In this document: one piece after another, positions 1-64,000 of the stretch
How the letters are laid out: each line of letters begins with the position of its first letter
Numbering within the stretch: position 1 is the stretch's first letter
Assembly (NCBI RefSeq): GCF_003569045.1
Contig: NZ_BFCB01000001.1
Span: 279,189 to 343,188 of the forward strand
Direction: 5' to 3'
DNA length: 64,000 nucleotides
Origin: Aggregatilinea lenta
Lineage (GTDB): Bacteria; Chloroflexota; Anaerolineae; Aggregatilineales; Aggregatilineaceae
Position numbers and translations under genes: made by a program
The notes under the pieces: model-generated
Databases searched by the model: none
Told to the model about the DNA's origin: nothing
What the model saw: only the letters and a program-made list of their open reading frames with translations

Positions 1-965
1 ATCGTGCCGCTTTCCGTCAACCGGGCCGCCAGCACGCCCGCCAGGAAGCCTGACTGGTCCTCGTGGAACACCAACCCGACCACGTTGTCCATCGGCTCGG
101 CCTGGAACTGGTCCACCCCGATGAACGTGATGTCCGGGTACGTCGCCGCCGCTTCCAGCGTCGCTTCGCCCAGTGCGAAGCCAACTGTCACGATGATGTT
201 GTAGTCGTTCTCGGCAAACTCGGCGATGTTGCTCGCGTAATCCACCGGGTCCTGTGTCTCGATGTAGTCCACGTCCGCGCCGCAGCTCTCCGCCGCCAGC
301 ACGCCTTCCCACGAGCTTTGGTTGAAGCTCTTGTCGTTGATCTGGCCCACGTCGGTCACCAGACCGATCTGCAGCCCGCTCAGATCCACCGCCTCGCAGT
401 CGATCAGGTCAGGCGCAGCCACAATCGCTTCTTCCGTTGCCGCCGGTTCCATCACGGCTTCCGTCGCGACCGGCGTCGCCATCACGACTTCTTCCGTCAC
501 AACCGGTTCCATCATTTCTTCGGTCGCCATCGCAACGGCAACGGCTTCTTCCGTCACAACGGGTTCCATCGCTGCTTCGGTAGCAACGGGTTCCATTGCC
601 TCTTCAGTCGCCATCGCAACGGCAACGGCTTCTTCCGTCACAACGGGTTCCATTGCTATTTCGGTCGCGGCCACCATTTCCTCGGTGGCCACAGGCTCAA
701 GGACTTCTTCCGTCGCGATCGCGGCCATCTCGGTCGCCATCGCCTCTTCTGTCGCAACCGGAGCCGCTGCTTCTTCAGTCACAGCCGGTTCGATCACTTC
801 TTCGGTCGCCTCGACCACAGCTTCAGTCGGCTCTGCGGCAACTGTCGGCACAGTTGTCGGGACAGATGTCGGCTCTTCCTCGTCGTCCCCGCCGCAGGCC
901 GCCAATGCCAGCGCTGCGATCAGTACTAAGACGAGTAGTCCGATCCAACGTCTGTTCTTGAACAT
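1..965 (-). CDS. BMP-family ABC transporter substrate-binding lipoprotein (3' end cut by window)
   Basis: Reading leftward from an ATG at 965 (preceded by GGAGAGAAGAATCA, a good ribosome site), the protein starts MFKNRRWIGLLVLVLIAAL and has a lipobox LALAAC with the lipidated Cys at residue 24. A very long linker follows, about residues 28-190, made almost only of Thr/Glu/Ala/Val/Met/Pro (TEE and EPVATEE units). Then comes the start of a BMP/Med-type periplasmic-binding domain: LIDCEAVDLSGLQIGLVTD, VGQINDKSFNQSSWEG, ETQDPVDYASNIAEFAENDY, IIVTVGFALGEATLEAAA. This family binds nucleosides or similar ligands for an ABC importer; the ligand cannot be told here. The C-terminus and any transporter genes lie outside the window. 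Two stretches of the linker (about 519-568 and 606-653) are nearly identical DNA repeats, so the linker length probably varies between strains. Confidence 0.88.
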   Translation of the reverse strand, partial: MFKNRRWIGLLVLVLIAALALAACGGDDEEEPTSVPTTVPTVAAEPTEAVVEATEEVIEPAVTEEAAAPVATEEAMATEMAAIATEEVLEPVATEEMVAATEIAMEPVVTEEAVAVAMATEEAMEPVATEAAMEPVVTEEAVAVAMATEEMMEPVVTEEVVMATPVATEAVMEPAATEEAIVAAPDLIDCEAVDLSGLQIGLVTDVGQINDKSFNQSSWEGVLAAESCGADVDYIETQDPVDYASNIAEFAENDYNIIVTVGFALGEATLEAAATYPDITFIGVDQFQAEPMDNVVGLVFHEDQSGFLAGVLAARLTESGT

Positions 966-1348
966 TGATTCTTCTCTCCTCGGCTATCCAATTGTGCAAA
1001 ATGGACCAAAAATACAGGGTCTGCTTAACGTGGCAGGCAGAATATGAGATTGGTCTTCTATAATACTACGTTGAAACAAGAAGAAGTAAATCTCATTCTA
1101 TGTCTAATTTATATAAAAGCCGTTAGAAATGACCACCCTGCGCTTACAGAAGAATATCCCCTGCGCGGCGGATCTGTTGGGTTGGGACTACGATGTCGTG
1201 GCCTTAAAAGCGTCTGTGTACCCGGCTTCGGCTGGTTCTGACCTACCCTGCGCATGCAGCACCTTACTTATAGTCTCGTTCAAAAGCCCGCGCGATACAA
1301 GTGCCCGTTGAAAACGCATTTGTTTATGCTATACTTCTACCGCAAGTT
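966..1348. other. Intergenic region between lipoprotein gene and tRNA-Lys
   Basis: No convincing gene is present. The left part must hold the promoter of the leftward lipoprotein gene. AT-rich stretches near 1053-1065 and 1105-1125 could serve, but I could not settle on a -35/-10 pair. The right end carries the tRNA-Lys promoter, listed separately. Short open frames here have no ribosome site or recognisable product. Confidence 0.5.
1308..1335 (+). promoter_or_regulatory. Promoter of tRNA-Lys (sigma70-like, extended -10)
   Basis: The -35 is TTGAAA at 1308-1313, followed by a 16-nt spacer and -10 TATACT at 1330-1335. A TGC just before the -10 makes an extended -10. The mature tRNA begins 14 nt downstream, which fits a short leader. 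Confidence 0.6.
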
Positions 1349-1420
1349 GGGCGTGTAGCTCAATGGCAGAGCAGTGGCCTTTTAAGCCATTGGTTGGAGG
1401 TTCGAGTCCTCCCACGCTCA
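1349..1420 (+). tRNA. tRNA-Lys (anticodon TTT)
   Basis: A full cloverleaf folds. The acceptor GGGCGTG pairs with CACGCTC (one G-U pair), the D stem is GCTC/GAGC, and the anticodon stem GTGGC/GCCAT holds the loop CTTTTAA, giving anticodon TTT. The T arm is GGAGG TTCGAGT CCTCC and the discriminator is A. CCA is not encoded. The tRNA is 72 nt and is flanked by a promoter and a terminator, so it is probably a single-gene unit. Confidence 0.97.
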
Positions 1421-1434
1421 CACACTTTTTGGGG

Positions 1435-1467
1435 GGCGATCCAGCACGCGCGGCGGATCGCCTTTTT
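1435..1467 (+). terminator. Rho-independent terminator after tRNA-Lys
   Basis: Arms GGCGATCC (1435-1442) and GGATCGCC (1455-1462) form an 8-bp stem followed at once by TTTTT. It lies between the tRNA and the next coding start at 1513. Confidence 0.75.
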
Positions 1468-1512
1468 CGTGTTCAGGACCAGCGCTCGCCCGGTCGGGAA
1501 GGAACAGCACTC

Positions 1513-3492
1513 ATGCGTCTGCGCAGTCTGTGGCTCTGCATCGCGATTTTGCTCGTGGTGGGCATCAGCGCGCTGGTCGTTCCGCGCAGCGGCGCGCAGG
1601 ACTCGACGCCTACGGCAGCTCCCAACGTGTACGTCGAGGCGATCGAGCGCGCCAACCTGCGCAGCGGGCCGGGCGTCAACTACCCGGTCGTGGGCGACAT
1701 CGGCGCGGGCGCGTACTATCAGGCGCTGGCGCGGCACGAGTTCGTGCCCTGGCTGCAAATCGACTATCCCGGCGCGGCGGTCGCATGGGTTTACAACGAC
1801 CTCGTGACGATCACAGGCAACATCTACACGCTGCCTATCGTCAGCGACTATCCGCCCGTCGTATCGCTGACTCCCACCCCGCTGATCGTGCGCACCGCGA
1901 CGCCGACCGGGCAGGCCCCGCTGACAACGCCCGCCGCATCCCCAACCACCACAGCCAACGCCGCGCCCGACACCACCGACACCGCAGTCGCCGCGCCGAG
2001 CGACACACCCGCGCCCACCGCCGCCAGCATCGAGTCGGCAGGCGGACCGCCCGAACGCACCGAGCCGCCCGCTTCGCCCACGGCGACCATCGCCGGACCG
2101 ATCGCCACCATCCTGGCGGGGCCGACCAACGTGCGCTACGGGCCGGGCATCGACTACCCGCCCATCGTCGAGCTGGATGAAGGTGGGGCCTATCCTGTCA
2201 CGGGCCTGCACGCAATGGTCCCGTGGGTCGAGATCGCCCTGCCGGAATCCGCCACCGGGCGCGGCTGGGTCTACCGCGATCTGGTCGAGATCGGCGGCGA
2301 CACCAGCCAGGTGCCGGTTATCAGCAGCTTCGACTTCAACCTGCCGGACCTGACGCCGACCCCGCAGACGGTGGTGGTCAACGCGCCGCCGTGGGACACG
2401 GTACAAGTCGCGCCGGGCACGCTGGCCGAGTCACTGGGCGAGCAGATGAACGGCTATCTGCTCGAACAGGGCTTCGACCCCTACGCGCACGAGTTCGGCT
2501 CGGTGTTCCTGCTCGATCTGCGCACGGGCGACACGTTTACGCTCAACGACGGCGTGGCCTACAGCGGCATGAGCCTGACCAAGATCCCGATCCTGACGGC
2601 GTACTTCCAGCAGCACGAGGGGCCGCTGGGCACGGACGACGCCTTCCTGGTGGCGGACACGATGATGTGCAGCGAGAACCTGACGACGAATGCGCTGCTG
2701 GAGGACATCGGCGACGGGGACGGCGTCACGGGCGCGCAGCGCGTCACGGCGCTGATGCAGAACCTGGGCCTGCGCAGCACGTTTATCATGGCCCCCTACG
2801 TCACCAGCGAAAATGAGGAGCGGCCCAACGTCGGCACGGTGCAGACCAACGTCGATCAGGTCCGTGCGGAGCCGGACCCCTTCAACCAGACGACGCCCAA
2901 AGACCTGGGCTGGCTGCTGGCGGGCATCTACCAGTGCGCGATGGATGGCAGCGGCCTGCTGACCGAGACCTATCCCGACGACTTCACCGTGCAGGAATGC
3001 CGCCAGATGCTCAGTGCGATGGACGCCAACGTGATCAACGTGTTCATCGAAGCGGGCGTGCCGGAAGACGCCACCGTGATCCACAAACACGGCTGGGTCG
3101 ATAACACGCACGGCGACGCCGGGATCGTGATCGGCCCCGACGACGCCTATGTGCTGGTGGCCGTGCTGCACAGCGATGAGTGGCTGCCCTTCGAAAACAC
3201 GTCGCCCACCATCGCGGAGCTGTCGCGTTTGGCGTGGAATACGCTCAACCCCACCGAACCGGTGGCCGAGATTCACCCCGGAACCGTGCCGGATCTGTGC
3301 AACCCGCGTGAGGATCCGGTCATGGACGTGCTGCTGGCAAGCGATCTGCCCGCGCCGGGTCCGGTCTTCGCCGCGACCACTGCGCCCGCCGTGACGGAAT
3401 CCCCGCCCGACACAGCGCTCAGCCCGACTCCCGGCGTCACCAGGACGCCAGTCAGCACGGCGGCAGCGGACGACGCGATTCCTGCAGGTTGA
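1513..3492 (+). CDS. Secreted SH3-domain / serine beta-lactamase-like hydrolase
   Basis: The 659-aa protein starts at the ATG at 1513 behind GGGAAGGAACAGCACTC; the longer open frame upstream runs through the tRNA and its terminator. It has an N-terminal signal peptide or anchor (residues 1-28) and a bacterial SH3-like domain (about 36-100, with NLRSGPGVNYPVVG). A Thr/Ala/Pro linker leads to a second SH3-like domain (about 195-262, NVRYGPGIDYPPIV). A class A beta-lactamase-type domain covers about 310-570. The catalytic SxxK is S354-L-T-K357 and the SDN-like motif is S387-E-N389. The usual KTG position reads H524-K-H-G, so a penicillinase function is doubtful. A cell-wall-binding DD-peptidase-like or wall-associated esterase role outside the cell is more likely. 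The tail is again Thr/Pro-rich. Confidence 0.85.
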   Translation: MRLRSLWLCIAILLVVGISALVVPRSGAQDSTPTAAPNVYVEAIERANLRSGPGVNYPVVGDIGAGAYYQALARHEFVPWLQIDYPGAAVAWVYNDLVTITGNIYTLPIVSDYPPVVSLTPTPLIVRTATPTGQAPLTTPAASPTTTANAAPDTTDTAVAAPSDTPAPTAASIESAGGPPERTEPPASPTATIAGPIATILAGPTNVRYGPGIDYPPIVELDEGGAYPVTGLHAMVPWVEIALPESATGRGWVYRDLVEIGGDTSQVPVISSFDFNLPDLTPTPQTVVVNAPPWDTVQVAPGTLAESLGEQMNGYLLEQGFDPYAHEFGSVFLLDLRTGDTFTLNDGVAYSGMSLTKIPILTAYFQQHEGPLGTDDAFLVADTMMCSENLTTNALLEDIGDGDGVTGAQRVTALMQNLGLRSTFIMAPYVTSENEERPNVGTVQTNVDQVRAEPDPFNQTTPKDLGWLLAGIYQCAMDGSGLLTETYPDDFTVQECRQMLSAMDANVINVFIEAGVPEDATVIHKHGWVDNTHGDAGIVIGPDDAYVLVAVLHSDEWLPFENTSPTIAELSRLAWNTLNPTEPVAEIHPGTVPDLCNPREDPVMDVLLASDLPAPGPVFAATTAPAVTESPPDTALSPTPGVTRTPVSTAAADDAIPAG

Positions 3493-3776
3493 ACCCTACG
3501 ACACCGGCTCGCGCGCGGCCCGGATGTGCGGCTACCAGACGCATAGCGCGCATGACGTCGAGATCCTAGCCTGGACGGGCAGTTCTGGCCGTGGCGCACA
3601 TGTTGGGCGGCGCGACGGCGCTGGCCGGGCTGGTGACCCTGCTGCGGGCACGCCTGCACGATCCGCGTCCCGCGCCGGACGCGCTGCGGGCGCACGTCGC
3701 GCCGTTCGACTGGCGCACGCTGGCAGCAGAGTACGATCGCGTGCTGGCGGGGGTGGTGGAGGCGAAGCGGGGTTAG
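3482..3776 (+). pseudogene. Decayed C-terminal fragment of a GT4-type glycosyltransferase
   Basis: Just as the hydrolase ends, another frame reads LQVEPYDTGSRAAR, which resembles the donor-site segment (PYDxGxSxRRG) of GT4 glycosyltransferases. After an out-of-frame, partly missing stretch, the frame from 3591 reads ALAGLVTLLRARLHDP and then FDWRTLAAEYDRVLAG, the typical C-terminal tail of that family. The two pieces differ by one frame, there is no start codon with a ribosome site, and the N-terminal Rossmann half is absent. The parent gene was probably deleted here. The resemblance is by eye only. Confidence 0.45.
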
Positions 3777-4000
3777 CGCTCACTGGCGTGAAGCACGGTA
3801 AACCCGATGATTTCGTCCCCGTCGTAGCGCAGGATCACGTCCTCGTCGGTCAATTCACTGTCTGTTGCATCGCCGGGCTGCTTGAAGCTCACGTATAACA
3901 CATCTGCCTCGGCATCATAAGACAACCAGATATTGCCGCCGGGCGTCTCTTTTACGTCAGACAGCAATCGCAGATAGTTTTCGACATTGATTACGGCCAT
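3773..4000 (-). CDS. DUF2283-family small protein, probable antitoxin
   Basis: This 75-aa protein has the typical DUF2283 core: ISYD-like WLSYDAEADVLYVSF, then ELTDEDVILRYDGDEIIGFTVLHAS. Family members are often the second gene of toxin-antitoxin-like pairs. Its start overlaps the end of the upstream gene at 3991-4287, implying translational coupling. The antitoxin role is inferred from this arrangement. Confidence 0.75.
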   Translation of the reverse strand: MAVINVENYLRLLSDVKETPGGNIWLSYDAEADVLYVSFKQPGDATDSELTDEDVILRYDGDEIIGFTVLHASER

Positions 4001-4287
4001 AGCTGCTGCCTCCTATCCAGCGCTCTCCCCCTGCGCGTTAAAAAAGCGGTAATCACAAATCCGTCAGCTTCCAGTTCACGGTAAACAACGACGATCCATT
4101 TGCCGGATTCTATCTCTTTTACGGCAAGTAGTTCACCTACATTACCGGAAAGAATGCGATCAGGCTGTTCAACCGCCGCAAGAACCCGATCCTTCAGATT
4201 CACCAGTTCGGGGTGACCTTTTGTAATGTGCTCCCAGCGTTCGTTCGACAGCCGGATCGGTTTCCCACTCGTTGAATGAAGGAGCAT
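3991..4287 (-). CDS. Small nuclease-like protein, probable toxin partner of DUF2283
   Basis: This 98-aa protein starts at an ATG at 4287 behind AAGGAAACAACCAGT. The sequence RWEHITKGHPELVNLKDRVLAAVEQPD, then SGNVGELLAVKEI and WIVVVYRE, is the pattern of the DUF4258/PBECR-like small proteins of the barnase-EndoU-ColicinE5-RelE fold group (recognised by eye). The coupled downstream DUF2283 gene supports a toxin-antitoxin module. His17-type catalytic assignments cannot be made from one sequence. Confidence 0.65.
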   Translation of the reverse strand: MLLHSTSGKPIRLSNERWEHITKGHPELVNLKDRVLAAVEQPDRILSGNVGELLAVKEIESGKWIVVVYRELEADGFVITAFLTRRGRALDRRQQLWP

Positions 4288-4409
4288 ACTGGTTGTTTCC
4301 TTAACGCCACATCAGGAGCACCAAGCCTCATTCCTGATAATGATTTTACACGTGAACTCGCTTCGAAATTAGACTCCTGCGTTATTTTCGACGAGATCTG
4401 ACCGTGACG

Positions 4410-4850
4410 CTACGACCGCACGACCAGCCACGTACCGAGCAGCAGCACCGCCACGCCCAGCAATCGGCTCACGTCAATCTCGCGCACGGACGTCTCGAAC
4501 CAGCCGAACTGATCGATGATCAGGCCGATGATCAGCTGCCCGGCCACCACGAGCGTCACGCTGGCCGTCGCGCCGATGCGGGGAATGGTGAAGTTGATCG
4601 CGGAGATCACGATCACGCCGAACACGCCGGCAATAGCGGCATACCACGGCAGAACGCGCCAGTTGCCAAACTGAGCTTCGCCCTTGAGCAGCAGCAGCGC
4701 CCCCGCGATCAGCGTCCCGCTGAGGTGCACGATAAAAACGCTTTCCAGGCTGCCGCCCAGTCGCTGGCTGATCTGGCTGGAGATGGGGGACTGAATGCCA
4801 ACGGCCACGCCGCCGATCAAACCGAAGAGCACGATCAAGAACAGGGTCAT
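4410..4850 (-). CDS. DUF606/YdcZ-type DMT superfamily membrane protein
   Basis: This 146-aa protein has about five hydrophobic segments (residues 3-22, 36-57, 68-88, 95-115, 125-144) and the family pattern GVAVGIQSPISSQISQRLGG near the N-terminus and GQLIIGLIIDQFGWF in the middle. The family is predicted to be a small transporter related to half of a DMT permease. The substrate is unknown. It is the last gene of a leftward run with the phosphoesterase upstream, 85 nt away. Confidence 0.8.
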   Translation of the reverse strand: MTLFLIVLFGLIGGVAVGIQSPISSQISQRLGGSLESVFIVHLSGTLIAGALLLLKGEAQFGNWRVLPWYAAIAGVFGVIVISAINFTIPRIGATASVTLVVAGQLIIGLIIDQFGWFETSVREIDVSRLLGVAVLLLGTWLVVRS

Positions 4851-4935
4851 GCCCGCTCCCTTTGGGTTGTTAAAGGCTCAAAAGCGAAATTTCGGGGCTC
4901 GCCGCCCAAACCACGCTTAAAGCGAACGGTCCTCG

Positions 4936-5805
4936 CTACAACCGCACGACCGCGTCCGGCGGCAGGCTCTCGCCGGTCGTCTCGTGCGCCAACAGGAACA
5001 CCGTGATTTCGGGACGGGCGCGGAAGCGCAGCGGCAGCGTCAGCATGCCCACGCCCCGGTTGACGTAGAGCATCATACCCTCCACCCAGTGCAGCCCGCG
5101 TGTATACTTGCGGCCATAGGGTGGCAGCACCACCCGCACCAGCACCGGCAGGTTGATCTGCCCGCCGTGCGAGTGGCCCGAAAGCTGGAGGTCGAAGCGG
5201 CCCGTCGTGGCGGCGAGATCCGCGAAGTCCGGCTCGTGCGCCAGCAGGATCGCCCCGCCGTTCGCCGGGAGCGCACGGATCACCTCGTCCAGGCGGTCGC
5301 AGCGCGCCAGCACGTCGTCCACGCCGCACAGATGCAGAACCGCGTCGCCGCGCTTGACGCTGTGCACCCGGTTCGACAGGTCGATCACGCCGCTCTCGGC
5401 CAGCAGCGCGCGGATCTTTTCGGCTCCGGCGCGGTGATCGTGGTTGCCCAGCACGGCGACTACACCATCCGGCGCGGAGAGGCGTCGCAGCGCCGCGACC
5501 AGGGCCGCCGCGTCGTAGGGTTCGTGGTCGGTCACGAAATCGCCCGTGATGGCAATCATATCCGGCTGCTGCGCGTTCACCAGATCGACGATGTGGTTCA
5601 GGCGATCCGGCCCCATATACGGCCCGGTGTGAATGTCGCTGATCTGCACCAGCCGGTAGCCCTCGAAGGCGGGATCGAGGCGCGGCAGGCGCAACCACAG
5701 ACGGTTGACGTCCAGCGCGTCCGGCTCGACCTTGCGCCCGTAATACAGCAGTCCCCCGGCGGCCCCTACCAGCGCCGTCACTCCGGCCAGCTTCGATCGG
5801 GTCAT
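4936..5805 (-). CDS. Metallophosphoesterase, membrane-anchored (YkuE/YaeI-like)
   Basis: This 289-aa protein starts at 5805 behind GGGAGGCGGGGCA; a longer frame without a ribosome site is not used. A short N-terminal hydrophobic segment (about 5-22) suggests anchoring. All calcineurin-type metal motifs are visible: SDIHTGPYMG, GDFVTDHE, GNHDH and GHSHGGQI. The layout and size match the YkuE/YaeI group, whose known members act on lipid-linked phosphates such as UDP-diacylglucosamine. The substrate here is not known. The N-terminal anchor leaves the catalytic domain at the membrane surface. Confidence 0.85.
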   Translation of the reverse strand: MTRSKLAGVTALVGAAGGLLYYGRKVEPDALDVNRLWLRLPRLDPAFEGYRLVQISDIHTGPYMGPDRLNHIVDLVNAQQPDMIAITGDFVTDHEPYDAAALVAALRRLSAPDGVVAVLGNHDHRAGAEKIRALLAESGVIDLSNRVHSVKRGDAVLHLCGVDDVLARCDRLDEVIRALPANGGAILLAHEPDFADLAATTGRFDLQLSGHSHGGQINLPVLVRVVLPPYGRKYTRGLHWVEGMMLYVNRGVGMLTLPLRFRARPEITVFLLAHETTGESLPPDAVVRL

Positions 5806-5834
5806 TGCCCCGCCTCCCCGCTCGCGTAGCGTGG

Positions 5835-8081
5835 TTATTTGTCCATCTCGGACAGGAAATCGGAGATGATCGTCTTCTGCCCGATGCCGGGGAACAGCAC
5901 GTCCACTTCTTCGATCTTGCCGCGCGGCAGGCTGCGCACAACCACACCCTCGCCGTATTTTTTGTGCCAGACGCACGTCCCGGCCTTGAACTTAACGGGC
6001 GGCGGGGCTTTGGGCTTGCCCTCTTTTTTCATGGGGAGCGACGGCCCGGATGACGACCGGCTCCGCCGTGACGACGAAGACGCTGAACGATCCCAGGTGG
6101 TCATGCTGGTGTAGGCGTCCCGCTGCATCGCCGACGATCCGCGCGTGCGCAGCATGGTCCCGTCGCGCACGTTGGCCGGGATGTCGTACAGGAAGCGCGA
6201 CGGCATGTTGGCGCTGCTGTCGCCGTAAAGCGAACGGCGGAAGGCGTAGGTGAGATACACCCGCTCCTCGGCGCGCGTCAGCCCGACGTACATCAGGCGG
6301 CGCTCCTCCTGCATCTGGCTTGGATCGTCCATCGAGCGCGTATGGGGCAGCACGCCTTCTTCCAGCCCGGTGATGAACACCACCGGGAATTCCAGCCCTT
6401 TCGCCGCGTGCAGCGTCAGCAGGCTGGGGGCCTGCATGTCGTCGTCGCGCGTGTCCACGTCCGACACCAGCGCGACTTCTTCGAGGAAGGTCGCCAGCGG
6501 CAGATTCGCATAGGTTTCGGCTACGCCCCGGAATTCCAGCACGTTCTCGACGCGGCTCTGGCCTTCGGGCGTGCTGTCGTCCAGAAAGTCGAGGTAGCGC
6601 GTTTCGCTGAGCACCTGCTTCATCAGCTCGGCGGGAGTCAGCGTGTCGCGCTGCTCGTGCCAGTGCAGGAGCTGGCTCGCGATATTTTCCAGCGCGTTGC
6701 GCGCGCGGCCCGCGAAGGGCGCGTCCGCCCGGTCGTCGAGCAGGTGGAACAGCGCCTGCGCCACCGTAATGCCCAGCGAGACGGCCCACTGCTCAAGATC
6801 CTGCATCGTCTTCTGGCCGATGCCGCGCGGCGGCACGTTGATGATGCGCGACAGGCTCACGAGGTCGTCGGGATTGTGGACCAAACGCAGGTAGGCCAGC
6901 ACGTCCTTGATCTCTTTACGGCCATAGAAGCGGGTCGCGCCGACCAGCCGGTACGCCAGCCCGGCATACAAAAAGCCTTCTTCCAGCGCGCGGGATTGGG
7001 CGTTGGTGCGGTACATCACCGCGAAGTCGCCCGGCTGGTAGCTGCCATAGTTGACCAGATCGGTGATCGTCTCCACGATGTAGCGCGCTTCGTCTTCCTC
7101 GTTGTGCGCCTCGTGGATCATGACCAGCGGGCCTTCTTTGCGCTCGCTGAACAGCTCCTTCTTCACACGACCGGGGTTCTGGTCGATGACGCCCGTCGCC
7201 GCGTCGAGGATCGCCTGGTGCGAGCGGTAGTTCTGCTCCAGCAGGATCATCTGCGAGTCCGGGTAGTTGTCGCGGAAGCGCATCACGTTGCGGTAGTCCG
7301 CGCCCCGGAAGGCGTAAATGCTCTGGTCGGGGTCGCCCACCGCGAACAGGTTGCGACGCTGCCCGGCGAGCTGCTGGATCAGCGTGTACTGCGCGATGTT
7401 CGTGTCCTGGAACTCGTCCACCAGGATGTGCTCGTAACGGCTCTGGTAGCGGTTGAGCACGCTCGGCGTGTTGCGGAACAGGCGAACCGTGTGCGTCAGC
7501 AGGTCGTCGAAGTCGCGCGCGTTGCAGGCTTGCAGCAGCTCGTCGTAGCGCGCATAAACGCGGCGCACGATCTCGGCGCGGTAGTCCGGCGTCGGGTACT
7601 GCTCCGGCGGGATCAGTTCGTTCTTCGCGCCGGAGATCAGGCTGAGCATGGCGCGCGGGTTGTGCTTTTTATCGTCCAGGTTTAGCTCGGCCAGCGTCTG
7701 CTTGACGATCTTGAGCTGGTCGTCCGTGTCGTAAATGATGTAATCGCGTGAGAACGCGTCGGTATAGTCGGCCTCTTTGCGCAGGATGCGCGCGCAGATC
7801 GAGTGGAACGTGCCGATGGTCAGGCCGTCCATCATGCCGGGTTGGCTGCACAGCCCCAGGACGCGGTTTTCCATCTCGCGGGCGGCCCTGTTGGTGAACG
7901 TCACCGCCATGATGTGCCACGCGGGGACGCCCATCTCGGTGACGAGGTAGGCGATACGGTGGGTAAGGACGCGCGTCTTGCCGCTGCCTGGTCCGGCGAG
8001 GACCAGGATCGGCCCGTCGCCTGCCGAGACGGCCTCGGCCTGCTGCTTGTTCAGTCCTGCCAGGATGTCGGATGCTGCCAC
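5835..8081 (-). CDS. pcrA: UvrD/PcrA-type ATP-dependent 3'-5' DNA helicase
   Basis: This 748-aa superfamily 1A helicase is full length for PcrA. Motif Q/I are LNKQQAEAV and GPGSGKT (residues 30-36). Motif Ia is TFTNRAAREM, motif II VDEFQDTN, motif III GDPDQSIYAFRGA and motif IV LEQNYRS. Motif V is LTLHAAKGLEFPVVF and motif VI YVGLTRAEERVYLTYA. The C-terminal 50 residues (CVWHKKYGEGVVV to VLFPGIGQK) are the Tudor-like domain that binds RNA polymerase in PcrA. It acts in nucleotide-excision and mismatch repair and clears protein or RNA polymerase blocks. It is transcribed leftward, 30 nt ahead of the phosphoesterase. Confidence 0.95.
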   Translation of the reverse strand: MAASDILAGLNKQQAEAVSAGDGPILVLAGPGSGKTRVLTHRIAYLVTEMGVPAWHIMAVTFTNRAAREMENRVLGLCSQPGMMDGLTIGTFHSICARILRKEADYTDAFSRDYIIYDTDDQLKIVKQTLAELNLDDKKHNPRAMLSLISGAKNELIPPEQYPTPDYRAEIVRRVYARYDELLQACNARDFDDLLTHTVRLFRNTPSVLNRYQSRYEHILVDEFQDTNIAQYTLIQQLAGQRRNLFAVGDPDQSIYAFRGADYRNVMRFRDNYPDSQMILLEQNYRSHQAILDAATGVIDQNPGRVKKELFSERKEGPLVMIHEAHNEEDEARYIVETITDLVNYGSYQPGDFAVMYRTNAQSRALEEGFLYAGLAYRLVGATRFYGRKEIKDVLAYLRLVHNPDDLVSLSRIINVPPRGIGQKTMQDLEQWAVSLGITVAQALFHLLDDRADAPFAGRARNALENIASQLLHWHEQRDTLTPAELMKQVLSETRYLDFLDDSTPEGQSRVENVLEFRGVAETYANLPLATFLEEVALVSDVDTRDDDMQAPSLLTLHAAKGLEFPVVFITGLEEGVLPHTRSMDDPSQMQEERRLMYVGLTRAEERVYLTYAFRRSLYGDSSANMPSRFLYDIPANVRDGTMLRTRGSSAMQRDAYTSMTTWDRSASSSSRRSRSSSGPSLPMKKEGKPKAPPPVKFKAGTCVWHKKYGEGVVVRSLPRGKIEEVDVLFPGIGQKTIISDFLSEMDK

Positions 8082-8208
8082 GCTGATCGCTCCTTTGTTC
8101 TGTTACAAGGCTATTGTAACGGGGCGTGCGCCGTGCTGCCAGACCGATTCGCGTGAATGTCACCTGGGGGAGGTCGAGACCGTAAAGCCTACTGAGGAGG
8201 GAAACCTT

Positions 8209-8241
8209 GCTCCCTCGCCAGCAGATCCCCGGCGAGGGAGC
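8209..8241. terminator. Perfect hairpin between VOC gene and pcrA
   Basis: Arms GCTCCCTCGCC (8209-8219) and GGCGAGGGAGC (8231-8241) form an 11-bp perfect stem with an 11-nt loop, just beyond the stop codon of the leftward VOC gene. There is no U tract, so it may be a weak terminator, an mRNA 3'-end stabiliser or an intergenic repeat. Confidence 0.45.
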
Positions 8242-8260
8242 CAATCGAAGCAAGCGAACG

Positions 8261-8746
8261 TCAGGCGGAGGCGTCCTGCAAAATACCCTGCACGGCTTCC
8301 AGGGGCATATACATCGTTTCGGCGATGGCCTCCGGCGATAGGCCCTCTTTGCGGAAGCGCACCACCACGACGTCGAGCGGCTCCCCGATTTCGATCAGGT
8401 AGCCGTCCGGATCGTACACGCGCAGCACGCGCTGGCCCCAGGGCTGCGCCTGGATCGGGTGCGCTGTTGGGACCTGTGCCTCGGCCAACTGCGCCGCGAC
8501 CTCGTCCAGATCGGCAGCTTCAAAATACACTTCCACGTTATCACAGCCCAGCTTTCCGGCGCTGGCGGGGCGATTGTAAATCAGTTGGTTGGCGTATTCC
8601 GCCTCCCAGATCGCCAACCCACCGGTATAGCCCACGTTCAGCCCAAAATCCGCCACGACCTGCATCCCCAACAGCCCCTCGTAAAACTGACGCGAAGCCG
8701 GTACGTCGCGCACGAAAAGCACCGTGGACTGGAACTTCACATCCAT
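8261..8746 (-). CDS. VOC-superfamily (glyoxalase/bleomycin-resistance fold) protein
   Basis: This 161-aa protein opens MDVKFQSTVLFVRDVPASRQFYEGLLGMQV, the N-terminal half of the VOC fold, and ends the domain with RVYDPDGYLIEIGEP, where the Glu is the usual last metal ligand. About 35 extra C-terminal residues, with RFRKEGLSPEAIAETMYMPLE, look like a small helix-turn-helix-type tail, which is not standard. No substrate can be assigned. Confidence 0.82.
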   Translation of the reverse strand: MDVKFQSTVLFVRDVPASRQFYEGLLGMQVVADFGLNVGYTGGLAIWEAEYANQLIYNRPASAGKLGCDNVEVYFEAADLDEVAAQLAEAQVPTAHPIQAQPWGQRVLRVYDPDGYLIEIGEPLDVVVVRFRKEGLSPEAIAETMYMPLEAVQGILQDASA

Positions 8747-8889
8747 TGCTGAACCCTTTCGAAATAGTACAGCTCACATGTTCTATTATACGCGGGAATC
8801 AGGAATTTTGGTGCAGTTCAAGCGCCATTGGCCACATGAGATTTGGCAGCGTCGTTATATAATAGGCTTAAGATTTAGGAGATCTATCG

Positions 8890-9117
8890 ATGAGCACACT
8901 TGAGCAGGAAATTATCGAGAAATTTCAGCAGCTCAACACGCAGGCAAAACAGCGTGTATTGGCGCAGCTCGAAGGCGAGATGCAAGCGACATTCGATTAC
9001 GCGCGCTGGTGGTCGGACGTGGAGACGTTGCAGTCCGCTATGCAAAAACGCCTGGGCGAACACTCCACCACAGGCGCATTATCCCTTCTGGATGATCTGC
9101 GTGAGGAAGCCTCGTAG
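8890..9117 (+). CDS. Small hypothetical protein, antitoxin-like
   Basis: This 75-aa, mostly helical and acidic protein starts MSTLEQEIIEKFQQLNTQAKQRVLAQLEGE. The start at 8890 follows TTAGGAGATCTATCG, and a TATAAT box sits at 8858-8863. Size, charge and the C-terminal LSLLDDLREEAS resemble antitoxins encoded before PIN-domain toxins. No toxin gene follows: the next 400 bp is non-coding repeat. It may be an orphan. Confidence 0.6.
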   Translation: MSTLEQEIIEKFQQLNTQAKQRVLAQLEGEMQATFDYARWWSDVETLQSAMQKRLGEHSTTGALSLLDDLREEAS

Positions 9118-9225
9118 CACAAGCTATTCGATTTGATCCATCCCAACTAAAGCGCGTTGTGCACTTTTGGGGTTGTACCGGCCAAGATAGCGTTGTGTCA
9201 GGAGCACCTCACCCCCTGGCCCATA

Positions 9226-9400
9226 GGCGTTAAGCTAACGACCCAAAGTAACTGTTTCTCCTGGCGTCAACGCAAAGCGCGAGCGGTGGTAACCGTAGGG
9301 GTAGGGCTTGCCCTACCCGGCTTTTCGCTCAACAGGCGGGGCAAGCCCCGCCCCTACGAAAGGCCGTGTTCCCCTCGGAAATGCTTAACTTAATGCGTAT
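9226..9400. repeat. Composite intergenic repeat, copy A (inverted relative to 23869-24043)
   Basis: About 175 bp here reappears as a near-identical reverse complement at 23869-24043. Shared landmarks are CGTTAAGCTAACG at one edge and CTTAACTTAATGCG at the other. Inside are GTAACTGTTTC-like, CTGGCGTCAACGC, two internal palindromes built on GTAGGG/CCCTAC and GGCGGGG/CCCCGCC, and GGCCGTGTTCCCCTCGG. It encodes nothing. The edges carry a GTTAAGC/GCTTAAC-like inverted pair, suggestive of a small non-autonomous mobile element or a regulatory or nucleoid repeat. Confidence 0.75.
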
Positions 9401-9409
9401 GCCCCCTGC

Positions 9410-9470
9410 CCCCTCTCCAATCGGATTGGAGAGGGGAAACGAGCGTCAGCGAGTGGGGTGAGGTTTCTTC
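9410..9470. repeat. Palindromic repeat family 1 (CCTCTCCAATC/GATTGGAGAGG), copy 1
   Basis: The 13-bp arms CCCCTCTCCAATC (9410-9422) and GATTGGAGAGGGG (9424-9436) are perfect. They are followed by GTGGGGTGAGGT, the outer arm seen in the other copies at 35186, 53551 and 55432. Confidence 0.75.
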
Positions 9471-9523
9471 TTTCCCATTCCAACCCGCTCAAAAAAAATC
9501 CACAGCAACTTCTAGCGTTGCGA

Positions 9524-12500
9524 TCAGTCCCGCCGCAGCACCTCGCGGGGCTTACTGCCGCTTTCCGCCGGGCCAACGATGCCCTCATTTTCCATGATGT
9601 CGATCAGGCGCGCGGCGCGTGTGTAGCCGATCCGCAGGCGGCGCTGAAGCAGCGAAATCGAGGCTTTGTTCAGGCGCTTGACCAGCTCCACCGCCTCGTC
9701 GTACATCTCGTCGCGGCCATCGCCGCCATCGTCGTCCCCGACGTCGAAGTTAGGCTGATTGCTGTCATCCCAGAACGCCTGCTGCTGGCCCGGCTCCCCG
9801 CGCATTGCGGGCCGCGACCCGCTGCGTCCGTTGCCGTTGGTCTTCGGGAAGCTCACCAGCCCGTCTTCCTGCGGCGCACTGGACTTGTTCAGGCCCTGCG
9901 TCTTCCAGTAGCGTGTCACGTTGTTGATCTCCTCGTCGGAGACGTACACGCCCTGCATACGCAGCGGTGCGGGCGCGTCCGGCGACTGGTAGAGCATGTC
10001 GCCGCGCCCAAGCAGCTTTTCCGCGCCCGGTTGGTCGAGGATCACGCGCGAGTCCATCATCGACGCCACAGCGAACGCGATACGCGCCGGGAAATTGGCT
10101 TTGATCAGGCCCGTGACCACGTCCACGCTGGGCCGCTGCGTGCTGATGATCAGGTGAATGCCGGTCGCGCGGGCCATCTGCGCCAGGCGCGCCAGCAGCT
10201 TTTCCGTCTCGTCCGGCGCAAGCATCATCAGGTCGGCCAATTCGTCGATCACCACGATGATGTACGGCATACGCTTTTCGTCGGGGCGCAGCTTGCCGTT
10301 GTAGTCCACGATGTTGCGCGCACCGACCGCCGCAAACCTGCGGTAGCGGTCGTCCATTTCGCGCTGAACCCACTGCAAGACTCCCACGATGCGCTCCAGG
10401 TCGACCACCACCGGCGACAGCAGGTGCGGGATGCCGTTGTAGCCGGTCAGCTCGACGCGCTTGGGGTCCACCATGATGAACTGTAAGTCTTCGGGCGCGT
10501 TCGACAGCAGCAGGCAGTTGATGATCGTATTGACGCACACCGACTTACCGGAGCCGGTCGTGCCTGCGATCAGCAGGTGCGGCATGGCGGTCAGGTCAGC
10601 GGCGACGGGCGTCCCGTCCACGCTGAGGCCGAGCGCGATACGCAGCTTGGAATTGATGCGGCGGAACTCCGGCGAGTCCATCACGTCGTACAGGTTCACC
10701 GCCGTGATCTCGTCGTTGGGCACTTCAATGCCGACGAAGCCCTTACCCGGCACAGGCGCTTCGACACGGATCGAGCGCGCGGCCAGCGCCAGGGCGAGGT
10801 CGGCGTCCAGGCGGGCGATGGAACTCACCTTGACGCGCGTGCGCTTGCCGGAGCGGTTGACGAGGTAATCCGGCTCGACGCCGAACTGCGTGATCACCGG
10901 GCCGGGGTTGACTTCCACGACCTTGCCCGGCGCGCCGAAGCTGTCCAGCGTGTCCTCGATCATGCGCGCTTTGTCGAGCAGGATCTCGTCGTCGACGCGC
11001 TGCTCGCTGCCCTTCTTGAGCAGGTTGCGGAAGTCGGGCACTTCCCAGCGCAGCTTCTGCGACGCGGTGCGCGCGGGCGCAGGCTGGCCCTCGTCTTTGT
11101 CCTTCAGCGCGCCCAGGCTGACCGCGTCGCGGCGCGTGAGATCGCGCGCGGCCTGTACGGCGGCAGTACCCGCTGCCGCAGCAGTAGCAGCAGCCGCAGA
11201 CGCGATTGACGCCACGTCCTCGCGGCGAGAGGGGGCCGGGCGCTCGGTAGACAGCGGACGGTTGGCCGGGCGCGACGGCGGTTTAGCGGCAGACTGCGGA
11301 CGTCCCGCTGATACTGGCGCGGGCGCTTCTTCCGGTTCCTCGTCGGGCGGCGTCTCCGCTGCGGCGGGCGTGGTGTCGTCCGTCACGGCGGGCGTTTCTA
11401 CCGTAGCGCGCATGGTCGGCGTCTCGACCGGGACCTCGGCGGACGTCTCTTCCGCGACGGCCTTTTCTGTCTCCTCGTCGCCGGACCCGTTCGCGCCCGT
11501 GTCGGACATCACCGGTGAGCGCGGCAGGCTCGACCCGACCGGGGCGGGCTGCTCGTCTCCGTCGCCATTCGTGCCGGACGGCGTAGGCCGGGAGCCGGGG
11601 CGCCCCGGAATCGGAGCGCGCACGGGCGCGACGCTGCCGGGCATCGGACGGCGCGAGATCAGGCCCTGAGGACGGGCGTCGCCGGTAAAAAAGGCCGGAC
11701 GCGCGCGCGGTTCCTCGACGGACATCGCCTCGCCGTCGTCGCCCAGATCGATGGCTTCGAACGCTTCATCGTCGTCATCGTCCAGGTCAGCGTCATCCAC
11801 ATCAAACGCGGACGATTGGGCGGGTGCGGTCATCGCCTCGTCCTCGTCCGCATCATGCGCCGCTGCCGCAGAGACGAACGGATTATGTCCGGGCAGCGTT
11901 CCAGCGGCGGCGGGACGCGCAGGCACGGCAGTGGGCCGGTCTTCACTCCCCGGCACGGCAGCGGAAAGCGGCGTCCGGCGGGGCTGCTCATCTTCGTCGT
12001 CGTCCAGGTCCCCGTCCGGCATCTCGACCACTGGCGGCACGTGTCGCGGCGGCATGCCGGGGCGCGAGGGCAGTCCCATCGCCTGCGCGCGGTCGCGCAC
12101 GGGCGGCAGCGCATCCGACTCGTCCGGCGGCGTCATCCGGCCTGCCGCGTCTTGCTCCGGTCGCTGCGACGGTCCGGCGGCGCGCTGCGGATCGAATGGC
12201 GGGATGCGGCGGCCCGGCAGCGGGCGGCTGAACGGACGGTACGGCTCTTTGTCGTCCCCCTGCTCGCCATCCCCGGACTCGACCGGCGCGGCGGATGCAG
12301 CAGGCGCGTTCCCTGGCAGCATCCGTGACGGCGCTCCGGGCAGCGGACGCGGCCCGCGCGGCGCAGGTGACTCCTCCGCTGCGGCGGGTGCAGCCGGAGT
12401 CGTCGCACCGGCGTCCTCGTCCTCGTCGTCGTCCTCGTCGTCGAATGCGTCGAGCGCGTCCCGGTCCGCACCCCGATCGGGGCGGTCGAGCGCCAGCGCC

Positions 12501-15151
12501 GCCCCGGCAACCGCCGCGGCCAGCGGGCGCGCCATCGGAGAGCGAGAAGGCTGATCCGGTTTTTCGGATGCCTTTTCCTTTTCTTTGCCGCCTTGCTTAT
12601 CGCCGCGCGATTTCGCGTCCGGCGTCTCGTCCGCGCCGTCGCCCGATCCGCCGCGCCGCATCAGGCTGCCGAAGCGCCCAAAGCGCGATCCGCTCGCCTG
12701 CTCGTCCGTCTCAGACTCGTCCTCACCAACAGAAGCAGGTCGCTTGCCGTCGCCGGGCTTCGCTTCCTCGCGGGAAGCCGATCCGCCGAACAGCGACGGC
12801 TTGCGGAAGCGCGATGTCGCAGGCTCCGGCTTGCTCTCGCCGGATGCCGTGACGCCAGGGGATGCTTCCGCCAGGGACGCCGTGACGTCCACGCTGGGAT
12901 TGGTTTCTTCGTCGCCGCGCCGCCGGATCACCGGGCGCGGGCGCTCCGGCGCGTCCTGGCTGGCAGACGCGGGAACGCCGCTGCCCCCCGGCGCCTGACC
13001 CTGCCCGCCACCCGTTACGGCTGCAGGCGCCAGCGGCATCTGGCGCGGTCCGGACCGGGGCCGCGAGGGTGACGGTGACGGAGATAGTGCGGCTCGCGCC
13101 TCGCCGGGCCGCGCCACGGCGACCGACTCCGCCTGGGCAACTTCGCGCGCGAGGCGTCGCTGGGTGCGGTCGCCGCGCGTGCGCAGGAAGATCACGCCGG
13201 ACACCGCGAACTGGCCGATCTGGATCGCGGAGACGTTGAAGGTCAGCATCACGCCCAGCACCAGCCAGCCGATCATCAGCACCAGCGTGCCCCAATCGCC
13301 CAACTGGCTGAGCAGGAAGAAGTAAATCTGGTGGCCGAACCACCCGCCGCCTTCGCCGGTTTTCACCGCCAGATCGTACGAGATCGGTTTAAACGTCTCG
13401 ACCGTCGGCGCGGCGTCGTCGACGAGCTGCAGCATCTGGAGCCATGCCAGCGCCCCGCCGTACAACACCAGCGCCCCCACGACGCGGAAATAGTCGACGT
13501 CGAACATCTGCCCGCCGAAGTAGCGCAGCATCAGCCAGATGCCGATGCCGAAGCACAACGCGGGCCACACGATCTTGCCCCAGCCAAACAACTGCGACAG
13601 GAAGCGGTTGATGGTGCCCGTCAGGCCGCCTTCGACCGGCGGCAGCACGCCGAGCGACATCGACGGCAAAATGCCGAACAGCATGATCCCGCCCAATACC
13701 ACCAGGGCCACGCCGATCAGGTCGAGCTTGCGGTCCAGGTCGAGTCCGCGATTGACGATGCGCGGGGCCTGACGCGCGTCCGGCAGGGCTTTGGCCTGCG
13801 TCCGCGAGCGGGATGCGGTACCGGAGCGCGCGGAGGACGGTGTGGGGCGGCCCGATGCCGCGCCGGGCAGGGCCGTCGCCGGGCGCGCGGACTGCTCGCG
13901 GCTGGGCAGTCCGGCAGCGCGCGCGGACTTGTCGCCCGATTTGCCTTGACCGCCTTTGTCTTTACCCTTGCCGAAAAATGGAAGCTTGCCCCTGAGGCCG
14001 TCGCCCTTTTCCTTGTTATCTTTGCCCTTTTTACCCTGGCTCTTGCTGCTGCCTCCGCCGGGTGTGGCTGTGAACGGGCCGGAGCGCGCCGAAGAGCCGG
14101 GCGGGTTCGAGCCGCCGGGCCGCGATCCGGAGCGTCCCCCCGGCAGGCCGCTGCCCCCCGGACGATCCCCGCCCAGGCCAGCCGGTCGCGCGCCGGGCAG
14201 ATTGCTACTCCCGCCGCCGGGACGGTCGCCGCCCAACCCGCCGGGCCGGGGACTCGACCGTTCGCCAGGCAGGCCGCCCCCACCGGGGCGATCGCCACCC
14301 AGGCCGGAAGGACGTGCGCCGGGCGTGCCGGGCAGGCCGGGACGCCGCGTACCGAGGTCGATGTCATCGTCATCGTCGTCATCGTCGCGGTTGAGGAAGG
14401 GGCTGCGCTGCGCGCTGGAGCTGCCGGGCATGCCGGGACGCGGGCTGGACCCGCTGCGCGGTGGGCCAGCAGCCCCCGTGCTGCGATCTCCGTACGGATT
14501 CGGGCGCACCGAGCCGCCGGGCAAGCCGCCCCCCGGACGATCGCCGCCTAAGCCGGATGGGCGCGCGCCGGGCGTGCCGGGCAAACCGCCCCCACCGGGG
14601 CGATCGCCGCCGGATGGCCGCGCGCCGGGTGTGCCGGGCAGGCCGGGACGTGGCGACCCGGACGATCCGCGATCGGGCAAGCCTGTGGGCTGGGCGCGGC
14701 GCTCCCCGAACGGGCCGCCGCCCGCGCTGCCCCCACTGCGATCGCGCCCGCCGGAATCCGATCCGACAAACGGGCTGCGCTGCGCGCTGGCCGGTTTGTC
14801 GTCGTCCTTGTCTTTTTTGCCGAAGGGAGATGAAAAGCGCCCGCCTGGCTTTTTGTCGTCGTCCGACGACGCGCGGCCAGAGGACCGGGAATGACTGTCT
14901 GTGTCGCCCTTGCCCACGATGCCGGACAGCGCACCAAAGCGCCCACCGCCCGTATCGTTCTTCTCTTTTTTAGCATCCTTGTCGTCGCCACGCGCGCCGA
15001 CCGGGAAGCGTCGCCCACCGCCGGACTCTTTGCCGCCAGAGTCCTTGTCGCTGCGACCGCTCAGCGGGAAGCGTCGCCCGCCGGAATCCTGCTTCGGATC
15101 GCGCGCAGGCTGCTTTTCGTCGTCGTCATCCCGTCTACGAAATCGATCCAT
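9524..15151 (-). CDS. ftsK: FtsK/SpoIIIE-type DNA translocase with very long low-complexity regions
   Basis: At 1875 aa this protein is about twice the usual length. Residues 1-470 are disordered: charged DDDDEK segments, then collagen-like GLPGTPGARPSG and GGDRPGGG repeats (about 165-350). Four membrane segments lie at about 474-660, starting LDLIGVALVVLGGIMLFG. A linker of more than 700 residues, rich in Asp/Glu/Pro/Ala, follows. The motor domain has Walker A GTTGSGKS at 1530-1537, Walker B IIVVIDELADLMML and the STQRPSVDVVTGLIKANFP motif. The C-terminal 75 residues (DEMYDEAVELVKRL to YTRAARLIDIMENEGIVGP) are the gamma winged-helix domain that reads polar sequences such as KOPS/SRS. It pumps chromosome DNA through the septum during division. 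It is transcribed alone, leftward. Confidence 0.93.
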   Translation of the reverse strand: MDRFRRRDDDDEKQPARDPKQDSGGRRFPLSGRSDKDSGGKESGGGRRFPVGARGDDKDAKKEKNDTGGGRFGALSGIVGKGDTDSHSRSSGRASSDDDKKPGGRFSSPFGKKDKDDDKPASAQRSPFVGSDSGGRDRSGGSAGGGPFGERRAQPTGLPDRGSSGSPRPGLPGTPGARPSGGDRPGGGGLPGTPGARPSGLGGDRPGGGLPGGSVRPNPYGDRSTGAAGPPRSGSSPRPGMPGSSSAQRSPFLNRDDDDDDDDIDLGTRRPGLPGTPGARPSGLGGDRPGGGGLPGERSSPRPGGLGGDRPGGGSSNLPGARPAGLGGDRPGGSGLPGGRSGSRPGGSNPPGSSARSGPFTATPGGGSSKSQGKKGKDNKEKGDGLRGKLPFFGKGKDKGGQGKSGDKSARAAGLPSREQSARPATALPGAASGRPTPSSARSGTASRSRTQAKALPDARQAPRIVNRGLDLDRKLDLIGVALVVLGGIMLFGILPSMSLGVLPPVEGGLTGTINRFLSQLFGWGKIVWPALCFGIGIWLMLRYFGGQMFDVDYFRVVGALVLYGGALAWLQMLQLVDDAAPTVETFKPISYDLAVKTGEGGGWFGHQIYFFLLSQLGDWGTLVLMIGWLVLGVMLTFNVSAIQIGQFAVSGVIFLRTRGDRTQRRLAREVAQAESVAVARPGEARAALSPSPSPSRPRSGPRQMPLAPAAVTGGGQGQAPGGSGVPASASQDAPERPRPVIRRRGDEETNPSVDVTASLAEASPGVTASGESKPEPATSRFRKPSLFGGSASREEAKPGDGKRPASVGEDESETDEQASGSRFGRFGSLMRRGGSGDGADETPDAKSRGDKQGGKEKEKASEKPDQPSRSPMARPLAAAVAGAALALDRPDRGADRDALDAFDDEDDDEDEDAGATTPAAPAAAEESPAPRGPRPLPGAPSRMLPGNAPAASAAPVESGDGEQGDDKEPYRPFSRPLPGRRIPPFDPQRAAGPSQRPEQDAAGRMTPPDESDALPPVRDRAQAMGLPSRPGMPPRHVPPVVEMPDGDLDDDEDEQPRRTPLSAAVPGSEDRPTAVPARPAAAGTLPGHNPFVSAAAAHDADEDEAMTAPAQSSAFDVDDADLDDDDDEAFEAIDLGDDGEAMSVEEPRARPAFFTGDARPQGLISRRPMPGSVAPVRAPIPGRPGSRPTPSGTNGDGDEQPAPVGSSLPRSPVMSDTGANGSGDEETEKAVAEETSAEVPVETPTMRATVETPAVTDDTTPAAAETPPDEEPEEAPAPVSAGRPQSAAKPPSRPANRPLSTERPAPSRREDVASIASAAAATAAAAGTAAVQAARDLTRRDAVSLGALKDKDEGQPAPARTASQKLRWEVPDFRNLLKKGSEQRVDDEILLDKARMIEDTLDSFGAPGKVVEVNPGPVITQFGVEPDYLVNRSGKRTRVKVSSIARLDADLALALAARSIRVEAPVPGKGFVGIEVPNDEITAVNLYDVMDSPEFRRINSKLRIALGLSVDGTPVAADLTAMPHLLIAGTTGSGKSVCVNTIINCLLLSNAPEDLQFIMVDPKRVELTGYNGIPHLLSPVVVDLERIVGVLQWVQREMDDRYRRFAAVGARNIVDYNGKLRPDEKRMPYIIVVIDELADLMMLAPDETEKLLARLAQMARATGIHLIISTQRPSVDVVTGLIKANFPARIAFAVASMMDSRVILDQPGAEKLLGRGDMLYQSPDAPAPLRMQGVYVSDEEINNVTRYWKTQGLNKSSAPQEDGLVSFPKTNGNGRSGSRPAMRGEPGQQQAFWDDSNQPNFDVGDDDGGDGRDEMYDEAVELVKRLNKASISLLQRRLRIGYTRAARLIDIMENEGIVGPAESGSKPREVLRRD

Positions 15152-15531
15152 TGTGACCGCTACACCTGTAACACTTAACCTGTAGGGAAGGCGGGCGATA
15201 TACTCGTTTGTACGTAGAATACGCCCTCATTGTCGCAAACTAAAACACCACCGTCCAGGTAACGGTGATCCCAATTATACCATATTAGAACATATGGTCT
15301 ACTAATTTGCGGGACCACTTGAGATACGCCGCGCCGCACACCGCGCCAGTCCGGCCCCGCGCCTGGACTCAAAGTCCAAGCATATAACAGAAACGGGGAG
15401 AACACCAAGCTCTCGGTGCTCCTCCGCCATCACAGTCACACGACGCGGCGCTGTACCAGCGCCGCAGAAGTAAACCGGTGGTTTTTCGTAGGGGCGATGC
15501 TTGCTCTACCTCGACATAACCAGAGACATGT
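15152..15531. other. Intergenic region upstream of ftsK
   Basis: It holds the likely ftsK promoter (15274-15301), an inverted repeat ACCATAT/ATATGGT (15279-15285 and 15292-15298) overlapping it, and a degenerate family 2 palindrome at about 15488-15508. A 77-codon open frame crosses it but has no ribosome site and no recognisable product, so I do not call it. Confidence 0.55.
15274..15301 (-). promoter_or_regulatory. Candidate ftsK promoter with overlapping inverted repeat
   Basis: Read on the minus strand, TAGACC (15301-15296), a 16-nt spacer and a perfect TATAAT (15279-15274) make a sigma70-like promoter about 120 bp before the ftsK start. The spacer is occupied by the inverted repeat ACCATAT/ATATGGT, a possible operator. 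Confidence 0.45.
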
Positions 15532-16860
15532 TTACGTCCCGCTGTACGAGTCGATTGCGGCGTTGGCTTTGATCACCGAACGGTAGTACGCGGCGCTGTC
15601 CTTCGGGCGGCGTTGGCCGGTGTCGTAATCGATGTGGACGATGCCGAAACGCTTGCCATAACCCAACGACCACTCAAAGTTGTCCATCAGGCTCCACACG
15701 AAGTAGCCCTTCAGCGGCGCGCCCTGCTCGATGGCGGCGGCGCAGGCGCGCAGATGATCGCGCAGATAGGCCGTACGGCGCGGGTCGTGCACCTGCCCGC
15801 TCGTGACCGCGTCGTCGAAGGCCGCGCCGTTTTCGGTCACGTATAGCGCTTTGGGCTGGTAATCCTTGTGCAGCCGCACGATCAGGTCGTGCAGACCCTG
15901 TGGGTAGATCTCCCAGCCCATCTCGGTGCGCTCCGGGTTCCAGTCCGGCTTCGCCCCCAGCAGGTGACGGGTGTAATAGTTGATGCCAATGTAGTCCACC
16001 GGGGCGCTGATCAGGCTCATGTCGCCCGGCTCGATTTGCAGCGCCGAAAATTCGGGCTGATCCAGCAGCTCCGCCGGGTATTCCCCGCGCAGCACCGGCT
16101 CGATGAACCAGCGGTTGCCCCAGGCATCCTTCAGGCGCGCCTCGGCCAGCACCTCGGGATCGTTATTCTCGGTGTAGATCGGCCCGAAGTTGAGCACGAT
16201 GCCAACCTGCGCCTCCGGTCCGGCATTCTGCCGCAGTACGGGCACCGCCGCCCCATGCGACAGCAGCGCGTGGTGGCCCACCTGCACCGCCAGCCTGGTA
16301 TCGGCCAACCCCGGCGCGTGAACGCCCAGCGCGTGCCCGACGTAGGCGAAGACGTACGGCTCGTTGTGCGTGGTCCAGTGCTTCACGCGGTCACCCAGGC
16401 GGCGCGACACGATGTCCGCATAGTGCACGAACTGCTCGACGATGGCGCGCGATCCCCAACCGTCCTGCTCGTCCTGAAGCGCCTGCGGCAGATCCCAGTG
16501 GTAGAGCGTAGCGAAGGGTGTGATGTTCGCCGCCAGCAGCGCGTCCACCAGCCGGTCGTAAAAGTCCAGCCCGGCCTCGTTGACCGGTCCCTGACCCTGC
16601 GGCAAAATGCGCGGCCACGCAATCGAAAAGCGGTACGCGTCCAGCCCCAGGTCCTGCATCAGCGCCACGTCGTCTAAATAGTGGTGGTAGTGATCGGCAG
16701 CGACGTCGCCGGTATCGCCGTTCTCGACCTTGCCGGGCGTGTGGGAGAAGCGATCCCAGATCGATTCGCCGCGGCCATCTTCAGACACTGCGCCTTCAAT
16801 CTGGTACGACGCCGTCGCCGCGCCCCAGATGAAACTCGATGGAAATTCAAACGGTGTCAC
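15532..16860 (-). CDS. GH1 beta-glucosidase
   Basis: This is a full-length family 1 glycoside hydrolase of about 442 aa. It opens with the N-terminal signature PFEFPSSFIWGAATASYQIE. The acid/base motif is THNEPYVFAYVGH, YIGINYYTRHLLG and FVWSLMDNFEWSLGYGKRFG line the sugar site, and the nucleophile motif is YVTENGAAFDD. No signal peptide is present, so it is cytoplasmic and hydrolyses imported beta-linked disaccharides. I prefer the GTG at 16860 behind AAAGGACGTCAGCTC; an ATG at 16929 in the same frame would add 23 residues not typical of the family. The gene is divergent from the TetR-MFS operon. Confidence 0.92.
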   Translation of the reverse strand: MTPFEFPSSFIWGAATASYQIEGAVSEDGRGESIWDRFSHTPGKVENGDTGDVAADHYHHYLDDVALMQDLGLDAYRFSIAWPRILPQGQGPVNEAGLDFYDRLVDALLAANITPFATLYHWDLPQALQDEQDGWGSRAIVEQFVHYADIVSRRLGDRVKHWTTHNEPYVFAYVGHALGVHAPGLADTRLAVQVGHHALLSHGAAVPVLRQNAGPEAQVGIVLNFGPIYTENNDPEVLAEARLKDAWGNRWFIEPVLRGEYPAELLDQPEFSALQIEPGDMSLISAPVDYIGINYYTRHLLGAKPDWNPERTEMGWEIYPQGLHDLIVRLHKDYQPKALYVTENGAAFDDAVTSGQVHDPRRTAYLRDHLRACAAAIEQGAPLKGYFVWSLMDNFEWSLGYGKRFGIVHIDYDTGQRRPKDSAAYYRSVIKANAAIDSYSGT

Positions 16861-16959
16861 GAGCTGACGTCCTTTCACGATCGGGGAAGTTTCAGTCACG
16901 GAAAGTATACCAGATTCGCCCAAACACATCGCATTTGCCCGCCACAGCAGAACCTATGG

Positions 16960-16988
16960 TTGACTTTAAAACCAATAAGTTTTATTCT
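16960..16988 (+). promoter_or_regulatory. Promoter of the TetR-MFS operon
   Basis: TTGACT (16960-16965), a 17-nt spacer and TATTCT (16983-16988) form a near-consensus sigma70 promoter, 34 bp before the regulator's ATG. Confidence 0.75.
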
Positions 16989-16994
16989 AAACTT
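16977..16994. promoter_or_regulatory. Candidate TetR operator around the -10 box
   Basis: AAGTTT (16977-16982) and AAACTT (16989-16994) are perfect inverted 6-bp arms that exactly flank the -10 hexamer. A repressor bound here would block its own promoter, the usual TetR-family arrangement. Confidence 0.5.
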
Positions 16995-17021
16995 CACAGT
17001 TCTAACAAGGAGAAAAACAAC

Positions 17022-17600
17022 ATGCCCCGAGGACGCTACCAGCAAAAACAATGGGAGGTCCGCGAACAGGCGATCCTTGACACACTCGAAGTGCTGTCCG
17101 CCGAGCGCGGCTTCAACACCATCACCATGGATGATCTCGCGACCACGGTTGGCATATCGAAGGCGACGCTGTACCAGCACTTCCCTAGCAAAGACGAGAT
17201 GGTGTCGCGCCTGTTGGCGCAGCACGAGGATCGTTTCCTCGACTGGCTGGACCAGATCGGCAGTGAGCCAGCCACGGTCCGCCTGAGCCATATTATGCTC
17301 TACCTGTTGGAAGGGCACGTCAAGCCACTGCAAGGACCACCCGGCGTCGAGATCGAAAACATTATGGCGGTGTTCGAGCGCGATCGTGCGCTGGTGGAGC
17401 GGCACGACGAAATTCTGAAACAGCTGGTCGCCATCATCGAAGAAGGCCAGTCCGGCGGGACAATCACGCCTCTGCTGACACCAGATGCGATCATCGCGGC
17501 CATGTTCGCCCTCAGCAAACTGCCGGAGGGCATCAGACACAACCCGGTTCCTCTAGATCACATCGTCTTGTTCTTCGAGCGCGCTATCCGCGCAGAGTGA
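17022..17600 (+). CDS. TetR/AcrR-family transcriptional regulator
   Basis: This 192-aa protein starts at 17022 behind AAGGAGAAAAACAAC. The N-terminal domain has the classic TetR helix-turn-helix: REQAILDTLEVLSAERGFNTITMDDLATTVGISKATLYQHFPSKDEM (about residues 12-58, quoted motif core TLYQHFPSKDEM). The C-terminal ligand-binding half is not specific. It is 43 bp ahead of an MFS exporter on the same strand, so it most likely represses its own operon until the exporter's substrate binds. Confidence 0.9.
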   Translation: MPRGRYQQKQWEVREQAILDTLEVLSAERGFNTITMDDLATTVGISKATLYQHFPSKDEMVSRLLAQHEDRFLDWLDQIGSEPATVRLSHIMLYLLEGHVKPLQGPPGVEIENIMAVFERDRALVERHDEILKQLVAIIEEGQSGGTITPLLTPDAIIAAMFALSKLPEGIRHNPVPLDHIVLFFERAIRAE

Positions 17601-17643
17601 GTTCGCATCTCGAACGCTATTTATATAAGAAGGAAGGAACGTC

Positions 17644-19500
17644 ATGCGTGAATCGGCGATCGATCATCGCCCGGAGCAGGATCACGTGAGCGAGGCGCAC
17701 AACCGACGGCGCTGGTACGCGCTGCTGATCCTGAGCCTGAGTCTCATGCTGACTATCATCGACGGGACCATCGTCAATATCGCAATCCCGTCGATTCAAG
17801 CGACCTTCGGCGTCAGCATTCGCGACGTCGAATGGGTCAACTCGATCTATTCGCTGGTCTTCGCCGCGACGCTCATCCTGTGGGGCAAAATCGGGGATCA
17901 GTACGGGCGGCGGCTGTTGTTCGTCATCGGGCTGCTGCTGTTCGGCCTGGGATCGGCGCTGGTCGGCGCATCCACCAGCATCGGGATGCTGGTCGCCATG
18001 CGCGCCCTGCAAGGACTGGGAGCGGCAGTCCTCAGTCCCAGCACGCTCTCGATCATCACCACGACCTTTAAAGATAAGGAGCGCGGCATCGCCTTCGGCA
18101 TTTGGGGTGCAACGGCGGGTGTCGCAGCAGCGCTCGGCCCGTTGCTTGGCGGATGGATCATCACCAATGCATCCAACTGGGGCTGGGCTACCAGCATCAC
18201 GGGAGATTCGTGGCGGTGGGCGTTCTACATCAACATTCCTATCGTGATCATCGCACTGGTGGGCAGCTTCTGGGCCATCCGCGAATCCCGCGACGAGCAC
18301 GCCTCGCACCATCTTGACGTCGCTGGCTCGGTGTTGGGCGGGCTGGGCCTCGGCGGGATCGTGTTCGGGTTGATCGAGGGGGAGACGTACGGCTGGTGGT
18401 CGCCTAAAGCCGCGTTTGCAATCGGCGGCTGGGAATGGCCGCTGGACAGCATCTCGATCATACCCCTATCCCTGTTGGCTGGCGCGCTGCTGCTGGTGAT
18501 CTTCGTCACGTTCGAGTTATGGCTGGAGCGCCAGGGGCGCGAGCCGCTGTTCGAGTTCAGTCTGCTGCGCTACACCAGCTTCCGCTTCGGAATGCTCACC
18601 GGGCTGATCGTGAACCTGGGCGAGCTGGGCATCCTATTCGCACTGTCGATTTTCCTGCAAAGCGTGAAGGAACTCAGCGCCTTCGATACGGGCTTGGCAC
18701 TGCTGCCACTGGCGTTGGCCTCTCTGATCGCTGCGCCGCTGGCCGGGGCATTTTCGGCGCGCGTCGGGCCAAAGTGGATCGTCACGGCGGGCATGACGTT
18801 CGAGGCGATGTCGCTGTTTTGGCTAAGCAGGCTGATCTCGTCGGACGTCTCGGTCAACACGCTGGCCGCGCCGCTGACCCTCTATGGGCTGGGGCTTGGA
18901 CTGGCCATTGCGCAGCTGACCAGCCTGACCCTGTTCGACATTCCCGGTCCGAAGGCTGGTATCGCCGCCGGCGCGAACAGCACGATCCGGCAGGTCGGTG
19001 CGGCGTTGGGCATCGCCATCATCGGCACAGTGTTGACCTCTACCCAAACCGACGCGGCGGATAAGGGCCTGCGCCAGAGCGAACTGCTGGCATCGCCGCC
19101 GTTCGTCGCCATGCGTGACCAGATCCTCGGTGCACTGCACAGCAGCGAGGGCTTCAACCAGCAAGACATGGCCGTCATGATGTCCGGCTCGGCAGCCTCC
19201 AGTGCGGAAAACCAGCCGCCCGCCGGGGTCCCAGAGCAGGCGCTGGCGACGGAAATACCCGGCGATACCCAGGGCATACCCGCTGTGGCGGCCCAGGGCG
19301 TGCCGGACGGTGCGAACATGGGGCAGAGCGGCCCGCCAACGGGCGATCCCGGGCAGGAAATCAAGTCGATCTTCTTCGACGCACTCGCTAAGGCAACCGC
19401 CAACAGCGCCCTGGCCGCAGCAATTTTCGTCGCCTTAGGTGCGATAAGTTCGCTGCTGCTGCCCAACCCTCACGTCGAGGAGGAATCGAGCGCCGCGTGA
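17644..19500 (+). CDS. DHA2-family (EmrB/QacA-type, 14-TMS) MFS drug exporter
   Basis: This 618-aa protein starts at 17644 behind AAGAAGGAAGGAACGTC. The DHA2 signature MLTIIDGTIVNIAIPSIQ is in helix 1, and GKIGDQYGRRLLFVIGL is motif A. GIWGATAGVAAALGPLLGGWI is motif C, the exporter hallmark. About 14 hydrophobic segments are present. A Pro/Gly/Ala-rich extramembrane loop of about 80 residues (SSAENQPPAGVPEQ to TGDPGQEIKS) before the last helix is unusual for the family. It is cotranscribed with the TetR gene and ends at a strong terminator. The substrate is unknown. Confidence 0.92.
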   Translation: MRESAIDHRPEQDHVSEAHNRRRWYALLILSLSLMLTIIDGTIVNIAIPSIQATFGVSIRDVEWVNSIYSLVFAATLILWGKIGDQYGRRLLFVIGLLLFGLGSALVGASTSIGMLVAMRALQGLGAAVLSPSTLSIITTTFKDKERGIAFGIWGATAGVAAALGPLLGGWIITNASNWGWATSITGDSWRWAFYINIPIVIIALVGSFWAIRESRDEHASHHLDVAGSVLGGLGLGGIVFGLIEGETYGWWSPKAAFAIGGWEWPLDSISIIPLSLLAGALLLVIFVTFELWLERQGREPLFEFSLLRYTSFRFGMLTGLIVNLGELGILFALSIFLQSVKELSAFDTGLALLPLALASLIAAPLAGAFSARVGPKWIVTAGMTFEAMSLFWLSRLISSDVSVNTLAAPLTLYGLGLGLAIAQLTSLTLFDIPGPKAGIAAGANSTIRQVGAALGIAIIGTVLTSTQTDAADKGLRQSELLASPPFVAMRDQILGALHSSEGFNQQDMAVMMSGSAASSAENQPPAGVPEQALATEIPGDTQGIPAVAAQGVPDGANMGQSGPPTGDPGQEIKSIFFDALAKATANSALAAAIFVALGAISSLLLPNPHVEEESSAA

Positions 19501-19527
19501 TGGGATGATCCCGAGCTAGCTGCCGAC

Positions 19528-19557
19528 GAGAGACGGGCGCGACCCGTCTCTCTTTTC
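19528..19557 (+). terminator. Terminator of the TetR-MFS operon
   Basis: Arms GAGAGACGGG (19528-19537) and CCCGTCTCTC (19543-19552) with a 5-nt loop are followed by TTTTCT. The perfect 10-bp stem lies 28 bp after the MFS stop. Confidence 0.85.
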
Positions 19558-19681
19558 TGCATTGAGCCGCTGTGAGTGGGGACAACGCCAATCCCTTACG
19601 ATGGTCCCGTTGGTCCTACGTCACGTCGGGAAAGCCTGTTATACTGAACGCCAAGTGCGGCGCGTGAGCCAGGAGTTCAGT

Positions 19682-20842
19682 ATGCGACAGTTTATTGCAG
19701 ATCGGGTCCTTTCCGTTCCGCCGTCGGGCATCCGGCGGTTTTTCGACATCAGCGCGACGATGGACGATGTGATCTCGCTCGGCATCGGCGAGCCGGATTT
19801 CGTCACCCCGCCGCCGATCGTGCAGGCCGGGATCGCGTCGCTGGAAGCGGGCGAGACGCATTACACCAGCAACAGCGGCACCGTCGAGCTGCGCCGGGCG
19901 ATCTCCGACTACCTCAAGCGGCTGTACAGCATCGACTACAACCCGGACAACGAGATCCTCGTCACGGTCGGCGTGAGCGAAGCGCTGTACCTGATCATGA
20001 CGGCCCTGCTCAACCCCGGCGACGAGGTGATCGTGCCGCAGCCGTGCTTCGGCGCGTACACCGCCGAGGTCACCTTTGCGACCGGCGTCCCGGTGATCAT
20101 CGACACCTCCCCCGCGCGGGACTTCCAGGTGACCGGCGAGGAGATCGAAGCGGCCATCACACCCCGCACCAAAGCGATCCTGATCGGCTATCCCAACAAC
20201 CCCACTGGCGCGATCATGACGCGCGAGGGGCTGGCCGAGATCGCCGCCATCGCGGAAAAGCACGACCTGATCGTGATCTCGGACGAGATCTACGACCGGC
20301 TGATCTACGGCGTGGAGCACACACACTTCGCCACGCTGGACAACATGCGCGAACGCACGGTCGTGTTGGGCGGGTTCAGCAAGAGCCACGCCATGACCGG
20401 CTGGCGTCTTGGCTATGCCGTCGGTCCGGCGCTGCTGATCGACGCCATGCGCAAGATCCACCAGTACACGATCATGTCCGCGCCGACGACTGCCCAGATC
20501 GCCGTAGCGACGATGCTGCCCAACGCCGAGGACGCAGTCGCGCTGATGCGCACGGAGTACGACCGGCGGCGCAAGCTGATCGTCTCCGGCTTCAATTCGC
20601 TGGGGCTGACCTGCTTCGAGCCGCGCGGCGCGTTTTACTGCTTCCCCAACATCGGAGCGGCGGGCATGGACGAAACAGCCTTCGCCGAAACGCTGCTGTC
20701 AGAGGAACGGGTCGCGGTCGTGCCCGGCTCGGCTTTCGGGGCCAGCGGCGTGGGCTACGTCCGCGCCTGCTACGCCACGTCCTACGACAAGATCGAAGAG
20801 GCGCTGGAACGCATCCACCGCTTCATGCAGCGCCACGGCTGA
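19682..20842 (+). CDS. Class I/II PLP-dependent aminotransferase (aspartate/aromatic type)
   Basis: This 386-aa protein starts at the ATG at 19682 behind CCAGGAGTTCAGT; the open frame extends upstream without a better start. Fold type I motifs are present: ISLGIGEPDFVTPPPI at the N-terminus, GYPNNPTGAIMTREGL, VISDEIYDRLIY (the Asp/Tyr that hold PLP), GGFSKSHAMTGWRLGY with the Schiff-base Lys near residue 231, and RGAFYCFPNI. Family members of this size include AspC, PatA and related amino acid transaminases. The specific amino acid cannot be told. Confidence 0.9.
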   Translation: MRQFIADRVLSVPPSGIRRFFDISATMDDVISLGIGEPDFVTPPPIVQAGIASLEAGETHYTSNSGTVELRRAISDYLKRLYSIDYNPDNEILVTVGVSEALYLIMTALLNPGDEVIVPQPCFGAYTAEVTFATGVPVIIDTSPARDFQVTGEEIEAAITPRTKAILIGYPNNPTGAIMTREGLAEIAAIAEKHDLIVISDEIYDRLIYGVEHTHFATLDNMRERTVVLGGFSKSHAMTGWRLGYAVGPALLIDAMRKIHQYTIMSAPTTAQIAVATMLPNAEDAVALMRTEYDRRRKLIVSGFNSLGLTCFEPRGAFYCFPNIGAAGMDETAFAETLLSEERVAVVPGSAFGASGVGYVRACYATSYDKIEEALERIHRFMQRHG

Positions 20843-20924
20843 TGCCCTTGCGCGACAGCGCAGTTAGGCCCAAAATCTGGGTATCGCACGCCCGGAGAGT
20901 AGTCGCCAGGGTAGGAGCAGACCA

Positions 20925-21548
20925 GTGGATACCACGAGCTACGATGAATTCTTAGTGAGCATGACCCAAATCCTCGACGAACGGATGCGGATGCATGCCC
21001 GGCTACAAGAAAAACTGTCCGAATTCACCAACCGGCTGTTCAATGCCATCGAAGCGGTGCTGGAAGAAGCGAACCAGCGGCAGATCCCGGGGCTGGGCAA
21101 GTCGCGCCGCTTTGCGCACCCATCAGGCAAGGGCCGCGAAGGGCTTCAGATCTACATCGGAGATTGGAGCATCATCTTCGTGCCCCTGTCCGGTTACGCG
21201 CGGCCCAATGTGTCCGACCAGGCGCGCATCCCCGGCGCACTGTTCAAAGACCTGAGCGCGCGAATTGGCGTCTTCCTGACCGATGAGCCGAACGGCCATG
21301 CGTTCTACGACTTCATCATCTTTGCCGATGGCTCGTGGTTTGCGTGGGGATACGGCTGGCCCAAGCAGCAGGCCGACATTGAAAGCACCGACTTCAACGC
21401 CCTGGCCGGGGAGCTGCTGCACAGCTTCGTGCGCGACATCTTCCTGACCTGGAACACGCGCGGTGACACCACGCTGGCCGCGTCAATGGACCCCAAACAG
21501 CGCACCTATCTCTTCGGGCTGCCCGGTGAGGATCGCCAGGGGATTTAG
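20925..21548 (+). CDS. Conserved-looking hypothetical protein
   Basis: This 207-aa protein uses a GTG start at 20925 behind TAGGAGCAGACCA. The N-terminal 50 residues look like a coiled coil (EFLVSMTQILDERMRMHARLQEKL). The rest is a mixed alpha/beta domain with YIGDWSIIFVPLSGYA, FYDFIIFADGSWFAWGYGW and DTTLAASMDPKQRTYLFGL. No signal peptide or membrane segment is visible, so it is probably cytoplasmic. I do not recognise the family. It lies between the aminotransferase and dnaA and ends before a strong hairpin. Confidence 0.75.
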   Translation: MDTTSYDEFLVSMTQILDERMRMHARLQEKLSEFTNRLFNAIEAVLEEANQRQIPGLGKSRRFAHPSGKGREGLQIYIGDWSIIFVPLSGYARPNVSDQARIPGALFKDLSARIGVFLTDEPNGHAFYDFIIFADGSWFAWGYGWPKQQADIESTDFNALAGELLHSFVRDIFLTWNTRGDTTLAASMDPKQRTYLFGLPGEDRQGI

Positions 21549-21576
21549 GCGCATGGCCCGCTTCAACGGCACTTCG

Positions 21577-21609
21577 GTGACGCCGGATCTAAGTCAGGTC
21601 CGGCGTCAC
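21577..21609 (+). terminator. Perfect hairpin after the hypothetical gene
   Basis: Arms GTGACGCCGGA (21577-21587) and TCCGGCGTCAC (21599-21609) with an 11-nt loop lie 28 bp after the stop. There is no clear U run, so this is a likely but not canonical terminator. Confidence 0.55.
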
Positions 21610-22206
21610 TGCTTGACTCACAGGTTCCAGATAGCGGGATAAATAGCGTGAATCGCACACAGAATCCCAATGAAAGCGGGCTTGATTCACATTTGGAGGC
21701 GTCAAACGCCAACCTTAAAATTTCGATTCGGTCAAAAAAATTTAAGGTTCAGATTCAGCCTTCATCGCCGGTTCTGGCCCAAATCCGTAGATTTGGTGGC
21801 ACTATGAAATGAGTCAACCCGTATCTGGCCATTACACGACCTAAGACTCACTTTCACTGACTCGTCTTTCCTGCCATTGTGATTCACACCCGTTGTCCCG
21901 TTTTTTCCGAATCTTAAAAAATCCAACCTTTTAAGGTTCAAGGCCCAAATCGCATTGAGTTTTGCCCCCGTAGTCTGTTAAAATGATTTTACTTCAGTCA
22001 GGGGGACAGAAGACCTCAAAGACCGGGGGGGAAAATGGGAGCAACCAACTCCCCACGGTTATGGCCCTGACCTCGTAACACCAACAGCAACCGAATACGC
22101 ACGACTTAGCGGATCAGAAGATTTTGTCCCGCCGGGTAGCTTGCGGCCCCCGGACGGTAATTTGCGCCTTGTCTCTTGACGGACCCTGTGAAGGACGCCC
22201 TGCTAG
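21610..22206. other. dnaA upstream region with AT-rich inverted repeats
   Basis: This region is visibly AT-richer than its surroundings and non-coding. It contains AACCTTAAAATTT (21711-21723) facing AAATTTAAGGTT (21738-21749), a second AACCTT/AAGGTT pair with a 2-nt loop (21925-21938), and CCAAATC/GATTTGG (21779-21796). It also has several GATTCAC/GTGAATC words (21648, 21682, 21880). The dnaA promoter candidate is at 21955-21984. It could be a regulatory region, or part of a bipartite origin with the downstream region. Confidence 0.6.
21955..21984 (+). promoter_or_regulatory. dnaA: Candidate dnaA promoter
   Basis: TTGAGT (21955-21960), an 18-nt spacer and TAAAAT (21979-21984) lie about 220 bp before the dnaA start, leaving a long GC-rich leader. 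The AACCTT/AAGGTT inverted repeat is just upstream. Confidence 0.45.
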
Positions 22207-23787
22207 ATGCTTAGCCCACGCGACGCCTGGCACGCCACACTCGGCCAACTCGAGCTGCAGCTCAACCGGGCCACGTTTGATACGTGGCTCAAGGGGTCCG
22301 AGCTGCTGGCTTATGAGGATGGCTCGATGACGGTGCGCGTCCGCCACGCTTACGCGAAGGACTGGCTGGAGCAGCACCTCTATCACCTGATCTCCCAGAC
22401 GCTCAGCAGCCTCATCGGGGAGCCGGTACGCGTCAGCTTCACGGTGTCCGTGCCCGCGCAGCCGCCCGTCGAGCGGCAGGCCGGGACGTTATTCGCCGCG
22501 CTGCCGGACGAAGACCACACCGCCACCAACAGGCCGCAGGCCAAAGCGGAAGTCGGGGTCGCGTCGCTGGCCGCCAGTGACAGCAGCGCCGAGGTGGACA
22601 CCGCCGACACGGACGCCGCGCCGCGCAGTGGAGCTTCGACCGCCACACGCTCAACAGCGTCGAGCGCACTGAAGCCCGCACCCCGCAGCAACGAGATCGC
22701 GCACGAGCACCCCGCGCCGCGTCCGTCGGCTAGCAGCACGCTCGACACGCCCCGCGTGCCGTTCAACCGCCGTTACACGTTTGGCTCGTTCGTCACCGGG
22801 CCGAGCAACCTGTTCGCGCAGGCGGCGGCCAAAGCCGTCGCGGACGCGCCGGGCGACGCTTATAACCCGCTCACACTGTACGGCGGCAGCGGCCTGGGCA
22901 AGACGCACCTGCTCAACGCCATCGGGCAGGCGTGCGAAGCCGCAGGTAAGCGCGTGGTGATGGTCACGGCGGAAATGTTCACCAACGACATGGTCGCCTC
23001 GATCCGCTCGCACAGCATGGCCGATTTCCGCGATCGCTATCGCGGGGCAGACGTGCTGCTGGTGGACGATATCCAGTTCATCGCGGGCAAGACCGGTACA
23101 GAGGAAGAGTTCTACCACGTCTTCAACACCCTGATCAGCCAGAACAGCCAGATCGTCGTCGCCTGCAACGCGCACCCGTGTCACCTGGGCACCCTGGACG
23201 AGCGGCTGCGCAGCCGGTTATCCGGCGGCCTGATGGCGGACGTACAGCCCCCGGAAGAAGCCATGCGGCTGGCGATCCTCAAGGCCAAGGCCGAGGCGCA
23301 GGGTATGCCGCTGCCGGACGACGTGGCGCAGATCCTTGCCGGGCCGGACACCACGAACGTGCGCGAGCTGGAAGGGCTGCTGACACAGGTCCTGGCGCGC
23401 ACGTCGCTGACAAAGGAACCGCTGAATGCCGACTTGGCCTATCGCGTGCTGGGCAAGTCGCAGTCGGTCCGCCAGCCCGCGTCCAAATCCTCGCAGCGCA
23501 AGGGCACCGGCCTCAAGCAGGTGCTGGCCGCGGCAGCATCCTTCCACCAGTTGTCGATGGACGACCTGCTGAGCAAGAGCCGTACCAAAGAAGTGGTCCG
23601 TGCGCGGCAGGTGGCGATGTACTTGGCCCGCGAAGAAACCGAAGCCTCGCTGCCCCAGATCGGGGAAGCACTGGGCCGCAACCACAGCACGATCCTGCAC
23701 GGCTACAAGAAGATTGCCAGCGAGATCCCACTGGACGACGCGCTGCGCCACGAGCTGAGCGCGATCCGCCGCCAACTCTACCAATAG
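22207..23787 (+). CDS. dnaA: Chromosomal replication initiator DnaA
   Basis: This 526-aa protein has all four domains. Domain I (about 1-80, WHATLGQLELQLNRATFDTWLKG) is the helicase/DnaB-interaction part. Domain II is a long Ala/Ser/Thr linker (about 85-185). The AAA+ domain III has YNPLTLYGGSGLGKTHLLNA with Walker A at 226-233 and Walker B VLLVDDIQF at 283-291. Domain IV ends with the DNA-binding signature EASLPQIGEALGRNHSTILHGYK. Walker A reads GGSGLGKT where GGVGLGKT is usual, and the sensor I strand reads VVACNAHP instead of VLTSDxxP. It binds DnaA boxes and opens oriC. dnaN is not next to it. Confidence 0.97.
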   Translation: MLSPRDAWHATLGQLELQLNRATFDTWLKGSELLAYEDGSMTVRVRHAYAKDWLEQHLYHLISQTLSSLIGEPVRVSFTVSVPAQPPVERQAGTLFAALPDEDHTATNRPQAKAEVGVASLAASDSSAEVDTADTDAAPRSGASTATRSTASSALKPAPRSNEIAHEHPAPRPSASSTLDTPRVPFNRRYTFGSFVTGPSNLFAQAAAKAVADAPGDAYNPLTLYGGSGLGKTHLLNAIGQACEAAGKRVVMVTAEMFTNDMVASIRSHSMADFRDRYRGADVLLVDDIQFIAGKTGTEEEFYHVFNTLISQNSQIVVACNAHPCHLGTLDERLRSRLSGGLMADVQPPEEAMRLAILKAKAEAQGMPLPDDVAQILAGPDTTNVRELEGLLTQVLARTSLTKEPLNADLAYRVLGKSQSVRQPASKSSQRKGTGLKQVLAAAASFHQLSMDDLLSKSRTKEVVRARQVAMYLAREETEASLPQIGEALGRNHSTILHGYKKIASEIPLDDALRHELSAIRRQLYQ

Positions 23788-23868
23788 CCCCAGCCTCACC
23801 CGCCAACCGATCTCCCATTCAGGCAGTGCGCGCCGCCGCGTTCACGTGGATTTCTGTCCCCCATCCCA

Positions 23869-24043
23869 TACGCATTAAGTTAAGCATTTCCGAGGGGAAC
23901 ACGGCCTTTCGTAGGGGCGGGGCAAGCCCCGCCCGTTGAGAGAAAAGCCGGGTAGGGCAAGCCCTACCCCTACGGTTACAATCGCTCGCGCTCTGCGTTG
24001 ACGCCAGGGGAAACAGTTACATTTAGATCGTTAGCTTAATGTG
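23869..24043. repeat. Composite intergenic repeat, copy B (inverted copy of 9226-9400)
   Basis: It runs from CGCATTAAGTTAAGC to GTTAGCTTAATG and is the reverse complement of copy A with only scattered differences. It contains the same two internal palindromes and lies directly after dnaA. Confidence 0.75.
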
Positions 24044-24098
24044 TATACCCTCCATCCCCTGGCCCCTTGCCCCACGCAAGCGGAGGGCAGGGGAAAGT

Positions 24099-24129
24099 GA
24101 CGTAGAGGCGTATTGCGATACGCCCCGTC
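24099..24129. repeat. Palindromic repeat family 2, degenerate copy
   Basis: GACGTAGAGGCGTAT faces ATACGCCCCGTC around TGCG. It is the same design as 30686-30713, 53628-53655 and 60749-60776. Confidence 0.55.
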
Positions 24130-24961
24130 AGGTAGAGCAAGCCTGGCCCCAACTAACAGACACAATCCGTCAGGTCATCCGCATGGATTTGCCTCACGCA
24201 ATCCCACACCAGATATACGCCAGCACATGACATCCACCACCCGTCGCTGTGCACAGATCCGGCGCGTGCCGCTGTGCACAAATCCAACACGCACCGCGAT
24301 TCCGTGCCTTGTTGATAACCCGGCGACGGTTATCAACAGGTCCGGCGCGACGGTTCGATTTAACATTCGCGGAAGCGGTCCCCGTTGCCGCCACATGCAG
24401 CGCAACAAAAATCTGTAAGAACCCACATCTGGCGGACCCTGACGCGAATCGAGCAACGTTGCGATGAACGAATATACACACAGTCGATCCGCGTTCATCT
24501 TCGCCTGTGCACAGCATCGACACACCGTGCACAGGCTGTCGATAGCTGTGTACAACGCGATCGTGCCCGGTCCACAGCTAGGATAGAACATCGGGTCTAC
24601 ACCAGATGTAGGTGCGAACGTTTGTGCGGAATTTTGCGCTGGCTCGGGCCTGTTCACGCTGTTGAAAACTGTTCATAATTATCAACAGGGTGTGTCGACG
24701 GCGGCGTCACAGAAACGACGGGTGAATCACCGCGATCCGGGAAACATGTGGTGTATGACTCATTTCTTGCCGCCAGATGTGGGCGCGTAGATCGAATCGA
24801 ACGAAGAGTCCCGGTGCGCTTATCGACATACGCACAGGCTCTACGACTACGACTAAATTTATTATTTTTATCCTCCACAAGAAAAAGCTCTTTAGAATCA
24901 GAATCTACTGTGCACAGTGGAATCGCGCGCGCAAAACACAAGACTTGGAAAAGAGGTCTGC

Positions 24962-25492
24962 ATGGAGCTGCATCAAACTTCCTCACGGCCCGTACACAAC
25001 TTCACCCTGGTTCCGGTTGGATTCGAACACGTTCCGGCGCTGCTGGACGTGTACCGGCAGTGCGAAGACTTCCTGGCGCTCGGTCCGCAGGCGTATGCAT
25101 CAATCGAAATGGTCAAGCAGGATCTCCGGCTGTCGCAGAAGGCCGGGGGGCTGTACCGGGGTATCGTCAACGCGGACGGGCAGATCGTGGGCGTGCTGGA
25201 TGTGGTTCCAGGGGGCTTCGAGGGCGACCCGGCGGTGGCCTTCGTCGAGCTGCTGATGATTGCCGTGCCGTTTCGCGGGCGCGGGCTGGGCGAAGCAGTG
25301 CTCGCCGCCGCGGAAGCCGAGATCTGCGCGAACCCGGCGATCCGCGAAATTCAGTTGGGCGTGCAGGTGAATAACCCCGGCGGGCTGCGCTTCTGGCGGC
25401 GTATGGGCTATACGGCGTGCGGCGAGCCGGAAGATTTGCCCGACGGCACGCGGGCGATGCGGTTTCGGAAGGGGATCGAGCGAACTGGCTAG
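24962..25492 (+). CDS. GNAT-family N-acetyltransferase
   Basis: This 176-aa protein starts at 24962 behind AAAAGAGGTCTGC. The acetyl-CoA-binding core is clear: FVELLMIAVPFRGRGLGEAVLAAAEA (Q/RxxGxG/A motif RGRGLG), followed by REIQLGVQVNNPGGLRFWRRMGYTACG, the typical end of the fold. The acceptor substrate is unknown. It converges with holB, the two overlapping by 4 bp at their ends. Confidence 0.88.
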   Translation: MELHQTSSRPVHNFTLVPVGFEHVPALLDVYRQCEDFLALGPQAYASIEMVKQDLRLSQKAGGLYRGIVNADGQIVGVLDVVPGGFEGDPAVAFVELLMIAVPFRGRGLGEAVLAAAEAEICANPAIREIQLGVQVNNPGGLRFWRRMGYTACGEPEDLPDGTRAMRFRKGIERTG

Positions 25493-26496
25493 GGCGTAGG
25501 GTAGTCGAGCATCAGCACTTCGAGCGCCAGCCGCGCGTTGGCGTTCTTGCCCAGCGCGACGATCGTCCGGCAGGTGGCGTCCAGCGCGTGGTGCGCGGCA
25601 GCCGTGCCGATGGCCTGCGCCAATGCGCTTAACTGCTCGGCGTGGTCATAGTTGGTGATGGGGGCCTGGCTGCCGCTGGCCAGCAGCAGCGCGTCGCGCC
25701 AGTAGCCCTGCCAGACGTCCAGCAGGGGCAGCAGCGCGCCCTTGTCGCCCGGCATGCCCTCGACGAGCTTAAAGCGCTCTCTGCGCTTGCCCTGGAGCGC
25801 CTGTTCCAGCAGAACGACCGCCTGCTGGCGCAGCTCCAGTTCTTCCGGGGCCTGGAGCGCCGCAATTGCCCAGCCGATGCGCCCACCGGACAGCCGCGCC
25901 AGCATCTCGGCCTGCTCTGGCGGCGCGTCGTAGCGCTCGACCAGCGCATCGCGCACGGTTTGCAGTGGCAGCGGACGCAGCTGGATCGGCTGGCAGCGCG
26001 ACACGATGGTCGGCAGCAAAGCGTCGGTCGATTCGGCGGTGAGGATGATTACCACGTCGCGCGTCGGCTCCTCCAGCGTCTTCAGCAAGGCGTTCGCGGC
26101 GGCGGGGTTGGCCTCGTGGAAGCGCCGCAGGATGGCGACGCGGTAGCGGGCCTCGTAGGGCCGCAGAGACAGCACCTGCTGAAGATCGCGGACCTGCTCG
26201 ATCTTCAATACGCTGCCTTTTTCGCCGGAGTCGATGATCGTCAGGTCCGGGTGGCTGCTGTGCGCGATCAGTCGGCATGCGCGGCACTCGCCGCACGGCG
26301 CGTGCTCCCCGGTGCAGACCAGCGCCGCCGCGAAGGCGCGCGCCAGCGTCGTCTTGCCGATGTGTCCTGGTCCGGTGATCAGGTAGGCGTGGCGCATCCG
26401 GTTGTGCCGCAGCGCGCGGTCGAGGTGCTCGATCGCCCACTCGTGCCCGATGACGGGCCAATACTGCGTTACGGAGGCCATGGTCGAGTTGCTCAT
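25489..26496 (-). CDS. holB: DNA polymerase III delta' subunit
   Basis: This 335-aa clamp-loader subunit starts WPVIGHEWAIEHLDRALRHNRMRHAYLITGPGHIGKTTLA, a Walker-A-like loop. The zinc-knuckle cysteines are CTGEHAPCGECRACRL. The AAA+ core continues with IEQVRDLQQVLSLRPYEARYRVAIL, the AANALLKTLEEP signature and ILTAESTDALLPTIVSRCQPIQL. It helps load the sliding clamp during replication. The upstream LysM/M23 gene ends 2 bp before its start. Confidence 0.93.
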   Translation of the reverse strand: MSNSTMASVTQYWPVIGHEWAIEHLDRALRHNRMRHAYLITGPGHIGKTTLARAFAAALVCTGEHAPCGECRACRLIAHSSHPDLTIIDSGEKGSVLKIEQVRDLQQVLSLRPYEARYRVAILRRFHEANPAAANALLKTLEEPTRDVVIILTAESTDALLPTIVSRCQPIQLRPLPLQTVRDALVERYDAPPEQAEMLARLSGGRIGWAIAALQAPEELELRQQAVVLLEQALQGKRRERFKLVEGMPGDKGALLPLLDVWQGYWRDALLLASGSQAPITNYDHAEQLSALAQAIGTAAAHHALDATCRTIVALGKNANARLALEVLMLDYPTP

Positions 26497-26497
26497 G

Positions 26498-27829
26498 CTA
26501 GAAGCTCACGTAATCCTGCGGGTTGCGCGGGTTAAAGTTCGCGTCGCGGACCTCGAAGTGCAGGTGCGGGCCACTGCTGTTACCCGTGCTGCCGACCTGC
26601 CCGATCTGCTGTCCGGCGCTGACGTTCTGGCCGCAGCGCACGCTGTAGCCGTTCAGGTGAGCGTAGACGGTGAAGGCCACGCCGTGCGCCACGACGACCA
26701 CGTTGCCGTAGCCGTAGCTGCTCCATCCGGCATAGACCACCGTGCCCGCGCCCGCCGCGCCGACCGGCGTCCCGGTGCCCATCGACGGCGAGAGGTCCAC
26801 GCCTTCGTGCGCGCCGGGGATAAAGCCTTGCATCCAGGTATAACCCGCGCTGAGCGGGTTGTTGACCGGCAGCGTGCCGCCGCTGACGTTCGCCGTGCAG
26901 CCCCAAAGCGAATAGGAGCCGGAGACACTGCCCGAGCTGCCCGCGCCCGCGTTGCTAGTGTTGGCGGCCAGCAGGTTCATCTGCTCGCCCTTCGCGCCGG
27001 GGATGACGACCTTCATGCCGGGCGTCAGCAGCGTATCTTCGGTCGAGCCGAACAGGCTGAACGAGACCGTATTGTTGTACTCGGAGTCGATGATCGCGTA
27101 TGGATCGACGTCGTACTTCTCGGCAAGCTGGCCGATGGTCATGTTTTCGGTGACTTCGTAATACACGCCGTCCACCGGCATGATGTTGATCTGCACGCCG
27201 GGGCGCATGGGGTTGATCGAGTTACGGCTGTTGGACCAGATGATCGTGTAGAAGTCGTTGAGGCCGAACTTTGACGCGACGCTTTCCAGCGTGTCGCCCT
27301 GCTGGACGGTGTACTGCACGACCTCGGTGCGCTCCTGCTGCGACTGGATCGTGAACGGATCGTTCGCGCGCGTGATGACGTAGGCGACCGGCTGCTGCGG
27401 TACCGGCGTCAGCAGGGCGGCGGCGATCTCGTCGGCGGCAGGCGTCGAATAGACGCGCGGCCCGGCGGCCTGGGCCGGGAGCGCGGTCGCGTCGTCTTCG
27501 GCAGGGGCGTCGGTCGGTGGGATGCGCACGGTGGCCGTGGGAGCGGCGTCCTGCACGACGGACTGCGCGGTCGGTTCGGGCGTGACGTCCGATTCTTCGC
27601 TCGTCAGCCAGATGACGGTCGCGCCCATCGTCAGCACCAGCGCGCCGATCAGCATCAGGGCCGCGACGATCTGGCTGGCGCGGCTGCGCGGCGGGTCCTG
27701 GCGGACCATGCTGGACGGGTTGGTGTCGTCGCTGCTCAGCGGCGGCTCTTCGTTCCGCAGGCGCTCGTCCAGGCTCACCGGCTCGTGCGGATTTGTATCC
27801 TCGAGCGAGATCTCGGGTTCGTCGATCAT
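26498..27829 (-). CDS. Membrane-anchored LysM / M23 peptidoglycan endopeptidase
   Basis: This 443-aa protein starts at the ATG at 27829. A cytoplasmic acidic N-terminus precedes one membrane segment (about 50-75, IVAALMLIGALVLTMGATVIW). A Thr/Pro/Ala linker leads to two LysM-like domains (VVQYTVQQGDTLESVASKFG and YYEVTENMTIGQLAEKYDVD). The C-terminal M23 domain has the metal ligands in HEGVDLSPS and the HLHFEVRD motif, with VVVVAHGVAFTVYAHL between. It would cut peptide cross-bridges or regulate an amidase at the cell surface. It precedes holB in one leftward unit. Confidence 0.9.
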   Translation of the reverse strand: MIDEPEISLEDTNPHEPVSLDERLRNEEPPLSSDDTNPSSMVRQDPPRSRASQIVAALMLIGALVLTMGATVIWLTSEESDVTPEPTAQSVVQDAAPTATVRIPPTDAPAEDDATALPAQAAGPRVYSTPAADEIAAALLTPVPQQPVAYVITRANDPFTIQSQQERTEVVQYTVQQGDTLESVASKFGLNDFYTIIWSNSRNSINPMRPGVQINIMPVDGVYYEVTENMTIGQLAEKYDVDPYAIIDSEYNNTVSFSLFGSTEDTLLTPGMKVVIPGAKGEQMNLLAANTSNAGAGSSGSVSGSYSLWGCTANVSGGTLPVNNPLSAGYTWMQGFIPGAHEGVDLSPSMGTGTPVGAAGAGTVVYAGWSSYGYGNVVVVAHGVAFTVYAHLNGYSVRCGQNVSAGQQIGQVGSTGNSSGPHLHFEVRDANFNPRNPQDYVSF

Positions 27830-27955
27830 ATTAGCACTGCTCCATCGTCCGTGCCTACCAATACCCCCCAGTTCACCGCGCGGGATCGTACCCCAGCGGC
27901 CTCGATCCTGCAATCGTGGCCGGCGGGGTAGGCGAACGGGCCTCGTGCCAGCAGC

Positions 27956-27993
27956 AAAAACCACGCCCCGGCGGAACGTCCGCCAGGGCGTGG
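27956..27993 (-). terminator. Terminator of the five-repeat protein gene
   Basis: On the minus strand the arms CCACGCCCTGGCGGA and TCCGCCGGGGCGTGG pair with one mismatch, and TTTTTGC follows. It lies 27 bp after the stop at 28020. Confidence 0.8.
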
Positions 27994-28019
27994 GTGCGAT
28001 TGGGGATACGGGGCGCGTG

Positions 28020-30482
28020 TTACCCGGTGCTCCAGGTTTCGCCCAGGTGGACCGTCGTGCCGTCCGGCATGGGGATGACCAGCCGCCCGTCGGGATCGGT
28101 CGACGTGGGGGCCGTGTAGCCCTGCTCGGCAGCGGTGCCCCAACCCAGGCGGTCGCGTACGCCCGCCTGCCCGGACCAGATCGCCCCGAAGCCGCGCTGC
28201 GGTGCGACGAGTCCCTCCGGCGCGGTTTCGGTGACCGTCTCCGCGTCGCCATCGGTCCAGTTGTCGTGATAGATCCCGAAACTGCCGTCCTCGTAAAGCA
28301 CGTAGATCGTCTGGGTCGCGCCCAGCCAGATCATCACGCCGTGCTCGAACGGCTGGAAGGCGGCGGCATCGTCGGCGGGCGCTTCTTCCGGCGCTGCGCC
28401 AGTCGCTCCTTCTGTTTCAGCGGACACCGTGACGGCGCGCATCGGCCCGGTGCTGCTCTCGCCGAAAGTCGCCAGCGTATAGGTGACGCCCTGGCCGGTC
28501 GCCAGTGTAACGTCCATCTCGCCGCTCGGCGCGAGGTCGTCGTGGACCTGCGCCACGCGACCGGACGGCAGCGTTTCGGTCAGCGATACGTGGGCGGCGG
28601 TGGTGTCCCACGCCAGATGGATCGCGTCGCCGGGCTGGCCCGAGGCCGGGTCCGCCGTGAAGCGATTGATCGTGATGCCGGTGACCGGCGGCTCGATGGG
28701 CAGCCACAGCGTGTTCTCTGCCAGGGTGCTGTCGTCGGCGAGGCTCGCCAGCCGGGCGCGCAGGATCACGACGTCCGCGTTGCCGGGATCCACCGGCGCG
28801 ACGGTACCCTGTCCGCTGGCGGGCACGAGCGCACTCGGGCGCGGCAGTTCGACGTTGAGCACGGATCCGTCCGGCAGAATTTGCTCGAAGACGAGGTTGC
28901 TGTTTTCCGCCGGGCGATCGACCTGCCACGCGACGGCGACGCGCGCCGTGCCGTCCGCGAGCTGGCTGCGCTGTACGCTGGGATCGGTGGTGGTGAAGCG
29001 GCTTACGAGCGGCTGGATCGTAGCCGGATCGATCGGAATCGTCAGGTCGGCCTGGGTATAGGTGCTGCCGTTGGCCGTGTCGATCAGGCGCAGGCGTAGC
29101 GTGACGTCGCTGGCGTCACCGCCCGGCGAAACGGGTGCGATCTGGCCCGCGCCTGCCGTGGGCACCTGCGGATCGTCGCGCGGCAGCTCGATGTTGACCG
29201 ACGAGCCGTCCGCCAGCACCTGTTCGAACCTGAGGTTGCTGCCGTCGGGCCGGTTGTTGACCTGCCAGTAGACCTGCACCCGCGCGATGCCGTCCGCCAT
29301 CTGGCCCGCGTTGACGGTGGCGTCGGTCGCCGTAAAGGACACGATCTCCGGGTCGCCCAGCGGCTCGGTCGTGATTGGGATCACCAGATCGCGCTGGGCG
29401 TAGGTGTCGCCCGATGCCAGATCGATCAGGCGCAGGCGCAGCGTGACCTCGGCGAGACTACCGCCCGGCAGAATCGGCGCGACGACGCCCGTCCCGGACG
29501 ACGGCACGGTCGGGTCGCCGCGAGGCAGCTCGATGTTCACGCTGTCGCCGGAGGCCATCACCTGCTCGAACAGGATGTTGCTGTTGGGCGGGCGGCTGAC
29601 CACGTCCCAGGCGACGGCGACGCGCGCGCTGCGGTTCGCCAGCGCATCGGCGTTGACGGCGGGTGCTGTCGTCGAAAACGACGTGATTTCAGGATCGGCG
29701 GGCGTGCCGATGGCGTACACGATCTCGCGCTGGTCGTAGACTCGCCCCGTCACGAGGTCCACCAGCCGGGCGCGCAGCGTGAACGATCTCGCGTCGCTGC
29801 CGGGCGCAACCGGCGCAAGTTCACCCGATCCGCTGTCGGGCAGCCAGGGATCGTCGCGCGGAAGCTCGACACTCACCGCGCTGCCGTCCGGCATCACCTG
29901 CTCGAAGACGAGATTGGCCGTCGCGGGGCGGTTGGCCGTGCTCCACTCGACCGGGGTGCGCGCTGCGCCGCCTTCCAGATTGGCCAGCGTCGGCTCCACG
30001 CCGTAGCTCGTGAACGAGACGATCGCCGGGCGGTCGGGGTTAGTGCCACCCGTGTCGCCCGTGTCGCTGATCGGCAGCACGATCTGCTGCTCGTCGTAGA
30101 TCTCGCCCGTAATCACGTTCACTAACTGGGCGCGCAGCGTGATCTCGGTCGCGTCCTCGGAGGGCAGGATCGGCGCGGCGACGCCCGATCCACTGTCCGG
30201 CACCCACGGCGTATCGCGCGGGATCTCGGCGTTGATCGCGTCGCCGTTGGGCAGAATCTGGTCAAAGTTCAGGTTGGTGATCCGGGTGCGCCCGGCGGTT
30301 GCCCAGGTAATCGGCACGCGCGCACTGCGCTGTTCCAGGGCGGCGCGGCTGACGTCCGTGGCCGTGGTGGTGAAGGCCGTGATCGCCGGCGCGCTCGACT
30401 GCGTGGGCGGGGCGGCCAGGGCGCTGCCCGGCCCCGCCACGACGATTGCGGCCAGGGTCAGGAGTACAAGAAGTCGTTTCAT
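28020..30482 (-). CDS. Secreted protein with five tandem ~107-residue repeats and an LGWG-type C-terminal domain
   Basis: This 820-aa protein starts at 30482 (second ATG, six nt after GAGGA). Its signal peptide is MKRLLVLLTLAAIVVAGPGSALA. Five repeats of about 107 residues start near residues 32, 152, 264, 378 and 491. Each goes PxIxxFTTT, ARVxVxW, NLxFEQxxxDG, xxxELPRDDPxVP, SGxGxxAPxxPG, TLRxRLxDxxxGxxY, IxxPI. A divergent Ig-like segment (about 598-690) follows. The C-terminal domain (about 715-820) has FEHGVMIWLGATQTIYVLYEDG and RGFGAIWSGQAGVRDRLGWG, and it recurs in the lipoprotein at 60839-61696. I do not recognise the repeat family. The repeats look like beta-sandwich modules of an exposed surface protein. 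It is monocistronic with its own terminator. Confidence 0.85.
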   Translation of the reverse strand: MKRLLVLLTLAAIVVAGPGSALAAPPTQSSAPAITAFTTTATDVSRAALEQRSARVPITWATAGRTRITNLNFDQILPNGDAINAEIPRDTPWVPDSGSGVAAPILPSEDATEITLRAQLVNVITGEIYDEQQIVLPISDTGDTGGTNPDRPAIVSFTSYGVEPTLANLEGGAARTPVEWSTANRPATANLVFEQVMPDGSAVSVELPRDDPWLPDSGSGELAPVAPGSDARSFTLRARLVDLVTGRVYDQREIVYAIGTPADPEITSFSTTAPAVNADALANRSARVAVAWDVVSRPPNSNILFEQVMASGDSVNIELPRGDPTVPSSGTGVVAPILPGGSLAEVTLRLRLIDLASGDTYAQRDLVIPITTEPLGDPEIVSFTATDATVNAGQMADGIARVQVYWQVNNRPDGSNLRFEQVLADGSSVNIELPRDDPQVPTAGAGQIAPVSPGGDASDVTLRLRLIDTANGSTYTQADLTIPIDPATIQPLVSRFTTTDPSVQRSQLADGTARVAVAWQVDRPAENSNLVFEQILPDGSVLNVELPRPSALVPASGQGTVAPVDPGNADVVILRARLASLADDSTLAENTLWLPIEPPVTGITINRFTADPASGQPGDAIHLAWDTTAAHVSLTETLPSGRVAQVHDDLAPSGEMDVTLATGQGVTYTLATFGESSTGPMRAVTVSAETEGATGAAPEEAPADDAAAFQPFEHGVMIWLGATQTIYVLYEDGSFGIYHDNWTDGDAETVTETAPEGLVAPQRGFGAIWSGQAGVRDRLGWGTAAEQGYTAPTSTDPDGRLVIPMPDGTTVHLGETWSTG

Positions 30483-30665
30483 GGTCATTCCTCGATCTGC
30501 ATCGCCGTGCCGGGGCGTGTGCACCAGGCAGGCGGAAGACGCGGAGGCACAAGCATGCCTCTACTACCCTCTATTATGCGTGATCTTGCACCGGAATGAA
30601 CAACGGCTGCGCGGCGCTTGGCCTGCTGTATTGACGGGTAAAAGCATGTCAGCGAGCCTGCAGGA

Positions 30666-30713
30666 GCGGGTTTCTAACCCGCCCGGTAGGGGCGTATGGC
30701 CATACGCCCCTAC
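30666..30713. repeat. Palindromic repeat family 2, copy with adjacent hairpin
   Basis: GTAGGGGCGTATGG and CCATACGCCCCTAC form a perfect 28-bp palindrome at 30686-30713. Directly before it GCGGGTT/AACCCGC makes a 7-bp hairpin (30666-30682). It lies between two genes with no open frame. Confidence 0.75.
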
Positions 30714-30771
30714 ACAGTCCATTCGCAAACAGGATCGCTGTTTTGCCCTTTAATTCTCGCTGGGTTCTCGA

Positions 30772-31413
30772 CTAGGCCCGGCCCTCGATTTCGGCGCGCA
30801 GCCGCTCGAAGTAGGCGACCATCGCAGCGTGGCGCTCGCGTGCGATGGCGCGCCCGGTGGCGGTCGTCAGCCGGTCCTGGATCTTGGACAGCTTGTAGAC
30901 GAACTCGTGATACGCGGTGTGATCCGGCCCATCGCCCGCGTAGCCGTCAGGGACCTCGCCCCACAGCCGCTGGCCCATCATGCCGCCGTAGGCGTAGGCG
31001 CGCGCGATGCCGATCGCGCCGATGGCGTCCAGCTTGTCCGCGTCAAACACGGTCTTAGCCTCAATGGTCTGCGGATCGATGCTGTTGCGGAAGCGGTGCG
31101 CGGCGATGCAGTGCGCCACGGCGTCGACGAAGTCGTTCGAGGGCGGCGGGTCCTGCCGGGCCAGGATTTTCCGGGCGGCGTCGGCGGCCAGTAGCGCGTG
31201 ATCGCCCACTTTGGCATCGCCTGCCGCGTGGCCCTGGTCCTCGTCGGCGCGGTGGATGTCGTGCAGCAGCACCGCCGTCTCAACCACGGCCAGATTCGCG
31301 CCTTCCGCCTGCCCGATGCGCCGCGCCAGCGCCAGCACGCGCAGCACGTGGTCGAAGTCGTGGATCGGATCGCTGCCATCGTAAAGGGGACGCGCAAACT
31401 CGACGGTGATCAT
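30772..31413 (-). CDS. HD-domain phosphohydrolase
   Basis: This 213-aa protein starts at 31413 behind GGAGGCCCCA; an upstream frame extension would enter the tRNA leader. HD-fold metal ligands are visible in HDFDHVLRVLALA, ETAVLLHDIHRADEDQGH and DADKLDAIGAIGIARAYAYGG. The size and spacing resemble the YpgQ/YedJ group, which hydrolyses nucleotides or their triphosphates. The substrate is not known. tRNA-Ser lies just upstream on the same strand. Confidence 0.88.
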   Translation of the reverse strand: MITVEFARPLYDGSDPIHDFDHVLRVLALARRIGQAEGANLAVVETAVLLHDIHRADEDQGHAAGDAKVGDHALLAADAARKILARQDPPPSNDFVDAVAHCIAAHRFRNSIDPQTIEAKTVFDADKLDAIGAIGIARAYAYGGMMGQRLWGEVPDGYAGDGPDHTAYHEFVYKLSKIQDRLTTATGRAIARERHAAMVAYFERLRAEIEGRA

Positions 31414-31490
31414 TGGGGCCTCCTGGGGTCGGAAACGGAACCAAAAACGGCAGACGTGGGATTCCGGCTGCCGTTTCAGGGTCATTCTGG

Positions 31491-31580
31491 CGGAGAGGGT
31501 GGGATTTGAACCCACGGAGCGGAGTTACCGCTCACGCGCTTTCCAGACGCGCGCATTCGGCCAGACTATGCTACCTCTCC
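31491..31580 (-). tRNA. tRNA-Ser (anticodon GGA)
   Basis: Read on the minus strand, the acceptor GGAGAGG pairs with CCTCTCC. The anticodon stem GCGCGT/GCGCGT-type holds the loop CTGGAAA, giving GGA. A long variable arm (GAGCGGTAACTCCGCTC) marks a class II tRNA, and the T loop is GGTTCAAATCC. The tRNA is 90 nt, with discriminator G and no encoded CCA. Confidence 0.96.
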
Positions 31581-31652
31581 GAACGGGGTGAAGCTGGCGC
31601 AATTATAACGGCGCGGCGGGAGGGGGTCAATAGTGAGGGCGGTAGTGCTCCT

Positions 31653-32540
31653 CTACCGAACTATTGTCGGGCAGGGCATTGGTCTCCACTGTGGCGATTG
31701 ACTTGTTACGAAGGCATCTGTAATCTGCCTCACATGAGACCCATCCGCATCCATGATGTAAATTTGCCAAACCCCACTCCGGTTAGAGCTAAACGTAATG
31801 CGTTTTCCATCAGGGGACCAATCGGGTTCAGCGTCAGTTCCTTCATTAAACGTTAGCCGCCTGACATGTGAGCCGTCGGCATTCATAACATACAGTTCCC
31901 AGTTACCGTCCCGATCCGATGAAAAAGCAATCTGATTGCCGTCCGGAGACCAGTCGGGCTCAAGATCCTTTCCGGGATCATTCGTGAGAGGATGAAGTTC
32001 AGAACCATCAACCGTGATGGTGAAAATATCAAAGTTATCATCTTTTTTGGCGTCAAAAGCGATCAGATCGCCAGCGGGCGACCAATCGGAACTAAACGGG
32101 TGTAGTGTGGCATCTGTCACGCGAAGGAAACTCATGTCTTTGAGATGCAGTATGTCCAGACCCCAATAACCCTCTCTTCCAGATGATAGTGCCAGGTTTG
32201 TACCATCAGGTGACCAGCTAGGATCTTCATAATCAGTCTGGATAGCTTCAATGCGTTGCGTGGGGCTATTAGCTGCTGATAGCCTTGCCGGGATGATATA
32301 AATGTCTGTGCCCGATCTATAGGCTATGTTGCACCCATCGGATGACCATGCGGGAGCAAGTCCGTGCGCCAGTTTAATTGGCTCATCGTGATCCAAGTCC
32401 AGAAGGTATATATTAATCTCAAGTCCCCCAGAAATGTAGGCAATCACATCGTTTGTATAGACGCCGGATGTAACCTTGGCCTCCGATTGGAATAGAATTG
32501 CCGCCCCTATCGTCAGAGTTATAAGACAACGCCATTTCAT
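31653..32540 (-). CDS. TolB-like beta-propeller protein, secreted
   Basis: This 295-aa protein starts MKWRCLITLTIGAAILFQSEAK, a signal peptide. PD40/TolB propeller blades repeat: SWSPDGTNLALSS, DWSPAGDLIAFDA, DWSPDGNQIAFSSDRDGNWELY, DWSPDGKRITFSSNRSGVWQIY and MDADGSHVRQIT. This type of domain binds other envelope proteins or acts as a protein-interaction platform. The coding DNA is clearly AT-richer than neighbouring genes and uses codons such as AAT and GAT freely, so it may have been acquired. Confidence 0.85.
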   Translation of the reverse strand: MKWRCLITLTIGAAILFQSEAKVTSGVYTNDVIAYISGGLEINIYLLDLDHDEPIKLAHGLAPAWSSDGCNIAYRSGTDIYIIPARLSAANSPTQRIEAIQTDYEDPSWSPDGTNLALSSGREGYWGLDILHLKDMSFLRVTDATLHPFSSDWSPAGDLIAFDAKKDDNFDIFTITVDGSELHPLTNDPGKDLEPDWSPDGNQIAFSSDRDGNWELYVMNADGSHVRRLTFNEGTDAEPDWSPDGKRITFSSNRSGVWQIYIMDADGSHVRQITDAFVTSQSPQWRPMPCPTIVR

Positions 32541-32610
32541 GAATGGCTCTCCAGTGTGATAGAGGAACCATTAGCAAGGGAGAGGAGCCTGTGCACATCT
32601 TCAACTGTGA

Positions 32611-33366
32611 TCAATGCTCTGCTACACACCGGATCGGGCGGTCCGGCTTGCCGTCGATGCTCAGGTGCAGGCCGAAGTACGGCGACGGATCGAGCGTGTT
32701 GTTGATGTCCGCCTCGTTCATGAACGATCCGTCCGGCTCGCTCTTGACGATGCTCAGGTGCACGTGCAGGCCGACCGGGGCAAGCGCGTCGCCCGCATAC
32801 TCGCCCTGGTGGCCCAATAGCGTCCCCTGCTCGACCCACACTTCACTCGTGCCGGGCGGGAATGCGTCATCCACGAATGACGTTTTGCCGTCCTCCGACG
32901 CCATGTGCGTGTAGTAGGTCCAGATCGTGTCGCCGGGATGCAGCGGATCGTCGTGGCGGATGATCACCGTCGATTTCCACTCCGGCAGGCGCGTCAGGGT
33001 ACCCTCGTACACGGCATACACCGGAACTTCGCCCGGATCGCCGTCTCCGAAGATGTCGATCCCGCTGTGACGGTGCAGCACGGTGTAGGGGCCGTCGGGA
33101 TCGCGCCACAGCAGGCCGATGAAGCCCTCCGATGGCAGCAAGAACGGCGCGCCGGGGCACTGCTCGCGCGTCGTGATCAGGTGGGCGCGGTCGCCGCGGT
33201 TATTGAACCACTCCCCGATGTACACGCCGCTGTTGCTCTGCGTATTGCCGTAGAGCTTCAGCGCCACGTATCCGGCGGCCACCACCGCGAGCGCGCCCAA
33301 ACCCGCCAGAATACCCTTTTGCCACCAAGCCAGCCGCCACAGGCGGATCAGGAATCGTTTTAGCAT
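32611..33366 (-). CDS. Membrane-anchored M23-family peptidase-like protein
   Basis: This 251-aa protein has an N-terminal membrane segment (about 18-40, KGILAGLGALAVVAAGYVAL). The extracellular domain has VLHRHSGIDIFGDGD, IRHDDPLHPGDTIWTYYTHM and GLHVHLSIVKSEPDG, corresponding to the HxxxD and HxH metal ligands of lysostaphin-type M23 peptidases. A long insert separates the motifs, so activity is probable but not certain. It is followed on the same strand by the TolB-like gene and preceded by the glutaredoxin gene. Confidence 0.82.
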   Translation of the reverse strand: MLKRFLIRLWRLAWWQKGILAGLGALAVVAAGYVALKLYGNTQSNSGVYIGEWFNNRGDRAHLITTREQCPGAPFLLPSEGFIGLLWRDPDGPYTVLHRHSGIDIFGDGDPGEVPVYAVYEGTLTRLPEWKSTVIIRHDDPLHPGDTIWTYYTHMASEDGKTSFVDDAFPPGTSEVWVEQGTLLGHQGEYAGDALAPVGLHVHLSIVKSEPDGSFMNEADINNTLDPSPYFGLHLSIDGKPDRPIRCVAEH

Positions 33367-33398
33367 GAGTGCGGTTGGTCAGCGCCAGCAGCCGGGCG

Positions 33399-33728
33399 CT
33401 ATTTTATGAAGCCGTGCTTGCGCAGCCAGTTTTCCAACGGGATTTCGCCCGGTTCGGTGATCATGCTGCCCCGGTCCACGTTGCGCGGACTTTCGCCCGC
33501 CGCCAGCGGAGCCGGATCTTCGTAGGGCAGGTCCTCGCCGGGGCGCGCCACGATGATGGTGGGTACGGACAGGAAGCCGGTCCAGTCCAGCACGCGCTGC
33601 TTGGCGACCGGGTCCCGGTCGATCAGCAGCTCGCGGTAGGGGATATTCTCGCGGTCGAGCACGCGCTTGGCCCGGCGAATGTAGGGACATGGCGAAAAAC
33701 GGCTGTACATCACGATCTCATAGTCCAT
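33399..33728 (-). CDS. Glutaredoxin-like thiol-disulfide protein (CPYI motif)
   Basis: This 109-aa protein has the thioredoxin fold N-terminus MDYEIVMYSRFSPCPYIRRAKRVLD. The active-site position reads S-P-C-P-Y-I, so only one Cys is present (monothiol-like). A cis-Pro motif SVPTIIVARPG and a helical C-terminus ENWLRKHGF follow. It could be a monothiol glutaredoxin or a related reductase in the cytoplasm. The extra 30 residues before the C-terminus are not typical. Confidence 0.8.
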   Translation of the reverse strand: MDYEIVMYSRFSPCPYIRRAKRVLDRENIPYRELLIDRDPVAKQRVLDWTGFLSVPTIIVARPGEDLPYEDPAPLAAGESPRNVDRGSMITEPGEIPLENWLRKHGFIK

Positions 33729-33812
33729 CTGGTCGAACTCTCCACCCTGTCAGGCAATTAAATCACAAAACGCCGCTCAATCCGGCGCACCGTGCGGCGG
33801 TCGCTGAGGCCA

Positions 33813-35003
33813 TTACTGCGCGGGCACGTCGGGAGTCACTTCGGTGACGGTCGTATAAATGTCGGGCCGCAAGAAGCAGCGGATGCCATTGGCGACGCCT
33901 TGCGCCAGCAGGTCCTGCTGCTGCGTGAGCATGCCGCGATCGTTGCGCAGAAAGCCCAGCTCGAGGATCGCGACGGGCGTATCGGCGGACACCTCGCTGA
34001 AGGTGTGGTATTCGGTCATGTCCACCGTGACGCCGAAATGGCGCGGCAGGCCGGTCGTCGCGCCGTATTGCTCGATCATGCAGTTCAGCAGGCGCTCGTC
34101 CTCGCCGCGTGTCGTGCCGCGCGCGGACGCCGACGCCACGATGTAGCCGGTCGCTTCGGGGCCATAATCCATGCAGTCGTTACTGTGGATCGAAATCAGC
34201 ACGTCCGCGCGGTAATCCTCAAGTTTGTCGTCGAACTCGCCCAGCAGCTCGACCGAATAGCCGTCGCGCTGCAGCGCGGCCAGCACGCGTCCCGCAACCG
34301 CCTGGTTGACGCTCAGCTCGGTCAGGCCATCGTCACAGACCGCGCCGGGGTCCAGGTTGAAGCTGGGGTCCTGGGGCTTGCCGCTGTGCCCCGCCACGAT
34401 GCCAATCTTGATCTGGTGCACGCCGGTCGGCAGCGGCGTCGGCTGGATGTTGATCAATCGCTGCGTGGCCTGGACCCGGTTCAGCCCGGCGCGGAACTCG
34501 TCCGAAAAGAAGGTGGGGCTGGTCCACAGCGAGAACAGGGTCGAGACGAGCACGGCGGCGACGGCCACCGTCAACAGTGAGCTAAACGTGCCGATGATCA
34601 GCCGCGGCGTGTTGGACGGGCGGCGGTGCCTGGCCCGCGAGGTCCGCCGGACCACCACGACGTCTTCGTCCTCGCCGTCTTCCGGTTCTTCGTCGGCCAT
34701 CTCCGGATCGTCGTCGAACGTCTCGATGCCCTCGTCCGTGCCGCTCTCGTCCTCGTCGGACGAGGCCGGTTCCTCGCGCTGTTCCGTCACGGGGGGCTGG
34801 ACTAATTCGCCGTTGTCGTACGTCCGGATTTGGAAGCCGTCGGCCTGCATCGCGCGGCGAGTCCAGGCGGCGGTGCGCGGCGACAGCTTGCGCGCGTCGC
34901 GGGGCGCGTCTGGCCTGGGCGCGCGCGGCGGCTGGGACGGCGGCGTTTTAGGGGCCTCCGGCTCGTCCGGTGGGGTGCGAAACAGGTCGAAATTGTCGCT
35001 CAT
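33813..35003 (-). CDS. Membrane-anchored N-acetylmuramoyl-L-alanine amidase (Amidase_3)
   Basis: This 396-aa protein has a long Pro- and Asp/Glu-rich cytoplasmic N-terminus (1-130) and one membrane segment (about 132-160, LIIGTFSSLLTVAVAAVLVSTL). The extracellular amidase domain has zinc ligands IGIVAGHSG, the Glu in DDGLTELSVNQ and VLISIHSND, and the catalytic Glu in PVAILELGFLRND. It cuts the bond between MurNAc and the stem peptide. Anchored amidases of this kind work in cell separation. The M23-like proteins nearby could act with it. Confidence 0.92.
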   Translation of the reverse strand: MSDNFDLFRTPPDEPEAPKTPPSQPPRAPRPDAPRDARKLSPRTAAWTRRAMQADGFQIRTYDNGELVQPPVTEQREEPASSDEDESGTDEGIETFDDDPEMADEEPEDGEDEDVVVVRRTSRARHRRPSNTPRLIIGTFSSLLTVAVAAVLVSTLFSLWTSPTFFSDEFRAGLNRVQATQRLINIQPTPLPTGVHQIKIGIVAGHSGKPQDPSFNLDPGAVCDDGLTELSVNQAVAGRVLAALQRDGYSVELLGEFDDKLEDYRADVLISIHSNDCMDYGPEATGYIVASASARGTTRGEDERLLNCMIEQYGATTGLPRHFGVTVDMTEYHTFSEVSADTPVAILELGFLRNDRGMLTQQQDLLAQGVANGIRCFLRPDIYTTVTEVTPDVPAQ

Positions 35004-35317
35004 AAGTGTGCAGGCGCGCCGCTTATCTCGGTGACGGGATACGGTCCATCTTACCCCAGTCGGGCGGAAACGGAAACTGGCACGAAAAAGGGCGAGTCTC
35101 GTCGACCCGCCCTATACTCAGCTTGCCTTGCCAATCGCCAGCGGCGAACCGCTGTGAAACTCCGAAAAGAATCGGCAAAAAGGAAACCTCACCCCTGGCC
35201 CCTCTCCAATCTGATTGGAGAGGGGAAAAGGGGCCGGGGGTTAAGGGGTGAGGTGAACCGCACACCACCCAAACGCCGGTTTCTTTCGACACATTCCTTG
35301 GCTGCCAGCCGCTGCCT
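35004..35317. other. Intergenic region with a family 1 repeat
   Basis: Besides the palindromic repeat at 35186-35254 it contains the upstream region of the amidase gene. No gene is supported. Confidence 0.6.
35186..35254. repeat. Palindromic repeat family 1, most complete copy
   Basis: The outer arms ACCTCACCCCT (35186) and AGGGGTGAGGT (ending 35254) enclose GGCCCCT and AGGGGCC and the inner arms CCTCTCCAATC and GATTGGAGAGG. The whole can fold as one long hairpin. Confidence 0.8.
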
Positions 35318-36289
35318 CTACAGCGTATCGAACACGGCGCGGTTGCGCACGTTGTCGAAGCGGTCGTGGAACAGCGCGTTCACGATCTGCTGCGCGGCCT
35401 GCTCCGCGACGGCTTCCTGCGCTTCGACGGTGCTGGCTCCCAGGTGCGGCGTGTAGATCACGTTGGGCAGGCCCAGCAGCGGGTTATCCGGCGTGGGCGG
35501 TTCCGTATCGTACACGTCGATGGCCGCCCCCGCGACCTTGCCGCTCTTGAGCGCCTCGGCCAGGTCGGCGGCGTTGATCAGCTTGCCGCGCGCGGCGTTG
35601 ATGATCCGCACGCCATCCTTCATCTTGGCGATGTTCTCGGCATTGATCAGGCCGCGTGTGTCGTCGGTGACGAGGGCGTGCAGCGTGATGATGTCCGCCT
35701 CGACAAACAGGTCTTCCAGGCGCGGCACGATCGACAGGCCCAGGTGGCGCGCGACCCGCTCCGGCACGAACGGATCGTAGGCGACCTCGGTCATGCCGAA
35801 CGCCTGCGCACGCTCCGCCACGGCGCGCCCCACGCGCCCGAAGCCGATGATGCCCAGCGTCTTGCCCGCGAGCTGCGTGCCCATGAATTTTTTGCGATCC
35901 CACTTCCCGGTGCGCATCGACGCGTCGGCGGCGGGGATGTGCCGGGCCAGGGACAGGATCAGCGCGAAGGTCAGCTCGGCGGTGCTGATCGTGTTGCCGT
36001 CCGGGGCGTTCATGACGACCACGCGGCGGCGCGTGCATTCGTCCAGGTCAATGTTGTCCACGCCGACGCCTGCGCGCACGACGAAGCGCAGATTTTGCGC
36101 GTGGTCGAGCAGTTCCGTATCGACTTTCGTGTCGCTGCGCACGATCAACGCGTGGGCAGCGGGCACGGCAGCCAGTGTCTGGTCGCGATTCATCTTGCCC
36201 GGCGCGTTGACTTCGACGCCGTCCGAGCTGCGCAGCACGTCAAGGCCCTTGGCTTCCAGGCTGTCCGGTACGAGCACTACATAGGTCAT
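35318..36289 (-). CDS. D-3-phosphoglycerate dehydrogenase-type 2-hydroxyacid dehydrogenase, short form
   Basis: This 323-aa protein has the D-isomer dehydrogenase layout. NAD motif GKTLGIIGFGRVGRAVAERA lies at about residues 142-161. Catalytic Arg is in NAARGKLINAADL, Glu in DTEPPTPDNPL and His in YTPHLGAST. It lacks the C-terminal ACT domain, so no serine feedback through that domain. The upstream class V aminotransferase ends 6 nt before its start, so the two form a unit that could make phosphoserine or handle glyoxylate/serine. The pathway is inferred from this pairing. Confidence 0.88.
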   Translation of the reverse strand: MTYVVLVPDSLEAKGLDVLRSSDGVEVNAPGKMNRDQTLAAVPAAHALIVRSDTKVDTELLDHAQNLRFVVRAGVGVDNIDLDECTRRRVVVMNAPDGNTISTAELTFALILSLARHIPAADASMRTGKWDRKKFMGTQLAGKTLGIIGFGRVGRAVAERAQAFGMTEVAYDPFVPERVARHLGLSIVPRLEDLFVEADIITLHALVTDDTRGLINAENIAKMKDGVRIINAARGKLINAADLAEALKSGKVAGAAIDVYDTEPPTPDNPLLGLPNVIYTPHLGASTVEAQEAVAEQAAQQIVNALFHDRFDNVRNRAVFDTL

Positions 36290-36295
36290 CGGTGC

Positions 36296-37393
36296 CTATC
36301 CTTGTTGTTGGAGGAAGTCGTCCATCGCGGCGAAAAGCGCTTCCAGGTCGGCGGGCTGCGTATCGCCCATGTGCGCGATGCGGAACGCCTGACCCTTGAG
36401 CTTGCCGTAGCCGTTCGAGATCACCATCCCCCGCGCGCGCAGGAACTTGTTCAGCGCGGCGATGTCGATCTCGCGGTTGTTGGCGACGTTGGACACCGTT
36501 GGCGAGTGGTAGCCGTCTTCGGAGAACATCTCGAACCCGGCCCGGGCGGCCCAGTCGCGCGTCATCTGGGCCATGTGCTCGGTGCGGGCGAAGCGCGCCT
36601 CCAGCCCTTCGGCCAGGATGTCGTCAAGCTGCTTGTCGGCGGCGAACATCAGCGAGACGGGCGGTGTGGCGGGGGTGTTGTTCTTGCGGTGGTGCTTGTC
36701 GATCTCCAGCACGTCGAAATAATAACCACGATTCTTGACATCTTTCGCGCGCTCCAGCACAGCGGGTGACACCGCGCCAAAGGCCATGCCCGGCGGCAGC
36801 GCGAACGCCTTCTGCGTGCTGGTCAGGCAGACGTCGATGCCCCACGCGTCCACGTCCACTTTGGCGCCACAGTAAATGCTGACCACGTCCACCAGGAACA
36901 GGGTGTCCGGGTAATTTTCCATGATGCGCGCGTACTCTTCGACCGGGTTGCGCACGCCGGTGGCAGTCTCGTTCATCACGCACGCCACGGCGTCGTACTG
37001 GCCGTGCTTCAGCGCGTCTTCGAGCTGGTCCGGCTTGATCGCCTGGCCCCATTCCACCGCGATCAGGTCGACGTCCTTGCCGTTGACCCGGCTAACGTCC
37101 GCCCAGCGCTCGCTGAATGCGCCGCAGGTCAGGTGGAGGATCTTCGCATCTTCACGCACCGTACAGCGCGAAGCCGATTCCCAGATGCCGCTGCCCGACG
37201 AGGTGTAAATGTAGACCGGGTTCTCGGTATAAAACGTTTGCTGCAGCTTGCCCTGGATGCGCGCGTACAGGTCGGCAAACTCGCCGGAGCGGTGGCCGAT
37301 CATCCATTCAGACTGCGCTTCCAGGATCTCGCGCCGGACTTCAACCGGGCCAGGGATAAAAAGACGAACGTGATCGGGTTGGTTCGGTGACAT
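36296..37393 (-). CDS. Class V PLP aminotransferase (phosphoserine / serine-glyoxylate type)
   Basis: This 365-aa protein starts at 37393, behind GGAGGGCTATCCCGAA; the frame continues far upstream antisense to another gene, which is not real. Motifs: RLFIPGPVEVRREILEAQSEWMIGHRS, TSSGSGIWESA, NETATGVRNPVEEYA, LVDVVSIYCG and CLTSTQKAFALPPGMAFG with the PLP Lys. It resembles the SgaA/SPT-like and archaeal SerC-like group. With the adjacent dehydrogenase it most likely serves serine synthesis, though an alanine-glyoxylate role is possible. Confidence 0.88.
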   Translation of the reverse strand: MSPNQPDHVRLFIPGPVEVRREILEAQSEWMIGHRSGEFADLYARIQGKLQQTFYTENPVYIYTSSGSGIWESASRCTVREDAKILHLTCGAFSERWADVSRVNGKDVDLIAVEWGQAIKPDQLEDALKHGQYDAVACVMNETATGVRNPVEEYARIMENYPDTLFLVDVVSIYCGAKVDVDAWGIDVCLTSTQKAFALPPGMAFGAVSPAVLERAKDVKNRGYYFDVLEIDKHHRKNNTPATPPVSLMFAADKQLDDILAEGLEARFARTEHMAQMTRDWAARAGFEMFSEDGYHSPTVSNVANNREIDIAALNKFLRARGMVISNGYGKLKGQAFRIAHMGDTQPADLEALFAAMDDFLQQQG

Positions 37394-37447
37394 TTCGGGA
37401 TAGCCCTCCAACTCACTGCGGCGGATAGGGATGGGCAGCGCCCAGCA

Positions 37448-37474
37448 ACCGGCAGAGGACTGTCCTCTGCCGGT
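37448..37474 (-). terminator. Perfect hairpin after the isomerase gene
   Basis: Arms ACCGGCAGAGGAC (37448-37460) and GTCCTCTGCCGGT (37462-37474) with a single base at the tip form a 13-bp stem, 36 bp past the isomerase stop. There is no U run. Confidence 0.5.
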
Positions 37475-37509
37475 GGGTGTACGATATGTGCGTGTTAAGG
37501 TATGCGTGC

Positions 37510-38586
37510 TCAGGCGTGCTCGGCCATCAGGGCCTTCAGCTCGACGATCGGCTCGATCAGGGTCGGGTCGGCCTTGTAGCCGATGGCAACGTAGTAGCTC
37601 ACGTAGTCGCCGAACTGGATCGCGTGCAGCATCTGCGCCAGCAGCGACGCGCCGCGCGGCTGGAAGCGGTCGGCCATGATGCCGTGCTCCAAAAACAGCG
37701 TGTAGGTGAGCTGGTTGCGCAGCGCGACGCGCGGGTGGTCGAACTGGGACGACGTGATGAACAGCGCGCAGACGTGGCGCAGCAGGTCGTCGGGATATTC
37801 GATGCCGACCACCGCGTTGTGGTTCATCTCCGGCATCGGCTCCCACTGCGACCAGACCTTCGAGTTTTCGTTGAGCTGGGTCTTCCAGCGCCGCGCGACC
37901 GGCTCGAACGGCCCGCTGCCGACGAACATCGGGATGCGGCCCATCATCTGGCCCGCGCCGCGCTTGGCCGGGTTGGTGGCGGCGGGATTGCCGGGCGCGT
38001 ATTCCGGCTGCTGCTCGCGCAGCAGGGCAAGCCCTTCGCTCAGGTCGGCGTCCAGGTCCGGCGCGTAGCCCAGGCGGTACATCAGGCCGATGAGCATACC
38101 GAAGCTCCAACCCAGGGCGGCGCGCGGCTGGCTCTTGTAGTCGAACTGCCACAGCGGATAGCCGTGCTGCTGCGCATGGGCGGCCAGCTTGCCGCCCGTG
38201 GTGATTGCCAGCAGGCTCGCGCCGCGCTCGATCGCCACGTCTACGGCGGAGAGCGTCTCTTCCGTGCCGCCGGAAAAACTGCTGGCGACGACGAGCGTCT
38301 CCGGCCCGCCGACGTAGGCGGGCAGGTCGTAACCGCGCACGACCGAGATCGGCACCGGAGCCGTCCCGGCGACCAGCGCGGCGGTCAGGTCGCCGCCGAT
38401 GGCCGAACCGCCCATGCCGCACACCACGATCTGGCGCGGGTGGCGGTGCGAGTCCGGCAGCGGCAGGGTCGCGGCGAGCGCCCAGGCCTGTTCGAGCTGG
38501 TTCGCAAAATTGTCCACGTGGAACAGCATATCGTCTTTGTCAACGTCACGGAGGAGGTTCAGATCATCAAGGTTCATGGCTTCCAT
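37510..38586 (-). CDS. Bifunctional phosphoglucose/phosphomannose isomerase, archaeal-type
   Basis: This 358-aa SIS-fold protein has the first SIS motif VVCGMGGSAIGGDLTAALV, the second VVASSFSGGTEETLSAV and the family motif PEMNHNAVVGIEYPDD, followed by RNQLTYTLFLEHGI. The size and the MGGSAIGGD and EMNHN motifs match the PGI/PMI group that interconverts glucose-6-P, mannose-6-P and fructose-6-P. The start may be the ATG at 38586 or at 38577 behind GGATGGAAG. It feeds glycolysis and sugar-nucleotide supply for the glycan genes nearby. Confidence 0.88.
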   Translation of the reverse strand: MEAMNLDDLNLLRDVDKDDMLFHVDNFANQLEQAWALAATLPLPDSHRHPRQIVVCGMGGSAIGGDLTAALVAGTAPVPISVVRGYDLPAYVGGPETLVVASSFSGGTEETLSAVDVAIERGASLLAITTGGKLAAHAQQHGYPLWQFDYKSQPRAALGWSFGMLIGLMYRLGYAPDLDADLSEGLALLREQQPEYAPGNPAATNPAKRGAGQMMGRIPMFVGSGPFEPVARRWKTQLNENSKVWSQWEPMPEMNHNAVVGIEYPDDLLRHVCALFITSSQFDHPRVALRNQLTYTLFLEHGIMADRFQPRGASLLAQMLHAIQFGDYVSYYVAIGYKADPTLIEPIVELKALMAEHA

Positions 38587-38762
38587 CCGGGTGATCGCGG
38601 CGCGTCCAAAGCGGCGCGCCGGCGTGAGAGTCGCGATGATCCTAACTCATTCCGCCGATCCTGCCAGGAAACAATGCACGATGTTCGCGCTCTGGCCCGC
38701 ATTGGCGCGGTGCGCGCAAGTGGTTTTGCCTGAATTTCCGGCCCTATTTGTGATAAATTGCA

Positions 38763-39059
38763 CTAATCGGCGTCGAACGCGGTTTTCTCTGGGGGGTAGA
38801 GCGCGTTGTAGAGGCGCTGGTGCTTTTCGTAGAAGCGGATGCCCGCCAGCGTGATGACGACCACCGGACGGCTGCCGAACCCTTTGCGCGTGTCGTAGGC
38901 TTCGGTGATCAACGGCGGGTTGAGCGCGCGCAGCGACTCGATCACGTCCCACGTCCCGGCGGTTGGGTAGCCCGACGGGCTTCCGGGGATGCCACGATAA
39001 CCTGCGTCATAGAGTTTGCGCAGGGTGCGCCACTGAGCTTCGGAGGGGATGAAGGGCAC
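38763..39059 (-). CDS. Small hypothetical protein
   Basis: This 98-aa protein begins MPFIPSEAQWRTLRKLYDAGYRG and continues TAGTWDVIESLRALNPPLITEAYD, then VVVITLAGIRFYEKHQRLYN. The helix-helix-strand order looks like a winged-helix DNA-binding fold, an inference by shape only. No family is recognised. It lies 13 nt behind the membrane protein gene on the same strand, so they are likely cotranscribed. Confidence 0.65.
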   Translation of the reverse strand: MPFIPSEAQWRTLRKLYDAGYRGIPGSPSGYPTAGTWDVIESLRALNPPLITEAYDTRKGFGSRPVVVITLAGIRFYEKHQRLYNALYPPEKTAFDAD

Positions 39060-39072
39060 GCCAGTTCCTTTC

Positions 39073-39756
39073 TCATGAGGCGGGCGGGTGCAGCCGCGCC
39101 AGGATGATCGTGCTGGTCAGCGCCGCCAGCGCCCACCACGCCGCGAGCGCCCAGCCCGCGTCGGGACCGATCAGCGTCGCCATCATCGCCGTGACGCTGT
39201 GCAGAAAGACCGCCGCGAACAGCCAGCCGATCTCGCCGCGCAGGAAGACCTGAAGCACCACCCAGCTCATCGCCATGTGCAGGAACACCGGCAGAAAGCT
39301 GTTGAGCGCGTCCGCTCCCGCGCCGGAAAGCAGCGCCGCCGGATCGTCGGGCCGCGAGCTGCCCGCGCCCAGCATCGACAGGCCCAGGCCCAGCGCCAGC
39401 ATGCCGGTATACACCGGCTGCACCAGCCCATGTCCCAGGCCGATCATCATCGCCTGCGGACGGGTGACTGCGCCGCGCGCGAGGTACTGGTAGCCGAGCA
39501 GCCGCGCGACCTCGTGCACGATGCCCGCGCTGAGGCCCAGCGCCAGCGCGTTGATCGCCAGCACGCCGAACAGCCCCTGGTCGAGGCTGCGGATCAAGAT
39601 GCTCTGCACGATCAGCGCGCCGATCCCGGTGATGATGCCGACCGTCAGCAGCGCATAGGGCAGCCCGTAGCGGCGGTGCAGCCGCACGGACAGGGCCGTG
39701 ACGCCGCCGATCAGCGCCGCGCCGACGAGCAGCGTGATTATGCCGTAAACGAGCAT
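39073..39756 (-). CDS. YhfC-like intramembrane metalloprotease-family membrane protein
   Basis: This 227-aa protein has about seven hydrophobic segments. LSAGIVHEVARLLGYQYL contains a His-Glu pair in a helix and GLGHGLVQPVYTGML a second conserved His. Later, LPVFLHMAMSWVVLQ contributes a third His. This pattern fits YhfC (DUF2324), a relative of CPBP proteases, and activity is predicted rather than known. It may process a membrane protein. Confidence 0.72.
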   Translation of the reverse strand: MLVYGIITLLVGAALIGGVTALSVRLHRRYGLPYALLTVGIITGIGALIVQSILIRSLDQGLFGVLAINALALGLSAGIVHEVARLLGYQYLARGAVTRPQAMMIGLGHGLVQPVYTGMLALGLGLSMLGAGSSRPDDPAALLSGAGADALNSFLPVFLHMAMSWVVLQVFLRGEIGWLFAAVFLHSVTAMMATLIGPDAGWALAAWWALAALTSTIILARLHPPAS

Positions 39757-40064
39757 GGCCGCCCGGTTCTTGAGACGCGGATCGAGACGTTGCAGTGAGG
39801 CTCCCGGCGAGAGGCCGGACCTGCCGTTCGGGTTGGATCACAGGGTGGGGTCACGCTCACCTTCGCTCGTCCCGGTCGTGCGGATCGCACAGGTCTGTTG
39901 CACAGCCGCTCAACACCGCACCAGCTTATCCCGCCATGCGGCACGGATCAAACCGCCGGACAAGCGGAGGATATCGCGGATAGGCAAATTAAGGCAGATC
40001 GGTTAAAATAATTTTACCTTCCTGACATGCTTGCCCGTTAACCGGCCAAAGAGGATATTTTTGC
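39757..40064. other. Divergent intergenic region before the DUF47 gene
   Basis: It carries the DUF47 promoter at 39981-40009 and presumably the upstream signals of the leftward membrane-protein gene. No gene or repeat is evident. Confidence 0.5.
39981..40009 (+). promoter_or_regulatory. Promoter of the DUF47 gene
   Basis: TAGGCA (39981-39986), a 17-nt spacer and TAAAAT (40004-40009). The ATG follows 55 nt later behind AGAGGATATTTTTGC. Confidence 0.5.
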
Positions 40065-40730
40065 ATGATTAACGTCGTACTCACGGCGGTTCGCAGCTTT
40101 CCCCAACGCGTGCGCGACCGCTTTACCCGCCGCCCCGATCGCTTTATCGTTCGCATCCAGCAGCAGTGCGAGCTGAACGTCGAGGCTGCCGGGGCGCTGT
40201 TGGATTACATGGCTAAGCCAAGCAAAAAGAACGCGCAGCGCGTGCAGCAGCTCGAAAAGAACGCGGACGAGATCCGGCGCATGCTGGTGGACGAGCTGAA
40301 CCGCACGTTCGTCACCCCCATCGACCGCGAAGATATATACTCCCTGTCGCGCGCGATCGACGACATTCTGGACGACACGTGGTTCACCATCAACGAGATG
40401 GACATCCTCGCCGTGACGCCTAACAGCTTTTTGTCGGAGATGGCCTCGCTGCTCAGCCAGGGCGCGGAGGAAATCAAGCTGGCGCTCGACCGGCTGACCC
40501 ATCACCCTAACGTCGCCAGCTCGCACGCCATCCGCGCGCGCAGCGTCAACAACGAGATGGAAACGCTCTACGCCACGGCGCTGGCGGATCTGTTCAAGAA
40601 GCCCAAAGATCTGGACAGCGTGGTGATGATGCTGAAGCTGCGCGAGATCTACCGCCACCTGTTCCACGCGGCAGATCGCATCGGGGATGTGGCAAACATC
40701 GTGGACGACATCGTGGTCAAGTTCTTTTAG
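40065..40730 (+). CDS. DUF47/PhoU-like phosphate-transport accessory protein
   Basis: This 221-aa all-helical protein reads RRPDRFIVRIQQQCELNVEAAGALLDYM, LEKNADEIRRMLVDELNRTFVTPIDREDIYSLSRAIDDILDD and later REIYRHLFHAADRIGDVANIVDDIVVK. That is the DUF47 (TIGR00153) pattern with PhoU-like acidic metal-binding motifs. These proteins usually sit next to a PiT phosphate permease and adjust its activity. Here no such permease gene is adjacent, so the partner must be elsewhere. Confidence 0.88.
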   Translation: MINVVLTAVRSFPQRVRDRFTRRPDRFIVRIQQQCELNVEAAGALLDYMAKPSKKNAQRVQQLEKNADEIRRMLVDELNRTFVTPIDREDIYSLSRAIDDILDDTWFTINEMDILAVTPNSFLSEMASLLSQGAEEIKLALDRLTHHPNVASSHAIRARSVNNEMETLYATALADLFKKPKDLDSVVMMLKLREIYRHLFHAADRIGDVANIVDDIVVKFF

Positions 40731-40976
40731 GCCGGTCCATAAAGAACAGAATCTCCCTGTTTTCACGTGCTAAAAAAATCTCTGCCTCTGCGCCTCTTTT
40801 CTGCGAGTGTTGGAAAGAATGCCGGTCGTATTGATCCGTCTATCACCTGCTGGTAATCAAGCGCCGGGATCCCTAAACCAGGGACACGGCTGCTAACATG
40901 AGATCCTTCCGACACAATTTGTATTATACTAATATTAGATATTCGATAATGGAAAACGAAATTTATTGGGAGGAAA

Positions 40977-41369
40977 ATGACGATGCTCACCAATGCCCCC
41001 ATCGCAGCCATGTTACCCGTCGTCAATTTAGATCGTGCGCGCGAGTTCTATGAGGATAAGCTGGGCCTATCGCTTTATGAAGACATGTCTAGCGCGGATA
41101 CGGTGATGTATCAGTGCGGCCAGGGAACTATGCTTGGGGTCTACCAGCGTGCGACGCCGACCACCGCGGATCACACCGCGGCGTCGTGGCTGGTGGACGA
41201 CCTTGAGGGAACCATCAAGACGTTAAGCGCAAAGGGAGTCCGGTTTGAACACTACGATATGCCGGGCTTGAAAACAAACGAAATGGGTATCGCGGAGCTA
41301 GGGCGAGAACGGGGTGCCTGGTTCAAGGACCCGGAGGGGAATATCCTCGCCGTCGTTCAAATGATTTAA
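40977..41369 (+). CDS. VOC-superfamily protein
   Basis: This 130-aa protein has the glyoxalase-fold opening IAAMLPVVNLDRAREFYEDKLGLSLYE and the terminal metal-site strand GAWFKDPEGNILAVVQ. The start is at 40977 or the nearby ATG at 40983 behind GGGAGGAAAATGACG. A CTAATATTAG palindrome lies upstream at 40929-40938, a possible operator. Its function is unknown. It ends at a strong bidirectional terminator. Confidence 0.88.
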   Translation: MTMLTNAPIAAMLPVVNLDRAREFYEDKLGLSLYEDMSSADTVMYQCGQGTMLGVYQRATPTTADHTAASWLVDDLEGTIKTLSAKGVRFEHYDMPGLKTNEMGIAELGRERGAWFKDPEGNILAVVQMI

Positions 41370-41428
41370 CGCCGCCTGTGTGTGGACGCTGTTCGCATCG
41401 CGACCGACCCCAACTCCTGTGAGTATCA

Positions 41429-41460
41429 CAAAGACCGGCAGCGTACGCTGCCGGTCTTTG
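41429..41460. terminator. Bidirectional terminator between VOC gene and tRNA-Arg
   Basis: CAAAGACCGGCAGC and GCTGCCGGTCTTTG flank GTAC, giving a perfect 32-bp palindrome with A/T tracts on both sides. It can end the rightward VOC transcript and the leftward tRNA transcript. Confidence 0.8.
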
Positions 41461-41470
41461 ATCGGGTCTG

Positions 41471-41543
41471 TACCCCCGGACGGATTTGAACCGTCGACGC
41501 CAGGTTTAGGAAACCTGCGCTCTATCCTCTGAGCTACGGGGGT
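41471..41543 (-). tRNA. tRNA-Arg (anticodon CCT)
   Basis: On the minus strand the acceptor ACCCCCG pairs with CGGGGGT and the D stem is GCTC/GAGC. Anticodon stem CAGGT/ACCTG holds the loop TTCCTAA, giving CCT. The T arm is GACGG TTCAAAT CCGTC and the discriminator is A. The tRNA is 73 nt with no encoded CCA. Confidence 0.96.
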
Positions 41544-41593
41544 ATGTGCCGGTAGTTTACCACGCGCTCAGGGGCTTTTCCAGCGTGCGTCGA

Positions 41594-42529
41594 TCAGCCA
41601 CCGCCGCGCAGCCTGGCCTTCAACGCGACGTAACTCCGGCTGATGCGCCGCGCCGTGTGTTTGCCCACCGTCAGACTGATGATCCACAGTACCAACCGCC
41701 GGAAGACGAGAAACGGCGCGTTCCAGGCCGCGCGCAGGACGTAGCTGGCGCGCGGCAGGGTGTGCCCTTGCCGTCCCGCAATTTGGGCCAGATAGAGGAA
41801 CGCCAGCCCGCGCCGGTATCGCCGTTGCAACCAGGCGCTGTGTGCCAGATTGTCGAGCAGCACGCGCTCAGCGACATCGTCTTTTTCGCGCGTCTGATAG
41901 GTGGCGGTCAGCGCGCCGTGGTGGAAACGATACCCGTGGAGATCCTGGTGTACCGGTTGGAAGGTGACAATAGCTGCGGCACGCAGCCAGAAATCATAGT
42001 CTTCGGCCAGGAAAAACTGGGTACGGTAGCCTCCCAGAACATGATATACTGTCTGCCGGTACATGAAGGACGGCGTAACTATATTTTTCTCGGCTAATTG
42101 TTCAAACGCGGGCGCACGTTTAAGCTCGGTTATGGGTGAATCCTCATAGGTGACCGTGTAATCCGAATATACCAACCCTACGCTGACAGATTGATCCAAA
42201 ATCGTTGCCATGACGTCGAGCGCTTGCGGGCGATAGAAGTTGTCGTCGGATAGCCAGGTATGGTATTCACCTTGTGCCCGCTGGAAGCCCGCGTTCAACG
42301 CACCGGGCAGTCTGCCCGCTTCTTTAGGGTGCTGGATGCTCGTGATGCGGGAGTCCCGACGACCAAATTCCTCGATGATGGCCGGAGTTTCGTCGGTGGA
42401 AAAACTATCGACAATGATCAGCTCCCAATGGATATGGGTTTGGTCGAGGACGCTTTGAATCGCCTGACGTAAATAGGCAGCGCCGTTGTAGGTGGGGAGC
42501 ACAATCGAAACGAACGTCGTACTGGACAT
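41594..42529 (-). CDS. GT2-family glycosyltransferase
   Basis: This 311-aa protein starts at the ATG at 42529. The GT-A fold reads VSIVLPTYNGAAYLRQAIQSVLDQ, WELIIVDSFSTDETPAIIEEF, GALNAGFQRAQGEYHTWLSDDN (the DxD-like SDDN) and EDYDFWLRAAA. A hydrophobic stretch near the C-terminus (about 265-290) could contact the membrane. It transfers a sugar in cell-surface polysaccharide or glycan synthesis; the sugar is unknown. The methyltransferase gene starts 85 bp away on the other strand. Confidence 0.9.
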   Translation of the reverse strand: MSSTTFVSIVLPTYNGAAYLRQAIQSVLDQTHIHWELIIVDSFSTDETPAIIEEFGRRDSRITSIQHPKEAGRLPGALNAGFQRAQGEYHTWLSDDNFYRPQALDVMATILDQSVSVGLVYSDYTVTYEDSPITELKRAPAFEQLAEKNIVTPSFMYRQTVYHVLGGYRTQFFLAEDYDFWLRAAAIVTFQPVHQDLHGYRFHHGALTATYQTREKDDVAERVLLDNLAHSAWLQRRYRRGLAFLYLAQIAGRQGHTLPRASYVLRAAWNAPFLVFRRLVLWIISLTVGKHTARRISRSYVALKARLRGGG

Positions 42530-42614
42530 CAGTTCACCATCGCAATGCGAGTGTTTCAGGGTTTCCCGAACACGTGTAAAACCGAATTGGCATTGAGGAA
42601 AGCAGGACCACTCT

Positions 42615-43496
42615 ATGAGCAAATCGACTTCTGCGCCAAGCGCCACGATTCTCGCACTGCTGCAGCGCTATTCTTACCGGCGCTACCTGGCCCTTCAGGC
42701 CGGGCTTTTTGTCCGGCGTGGGGAGGCCGTGTCGCGACCTGCGCGCTGGAGCCGGGCACTGCGCGCGTTCTTCAAATACCCCCTCACGCAGGACCGCGCG
42801 CGTCCCTTTCTGTCGTTCCCCGATCATCCTGTCGCGCTCAAGATGCGGGAAGAAGTCGTCGAAAGTAACCGGCGGGTTGACGCACTCGGACTGGTTCCAC
42901 ACAAAGCGCTTGAAAAGAACTGGGACTTTCTCAATGCCTTTAGTGCTATCTTGCTCCGGGACCGTCTCGACGACGTGGTTGTCGATATGGGCAGCGGTCG
43001 CAACTCGGTGATCCTCAGGTGGCTGGCGCTGTATGGGTATAAGCGCCTGTACGGCTGCGACTTGATTGCCGAGCCACACGTTGAAGGCCCGGTAGAATAT
43101 ACCGTTCAAAATATCGAGCAGACGAATTATCCCGATCACTTTGCGGACGTCATTACCTGCCTGTCCGTCATCGAGCATGGCGTCGATACGGTCCGGTTCC
43201 TGGCGGAATGCGAACGGCTGCTGAAGCCGGGGGGCCTGTTAATCATCTCAACGGATTACTGGCAGACACCGCTGGATCTGGAGGGTGTGGAGGACGAACT
43301 TGGCCCCGTGCACATCTTCTCGGCAGAATCGCTCAAGGCGGCGCTGTTCGATCCGGCGGAACAGGGCGGGCTGCGCGTAGCTGGCCAGCCCGACTTTACC
43401 TGTGACCAGCCGGTCGTTGCGCGTCCGTCCGTCCCTCAAATTGATGGGAAGTACACGTTTTACTTCATGCGCTTCCAGAAAGCACAGATCCCGTAA
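42615..43496 (+). CDS. SAM-dependent methyltransferase (class I)
   Basis: This 293-aa protein has the SAM-binding motif VVDMGSGRNSVILRWLALYG (the usual GxGxG reads GSGRNS), then FADVITCLSVIEHGVDTVRFLAECERLLKPGGLLIIST, the standard methyltransferase post-motifs. A GT2 gene lies on each side in the opposite orientation, so a glycan or lipid-linked sugar target is plausible. This is inferred from the neighbourhood. Confidence 0.85.
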   Translation: MSKSTSAPSATILALLQRYSYRRYLALQAGLFVRRGEAVSRPARWSRALRAFFKYPLTQDRARPFLSFPDHPVALKMREEVVESNRRVDALGLVPHKALEKNWDFLNAFSAILLRDRLDDVVVDMGSGRNSVILRWLALYGYKRLYGCDLIAEPHVEGPVEYTVQNIEQTNYPDHFADVITCLSVIEHGVDTVRFLAECERLLKPGGLLIISTDYWQTPLDLEGVEDELGPVHIFSAESLKAALFDPAEQGGLRVAGQPDFTCDQPVVARPSVPQIDGKYTFYFMRFQKAQIP

Positions 43497-43500
43497 GGCG

Positions 43501-44481
43501 CTACTGATCAGTGGGCTGCACGAGGCCCCACCGCGCCAGCAGGGGGCGCAGCCCGGTACGGTCGATGATGGCGCGCGGCACGGTGCGGATCGTGCGCGAG
43601 ATCAGCGCACGATGGTGGTCGCGCTGCCACTGCCACCGGAAGCGCTCGGCGTCCGCGCCCCACAACCGCGCTTCAACGTCCGCCGGGAGCGCGATCCCCT
43701 GGCTGCCCCAGCCTTGCCAGCTCGCGCGCATCAGGTCGGAGTCCACGGGGCGGATCTGCGTCCATTCGCCGTGACGCAGCAGCACGGTGTTGTGCTCGAT
43801 CCACTCGTACGGGTTGCGCGTCCCGCTCAGATTGCCGCCGTGCATGAAAAACGTCCCGCCGAGTTCAGTTCCCGTGCAGGTGTGTGCCGTGCGTACGGCA
43901 TCGCGCATGGCCCAGTCGAAGTCGCCCGTCACGCGGAAGTGCTCGTCAAACGGCCCGGCTTGTTCAAACAGCGCACGCGTGAACAGGAAAAACGGCCCGA
44001 CCCCGGCGCGCGGTGTGACGCGGGCCGGATTGTAGGAAGCCGGGAAGGTGCGCGTCTGCGTGACGGGCAGCAGACCCAGTGCTTTGCCCTGCGTGATCTG
44101 CACGAATGGGAAGTCGATCAACTGGCAGCCCTCGCGCAGGCGGGCCACGCCTTCGACCAGCGCCGGAGCATAACGCAGATCGTCCACATTCCAGAAGCCG
44201 AGACAGCCGCCCGTCGAGGCGTGAATGCCCCGGTTCCACGAGGCGTAAACCGTTTCCCGCGCGACGTACTGCATCGTCACGCTGGCACCCGCCTGCCGCA
44301 CCGACGCGGCCAACGACTCGATCGCGCGGCGCTCCTCAGCGGACGCGCCGTTGGCGACCAGCACCAGCTCGACGGTCAGCCCGGCTGCGCGCAGCGCGGC
44401 GACGACTTCCGCGACGCGCTCGCCGTAGACCGGCAGGTGCGCTTCGGAGCGGAACAGCGACGTGATGAGTGAGAGATCCAC
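43501..44481 (-). CDS. GT2-like glycosyltransferase
   Basis: This 326-aa protein follows a GT-A pattern: MDLSLITSLFRSEAHLPVYGERVAEVV, LVLVANGASAEERRAIESL, YASWNRGIHASTGGCLGFWNVDD (the DxD-type NVDD), PFFLFTRALFEQAGPFDEHFRVTGDFDWAMRDA. No membrane segment is seen. It belongs with the GT2 and methyltransferase genes just left as a surface-glycan group. Confidence 0.85.
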   Translation of the reverse strand: MDLSLITSLFRSEAHLPVYGERVAEVVAALRAAGLTVELVLVANGASAEERRAIESLAASVRQAGASVTMQYVARETVYASWNRGIHASTGGCLGFWNVDDLRYAPALVEGVARLREGCQLIDFPFVQITQGKALGLLPVTQTRTFPASYNPARVTPRAGVGPFFLFTRALFEQAGPFDEHFRVTGDFDWAMRDAVRTAHTCTGTELGGTFFMHGGNLSGTRNPYEWIEHNTVLLRHGEWTQIRPVDSDLMRASWQGWGSQGIALPADVEARLWGADAERFRWQWQRDHHRALISRTIRTVPRAIIDRTGLRPLLARWGLVQPTDQ

Positions 44482-44528
44482 GGGGCAGCTATCCTGACCG
44501 TAGGGGGTGCGCCAGCGAGCCGGTGCAT

Positions 44529-46037
44529 TTATTCATCGCCAAAGCCGGTGAAGCCCGGCGGCAGGTTTTCCATGCCGGGCGGCACTTCTTTTTCCCGAGG
44601 CATGGCGGGCAGCCGGACTTCGTTGGCCGACACCAGCGCCGGGATCGTCTGGTTTTCCTCGGCGGCGACCTGCGACGCGTACACGAGGCTGCGCACGTAG
44701 ACCACGATCGCGCCGATGCCTGCCAGCGCCGCGACCAGCTCGATGGTGATGCCCGCCGCCGGAACCGGCAAGTTGGTCAGCAGCACGAAGACGCCGCCGC
44801 CCAGCGCCAGCATCGTGATCCAGCGCTTGTAGGTGCCGGTCTGCTGGATGCGCAGCACGTGACGGTAAATGAGCTGGCCCAACGCGAAGCTGACAACCAC
44901 GCGCCCCATGAACAACAGCATGAACCAGAACCCGCCGATCAGGCCCAGGTTGACGGCGAACAGGGCCACAGCAGACACGATCGACAACTCCGTCAGTCCG
45001 ATGGCGATCAGCAGCAGCAGCGCGATCAGGCTGATGAGGACCAGGATCACGGCCAGCGGGAACGACAACATGAACGTGACCAGTCCCCAGCCGATGGTCG
45101 GGATCATACGTTTGCGCACGTTTTGCGCGGGCTGCGTCACGAAGTTCGGCACGACACGCAGCCCAACCGCGCCGATGAGCAGCAGCGTGATCAGGTCGCG
45201 CACGGCGTTCACGGCGTAGGTCTTCATGATGCGCGCAGCGGCTTCGGGCTGTTCGGCGTGGATGATGTCCGGTTGGGAGACGATCTGCGTGAAGCTGGTG
45301 CTGCCGCCGACAACGCCGGACGGAATCTCGCTGATGGTCGGCGCTTCGTAGCTCAGGTCGCCCACCACCTGCGCGTCTTGCGCGATTTGCAGGCCGGGGT
45401 TGCTGAACGATACGTCGTAGAATGGCAGATCGGGGATGTCCGTGCTGCGCCGGGCGTCGCCCACCGACGCGTCGATGCGCCCCTCGACGGCCCCGTTGAC
45501 GATCAGCGTCTCGCCGCTGAAGTCGATGTCACCGCCGATGGTGCCGTCCACCTGCGCCTGATAGCCATAGACCAGCAGGTCGCCGGGAATGCGGCTGCCC
45601 TGGCTGACGGTGGTGTTGAGTGCGATGCTCATCAAGTCCGTGCGCGGATTGGTGAAGCGGGCCTGATCCGCAATGGTGACGCTCACGCCGATGAAGTGCA
45701 CGTCGTCGCCGACCGTGCCCTGCACGTCCACCTTGCCGCCCGCGACCCAGATGTCGCCGGTGACAACCGCCGAAGGAGCGAGGGTGACGTTCGACGCGAT
45801 GCCGAGCAGGTCACCGTCGATGGTTCCGTGGATTTCCAGCACGCGGCAGATGAAGAAGAAGTCCTCGACGATGTGCTCGTCTGCCCCCACCACGCAGCGA
45901 TCCCCGCGCAACCCGTCGGATGCCTCGACCTGGCTGGTCACGCCAACGGCGAGCAGTAGAAGGGCCAGCAGAAAGACCAATCGTTTGTGGCGCGTGCAAA
46001 AAGCAGCCATAAGATGTCTAGGTCGCGTTCCTTCCAT
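44529..46037 (-). CDS. Polymer-forming cytoskeletal (bactofilin-like) domain fused to a membrane domain
   Basis: This 502-aa protein has a signal or anchor segment (about 15-40). Beta-helical hexapeptide-like repeats typical of bactofilin/CcmA domains follow (about 55-220, for example EIHGTIDGDLLGIASNVTLAPSAVVTGDIWVAGG and QAQVDGTIGGDIDFSGETLIVNGAVEGRI). The second half has about six hydrophobic segments (about 280-450). The C-terminal 45 residues are Pro/Glu-rich. The order, beta-helix outside and permease-like helices after it, differs from soluble bactofilins. It may organise the cell surface. Confidence 0.8.
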   Translation of the reverse strand: MEGTRPRHLMAAFCTRHKRLVFLLALLLLAVGVTSQVEASDGLRGDRCVVGADEHIVEDFFFICRVLEIHGTIDGDLLGIASNVTLAPSAVVTGDIWVAGGKVDVQGTVGDDVHFIGVSVTIADQARFTNPRTDLMSIALNTTVSQGSRIPGDLLVYGYQAQVDGTIGGDIDFSGETLIVNGAVEGRIDASVGDARRSTDIPDLPFYDVSFSNPGLQIAQDAQVVGDLSYEAPTISEIPSGVVGGSTSFTQIVSQPDIIHAEQPEAAARIMKTYAVNAVRDLITLLLIGAVGLRVVPNFVTQPAQNVRKRMIPTIGWGLVTFMLSFPLAVILVLISLIALLLLIAIGLTELSIVSAVALFAVNLGLIGGFWFMLLFMGRVVVSFALGQLIYRHVLRIQQTGTYKRWITMLALGGGVFVLLTNLPVPAAGITIELVAALAGIGAIVVYVRSLVYASQVAAEENQTIPALVSANEVRLPAMPREKEVPPGMENLPPGFTGFGDE

Positions 46038-46147
46038 CCGGGCGCGGAACAGCGTGGGGCGGGTGCGCGGATTCTAAAAGGACGTTTGTCGTTGAGTGTA
46101 TTGTACCAACAAGCGCCGCGATCGGAATATCCTGTCAGGCCAGTGCC

Positions 46148-47302
46148 CTACGCTGGCAGCGTGATCGTGCCCAGGTAGGTGAAGTCGGAGACGCGCACCA
46201 GCTCGCCGTTGTTGAGGTTGAGCTTGTAGGTGCTGCCCGTCCCGGTATCGATCACCAGCAGGGCGCTGCCGTCGTCGATGAAGCGCACCGCGCGGAAGTC
46301 GGTCGTGCCCGGCGGCAGGATCAGCACCTGCTGCTGCGCGGCGATGTCCACGAACATCAGCGCGTACTGCTGGACATCGCCTTCTTCTGCTGGCGGCGCG
46401 CTGGCGATGCTGTAGGCGGCCAGCGTCCCGGCGGCGTTGACCACCAGCGATCCCGCGTACGGATAGGGCAGGCCCGGCGCGGTGATGGTGTAGCTGAGGT
46501 CCGAGCGCAGGTCGAAGACGCGCACATTGTACGGCCCGGCAGCCTGAGCCAGCTCCAGCCGGACGAACAGCGCGCCGTCGGGCGTGACGGCGGCGGCACA
46601 GGCACAGCCCGGCTCTTCGGCCAGCGTGCGGAAGGCGGCGTTCGCCAGATTATATTCGTGCACCTCGGTGTAGGCGGCATAAGGGCCATTCGTTCCGGCC
46701 CCCGGATCGTAGGCGGCGTCGAAGTAGAAGCGCGTCATGCCGTCGGTCAGCGCGACCGGGGCGATCTCTGTGGGCGGCGCGGGCGATTCAATTGGGATTT
46801 CGCGCAGGCTGCCGCCGCCGGACTGCGCGATGCTGGCGTGCGAAACGCCGTTCGCGTCCACCTGCACCCACGCGATCGAGCGCGCGTCGGGCGAGGTGAC
46901 CCACTCCGTCACGCGCCGGTCGGCGCTGCTCTGGATGAACGGGTGTGGCTCGATGCGGCCATCGGGATAGGCACGCATGATCACGCCGTTTTGCGGCTTG
47001 CGGTACATCACGTAGCCGCCGACCAGCGTGAACTCGTCGCCATTGTCGACGGGGACCACCGTGCTCAGCCCGGTGAGCGCGTCCACGAAGTAGATCTGCG
47101 CGGTGCCCAGGGCCGGGTCACGCCGGACGAACACGTCCACCCACGGCGCGATGGGTTCCTGCGCCTGCGACGGGATGGCGGCGGCCCACAGACCCGCGAT
47201 CAGCGCCAGCAGGACAACGCCCCGCAGGACGGTTCGGCTCAGGAGGGCGGCAGGTGCTGTGGTTCGGCGAGACACGGAGGCTCCCACGCGGTGAAAAAGC
47301 AA
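46148..47302 (-). CDS. Secreted beta-propeller-like hypothetical protein
   Basis: This 384-aa protein has an N-terminal signal or anchor (about 25-48, LRGVVLLALIAGLWAAAIPSQAQ). Repeating strands with WVTSPDARSIAWVQVDANG, YTEVHEYNLANAAFRTLA, AAAVTPDGALFVRLEL and VVNAAGTLAAYSIA suggest a WD/TolB-like propeller of about six blades. No catalytic motif is visible. It is close to the upstream region of the bactofilin-like gene on the same strand. Confidence 0.75.
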   Translation of the reverse strand: MLFHRVGASVSRRTTAPAALLSRTVLRGVVLLALIAGLWAAAIPSQAQEPIAPWVDVFVRRDPALGTAQIYFVDALTGLSTVVPVDNGDEFTLVGGYVMYRKPQNGVIMRAYPDGRIEPHPFIQSSADRRVTEWVTSPDARSIAWVQVDANGVSHASIAQSGGGSLREIPIESPAPPTEIAPVALTDGMTRFYFDAAYDPGAGTNGPYAAYTEVHEYNLANAAFRTLAEEPGCACAAAVTPDGALFVRLELAQAAGPYNVRVFDLRSDLSYTITAPGLPYPYAGSLVVNAAGTLAAYSIASAPPAEEGDVQQYALMFVDIAAQQQVLILPPGTTDFRAVRFIDDGSALLVIDTGTGSTYKLNLNNGELVRVSDFTYLGTITLPA

Positions 47303-47645
47303 AATCTACGGTCCGGGCACGGTGTACGATACCGGGATCGCCTCACATTCTGTCCCTGGCAAGGCGATCCTGTCAAGAAAGCGGTGGAGGCGCGCAGGGC
47401 GTCCGTGCGCGACTTCAGGACGGCTGCTGCGTATTAATGGGTAGCCGGGTGCGCGTTCCGCCCCAGAAGCTGACCTTCTGGTAAGTCGAACACTAAGTGG
47501 TGGCGGGCAGGTCGGGGCGCTTTGGACTGCGCCGCCTGTCGTGTTAAACTACCAGCATATCCGGCTCTTCCCATTCAACCGGCTGAATGCCGGTGAACGC
47601 CGGGCATACAGAAGCCCTGGCGTGCTCGACACGGAGACTTCGGTC

Positions 47646-48542
47646 ATGAAAAGCGCCAACGCTCGCACCGATCGCGACATCCTGACCAAGCACGCATACG
47701 CCAACGACGAACACCTCGCCCTTCGCTATCGCATTCACGACGAGTACAGCCGCCCGAAGGTGGATTTTCAGTCGTGGGTCGTGGATAGCTTCGATTGGCG
47801 TGGGGATGAACGTGTACTGGACGTCGGCGCGGGATCGGGCAGCTATTTCGAGCCGGTGCAGGCGCGCCTGTCGCAGGGGCTGCATGTCGCGGGCGACCTG
47901 TCATTCGGCATGGCGCAGCAGGCCCACCAGCGCGCCGCCGACCTGCCCACCAGCGTGCTAAACTTTGACGTGCAGCAGCTTCCGTTTGCCGACGCCAGCT
48001 TCGACGTCGTGCTGGCGAACCACATGCTGTATCACGTGCCCGACCTGGACGCGGCGCTGGCCGAGATCCGGCGCGTGCTGCGCGAAGACGGCTGCCTGAT
48101 CGCCGCGACGAACAGCGCGGCGAACATGCCAGAGCTGGATACGCTTTACCGCCGCGCGATCACGCTGCTGGGCTACCCGAAGCACCGCTTCGCGGATTTC
48201 GTAAGCGGGTTCACGCTCGAAAGCGGCCCCCGGCGGCTGGCGCATCACTTCCGCGCCGTGGCGCGCTATGACCTACCGAGCGCGCTGTACTTCCCCGAAG
48301 TCGATCCGGTGCTGGCCTACATCGACAGCACGCGCGACATCCGCGAGCCGCAGTTGCCCGACGAGATCACATGGGACGCGTTCATGGAAATGATGAACAA
48401 GCAGATCTCGCGCCTGATCCGGCACATGGGCGAGCTGCAGGTCAATAAGCTATCCGGCGTGCTGATCGCCACCAACGGCGGCGGCTTCGCGCACGACTAC
48501 CTGGATCTGCTCGACGACGCGGCGCTGAGTCCCGCGAGCTAA
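47646..48542 (+). CDS. SAM-dependent methyltransferase (UbiE/COQ5-like)
   Basis: This 298-aa protein starts at the ATG at 47646 behind CACGGAGACTTCGGTC. The class I motifs are RVLDVGAGSGSYFEPVQARL, then VLNFDVQQLPFADASFDVVLANHMLYHVPDLDAALAEIRRVLREDGCLIAATN. Small-molecule targets are likely. The C-terminal 100 residues (FYFPEVDPVLAYIDST region) are not specific. Confidence 0.88.
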   Translation: MKSANARTDRDILTKHAYANDEHLALRYRIHDEYSRPKVDFQSWVVDSFDWRGDERVLDVGAGSGSYFEPVQARLSQGLHVAGDLSFGMAQQAHQRAADLPTSVLNFDVQQLPFADASFDVVLANHMLYHVPDLDAALAEIRRVLREDGCLIAATNSAANMPELDTLYRRAITLLGYPKHRFADFVSGFTLESGPRRLAHHFRAVARYDLPSALYFPEVDPVLAYIDSTRDIREPQLPDEITWDAFMEMMNKQISRLIRHMGELQVNKLSGVLIATNGGGFAHDYLDLLDDAALSPAS

Positions 48543-48682
48543 CCACCGGCGGGCCGTTCTGAACTGACTCCCCAACGCAGCGACCCGCTGCGTTTTTGCT
48601 GCTCCGCCCCCGGTCGCCGCGCAGCCCTGATTTGTTTACAATCCCAGCAGGGCATACGTTTTTCCTCTCAGGAGTCAATGTC

Positions 48683-49546
48683 GTGTCGCAGCAAGCCGCA
48701 TCCGCCCCGCCGGATGCTCGATCATCCGCCGTCAAGTCGAATACCGATTTCGCCATCGGGCTGGCGCGTGCGGCGGCGGGCGCGGTCATCTTCGCGCTGC
48801 CGATGATCATGACGATGGAGATGTGGTTCCTCGGCTTCACCATCGCGCGGGTCAAGCTGGCGCTGCTGCTGGGCCTGAACTTTCCGCTGCTGGTCGGGCT
48901 GTCGCACTACTTCGGTTTCGAGGAGACGTTCGAACTGAAGGAAGACCTGTTGGACGCCTGCGTCGCGTACGGCGTGGGCTTCATCACGTCCATCGTGGGA
49001 CTGCTGGTGCTGGGCGTGATCGATCCCGGCATGAGCGCGGACGAGATCGTGGGCAAAGTGGCGATCCAGGCCGTGCCTGCCAGTTTGGGCGCGCTGCTGG
49101 CGCAGAGCCAGCTCGGCCAGTTCAACGCGGAAGACGAGGAACGCCAGCATCCACTGACCTACGGCGGCGTGCTGTTCATTATGATCGCCGGGGCGTTATT
49201 CCTCAGCCTGAATCTCGCGCCGACCGAGGAAATTATCCTGATCGCATTCCGCATGACGATCTGGCACGCACTGATCCTGATCGGGCTGTCGCTGGCCGGG
49301 ATGCACGGCTTTGTGTATACGTTCAAGTTCCGGGGCCAGCCCGACGCGCCGCCCGGCACCCCGGCGTGGAGCCTGTTCATACGGTTCACGGTGGTGGGCT
49401 ACGTGCTGGCACTGCTGGTGAGCCTGCTCGTGTTGTGGATCTTTGGGCGCGTGGAAAACACGGCGTACGACCAGATTTTGATGATCGTGGTGGTGCTGGG
49501 CTTCCCGGCGGCGATTGGCGCAGCCGCGGCCCGGCTGATCCTGTAA
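48683..49546 (+). CDS. TIGR02587-family integral membrane protein
   Basis: This 287-aa protein uses a GTG at 48683 behind CAGGAGTCAATGTC. About seven hydrophobic segments carry the family pattern ALPMIMTMEMWFLGFTIAR, LLLGLNFPLLVGLSHYFGF, FITSIVGLLVLGVIDP and AFRMTIWHALILIGLSLAG. TIGR02587 members are putative membrane proteins of unknown function. They are usually followed by a TIGR02588 gene, as here. Confidence 0.85.
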   Translation: MSQQAASAPPDARSSAVKSNTDFAIGLARAAAGAVIFALPMIMTMEMWFLGFTIARVKLALLLGLNFPLLVGLSHYFGFEETFELKEDLLDACVAYGVGFITSIVGLLVLGVIDPGMSADEIVGKVAIQAVPASLGALLAQSQLGQFNAEDEERQHPLTYGGVLFIMIAGALFLSLNLAPTEEIILIAFRMTIWHALILIGLSLAGMHGFVYTFKFRGQPDAPPGTPAWSLFIRFTVVGYVLALLVSLLVLWIFGRVENTAYDQILMIVVVLGFPAAIGAAAARLIL

Positions 49547-49566
49547 GCAGTAAGCGAGAGAATCCC

Positions 49567-50040
49567 GTGGTAGATGACGCTCAACCGCACGATCCGTCCT
49601 TCGTGCAGGACATGCTCCAGTCCGATGACCGCCCGTCCAAAGATGCGCAAGAAGCGCCTGGGGGCGAGGATACGCCGCTGCTGGAATGGATCGCGGGCCT
49701 CGTGGGCATGGTGCTGCTGCTGGCGGCGATCGGGTTTTTGCTCGGCCAGGCGCTCCAGGCGGACGACAGCCCGCCGTCGATTGTGGTCGAGGTGCGCGCG
49801 ATCACGCAGCAGGGCGATCAATTCCTGGTGCAGTTCGAGGCGACGAACGAAGGCGATCAGACGGCAGCGGACGTGACGATCGAGGGGCAGTTGATCCGGG
49901 ACGGGGAGACGGTCGAAACCGGCACCTCGACCATCACCTACATTCCCGCGCAGTCGATGCGGCGCGGCGGGTTGTTCTTCACGCAGGATCCCAGCGATTA
50001 TACGCTCGATCTGCGCGCGACGGGGTATGAGAAGCCGTGA
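49567..50040 (+). CDS. TIGR02588-family single-pass membrane protein
   Basis: This 157-aa protein starts at a GTG at 49567, 20 bp behind the TIGR02587 gene. A cytoplasmic acidic N-terminus precedes a membrane segment (about 42-66, WIAGLVGMVLLLAAIGFLLGQ). An outer beta domain has PSIVVEVRAITQQGDQFLVQFEATNEGDQTAADVTIEGQL, like an immunoglobulin-fold or CARDB-like module. The pair is conserved as a unit in several phyla without a known role. Confidence 0.82.
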   Translation: MVDDAQPHDPSFVQDMLQSDDRPSKDAQEAPGGEDTPLLEWIAGLVGMVLLLAAIGFLLGQALQADDSPPSIVVEVRAITQQGDQFLVQFEATNEGDQTAADVTIEGQLIRDGETVETGTSTITYIPAQSMRRGGLFFTQDPSDYTLDLRATGYEKP

Positions 50041-50118
50041 AAACAGTATTTAGTGATGAGTTTGTAGTAGCCAGTGAAGCAAGAGTTGAAAGCAAGAGCA
50101 AAGGTGGGAGCAAAAAAC

Positions 50119-50139
50119 GGGCGGAGCAAGCCCCGCCCC
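50119..50139. repeat. Partial family 2 palindrome
   Basis: GGGCGG-AGCAAG-CCCCGCCC then CTACG, one half of the repeat design seen in the composite element. Confidence 0.45.
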
Positions 50140-50210
50140 TACGAATCAGGGGAAGCAGCGTTCCCGGGTAACAGTGAGCCTCGTCCCTTCCCCAAAAACG
50201 GTTACCCCCG

Positions 50211-50882
50211 CTATTCACTGTCTTCACTATCATCTTTGAAGCCATAGCGCCCGAAGAGCGGCACGAACATCACGGGGATCGTTTCCTCGACGCGCCAGGT
50301 GTTGCCCTGGCGGCGCACGCGCTGGAGCGTTTGCTGCTGCTTGGCGTCCCCGATCGGGATCACCAGTCGCCCACCATCTGCGAGCTGCGTTTGCAGCGGA
50401 CCGGGGATCGCAGGCGCTGCCGCTGCCGCCAGGATGCCGTCGAACGGGGCCATATCCGGGAAGCCCTGGCTGCCATCCCCGACGAACACCTCGACGTTGT
50501 GATAGCCCAGGTCCGCCAGCCGCCGCTGAGCCTCGTCCGCCAGCGAGGAGTGGCGCTCCAGGGAGTAGACCATCTGCGCCAGCTCGCACAGCACAGCGGT
50601 CTGGTAGCCGGACCCCGTGCCGATCTCCAGGATCGTCTCGTGCGGGTGCACTTCGAGCAGCTGCGTCATCAGCGCGACGACGTATGGCTGCGAGATCGTC
50701 TGGTCGCTGCCGATGGGCAGGGGGGTATCCTCGTAGGCGTGCGATTGCAGGCGCGGCGGCACGAAGCGGTGGCGCGGCACGCGGCGCATCGCCTCCAGCA
50801 CGCGCGGATCGGTGATGTCGCGCGCGGCCAACTGGTCGCGGACCATGCGCTCGCGGAGCGTTTCGAAATCGGGCTGGGGCAT
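50211..50882 (-). CDS. pcm: Protein-L-isoaspartate O-methyltransferase
   Basis: This 223-aa protein contains the Pcm signatures RMVRDQLAARDITDPRVLEAMRRVPRHRFV, ISQPYVVALMTQLL, ETILEIGTGSGYQTAVL and FDGILAAAAAPAIPGPLQTQL, then GGRLVIPIG. It repairs isoaspartyl residues in aged proteins. The divergent rsmI gene starts 77 bp away. The start at 50882 follows CGAGGCTCGCAC. Confidence 0.93.
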   Translation of the reverse strand: MPQPDFETLRERMVRDQLAARDITDPRVLEAMRRVPRHRFVPPRLQSHAYEDTPLPIGSDQTISQPYVVALMTQLLEVHPHETILEIGTGSGYQTAVLCELAQMVYSLERHSSLADEAQRRLADLGYHNVEVFVGDGSQGFPDMAPFDGILAAAAAPAIPGPLQTQLADGGRLVIPIGDAKQQQTLQRVRRQGNTWRVEETIPVMFVPLFGRYGFKDDSEDSE

Positions 50883-50959
50883 GTGCGAGCCTCGTGACTT
50901 TATAGTCTATAATACACCGCGACGGTGCCCGGCTGCACCCCGCTACGCAAAGGAATCGC

Positions 50960-51784
50960 ATGCCAACGTTGTATCTTGTGCCAACGCCGATCGGCAACCT
51001 GGAAGACATCACCCTGCGCGCGCTGCGCATTCTGCGTGAGGTGCGCCTGATCGCCGCCGAAGATACGCGCACCACGCGCAAGCTGCTGACGCATTACGAG
51101 ATCACCACGCCGCTGACCAGCTATCACGAGCATAACAAGCTGACCAAGCTCGACGCGGTGCTGGACGCGCTGGACGTGGGCGACGTGGCGCTGGTGTCCG
51201 ACGCGGGCACGCCGGGCATCTCCGACCCCGGCTACGAGCTGGTCAAGGCCGCGTTGGAACGCGCGATCACGGTCGTGCCGCTGCCGGGCGCATCGGCGGC
51301 TGTCGCGGCGCTGGTCGCGTCCGGCCTGCCCACGGATCGCTTCCTGTTCGTGGGCTTTTTGCCGCGCAAAGACAAGGCGCTGCGTGATACGCTGGCGGAT
51401 CTGCGCGAGGAGCGCGCGACGCTGATCGCCTACGAAAGCCCGAACCGGCTGGCGGCTACGCTGGCGGCAGTGCGCGACGTGCTGGGGGATCGCCCGGTGG
51501 CGGTGGCGCGCGAGCTGACCAAGCTGTTCGAGGAGATCCGGCGCGGCCCGGCCAGCGCGGTGCTGGCGCACTACCTTGAGTCGCCGCCCAAAGGCGAGAT
51601 CACGCTGGTGATCGGCGGGGCGGCGGACGAGACCGCAGCGGATCAGCCCTGGGACGAGGACCGCGTGCGCGCGGCGCTGCAGGATCGTCTGGAGGCGGGC
51701 GCCGGGCGGAAGGATGCGGCGCGCGCGGTGGCGGATCTGGCAGGATGGAACCGCCGCGACGTATATAATCTTGACCTTCAGTAA
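50960..51784 (+). CDS. rsmI: 16S rRNA (cytidine1402-2'-O)-methyltransferase
   Basis: This 274-aa SPOUT/tetrapyrrole-methylase-fold protein has LVPTPIGNLEDITLRALRIL, VRLIAAEDTRTTRKLLTHY, ALVSDAGTPGISDPGYEL, LPGASAAVAALVASGLPTDRFLFVGFLPRK and YESPNRLAATL. It methylates the 2'-OH of C1402 in 16S rRNA. A TATAAT box lies at 50908-50913 in the divergent gap. A ribosome site AAAGGAATCGC precedes the ATG. Confidence 0.95.
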   Translation: MPTLYLVPTPIGNLEDITLRALRILREVRLIAAEDTRTTRKLLTHYEITTPLTSYHEHNKLTKLDAVLDALDVGDVALVSDAGTPGISDPGYELVKAALERAITVVPLPGASAAVAALVASGLPTDRFLFVGFLPRKDKALRDTLADLREERATLIAYESPNRLAATLAAVRDVLGDRPVAVARELTKLFEEIRRGPASAVLAHYLESPPKGEITLVIGGAADETAADQPWDEDRVRAALQDRLEAGAGRKDAARAVADLAGWNRRDVYNLDLQ

Positions 51785-51814
51785 CCGTTTCCATTTACAC
51801 AGAAAGCGGAACGC

Positions 51815-53539
51815 ATGACATCTTCCCTCCCTTCCAGCATCAATGAGTTTATGACGTGGACCTGGGACCAGATCCGGCCCTACGCCGACGAGCTGGCCGC
51901 GCGGCCCCTGACTGCCGAATCTGTTGACGGATGGATGGCGGACTGGACGCTGCTGCAAAGCCTGATCGGCGAAGCCTATAATCGGCTGGAGGTTCACACC
52001 ACCACCGACACCGACGACGAGGCGGGCCACACACGGTACAGCGCTTACAGCGAGCAGATCATGCCGCACGCGCGCGAGCTGGATAACCGGCTCAAGGAAA
52101 AACTGCTGGCAAGCGGACTCGTACCGGAGGGGATGGCCGTGCCGCTGCGCCGGATGCGCGCCGAGGCAGAGGTGTTCCGCGCGGAAAACATGCCGCTGCG
52201 GACCGAGATCGACAAGCTGAACGCGGAATATTCCAAGATCCGGGGCGCGCTCACCATCGAGTGGGATGGCGAGGAACGGACCTTCCCGCAGGTGATCGCC
52301 AATCTGGGCGATTCTGATCGGTCTGTGCGCGAGCGCGCATGGCGGGCGGCGGTGGGCAGCGCGCTGAAGTCGCGCGAGGCGATCAATGCGGTCTGGGTCG
52401 CGCAGCTTGACCTGCGCGAGCAGATGGCGCGTAACGCCGGGTTCGACAATTACCGCGACTATCGCTGGAAAGAACTGGCCCGCCTAGACTATACGCCGGA
52501 GGACTGCGCGAGCTTCCATAATGCGATCGAGGAAGTCGTCGTGCCGGTGATGCGCCGCCTGAACGAACGCCGCCGCGAAAGTATGGGGCTGGACACGCTG
52601 CGCGTGTGGGATGCGTTCTGGTTCATCTCACCCGATCCGAAGAACCGCCCCGCGCTGAAGCCGTTCGAGTCCATCGACGAACTGAAGACGCACACACAGC
52701 AGATATTCGACCGCGTGGACCCCGATCTCGGCGGCTACTTCAAGATTATGCGCGACGAGGGACTGCTCGACCTGGAAAGCCGCAAGCACAAGGCGTCCGG
52801 CGGCTATATGACCGAGTTTTCGTTCTCGCGGCGGCCCTTCATCTTTACGAACGCGGTGGGCATTCACGACGACGTACAAACCCTGCTGCACGAGGGCGGG
52901 CACGCCTTCCATTATTTCGAGGCGTCGCACCTGCCGTACTTCCAGCAGCGCGAACTGACCGGCATTCCGATGGAGTTCGTCGAGGTCGGCTCGATGGCGA
53001 TGGAGTTGCTCGGTGCGCCGTACCTCACACGCGATCAGGGCGGATTCTACAGCGAGGCGGACGCGGCGCGCGCGCGGGCAGAGCAGCTTACCGGCAGCCT
53101 GGCGTTCTGGCCGTATATGGCGGTGGTCGATGCGTTCCAGCACTGGATCTACGCGCATCCCGCCGAGGCACACGATCCCGACCGCTGCGACGATGCCTGG
53201 GCCGGGCTGATCCGGCGCTTTTTGCCCGACTTCGACTGGACCGGTATCGAGGACGGCATGCGCATGTACTGGCGCTTGCAGGGGCACATCTTGCAGGACC
53301 CGTTCTATTACGTCGAGTACGGCATGTCGCAGTTGGGCGCGGTGCAGATCTGGCGCAACGCGCTGCAAGATCAGGCGGGGGCGGTGCGCGACTACCGCCG
53401 CGCGCTGAGCCTCGGCGGGACCGCGTCGCTGCCGGACCTGTTCGCGGCGGCAGGCGTCAGGTTCGCGTTCGACGCGGACACGCTGCGCGGCGCGGTCGAG
53501 CTGATGGAAGCGACGATCAACCGGCTGGACGCGGAGTAG
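51815..53539 (+). CDS. M3-family zinc metallopeptidase (oligoendopeptidase F-like)
   Basis: This 574-aa protein has the zinc site HEGGHAFHYFEA (HExxH) and the third ligand in GIPMEFVEVGSMAMELL. Other family motifs are YRDYRWKELARLDYTPEDC, FHNAIEEVVVPVMRRL, FTNAVGIHDDVQTLLHEGG and FYYVEYGMSQLGAVQIWRNAL. No signal peptide is present, so it degrades small cytoplasmic peptides. It starts 30 bp after rsmI and is the first of a tandem pair. Confidence 0.93.
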   Translation: MTSSLPSSINEFMTWTWDQIRPYADELAARPLTAESVDGWMADWTLLQSLIGEAYNRLEVHTTTDTDDEAGHTRYSAYSEQIMPHARELDNRLKEKLLASGLVPEGMAVPLRRMRAEAEVFRAENMPLRTEIDKLNAEYSKIRGALTIEWDGEERTFPQVIANLGDSDRSVRERAWRAAVGSALKSREAINAVWVAQLDLREQMARNAGFDNYRDYRWKELARLDYTPEDCASFHNAIEEVVVPVMRRLNERRRESMGLDTLRVWDAFWFISPDPKNRPALKPFESIDELKTHTQQIFDRVDPDLGGYFKIMRDEGLLDLESRKHKASGGYMTEFSFSRRPFIFTNAVGIHDDVQTLLHEGGHAFHYFEASHLPYFQQRELTGIPMEFVEVGSMAMELLGAPYLTRDQGGFYSEADAARARAEQLTGSLAFWPYMAVVDAFQHWIYAHPAEAHDPDRCDDAWAGLIRRFLPDFDWTGIEDGMRMYWRLQGHILQDPFYYVEYGMSQLGAVQIWRNALQDQAGAVRDYRRALSLGGTASLPDLFAAAGVRFAFDADTLRGAVELMEATINRLDAE

Positions 53540-53550
53540 AGGCGGAGTAA

Positions 53551-53592
53551 ACACCTCACCCCCGACTCCTCTCCAATCAAGTTGGAGAGGGG
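53551..53592. repeat. Palindromic repeat family 1, copy after first M3 gene
   Basis: ACCTCACCCC precedes CCTCTCCAATC and GTTGGAGAGGGG, the same arms as 9410 and 35186. It lies 12 bp after the stop. Confidence 0.7.
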
Positions 53593-53627
53593 AGACAAGC
53601 ACTATCTCACGCGGCTTGTTCCGCCTG

Positions 53628-53655
53628 GTAGGGGCAATTCATGAATTGCCCCTAC
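53628..53655. repeat. Palindromic repeat family 2, perfect copy
   Basis: GTAGGGGCAATTCA and TGAATTGCCCCTAC form a perfect 28-bp palindrome between the tandem M3 genes. Confidence 0.75.
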
Positions 53656-53716
53656 GTCGATTTGCCTCTGCCTATAACACGCAGCCGTAGACATATTAGA
53701 AAGTGATACTCAACAC

Positions 53717-55423
53717 ATGACCTTAACCACACTCCCCACCATCACCGAATTTATGGATCTCTCCTGGGACCGGATCGAGCCGTTTTTCGTGGAACTGGCC
53801 GGGCGTCCGCTGGATGCGGGCAGCGTTCAAGGCTGGCTGGCGGACTGGTCGCGCCTGAGCGAACTGGTCGACGAGACGTACTCGCGGCTGTACTTCGCCA
53901 CCACGCAGGACACCACCGACGACGCGGCGGAAGCGCGTTTCCACGCGTTTTTGGAGGGCGTGTTCCCCAAAGCGCAGGCGTCCGATCAGGCGCTGAAGCA
54001 GAAGCTGCTGGCGAGCGGCCTGGAACCGGACGGCTTCGAGATCCCGCTGCGTAACATGCGCGCAGAGGCAGCGCTGTTCCGCGAGGCGAACCTGCCGCTG
54101 CAAACCGCACAGAGCAAAGTGACGTCGCAGTTGAACCGTATTTTTGGCGCGCAGACCGTCGACTGGGACGGCAGCGAAATGACCGTCTTGCAGTCCGAGG
54201 TGCTGCTGCTCGATCCCGACCGGGCCGTGCGCGAGCGCGCGTGGCGGCTGGCGTCGGATCGGCAGCTGGCCGACCGGGACGCGGTCAATGCGCTGTGGGT
54301 GCAGTACATGGACCTGCGCAAGCAGATCGCGCGCAACGCTGGGTTCGACAGCTTCCGCGACTACCGCTGGCAGCAGTTGTTGCGCTTCAGCTATACGCCG
54401 GACGACTGCACCACGTTCCACAACGCGATCGAGGAAGTGGTCGTGCCCGCCGCGAGACGCATCTACGAGCGCAAGCGGGCGCTGCTGGGCGTGGAGACGC
54501 TGCGGCCCTGGGACGTGGAGGTCGATCCGACCGCCAGCGCGCCGATCGTGCCGTACAAGGACGTGGCCGAGCTGGAAGACAAGGGGCAGGCGATTTTCGA
54601 CCGCGTCGATCCGGCGCTGGGCGCGTACTTCGCCACCATGCGCCGCGACGGGCTGCTCGATCTGGACAACCGCAAAGGCAAGGGGCCGGGCGCGTATTCG
54701 ACCTCGTTCGAGGCCAGCAAACGCCCGATCATCTTCATGAATGCAGTCGGCTCGCGGGCGGACATCCGCACGCTGCTGCACGAGGCCGGGCATGCCTTCC
54801 ACGCGTTCGAGGCGTGGACGCAGCCGCTCTATCACCAGCGCGTCGTGCCGATGGAGTTTGCCGAGGTCGCGTCGATGTCGATGGAACTGCTCGCTGCGCC
54901 GTATTTGCCCGCCAGCGAGGGCGGCTTCTTCGCGCCGGAAGACGCCGCGCGGGATCGTATCGCGCACCTGGAGAAGATCGTCAAGTTCTGGCCGTACATG
55001 GCGGTGGTCGATGCGTACCAGCACTGGGTGTACGAAAACATCGACGCGGCGCGCGACCCCGAGCAGTGCGACGCGACGTGGTCCGCGCTGTGGGATCGTT
55101 TCATGCCGGGCATCGATTATTCCGGCCTGGAAGCGGACAAGGCCAACGGTTGGCACCGCAAGCGCCACATTCACCGCTCGCCATTTTATTACGTCGAGTA
55201 CGGCATGGCGCAGTTGGGCGCGGTGCTGGTGTGGAAAAACGCGCTGCGCGATCAGGCAGAGGCCGTGCGGCAGTACCGGCACGCGCTGAGCTTGGCCGGG
55301 ACGGTCGATCTGCCGGACCTGTACCGGGCGGCGGGCGTGCGCTTCGCGTTCGACGCAGCGGGGCTGCGCGAGGCGGTCGATCTGCTCGAAGGCACGCTAA
55401 AAGACCTGTACGCGCAGGTGTGA
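53717..55423 (+). CDS. Second M3-family zinc metallopeptidase (paralogue)
   Basis: This 568-aa protein is collinear with its neighbour upstream, with active site HEAGHAFHAFEA and third ligand in VVPMEFAEVASMSMELL. DSFRDYRWQQLLRFSYTPDDC, FHNAIEEVVVPAARRIYERKR and FYYVEYGMAQLGAVLVWKNALRDQA are shared almost word for word. The two diverge mostly in the N-terminal third. The gene follows a 177-bp gap filled with repeats, which argues for a separate transcript or at least a processed one. Confidence 0.93.
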   Translation: MTLTTLPTITEFMDLSWDRIEPFFVELAGRPLDAGSVQGWLADWSRLSELVDETYSRLYFATTQDTTDDAAEARFHAFLEGVFPKAQASDQALKQKLLASGLEPDGFEIPLRNMRAEAALFREANLPLQTAQSKVTSQLNRIFGAQTVDWDGSEMTVLQSEVLLLDPDRAVRERAWRLASDRQLADRDAVNALWVQYMDLRKQIARNAGFDSFRDYRWQQLLRFSYTPDDCTTFHNAIEEVVVPAARRIYERKRALLGVETLRPWDVEVDPTASAPIVPYKDVAELEDKGQAIFDRVDPALGAYFATMRRDGLLDLDNRKGKGPGAYSTSFEASKRPIIFMNAVGSRADIRTLLHEAGHAFHAFEAWTQPLYHQRVVPMEFAEVASMSMELLAAPYLPASEGGFFAPEDAARDRIAHLEKIVKFWPYMAVVDAYQHWVYENIDAARDPEQCDATWSALWDRFMPGIDYSGLEADKANGWHRKRHIHRSPFYYVEYGMAQLGAVLVWKNALRDQAEAVRQYRHALSLAGTVDLPDLYRAAGVRFAFDAAGLREAVDLLEGTLKDLYAQV

Positions 55424-55431
55424 CGCGAAGT

Positions 55432-55476
55432 AAACCTCACCCCCTGACCCCCTCTCCAATCAAGTTGGGGAGGGGG
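55432..55476. repeat. Palindromic repeat family 1, copy after second M3 gene
   Basis: ACCTCACCCCCTGA precedes CCCCTCTCCAATC and GTTGGGGAGGGGG. The position relative to the preceding stop matches that after the first M3 gene. Confidence 0.7.
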
Positions 55477-55565
55477 AATAAATGCCAGAACTGCGGGGGC
55501 GGATTGCGACGCCCCGGCCCGTTTTTACCGGAACGAGAATGTAGAGAAATCGAACAGGACGTGTG

Positions 55566-56792
55566 ATGGCGGTATTGTTAGGCAAGTGGGACGGACGCCC
55601 GATCACGATCAGCGTGAAGCGGAACTGCCTGACCGTCAGCATCGAGCAGGCGCAGGGTGAGCCGGACGTGTACAGCTACGATTACGCGGGGCGGCTGTGG
55701 ACCGCGCAGCTTGAATCGACCACGTACCGGCGTGGGCTGGACGGCAAGATGGTCGCCAAGTGGATGCGGCCCGACCGCACACGCGGGCGGCGCTGGCTGG
55801 CCCCTGGCGAGGCGCGGGCTGAGGTCGAGGGGCGGGCGCGGGCGCAGATGCTCGCGCTATACGACGCGATCCGGTCCGGCGCGGCGGCGCTCAGCGGATC
55901 GCTGGACGCGCAGGCGCAGACCGGCTTCGAGCGCGCGATCGCCTTCGACGCGGATCGCTCGGCGGCGGACGCGGCGCGCTACCTGGACGTGTACCAGCCG
56001 GTGGGCATTTTGCCGCCGGACCAGTATTTTTCGGTCGTGCTGCAGCTGGCCGAGGGCTGCTCGTTCAATACGTGCACCTTCTGCACCTTCTACCGCGACC
56101 GCGCGTTTCGCATCAAGCCGCCGGACGCCTTCCGCGAGCACGCGCTGGCCGTGCGCGACTTTCTCGGCGACGGGTTGAGCCTGCGCCGCACGATCTTTTT
56201 GGGTGACGCGAACGCGCTGGTGATCCCGATGAAACTACTGCTGCCGCTGGTGGACATCGTGCGCGAGGTCTACGACGTGGATCGGCTCGGCGGGCTGTAC
56301 GCGTTTTTGGACGGGTTCAGCGGGCACAAGAAGTCCGCGAGCGACTACGCCGCCCTGCGCGAGCGCGGCCTGAAGACGGTCTACATCGGCATGGAGAGCG
56401 GCCACGCGCCGCTGCTGACGTTTTTGAAGAAGCCCGGCCAGCCGGAAGACGTGGTGGAGGCGGTGCGCGCGATCAAGGCGGGCGGCGTGTCGGTGGGCGT
56501 GATCGTGCTGCTGGGCGCGGGCGGGCAGCAGTACGCGGCGGCGCACGTGCGGGACACCATCGACGCGATCAACGCGATGGGCCTGGATATGGACGACCTG
56601 ATTTACTTCTCCGAGCTGGTGGTCAGCGAGGGCATGGACTACGCGCGCGACGCCTACGACGCCGGGCTGACGCCGCTCACGCCGGAAGAACGCATCGCGC
56701 AGGGCGAGCAGATCGAGCGTAGGCTGCGCTTTTCGCCCGACGGCGGCGTGCCGCACATCAGCCGCTACGACATCCGGGAGTTTGTGTATTGA
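55566..56792 (+). CDS. Radical SAM protein with CX4CX2C cluster motif
   Basis: This 408-aa protein starts at the ATG at 55566 behind CAGGACGTGTG. An N-terminal 150-residue domain precedes the radical SAM barrel. The cluster motif is EGCSFNTCTFCTFYRDRAF, with four residues, not three, between the first two cysteines. FLGDANALVIPMKLLLPL, LKTVYIGMESGHAPLLTFLKKP (the GxES/GGE-type SAM contact) and VSVGVIVLLGAGG follow. It will bind an iron-sulfur cluster and cleave SAM to start radical chemistry. The product is unknown. Confidence 0.85.
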   Translation: MAVLLGKWDGRPITISVKRNCLTVSIEQAQGEPDVYSYDYAGRLWTAQLESTTYRRGLDGKMVAKWMRPDRTRGRRWLAPGEARAEVEGRARAQMLALYDAIRSGAAALSGSLDAQAQTGFERAIAFDADRSAADAARYLDVYQPVGILPPDQYFSVVLQLAEGCSFNTCTFCTFYRDRAFRIKPPDAFREHALAVRDFLGDGLSLRRTIFLGDANALVIPMKLLLPLVDIVREVYDVDRLGGLYAFLDGFSGHKKSASDYAALRERGLKTVYIGMESGHAPLLTFLKKPGQPEDVVEAVRAIKAGGVSVGVIVLLGAGGQQYAAAHVRDTIDAINAMGLDMDDLIYFSELVVSEGMDYARDAYDAGLTPLTPEERIAQGEQIERRLRFSPDGGVPHISRYDIREFVY

Positions 56793-56801
56793 GGCGGATG
56801 T

Positions 56802-57293
56802 CTACGGCAGCAGATGCTGCACCTCGACGCCGAGATCATGGGCGAGGCGGTCCGCTAGCAGGGAGCGGTGGCAGGCGTCCGGCCAGCGCTCGACGCAGCA
56901 GAGGGTGATGATTTCCGCGCTGTCGCCCAGCGTTTCGAGGAACGCGGACGCATCGAAGCTGCGCAAAACCTCGCGCTGGTACGCCGCGATGAACGGCGCG
57001 CTGAGGGTCGTCCGCCCGCGTTGGCCCGTCCCGGCCTTCTTGTCGACGGCCTGCTGGTTCTTGCGGATCGCGTCCGACGGGGCAAGGTCTTTCAGGTGCA
57101 GGTAGCGAATGCCGAGCGCTTCCAGCCGGGTTTGCAGGCGCTGGCTGTTGGCGAAAGCATATTCCGGCCCGCGCACGCCGCGCCGGAACCGGACATCGCA
57201 GAAGGTATCGACTTTTGCGTTGGTTAATGTGTCAAAGAAGTGGTCTGCGGTGAAGCCGTAAACGCCTATGGTCGTGATCAGCTTGAGAGTCAC
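56802..57293 (-). CDS. DUF488-family protein
   Basis: This 163-aa protein has the DUF488 core: ITTIGVYGFTADHFFDTLTNAKVDTFCDVRFRRGVRGPEYAFAN, LEALGIRYLHLKDLAPSDAIRKN and ITLCCVERWPDACHRSLLADRLAHDLGVEV. The ending CxxR/CHRS motif is the conserved part. It is a cytoplasmic family of unknown function, often linked with stress or nucleic-acid genes. It converges with the radical SAM gene with a 10-bp gap. Confidence 0.85.
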   Translation of the reverse strand: MTLKLITTIGVYGFTADHFFDTLTNAKVDTFCDVRFRRGVRGPEYAFANSQRLQTRLEALGIRYLHLKDLAPSDAIRKNQQAVDKKAGTGQRGRTTLSAPFIAAYQREVLRSFDASAFLETLGDSAEIITLCCVERWPDACHRSLLADRLAHDLGVEVQHLLP

Positions 57294-57367
57294 CTTGATC
57301 TGTCCCTTCCGGTTTGTTTATAAGGTTCCGGCTAACCACGAAATCGGCTGAATTATAGCACGGTCAG

Positions 57368-58480
57368 GTGAGCGACAGTTTGAAAATCCTCATGCTCTCG
57401 AAGGCGCTCGTGGTGGGCGCGTACCAGCGCAAGCTGGAAGAAATGGCGCGGCTGCCGGACGTCGATCTGCGCGTGCTGGTTCCGCCCAGTTGGAAGGACC
57501 CGCGCGGCGATCTGCGATTGGAGCGTGCGCACGTCGAGGGGTACGATCTGCGCGTCACCCCGATCCGGCTCAACGGCAATTTCCACCTGCACACCTATCC
57601 CCGCCTGGGGGCGGAAATCCGCGACTTTCGCCCGGACGTGGTGCACATCGACGAGGAGCCGTACAACGCCGCGACGTGGCAGGCGTTATGGCACGCACGC
57701 CGTGCCGGGGCCAAGACGCTGTTCTTTAGCTGGCAGAACATCGCGCGCCGCTATCCACCGCCGTTCAGTTGGGGCGAGCGCTGGGTGCTGCGGCACGTCG
57801 ATCACGCGATTATGGGCACGCAGAGCGCGGCGGACGTGTGGCGGGCGAAGGGCTACACCGGGCCGCTGACGGTGATCCCGCAGTTCGGCGTCGATCCTGT
57901 CCTGTTCGGCCCACCGGAAATGCCGCGATCCGCTGAGGAGCCGTTCACGGTCGGGTTCGCGGGACGGCTGGTGGAGGAGAAAGGCGGCGCGGATCTGCTC
58001 GATGCGCTGGCACAGCTCCCGGTCCCGTGGCGGCTGCGCATCGCGGGGGATGGGCCGGAAAAGGACGCGCTGATCGCGCAGGCGGGGCGATTGGGCGCGG
58101 CGGATCGGCTCAGTTTCGTGGCGCTGCCCTCGACCGAAATGCCGACGTATTACCGGGGCCTGGATGCGCTGGTCATCCCGTCGCTGACGCGGCCCAACTG
58201 GAAGGAACAGTTTGGGCGCGTGATCGTCGAGGCGATGGCGTGCGGCGTGCCCGTGGTGGGGTCCGACAGCGGCGCGATCCCGGACGTGATCGGGGACGCG
58301 GGACGCATCGTGCCGGAAGGCGACGTGGCCGCGCTGGCCGCCGCGCTGCGCGATCTGGCCGTTTCGCCCGATCTGCGGCGCGATTTGGGCGCACGCGGGC
58401 GGGATCGCGTGCTGGGCCAGTTCACGCAGGAACAGGTCGCCGCGCAGATCGTCGAGGTGTACCGGGCGCTGGTATGTTAG
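57368..58480 (+). CDS. GT4-family glycosyltransferase
   Basis: This 370-aa protein has a GT-B fold: LKILMLSKALVVGAYQRKLEEMA, FRPDVVHIDEEPYNAATWQAL, FTVGFAGRLVEEKGGADLLDAL, RLRIAGDGPEKDAL, EMPTYYRGLDALVIPSLTRPNWKEQFGRVIVEAMACGVPVVGSDSGAIPDVIG with the donor-binding Glu pair. The GTG start at 57368 has no good ribosome site. A TTATAG-like box lies about a dozen bases upstream, so leaderless translation is possible. It transfers a sugar nucleotide in glycan or lipid synthesis. Confidence 0.9.
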   Translation: MSDSLKILMLSKALVVGAYQRKLEEMARLPDVDLRVLVPPSWKDPRGDLRLERAHVEGYDLRVTPIRLNGNFHLHTYPRLGAEIRDFRPDVVHIDEEPYNAATWQALWHARRAGAKTLFFSWQNIARRYPPPFSWGERWVLRHVDHAIMGTQSAADVWRAKGYTGPLTVIPQFGVDPVLFGPPEMPRSAEEPFTVGFAGRLVEEKGGADLLDALAQLPVPWRLRIAGDGPEKDALIAQAGRLGAADRLSFVALPSTEMPTYYRGLDALVIPSLTRPNWKEQFGRVIVEAMACGVPVVGSDSGAIPDVIGDAGRIVPEGDVAALAAALRDLAVSPDLRRDLGARGRDRVLGQFTQEQVAAQIVEVYRALVC

Positions 58481-58603
58481 AATAGGGGAATTAAAATCAA
58501 CTCTCGCAACCCTGTATCAACAATCTCACGCGCATAAGAACGAGACCGCCTTTAGACGCGTTGGGGGTGAGGACGCAAGGACACGACGATAGGACTGGTA
58601 CGG

Positions 58604-59389
58604 ATGCTGAAGGCAGTCATTTTCGACCTGGATCAAACGTTAGTGGATTGGGACGCCGCCGAACCGTGGGAAGATTACCAGGTGCGGCGGCTTCAACGTG
58701 TATTCAACTTCGTGAACAGCGATCTGCACCCGCTGCCCGGCGTGGACGTGACGCGCTTCATCACGGCGTTCGCCAACCGCCTGGGGCAGGCGTGGACGGA
58801 GAGCATCGAGAGCTACGTCGCGCCGAGCGTGATGCGCGTGCTGACTGACGTACTGGTTGAACTGGGTGTGCCCGAAGACCGGGTAGATCTGGAGCGACTG
58901 ATGGGCAGCTATGACTGGCAGCCGCCCGAAGGCGAGCGCGCGTATCCCGACGCGCTGGAAGTGCTGCCCACCCTGCGCGAGCACGGTGTGGAGCTTGGGA
59001 TCATCACCAACGCCTCACTGCCGATGGCCTACCGCGACCGCGAATTGCAGGCGTTTGGCCTGATCGACCTGTTCCCTAACTGCCGCATTGCCGCCGTAGA
59101 CGTGGGCGTGATCAAGCCGCATCCCGACATCTTCGAGAAGGCGTTGGATCTGCTGGACATCCAGCCCGGCGAGGCGGCGTTTGTAGGCGACAACCTGGAG
59201 GCGGACATTCGCGGCGCGAAGGATGTTGGTATGCGCGCCGTGCTGCGCCTCAAGGTGGGCGAGCGCCCGACCTATAACGGCGTCGTGCCGGACGGCACAA
59301 TCACCACGCTGCACCAACTGCTGCCCCTGCTGGACGGGTGGTATCCCGGCTGGCGCAGCAACGGGACGGGATCGCATGACGCTGCATGA
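58604..59389 (+). CDS. HAD-superfamily hydrolase
   Basis: This 261-aa protein has motif I FDLDQTLVDWD (nucleophile Asp at residue 8), motif II VELGIITNASLPMAYRDREL, the motif III Lys in VDVGVIKPHPDIFEKALDLL and motif IV FVGDNLEADIRGAKDVGMRAVL. A helical cap lies between motifs I and II, as in C1 phosphatases of the Gph/YjjG type. The substrate is unknown. It overlaps the next gene by 14 bp. Confidence 0.9.
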   Translation: MLKAVIFDLDQTLVDWDAAEPWEDYQVRRLQRVFNFVNSDLHPLPGVDVTRFITAFANRLGQAWTESIESYVAPSVMRVLTDVLVELGVPEDRVDLERLMGSYDWQPPEGERAYPDALEVLPTLREHGVELGIITNASLPMAYRDRELQAFGLIDLFPNCRIAAVDVGVIKPHPDIFEKALDLLDIQPGEAAFVGDNLEADIRGAKDVGMRAVLRLKVGERPTYNGVVPDGTITTLHQLLPLLDGWYPGWRSNGTGSHDAA

Positions 59390-59912
59390 CAACGCGCCCT
59401 ACCGCAGCCTCGCGCTCACCGGGCCGATGGGCGTGGGCAAGACGGCGATTGGCCGTCTCGTCGCGCGCAAGCTGGACGCGGCGTTCTTCGACCTGGAAAC
59501 CGAGATCCTCACGCGCGAGGGCCAGTCGGTGGACGAGATCCGCGAGCTGTTCGGGGAGGCGCGCCTGAACGCGCTGGAAACGACGGCCATCCGTGACCTG
59601 TCGCTGAACCGCCACGCCGTGCTGGTGATCTCCGGCTCGGCCATGCTGGACGAAGCGAATCGCGCACGGCTGGCCGAGATGGGGCCGGTGTTGTCGCTGA
59701 CCTGCGCAGTCAACGAGATCCTGCGGCGGCTGTACGTCACGCACGGCGCGTGGTTCCACAACCCGAACAACCGCGCTACGCTGCTCAGCCGCCTCAAGCG
59801 CGAGTGGCGTGTCACGACACTCAATTTGCCGCAGATGGACACGTCGCGCCTGACAGTCGATCAGGCGGCGGACGCGGTAATAGAATTTTGGTTGGGCCAC
59901 GCCGATTTGTAA
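59376..59912 (+). CDS. Shikimate kinase-like P-loop kinase
   Basis: This 178-aa protein starts at 59376 within the HAD gene's last codons. Walker A GPMGVGKTAIGRLVARKL and FFDLETEILTREGQSVDEIRELFGEARLNALETTAI follow the AroK layout. The expected GExxFRxxE reads GEARLNALE, so the shikimate-binding Arg is missing, and the second loop reads ISGSAM instead of LGGGA. It may therefore act on another small molecule. It is translationally coupled to the HAD gene and precedes the amidase gene. Confidence 0.8.
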   Translation: MTLHDNAPYRSLALTGPMGVGKTAIGRLVARKLDAAFFDLETEILTREGQSVDEIRELFGEARLNALETTAIRDLSLNRHAVLVISGSAMLDEANRARLAEMGPVLSLTCAVNEILRRLYVTHGAWFHNPNNRATLLSRLKREWRVTTLNLPQMDTSRLTVDQAADAVIEFWLGHADL

Positions 59913-59942
59913 GGCGGGCATGGTTGTCGAAAGGATGACCCT

Positions 59943-60722
59943 ATGACCACACTGAGCGTGGCCCTGGCGCAGCTCAACGTGCGCAAAGGCGAGCCGCGAA
60001 TCAACTGGACGCACGCGCAGGAACTCATCGCACAGGCGGCGACGCGCGGCGTGGACGTGGTGGTGCTCCCGGAGCTGTGGGACGCGGGCATGGCCTACGA
60101 TCGCGGGCGCGAGATCGCCAGCACGCTCAGCGGCGGGCTGTTCGCGCAGGTCGCGGCGTTGTCCCGGCAGACCAACCTTCATATTTTCGGCTCGATGTAC
60201 GAGAAGCGCGGCGTGGGCGTCTACAACACCTGCGCGGTGATCTCACCTCGCTCGGGTGTGACGGGGGCCTATCGCAAAATGCACCTGTTCCCGCTGGCGA
60301 GCGAGGACAAGTGGCTGACGCCGGGTGAAGCGCCGCTTTCGGTCGATCTGCCGTGGGGCCGCACGGGATTCGGCATTTGCTACGACCTGCGCTTCCCCGA
60401 ACTGTTCCGGCGTTACGCGGACGATGGCACGCAGGTGGTGATCCTGCCCGCGTCGTGGCCGCACCCGCGCCTGGAACATTACCGCACGCTGCTGCGTGCG
60501 CGGGCCATCGAAAACCAGTGCTATATGATCGCGGTCAACCGCACCGGCACCGACGCGGATGACGGCACGCAGTACTTCGGCCATTCGTGCGTGATCGATC
60601 CGTGGGGCGAGGTCGCGCTGGAGGTCGGCGAGCAAGAGGGGCTATACACCGTGACGCTCGACCTGGATCTGGTCGCGGAGGTCCGGCGCAAGATTCCCGC
60701 GCTGCAGGGGCGGGTGCTTTAG
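59943..60722 (+). CDS. Carbon-nitrogen hydrolase (omega-amidase/nitrilase family)
   Basis: This 259-aa protein has the Glu-Lys-Cys triad: DVVVLPELWDAGM (Glu about 43), GAYRKMHLFPLASED (Lys about 114) and TGFGICYDLRFPELFR (Cys about 148). GTQVVILPASWPHPRLEHYRTLLRARAIENQCYMIAVNRTG and YFGHSCVIDPWGEVALEVG complete the pattern. Size and motifs fit the omega-amidase (Nit2/YafV) group that hydrolyses alpha-ketoglutaramate or similar amides. A strong terminator follows. Confidence 0.92.
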   Translation: MTTLSVALAQLNVRKGEPRINWTHAQELIAQAATRGVDVVVLPELWDAGMAYDRGREIASTLSGGLFAQVAALSRQTNLHIFGSMYEKRGVGVYNTCAVISPRSGVTGAYRKMHLFPLASEDKWLTPGEAPLSVDLPWGRTGFGICYDLRFPELFRRYADDGTQVVILPASWPHPRLEHYRTLLRARAIENQCYMIAVNRTGTDADDGTQYFGHSCVIDPWGEVALEVGEQEGLYTVTLDLDLVAEVRRKIPALQGRVL

Positions 60723-60748
60723 CGGGCAATTTGCGTAAACGGGATCGT

Positions 60749-60776
60749 GTAGGGGGCGTATTGCGATACGCCCCTA
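60749..60776. repeat. Palindromic repeat family 2, copy after amidase gene
   Basis: GTAGGGGGCGTAT and ATACGCCCCTAC with TGCG between, 27 bp after the amidase stop. Confidence 0.7.
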
Positions 60777-60793
60777 CGATGAGCTTGATAACC

Positions 60794-60817
60794 AGGCGGG
60801 ATCATCCCGCCTTTTTG
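60794..60817 (+). terminator. Terminator after the amidase gene
   Basis: AGGCGGGAT (60794-60802) and ATCCCGCC (60804-60811) with one base between form an 8-bp stem, followed by TTTTTG. Confidence 0.8.
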
Positions 60818-60838
60818 TTTGGTCCGAAGTGGGACTGT

Positions 60839-61696
60839 TTACCCCAACGGCCCGATGGTCTGGCCCTCGGCGGGAAGGATCGCGTAGACGCGCCCGTCCA
60901 CGCCGGTGAGCATCGAGCCGCGCTCGAAGTCCTGCCACGTCGCGCTGTAGGGCGTCTCGCCGCCCGTGCCCCAGCCGAGCGCATCGCGGATCGCCTGATT
61001 GCTGCGCCACACAAGGCCGAAGCCGCGCACGGGCTGCACGCGGCCTTCCGGCGCGGCGAACGCGGGATCGTCGGCGGGCATGCCTTCCGTCCAGCTATCA
61101 CCCACCTGCCAGAACTGGCCGCTGCTCGCCAGCGCGTAGATCTGGTGCGTGTCGCGCCAGAGCATCTGCCCGCGTTCGAACGACTGCCCGGCCAGTTGCA
61201 GCGAAAGCGCCCCGCTCAGCGCGCAGCCGAGGCGATCCTGAACCTGACTGTAGGCGCTGGTGAACGCCGACGCGACGGGCGTGATGCAGCCGCCGGAGCC
61301 GGTGCTGCCGCTGGGGATCGCCGGGCTGTTGTCGCCGGACGAGACGCCGAAGCCAGGATTGAGGTTGTAGGGCGCGATGGTCGGGGCGGGTCCGGCGTCG
61401 CCGCTTTCGGCGGTCGATTCCCCCAGGAAGATCCCGACGTAAGGCGTCAGGGTGGGCGTGGGCAGTAGCGGCGCGGGCGTGTCGGTCGGAATCGCCACGG
61501 CGACAGCCTGTTCCTCCCCGCCCGACGCGACGGCGGTAGGCGTCTCGGAGAGCACGATCGTCGCCAGGACCTTCGGCATGGAGTCGATGCGGACCAACAG
61601 CGGCGCATCCCCTTCGGGCGTGGGATCGTCCCCACTGCACGCGGCCAGCAGCATCACCAGCCCGACCAGCAGCCCCGGCAGGACACGGCGGATCAC
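60839..61696 (-). CDS. Lipoprotein with an LGWG-type domain
   Basis: This 285-aa protein has a signal peptide and lipobox LLAAC with Cys20. A Thr/Pro/Ala/Ser linker leads to a C-terminal domain from about 155: YSQVQDRLGCALSGALSLQLAGQSFERGQMLWRD, RGFGLVWRSNQAIRDALGWGTGGETPYSATWQDFERGSMLTGVDGRVYAILPAEG. The FERG and LGWG elements are also in the five-repeat secreted protein at 28020-30482, and look somewhat like LGFP repeats of wall proteins. It probably sits on the membrane outer face. It overlaps the NUDIX gene by 4 bp. Confidence 0.82.
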   Translation of the reverse strand: MIRRVLPGLLVGLVMLLAACSGDDPTPEGDAPLLVRIDSMPKVLATIVLSETPTAVASGGEEQAVAVAIPTDTPAPLLPTPTLTPYVGIFLGESTAESGDAGPAPTIAPYNLNPGFGVSSGDNSPAIPSGSTGSGGCITPVASAFTSAYSQVQDRLGCALSGALSLQLAGQSFERGQMLWRDTHQIYALASSGQFWQVGDSWTEGMPADDPAFAAPEGRVQPVRGFGLVWRSNQAIRDALGWGTGGETPYSATWQDFERGSMLTGVDGRVYAILPAEGQTIGPLG

Positions 61697-62295
61697 GTCT
61701 CACGCTCCGCGAGGTAGGCGCGAATGGCAGGCTCGGCCAGCAGGATCGCCAGCGCGCTCGGCCCGTCCTTGATCGCGCCCGCGTGCGTCAGGCGCAGCGC
61801 GTCTTCGACGGGCAGGACGCGCAGCGTGATGTGCTCGGTCGCTTCGCGTTCCGGCTCGCCCAGCGTCACGCCGAGTGCCAGATAGACGTGCGCGCGCTCG
61901 TTGCCGATGCCGTTCATGGTGTAATAGTCCGTCACCGGGACGAGCCGGTCCGCCGTGCCGCCGATCTCCTCGCGCAGCTCGCGGGCGGCCATGACCTGCG
62001 GATCGACGCCCGGCTCGATGTTGCCCGCCGGGATTTCCAGGCACCAGTCGTCGATGGCGTAGCGGTACTGATCGATGAGCACGATGTGGCCGTCCGCCGT
62101 CACGGGGATGATCCACACCGCGTCCGGCTTCTCGACCACGGTATACGTCAGGCGCTCGCCGGACCGGTCGGCTAACTCGTCCTGGCGCAGGGAATACCAT
62201 TTGCTCTGCCACAGCATGCGGCTGGACAGCGTGCGATAGGGGCGCTCGTGATTCACTCTGCTTCGCTTTCGGCGTGCGATGGCGTTGATTGTCAC
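61693..62295 (-). CDS. NUDIX hydrolase (ADP-ribose pyrophosphatase-like)
   Basis: This 200-aa protein has the NUDIX box GNIEPGVDPQVMAARELREEIGG. The first conserved Glu (GX5E) is Val here, while the catalytic REXXEEXG part is intact. YRYAIDDWCLEIPAG and DYYTMNGIGNERAHVYLA resemble the ADP-ribose diphosphatase group. Start could be the ATG at 62295 or GTG at 62256. It overlaps the lipoprotein gene by 4 bp, so both are translated together. Confidence 0.85.
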   Translation of the reverse strand: MTINAIARRKRSRVNHERPYRTLSSRMLWQSKWYSLRQDELADRSGERLTYTVVEKPDAVWIIPVTADGHIVLIDQYRYAIDDWCLEIPAGNIEPGVDPQVMAARELREEIGGTADRLVPVTDYYTMNGIGNERAHVYLALGVTLGEPEREATEHITLRVLPVEDALRLTHAGAIKDGPSALAILLAEPAIRAYLAERET

Positions 62296-62488
62296 GTGGG
62301 ATTTTACGGATGAACAGGGCTTTGCGCCAGCAAAGGCAAGTCGTTAGTGATTAGCTGTTGGTTGTTAGTTTAAGCGAAAGAGCATACCTGGGATGAACAG
62401 TGACATGCTTTTCCTACCTCTGCTTGTGTAAACAAGAGCAGTGACTAAACTAAAGACTATTCAAAAACAGCATAAGTGCGAGGCTACA

Positions 62489-62755
62489 ATGGCTTTTCGT
62501 CGAGATTTGTTTGCGGCGCTATCAATTGTGACCGCCATTCTCACAATAGTGTATATTGCGCTTATGATGTGGGCCGATACTCAGCCAGAGCTTTCTACTC
62601 CAAGTGAAAACTTGGTTCGTGCAGTTGCTATAGGTGGTGCATTCGCGTTGGTCTTTGGCCTAGTGTCGTGGCGTAATGCAGCAGGATTACGGCGCGAACG
62701 CTGGCAACGCCAGATGTTGGCTGAAACGAGACGACGCGCAAAGACAACACAATAA
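62489..62755 (+). CDS. Small two-helix membrane protein
   Basis: This 88-aa protein starts at the ATG at 62489 behind GCGAGGCTACA; an in-frame GTG at 62441 has no ribosome site. Two hydrophobic segments are RDLFAALSIVTAILTIVYIALMMW and NLVRAVAIGGAFALVFGLVSW. A basic tail (RRERWQRQMLAETRRRAK) will be cytoplasmic. The DNA is AT-richer than neighbours. The gene is flanked by AGTCGTTAGT at 62339 and its complement ACTAACGACT at 62762. Function unknown. Confidence 0.65.
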   Translation: MAFRRDLFAALSIVTAILTIVYIALMMWADTQPELSTPSENLVRAVAIGGAFALVFGLVSWRNAAGLRRERWQRQMLAETRRRAKTTQ

Positions 62756-62799
62756 CGAATAACTAACGACTAAAAACGTTCCACTGCATTTTTCCGCGC

Positions 62800-62805
62800 T
62801 ATAAT
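62800..62805 (+). promoter_or_regulatory. -10 box for gatC
   Basis: A perfect TATAAT lies 41 bp before the gatC start. The matching -35 is weak. RNA polymerase would start near 62812. Confidence 0.4.
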
Positions 62806-62846
62806 CGCTGCGTATGGCCTCACCGCACAAACGGAGCGACCCGCCC

Positions 62847-63149
62847 ATGAAACTCGACCGCGCGACCGTAGAGCACATCGCCAACCTCGCCAAGCTGGAC
62901 CTGACCGACGACGAGATCGAGCGCTACGCGGAGCAGCTCTCCGCGATTCTCGACTACGCCGAGCGGCTGAACGAGGTGGACACGTCCGCCATCCCGCCGA
63001 CCGCGTCCGTGCTGCCGCTGCGCAGCGTGCTGCGGCCCGACGAGGCGCGCGAGTCGCTGCCGCGCGACGTGGCGCTGGCGAACGCGGCGGATACCGCTGA
63101 GGGGCAGTTCCGCGTGGAAGCCGTGCTGGATGGGGGCGGCGGCGCATAA
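62847..63149 (+). CDS. gatC: Aspartyl/glutamyl-tRNA(Asn/Gln) amidotransferase subunit C
   Basis: This 100-aa protein starts at 62847 behind GGAGCGACCCGCCC. It matches GatC throughout: MKLDRATVEHIANLAKLDLTDDEIERYAEQLSAILDYAERLNEVDT, IPPTASVLPLRSVLRPDEARESLPRDVALANA. GatC helps stabilise GatA in the GatCAB complex that corrects mischarged Glu-tRNA(Gln) and Asp-tRNA(Asn). gatA and gatB are not next to it: the transcript ends at a terminator. Confidence 0.92.
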   Translation: MKLDRATVEHIANLAKLDLTDDEIERYAEQLSAILDYAERLNEVDTSAIPPTASVLPLRSVLRPDEARESLPRDVALANAADTAEGQFRVEAVLDGGGGA

Positions 63150-63178
63150 CGCCGTCCGCGCGCAGGCACAGAAATCAA

Positions 63179-63215
63179 AACACCTCCGGGCGGACTGCCG
63201 GGAGGTGTTTTTTTT
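63179..63215. terminator. Bidirectional terminator between gatC and pyrH
   Basis: AACACCTCC and GGAGGTGTT form a 9-bp stem (with three further inner pairs) followed by eight T on the plus strand and TTTTG on the minus strand. It ends both convergent genes. Confidence 0.9.
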
Positions 63216-63237
63216 GGCGTAAAGCGCACTGCTGTGG

Positions 63238-63999
<762 letters not shown>

Positions 64000-64000
64000 C

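Follow-up and report, generated by a model that had tools for sequence, protein, structure and literature searches.

A probable chromosomal replication origin downstream of dnaA in Aggregatilinea lenta, with variant DnaA boxes, a BUS-like unwinding element and NrdR-box-like sites

The closest described counterparts of the locus studied here are the BUS unwinding elements, the DnaA boxes of actinobacteria and the paired binding sites of the repressor NrdR. The BUS rule places a DnaA box, with at most two mismatches to TTATCCACA, 0–16 bp from the trios, and calls for at least three consecutive 3'-NAN-5' trios (PMC8287927). Actinobacterial DnaA boxes have been described as TTGTCCACA (PMC4285127). 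The boxes of NrdR come in pairs of 16-bp palindromes, acaCwAtATaTwGtg(t), with spacers of 14–17 bp (PMC4009431, PMC12051234), and dATP enables the repressor to bind DNA, which is sharply kinked at each box (PMC12051234). NrdR reportedly clusters with dnaA and other replication genes, and topA is under its control in Pseudomonas (PMC4898720, PMC4409342). In Caulobacter, elevated dNTPs have been reported to delay initiation (PMC12186491).

We analysed a stretch of 64,000 nucleotides (the window; C1:279189-343188 in an assembly of five contigs and 6.2 Mb in total), in which a sequence-only reading had proposed an oriC on the downstream side of dnaA. That proposal stands, with a flip of GC skew, a cluster of box words and the sole unwinding-element match in the genome all at this location, which was computed directly, and the locus is very probably best explained as a chromosomal replication origin with DnaA-box clusters, a BUS-like element and NrdR-box-like sites. 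An oriC as such is ordinary here; the surprise is the conserved NrdR-like sites inside it. The features are as follows, in window coordinates, with negative numbers giving distances from the unwinding box.

22207..23787, plus strand: dnaA (526 aa; Pfam Bac_DnaA 197.6 bits, Bac_DnaA_C 84.6, DnaA_N 36.3)
24209..24917, no strand: probable oriC, with DnaA-box clusters, NrdR-box-like sites and unwinding element
24209..24218: very weak NrdR-box-like site CCAGATATAC (4.5 bits)
24247..24256, no strand: palindromic DnaA-box variant CTGTGCACAG
24273..24281, minus strand: DnaA-box variant TTGTGCACA
24310..24318, minus strand: DnaA box TTATCAACA, inverted pair with the 24330 box
24330..24338, plus strand: DnaA box TTATCAACA, inverted pair with the 24310 box
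24423..24432: NrdR-box-like core CCACATCTGG, second best in 64 kb; weak partner CCACATGCAG at 24391-24400 (p 0.015)
24505..24514, no strand: palindromic DnaA-box variant CTGTGCACAG
24525..24533, plus strand: weak DnaA-box variant CCGTGCACA
24547..24555, minus strand: DnaA-box variant TTGTACACA
24602..24611: weak NrdR-box-like site CCAGATGTAG (8.2 bits)
24670..24678, minus strand: DnaA box TTATGAACA
24679..24687, plus strand: DnaA box TTATCAACA, at -141, a slot common to L034, L036, L037 and L038
24773..24782: NrdR-box-like core CCAGATGTGG, at -47, best in 64 kb; weak partner AAACATGTGG at 24742-24751 (p 0.033)
24820..24828, plus strand: unwinding DnaA box TTATCGACA (match to the relatives' model 24819-24865, E 1.0e-9)
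24828..24836, plus strand: second, weaker box-like word ATACGCACA, in tandem with the unwinding box
24841..24855, plus strand: DnaA-trio-like array CTACGACTACGACTA, 12 bp past the unwinding box
24855..24907, no strand: AT-rich patch beside the trios (75% AT), the expected unwound region
24908..24917, no strand: CTGTGCACAG past the AT patch
25489..26496, minus strand: holB (DNA polymerase III delta prime), convergent with oriC, likewise in family relatives

Downstream, the region is bounded by a GNAT acetyltransferase gene and by the convergent holB. As the sequence-only reading had stated, no credible gene follows dnaA (none of the six ORFs of the region has a Pfam match) and dnaN is not in its expected place, being found at C1:614013, about 310 kb off. 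A search of the window with Rfam gave three tRNAs, none of them within the oriC region. In the gap between dnaA and the origin, positions 23912-23980 hold GC-rich inverted repeats (GGGGCGGGGCAAGCCCCGCCC / GGTAGGGCAAGCCCTACC) that resemble a dispersed palindrome or a terminator.

Within the window, cumulative GC skew has its minimum at 24526 and its best change point at 24603. Across the assembly, 60 stretches of 15 kb were sampled together with four from the window, two of these overlapping. To the left of the locus on C1 seven of eight stretches were negative, and to its right nine of 12 were positive; C2 was negative in 16 of 17 stretches, C3 was positive in 15 and negative in six of 21 (its first two stretches being slightly negative), C4 gave three positive and then two negative stretches, and C5 a single negative one. 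This pattern fits a single origin at the locus with a terminus in C4. The sign thus flips from minus to plus where an origin had been proposed, a check that gives less sharp support than the others, and as the sampling was coarse and C3 contains negative stretches, skew alone leaves room for further switches.

The earlier list of six TGTGCACA-like words holds in part: four are exact (24248, 24273, 24506 and 24909), and the other two are near matches with one change each, CCGTGCACA at 24525 and CTGTGTACA at 24546. The three TTATCAACA words lie where they had been placed (24310 on the minus strand, 24330 and 24679 on the plus strand), and two boxes, TTATGAACA (24670, minus) and TTATCGACA (24820, plus), had been overlooked. 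TGTGCACA occurs five times in the window against 0.91 expected, and TTATCAACA three times against 0.07, counts that were reached in 0 of 100 shuffles in either case. Genome-wide, four of the 26 places with TGTGCACA fall within 669 bp at the oriC region, as do four of the 79 places with TTATCNACA within 519 bp; elsewhere in the whole genome, TTATCNACA never occurs more than twice within 1 kb in the list read by eye. A rival region with tight boxes, which the sequence-only reading had named as evidence against itself, did not emerge, with no comparable cluster of the two exact words that were searched genome-wide. Away from the origin, two TGTGCACA words lie 66 bp apart inside a mechanically predicted ORF (L162:2273 and 2339; C3:1264272 and 1264338).

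The suggestion that this lineage uses a variant DnaA site was correct, yet the variation is mild, since G at position 3 is already known from actinobacteria (PMC4285127). We counted box words in 14 origins (9,766 bp) and in 145,935 bp of flanking control, and found TTATNNACA 72 times against 3, TTGTNNACA 22 against 6, TTTTNNACA 8 against 13, TTCTNNACA 1 against 11, and TGTGCACA 8 against 1. These graded counts mark words with A, and then G, at position 3 as origin words, and those with C as not. The identity of the variants by position was computed as well: words of the TTGTNNACA type occupy slots that are TTATNNACA in relatives, and TTGTGCACA is a DnaA box by the position that it holds, the unwinding-box slot. 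With G at position 5, TTGTNNACA turns into the palindrome TGTGCACA, which is the same DnaA-box word read on both strands. What is shared with the actinobacterial boxes (TTGTCCACA) is a GC-rich genome and a G at position 3, whereas here position 5 is often G, which produces an 8-bp palindrome, and position 6 varies (TTATCAACA, TTATCGACA) (PMC4285127). Perfect palindromes would also suit a dimer, and one could suppose that the TGTGCACA words are sites of another dimeric protein and that only the TTATNNACA words are DnaA boxes, particularly as TGTGCACA in the 1.5 kb past dnaA is found mainly in the A. lenta genome (four copies, with two in L045 and one each in L034 and L038). We consider this unlikely, because the unwinding-box slot itself is filled by TTGTGCACA in G001 and by TTGTCAACA in G004 and G036, relatives have TTAT in slots where TTGT words stand (e.g. 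-141 and -152), the counts fall stepwise through A, G, T and C at position 3, and position-3 G has a precedent in the actinobacterial boxes.

The DnaA of the window lacks one Gly of the GG turn that precedes the recognition helix (GRNHST versus GGRNHST), a loss otherwise seen, among the loci compared, only in L061 (G045), and an AlphaFold model of the protein (mean pLDDT 77, pTM 0.47) keeps the helices on either side of this turn. The loss could matter, but it was set aside as the cause of the TGTGCACA words, which L045 has without it. We also examined the residue that we take to be at the position of E. coli 433. Asn in place of Asp at this position was rejected as an explanation of the variant boxes, Asn being common in the family whatever the box type. 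The residues concerned are named in PMC5043019.

The sequence-only reading gave neither the unwinding box nor the trios, nor the second motif described below; it had pointed to the AT-rich patch beside the last box, and this patch is confirmed, with an AT content reached by 0.05% of the 53-mers of the window. A model of the unwinding element, built on 13 family origins with the window excluded (threshold E 0.5, strict filters), has a single match in the A. lenta genome (E 1.0e-9, C1:304007-304053, i.e. window 24819-24865). At E <1e-6 the model hits 15 of 18 family genomes: 13 of them are the training set, and two, A. lenta and G016, are independent. G007 and G009, which belong to the same family, give no match, and G012, whose dnaA contig stops 59 bp past the gene, gives only one at 0.35. 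With the BUS of Bacillus subtilis and many phyla the element shares the DnaA box, the 12-bp spacer and GAT-type trios on the complementary strand, followed by AT-rich DNA, as well as a weaker tandem box (PMC8287927), and a word at the place of ATACGCACA stands in most rows of the relatives' alignment. The window box TTATCGACA has one mismatch to TTATCCACA and a spacer of 12 bp, both within the BUS limits. In contrast to the BUS as described, trios 2 and 4 of the window do not conform (1, 3 and 5 do), and three upstream groups of boxes are present with NrdR-box-like sites between them (PMC8287927). Of 14 family origins, all with CTA in the fifth slot, 11 have three consecutive trios, as do 10 of another 20 loci tested; the run is broken in the window (CTA CGA CTA CGA CTA) and also in L045 and L047. 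As the consecutive run fails, we call the element of the window BUS-like and not a strict member; it is homologous to a BUS and probably works like one. DnaA would bind the clusters of TTATNNACA boxes and of their A-to-G variants TTGTNNACA, assemble toward the last box at 24820 and pass onto the trio array at 24841-24855 as a single strand, and the patch at 24855-24907 would open and receive the helicase; DnaA binding and unwinding are inferred.

The conserved architecture was computed from relatives, DnaA matches having been found in all 61 genomes searched. Sixteen regions from the same GTDB family (f1; 18 genomes including A. lenta) were used for word comparison, and the publicly named relatives (11 loci) are Chloroflexi/Anaerolineae MAGs. 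TTATCAACA is present in 12 of the 16 regions, with 22 copies within 1.3 kb past dnaA and none in the background. In 14 of them we found the same element, i.e. a DnaA-type box, mostly with a weaker box in tandem, trios like CTACTACTACGACTA and AT-rich DNA; it is absent from L035 (G009) and L040 (G007). Measured from the unwinding box, the 94 TTRTNNACA words of these 14 origins fall at -547 to -457 (21 words), -400 to -268 (23) and -213 to -104 (35), with 12 at position 0 and three beyond the box, and inverted pairs of boxes 18–20 bp apart recur. The spacing, whose conservation the earlier reading had proposed as a check, is thus kept in relatives, with an exact -141 box in the window, L034, L036, L037 and L038. 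Downstream on the opposite strand, holB is present in 11 of 13 other family origins, the two without it being loci that are short on that side. In families f2, f4, f7 and f8, the model matches on stretches with no match to dnaA or holB (19 loci, L174-L192), and at least five TTRTNNACA words surround the match in 16 of these 19, with two in each of L183, L187 and L188. From this comparison we obtain an origin architecture that covers ten genera of a single Chloroflexota family, and in further families an element of the same type lies away from dnaA. The unusual palindromes are accounted for as DnaA boxes.

These data also bear on the idea of a cluster that titrates DnaA or regulates dnaA, with the real origin elsewhere. 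Such a cluster would fit a region that adjoins dnaA and has no dnaN flank, and the skew sampling is coarse and noisy; we nevertheless regard it as highly improbable, given that the skew changes sign at the locus, that the only unwinding-element match of the genome is here, that the search for the two words turned up no competing cluster, and that the same module occurs on stretches without a dnaA match in other families of the order. As further observations on these regions, G041 has a dnaN-like ORF, recognised by eye, upstream of the oriC-like element, and a GAF-type sensor histidine kinase-like ORF begins about 90–190 bp past the unwinding box in L034 (by family search) and in L044, L045, L046, L049, L175, L180, L192 and L059 (by eye), a place that is taken in the window by the GNAT acetyltransferase. 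A further shared word, GTGGGAAAT / ATTTCCCAC, is present in seven of the 16 f1 regions, in some of which it touches the second motif, and the 8-mer GTGGGAAA in eight.

The second motif, CCANATNTGG, lies between the DnaA-box clusters, and 15 of 25 origins have it some 45 bp ahead of the unwinding box (sites of at least 9 bits at -37 to -57). It is counted 24 times in the 14 family origins (13 of 14 genomes) against six in the control, and shuffles gave a mean of 0.3 and a maximum of 2, a control that is not independent, because the 16 regions that yielded the motif were also those in which it was counted; held-out families, nrdR promoters and spacing are the fairer tests. We trained a profile on 22 sites in 13 family origins, leaving out that of A. 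lenta, and its two best positions in the 64-kb window, 24773 (13.5 bits) and 24423 (13.1 bits), are both inside the origin; an 884-kb sample of the A. lenta genome has one position that reaches 13 bits. By itself, the core CCANATNTGG is frequent in this genome, with 70 occurrences where the reversed control has 54. Among held-out origins, sites of at least 14 bits inside the origin region are present in 3/3 of f4, 2/2 of f6, 6/7 of f7 and in G053 of f8. No good sites near the unwinding element were found in six f8 origins (G024, G030, G035, G040, G049 and G057), in the f2 origins fetched (G025, G036 and G041) or in G023 of f7. Across the 25 origins, the score of a partner site peaks at 31–33 bp (robust z 4.0-4.4); in the window the sites are single, with weak tandem partners (p 0.033, 0.015, 0.038 and 0.25). 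A phylum-wide scan for the second motif, unwinding box and trio start together found 4 of 400 genomes, including A. lenta, in a sample with only two genomes of this order, and the reversed control found 1 of 400, so the exact combination is not general.

The same motif was found at nrdR. In the A. lenta genome, two core sites 32 bp apart (C2:1312354 and 1312386) lie between genes for FtsZ (confirmed by TIGR00065) and NrdR (TIGR00244, 142.3 bits, cut-off 124.65), followed by a ribonucleotide reductase match (C2:1309595-1311130), and the profile trained on origins scores these promoter sites at 20.0 and 21.0 bits. Strict copies lie between ftsZ-like and nrdR-like ORFs in five relatives (L146, L147, L148, L150 and L152). 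We scanned 17 loci, in 11 of which nrdR was recognised by sequence pattern (six of the 11 having been fetched because of the motif), and all 11 have the motif at 12 bits or more upstream of nrdR, ten of them as tandems of 31–32 bp. The reductase led to ten loci, of which five have a recognised nrdR, all five with the motif and four with the tandem; of the other five, L196 has a tandem and L200, L201, L203 and L204 do not. The strict form CCCCANATNTGGGG is present in 20 of 61 genomes, at some places inside ORFs or in unclear context. As the same tandems stand before nrdR, beside ribonucleotide reductase, in A. lenta and in its relatives, the second motif is most likely the NrdR box, and we hold this, on the likeness of the motifs, to be its best identity with good confidence.

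Compared with known NrdR boxes, the motif is alike in its palindromic core C.ATATAT.G, in its tandems of 31–33 bp and in its place upstream of nrdR beside a ribonucleotide reductase gene, and it differs in its flanks, which are rich in C/G, in the C/G that replaces w, and in being placed inside oriC as well (PMC4009431, PMC12051234). Of the ten positions of CwATATATwG, eight are retained in the consensus core CCATATATGG, which has C/G for w, and six in the copies of the window, CCAGATGTGG and CCACATCTGG. The likeness to the nrdR-promoter motif was computed, and it is in many relatives that the palindrome is strong and partly tandem; the case for NrdR therefore comes from relatives, the window sites being weak and some families having no sites. 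The single degenerate copies between the DnaA clusters of the window would most likely be NrdR boxes too, sites of a repressor that takes to DNA when it carries both ATP and dATP. Before the nrdR promoters turned up, a divergent parS had been considered, and it was then dropped; canonical parS (TGTTTCACGTGAAACA) has no occurrence within two mismatches in the whole genome, and HTH_ParB has no match in it, seven of 21 genomes searched having one. We also considered that the motif might serve a regulator partnering the histidine kinase beside the origin, and the link to nrdR promoters is the stronger.

A literature search short of full-text level found no report of NrdR boxes within oriC, and if present they would tie the dNTP level to initiation, a possible direct link to nucleotide supply; at a near-fixed distance from the unwinding box, such boxes would make this question concrete and testable. 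We tentatively propose, at a little under an even chance, that in this order of Chloroflexota NrdR, as a dATP/ATP sensor, binds within oriC between DnaA clusters, some 45 bp ahead of the unwinding box, kinks the DNA and directly couples initiation to the dNTP pool; both the binding and the effect on initiation we infer. NrdR might either block initiation or license it as a nucleotide-sensing counterpart of IHF. A block would fit the delay caused by elevated dNTPs in Caulobacter (PMC12186491), and the kinks enabled by dATP could also help assembly (PMC12051234). Accessory origin proteins such as E. coli IHF offer an analogy, in that a DNA-bending site between DnaA boxes may do a comparable job, whereas NrdR would be a nucleotide sensor and not a nucleoid protein (PMC10380432). 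In relatives, NrdR would then act on dnaA too, and in one perhaps on dnaN. Scanned from 700 bp before the open frame to 150 bp into it, dnaA has the motif at 8 bits or more in all 17 family relatives with that end and in 11 of 20 other loci. The dnaA promoter of A. lenta has no match of at least 8 bits and its dnaN locus none of at least 7 bits. A strict copy was observed at the 5' end of a dnaN ORF, just ahead of the likely start (L149:2321, G007).

The motif may instead serve only to regulate flanking genes (dnaA, holB, the histidine kinase), or bind a regulator other than NrdR, with no role in initiation. Its presence upstream of dnaA in relatives and at the dnaN 5' end in G007, the histidine kinase gene downstream in several relatives and the families without the motif at the origin would agree with this, but the motif stays near -44 from the unwinding element despite different neighbours (f1, f4, f7), several copies alternate with DnaA clusters, and the tandems of 31–33 bp and the core C.ATATAT.G fit NrdR boxes (PMC4009431, PMC12051234); we regard this explanation as less likely than not.

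A DnaA-related sequence was also seen outside the chromosomal locus. On C5 (20 kb), a 435-aa ORF (L163:1334-2641, minus strand) looks by eye like a replication protein, and its C-terminus resembles DnaA domain I, with 59% identity to that of the chromosomal DnaA over 86 residues. The stretch resembling domain I also has matches in proteins of other lengths in relatives, and the ORF perhaps belongs to a mobile element that borrowed a helicase-recruiting domain.
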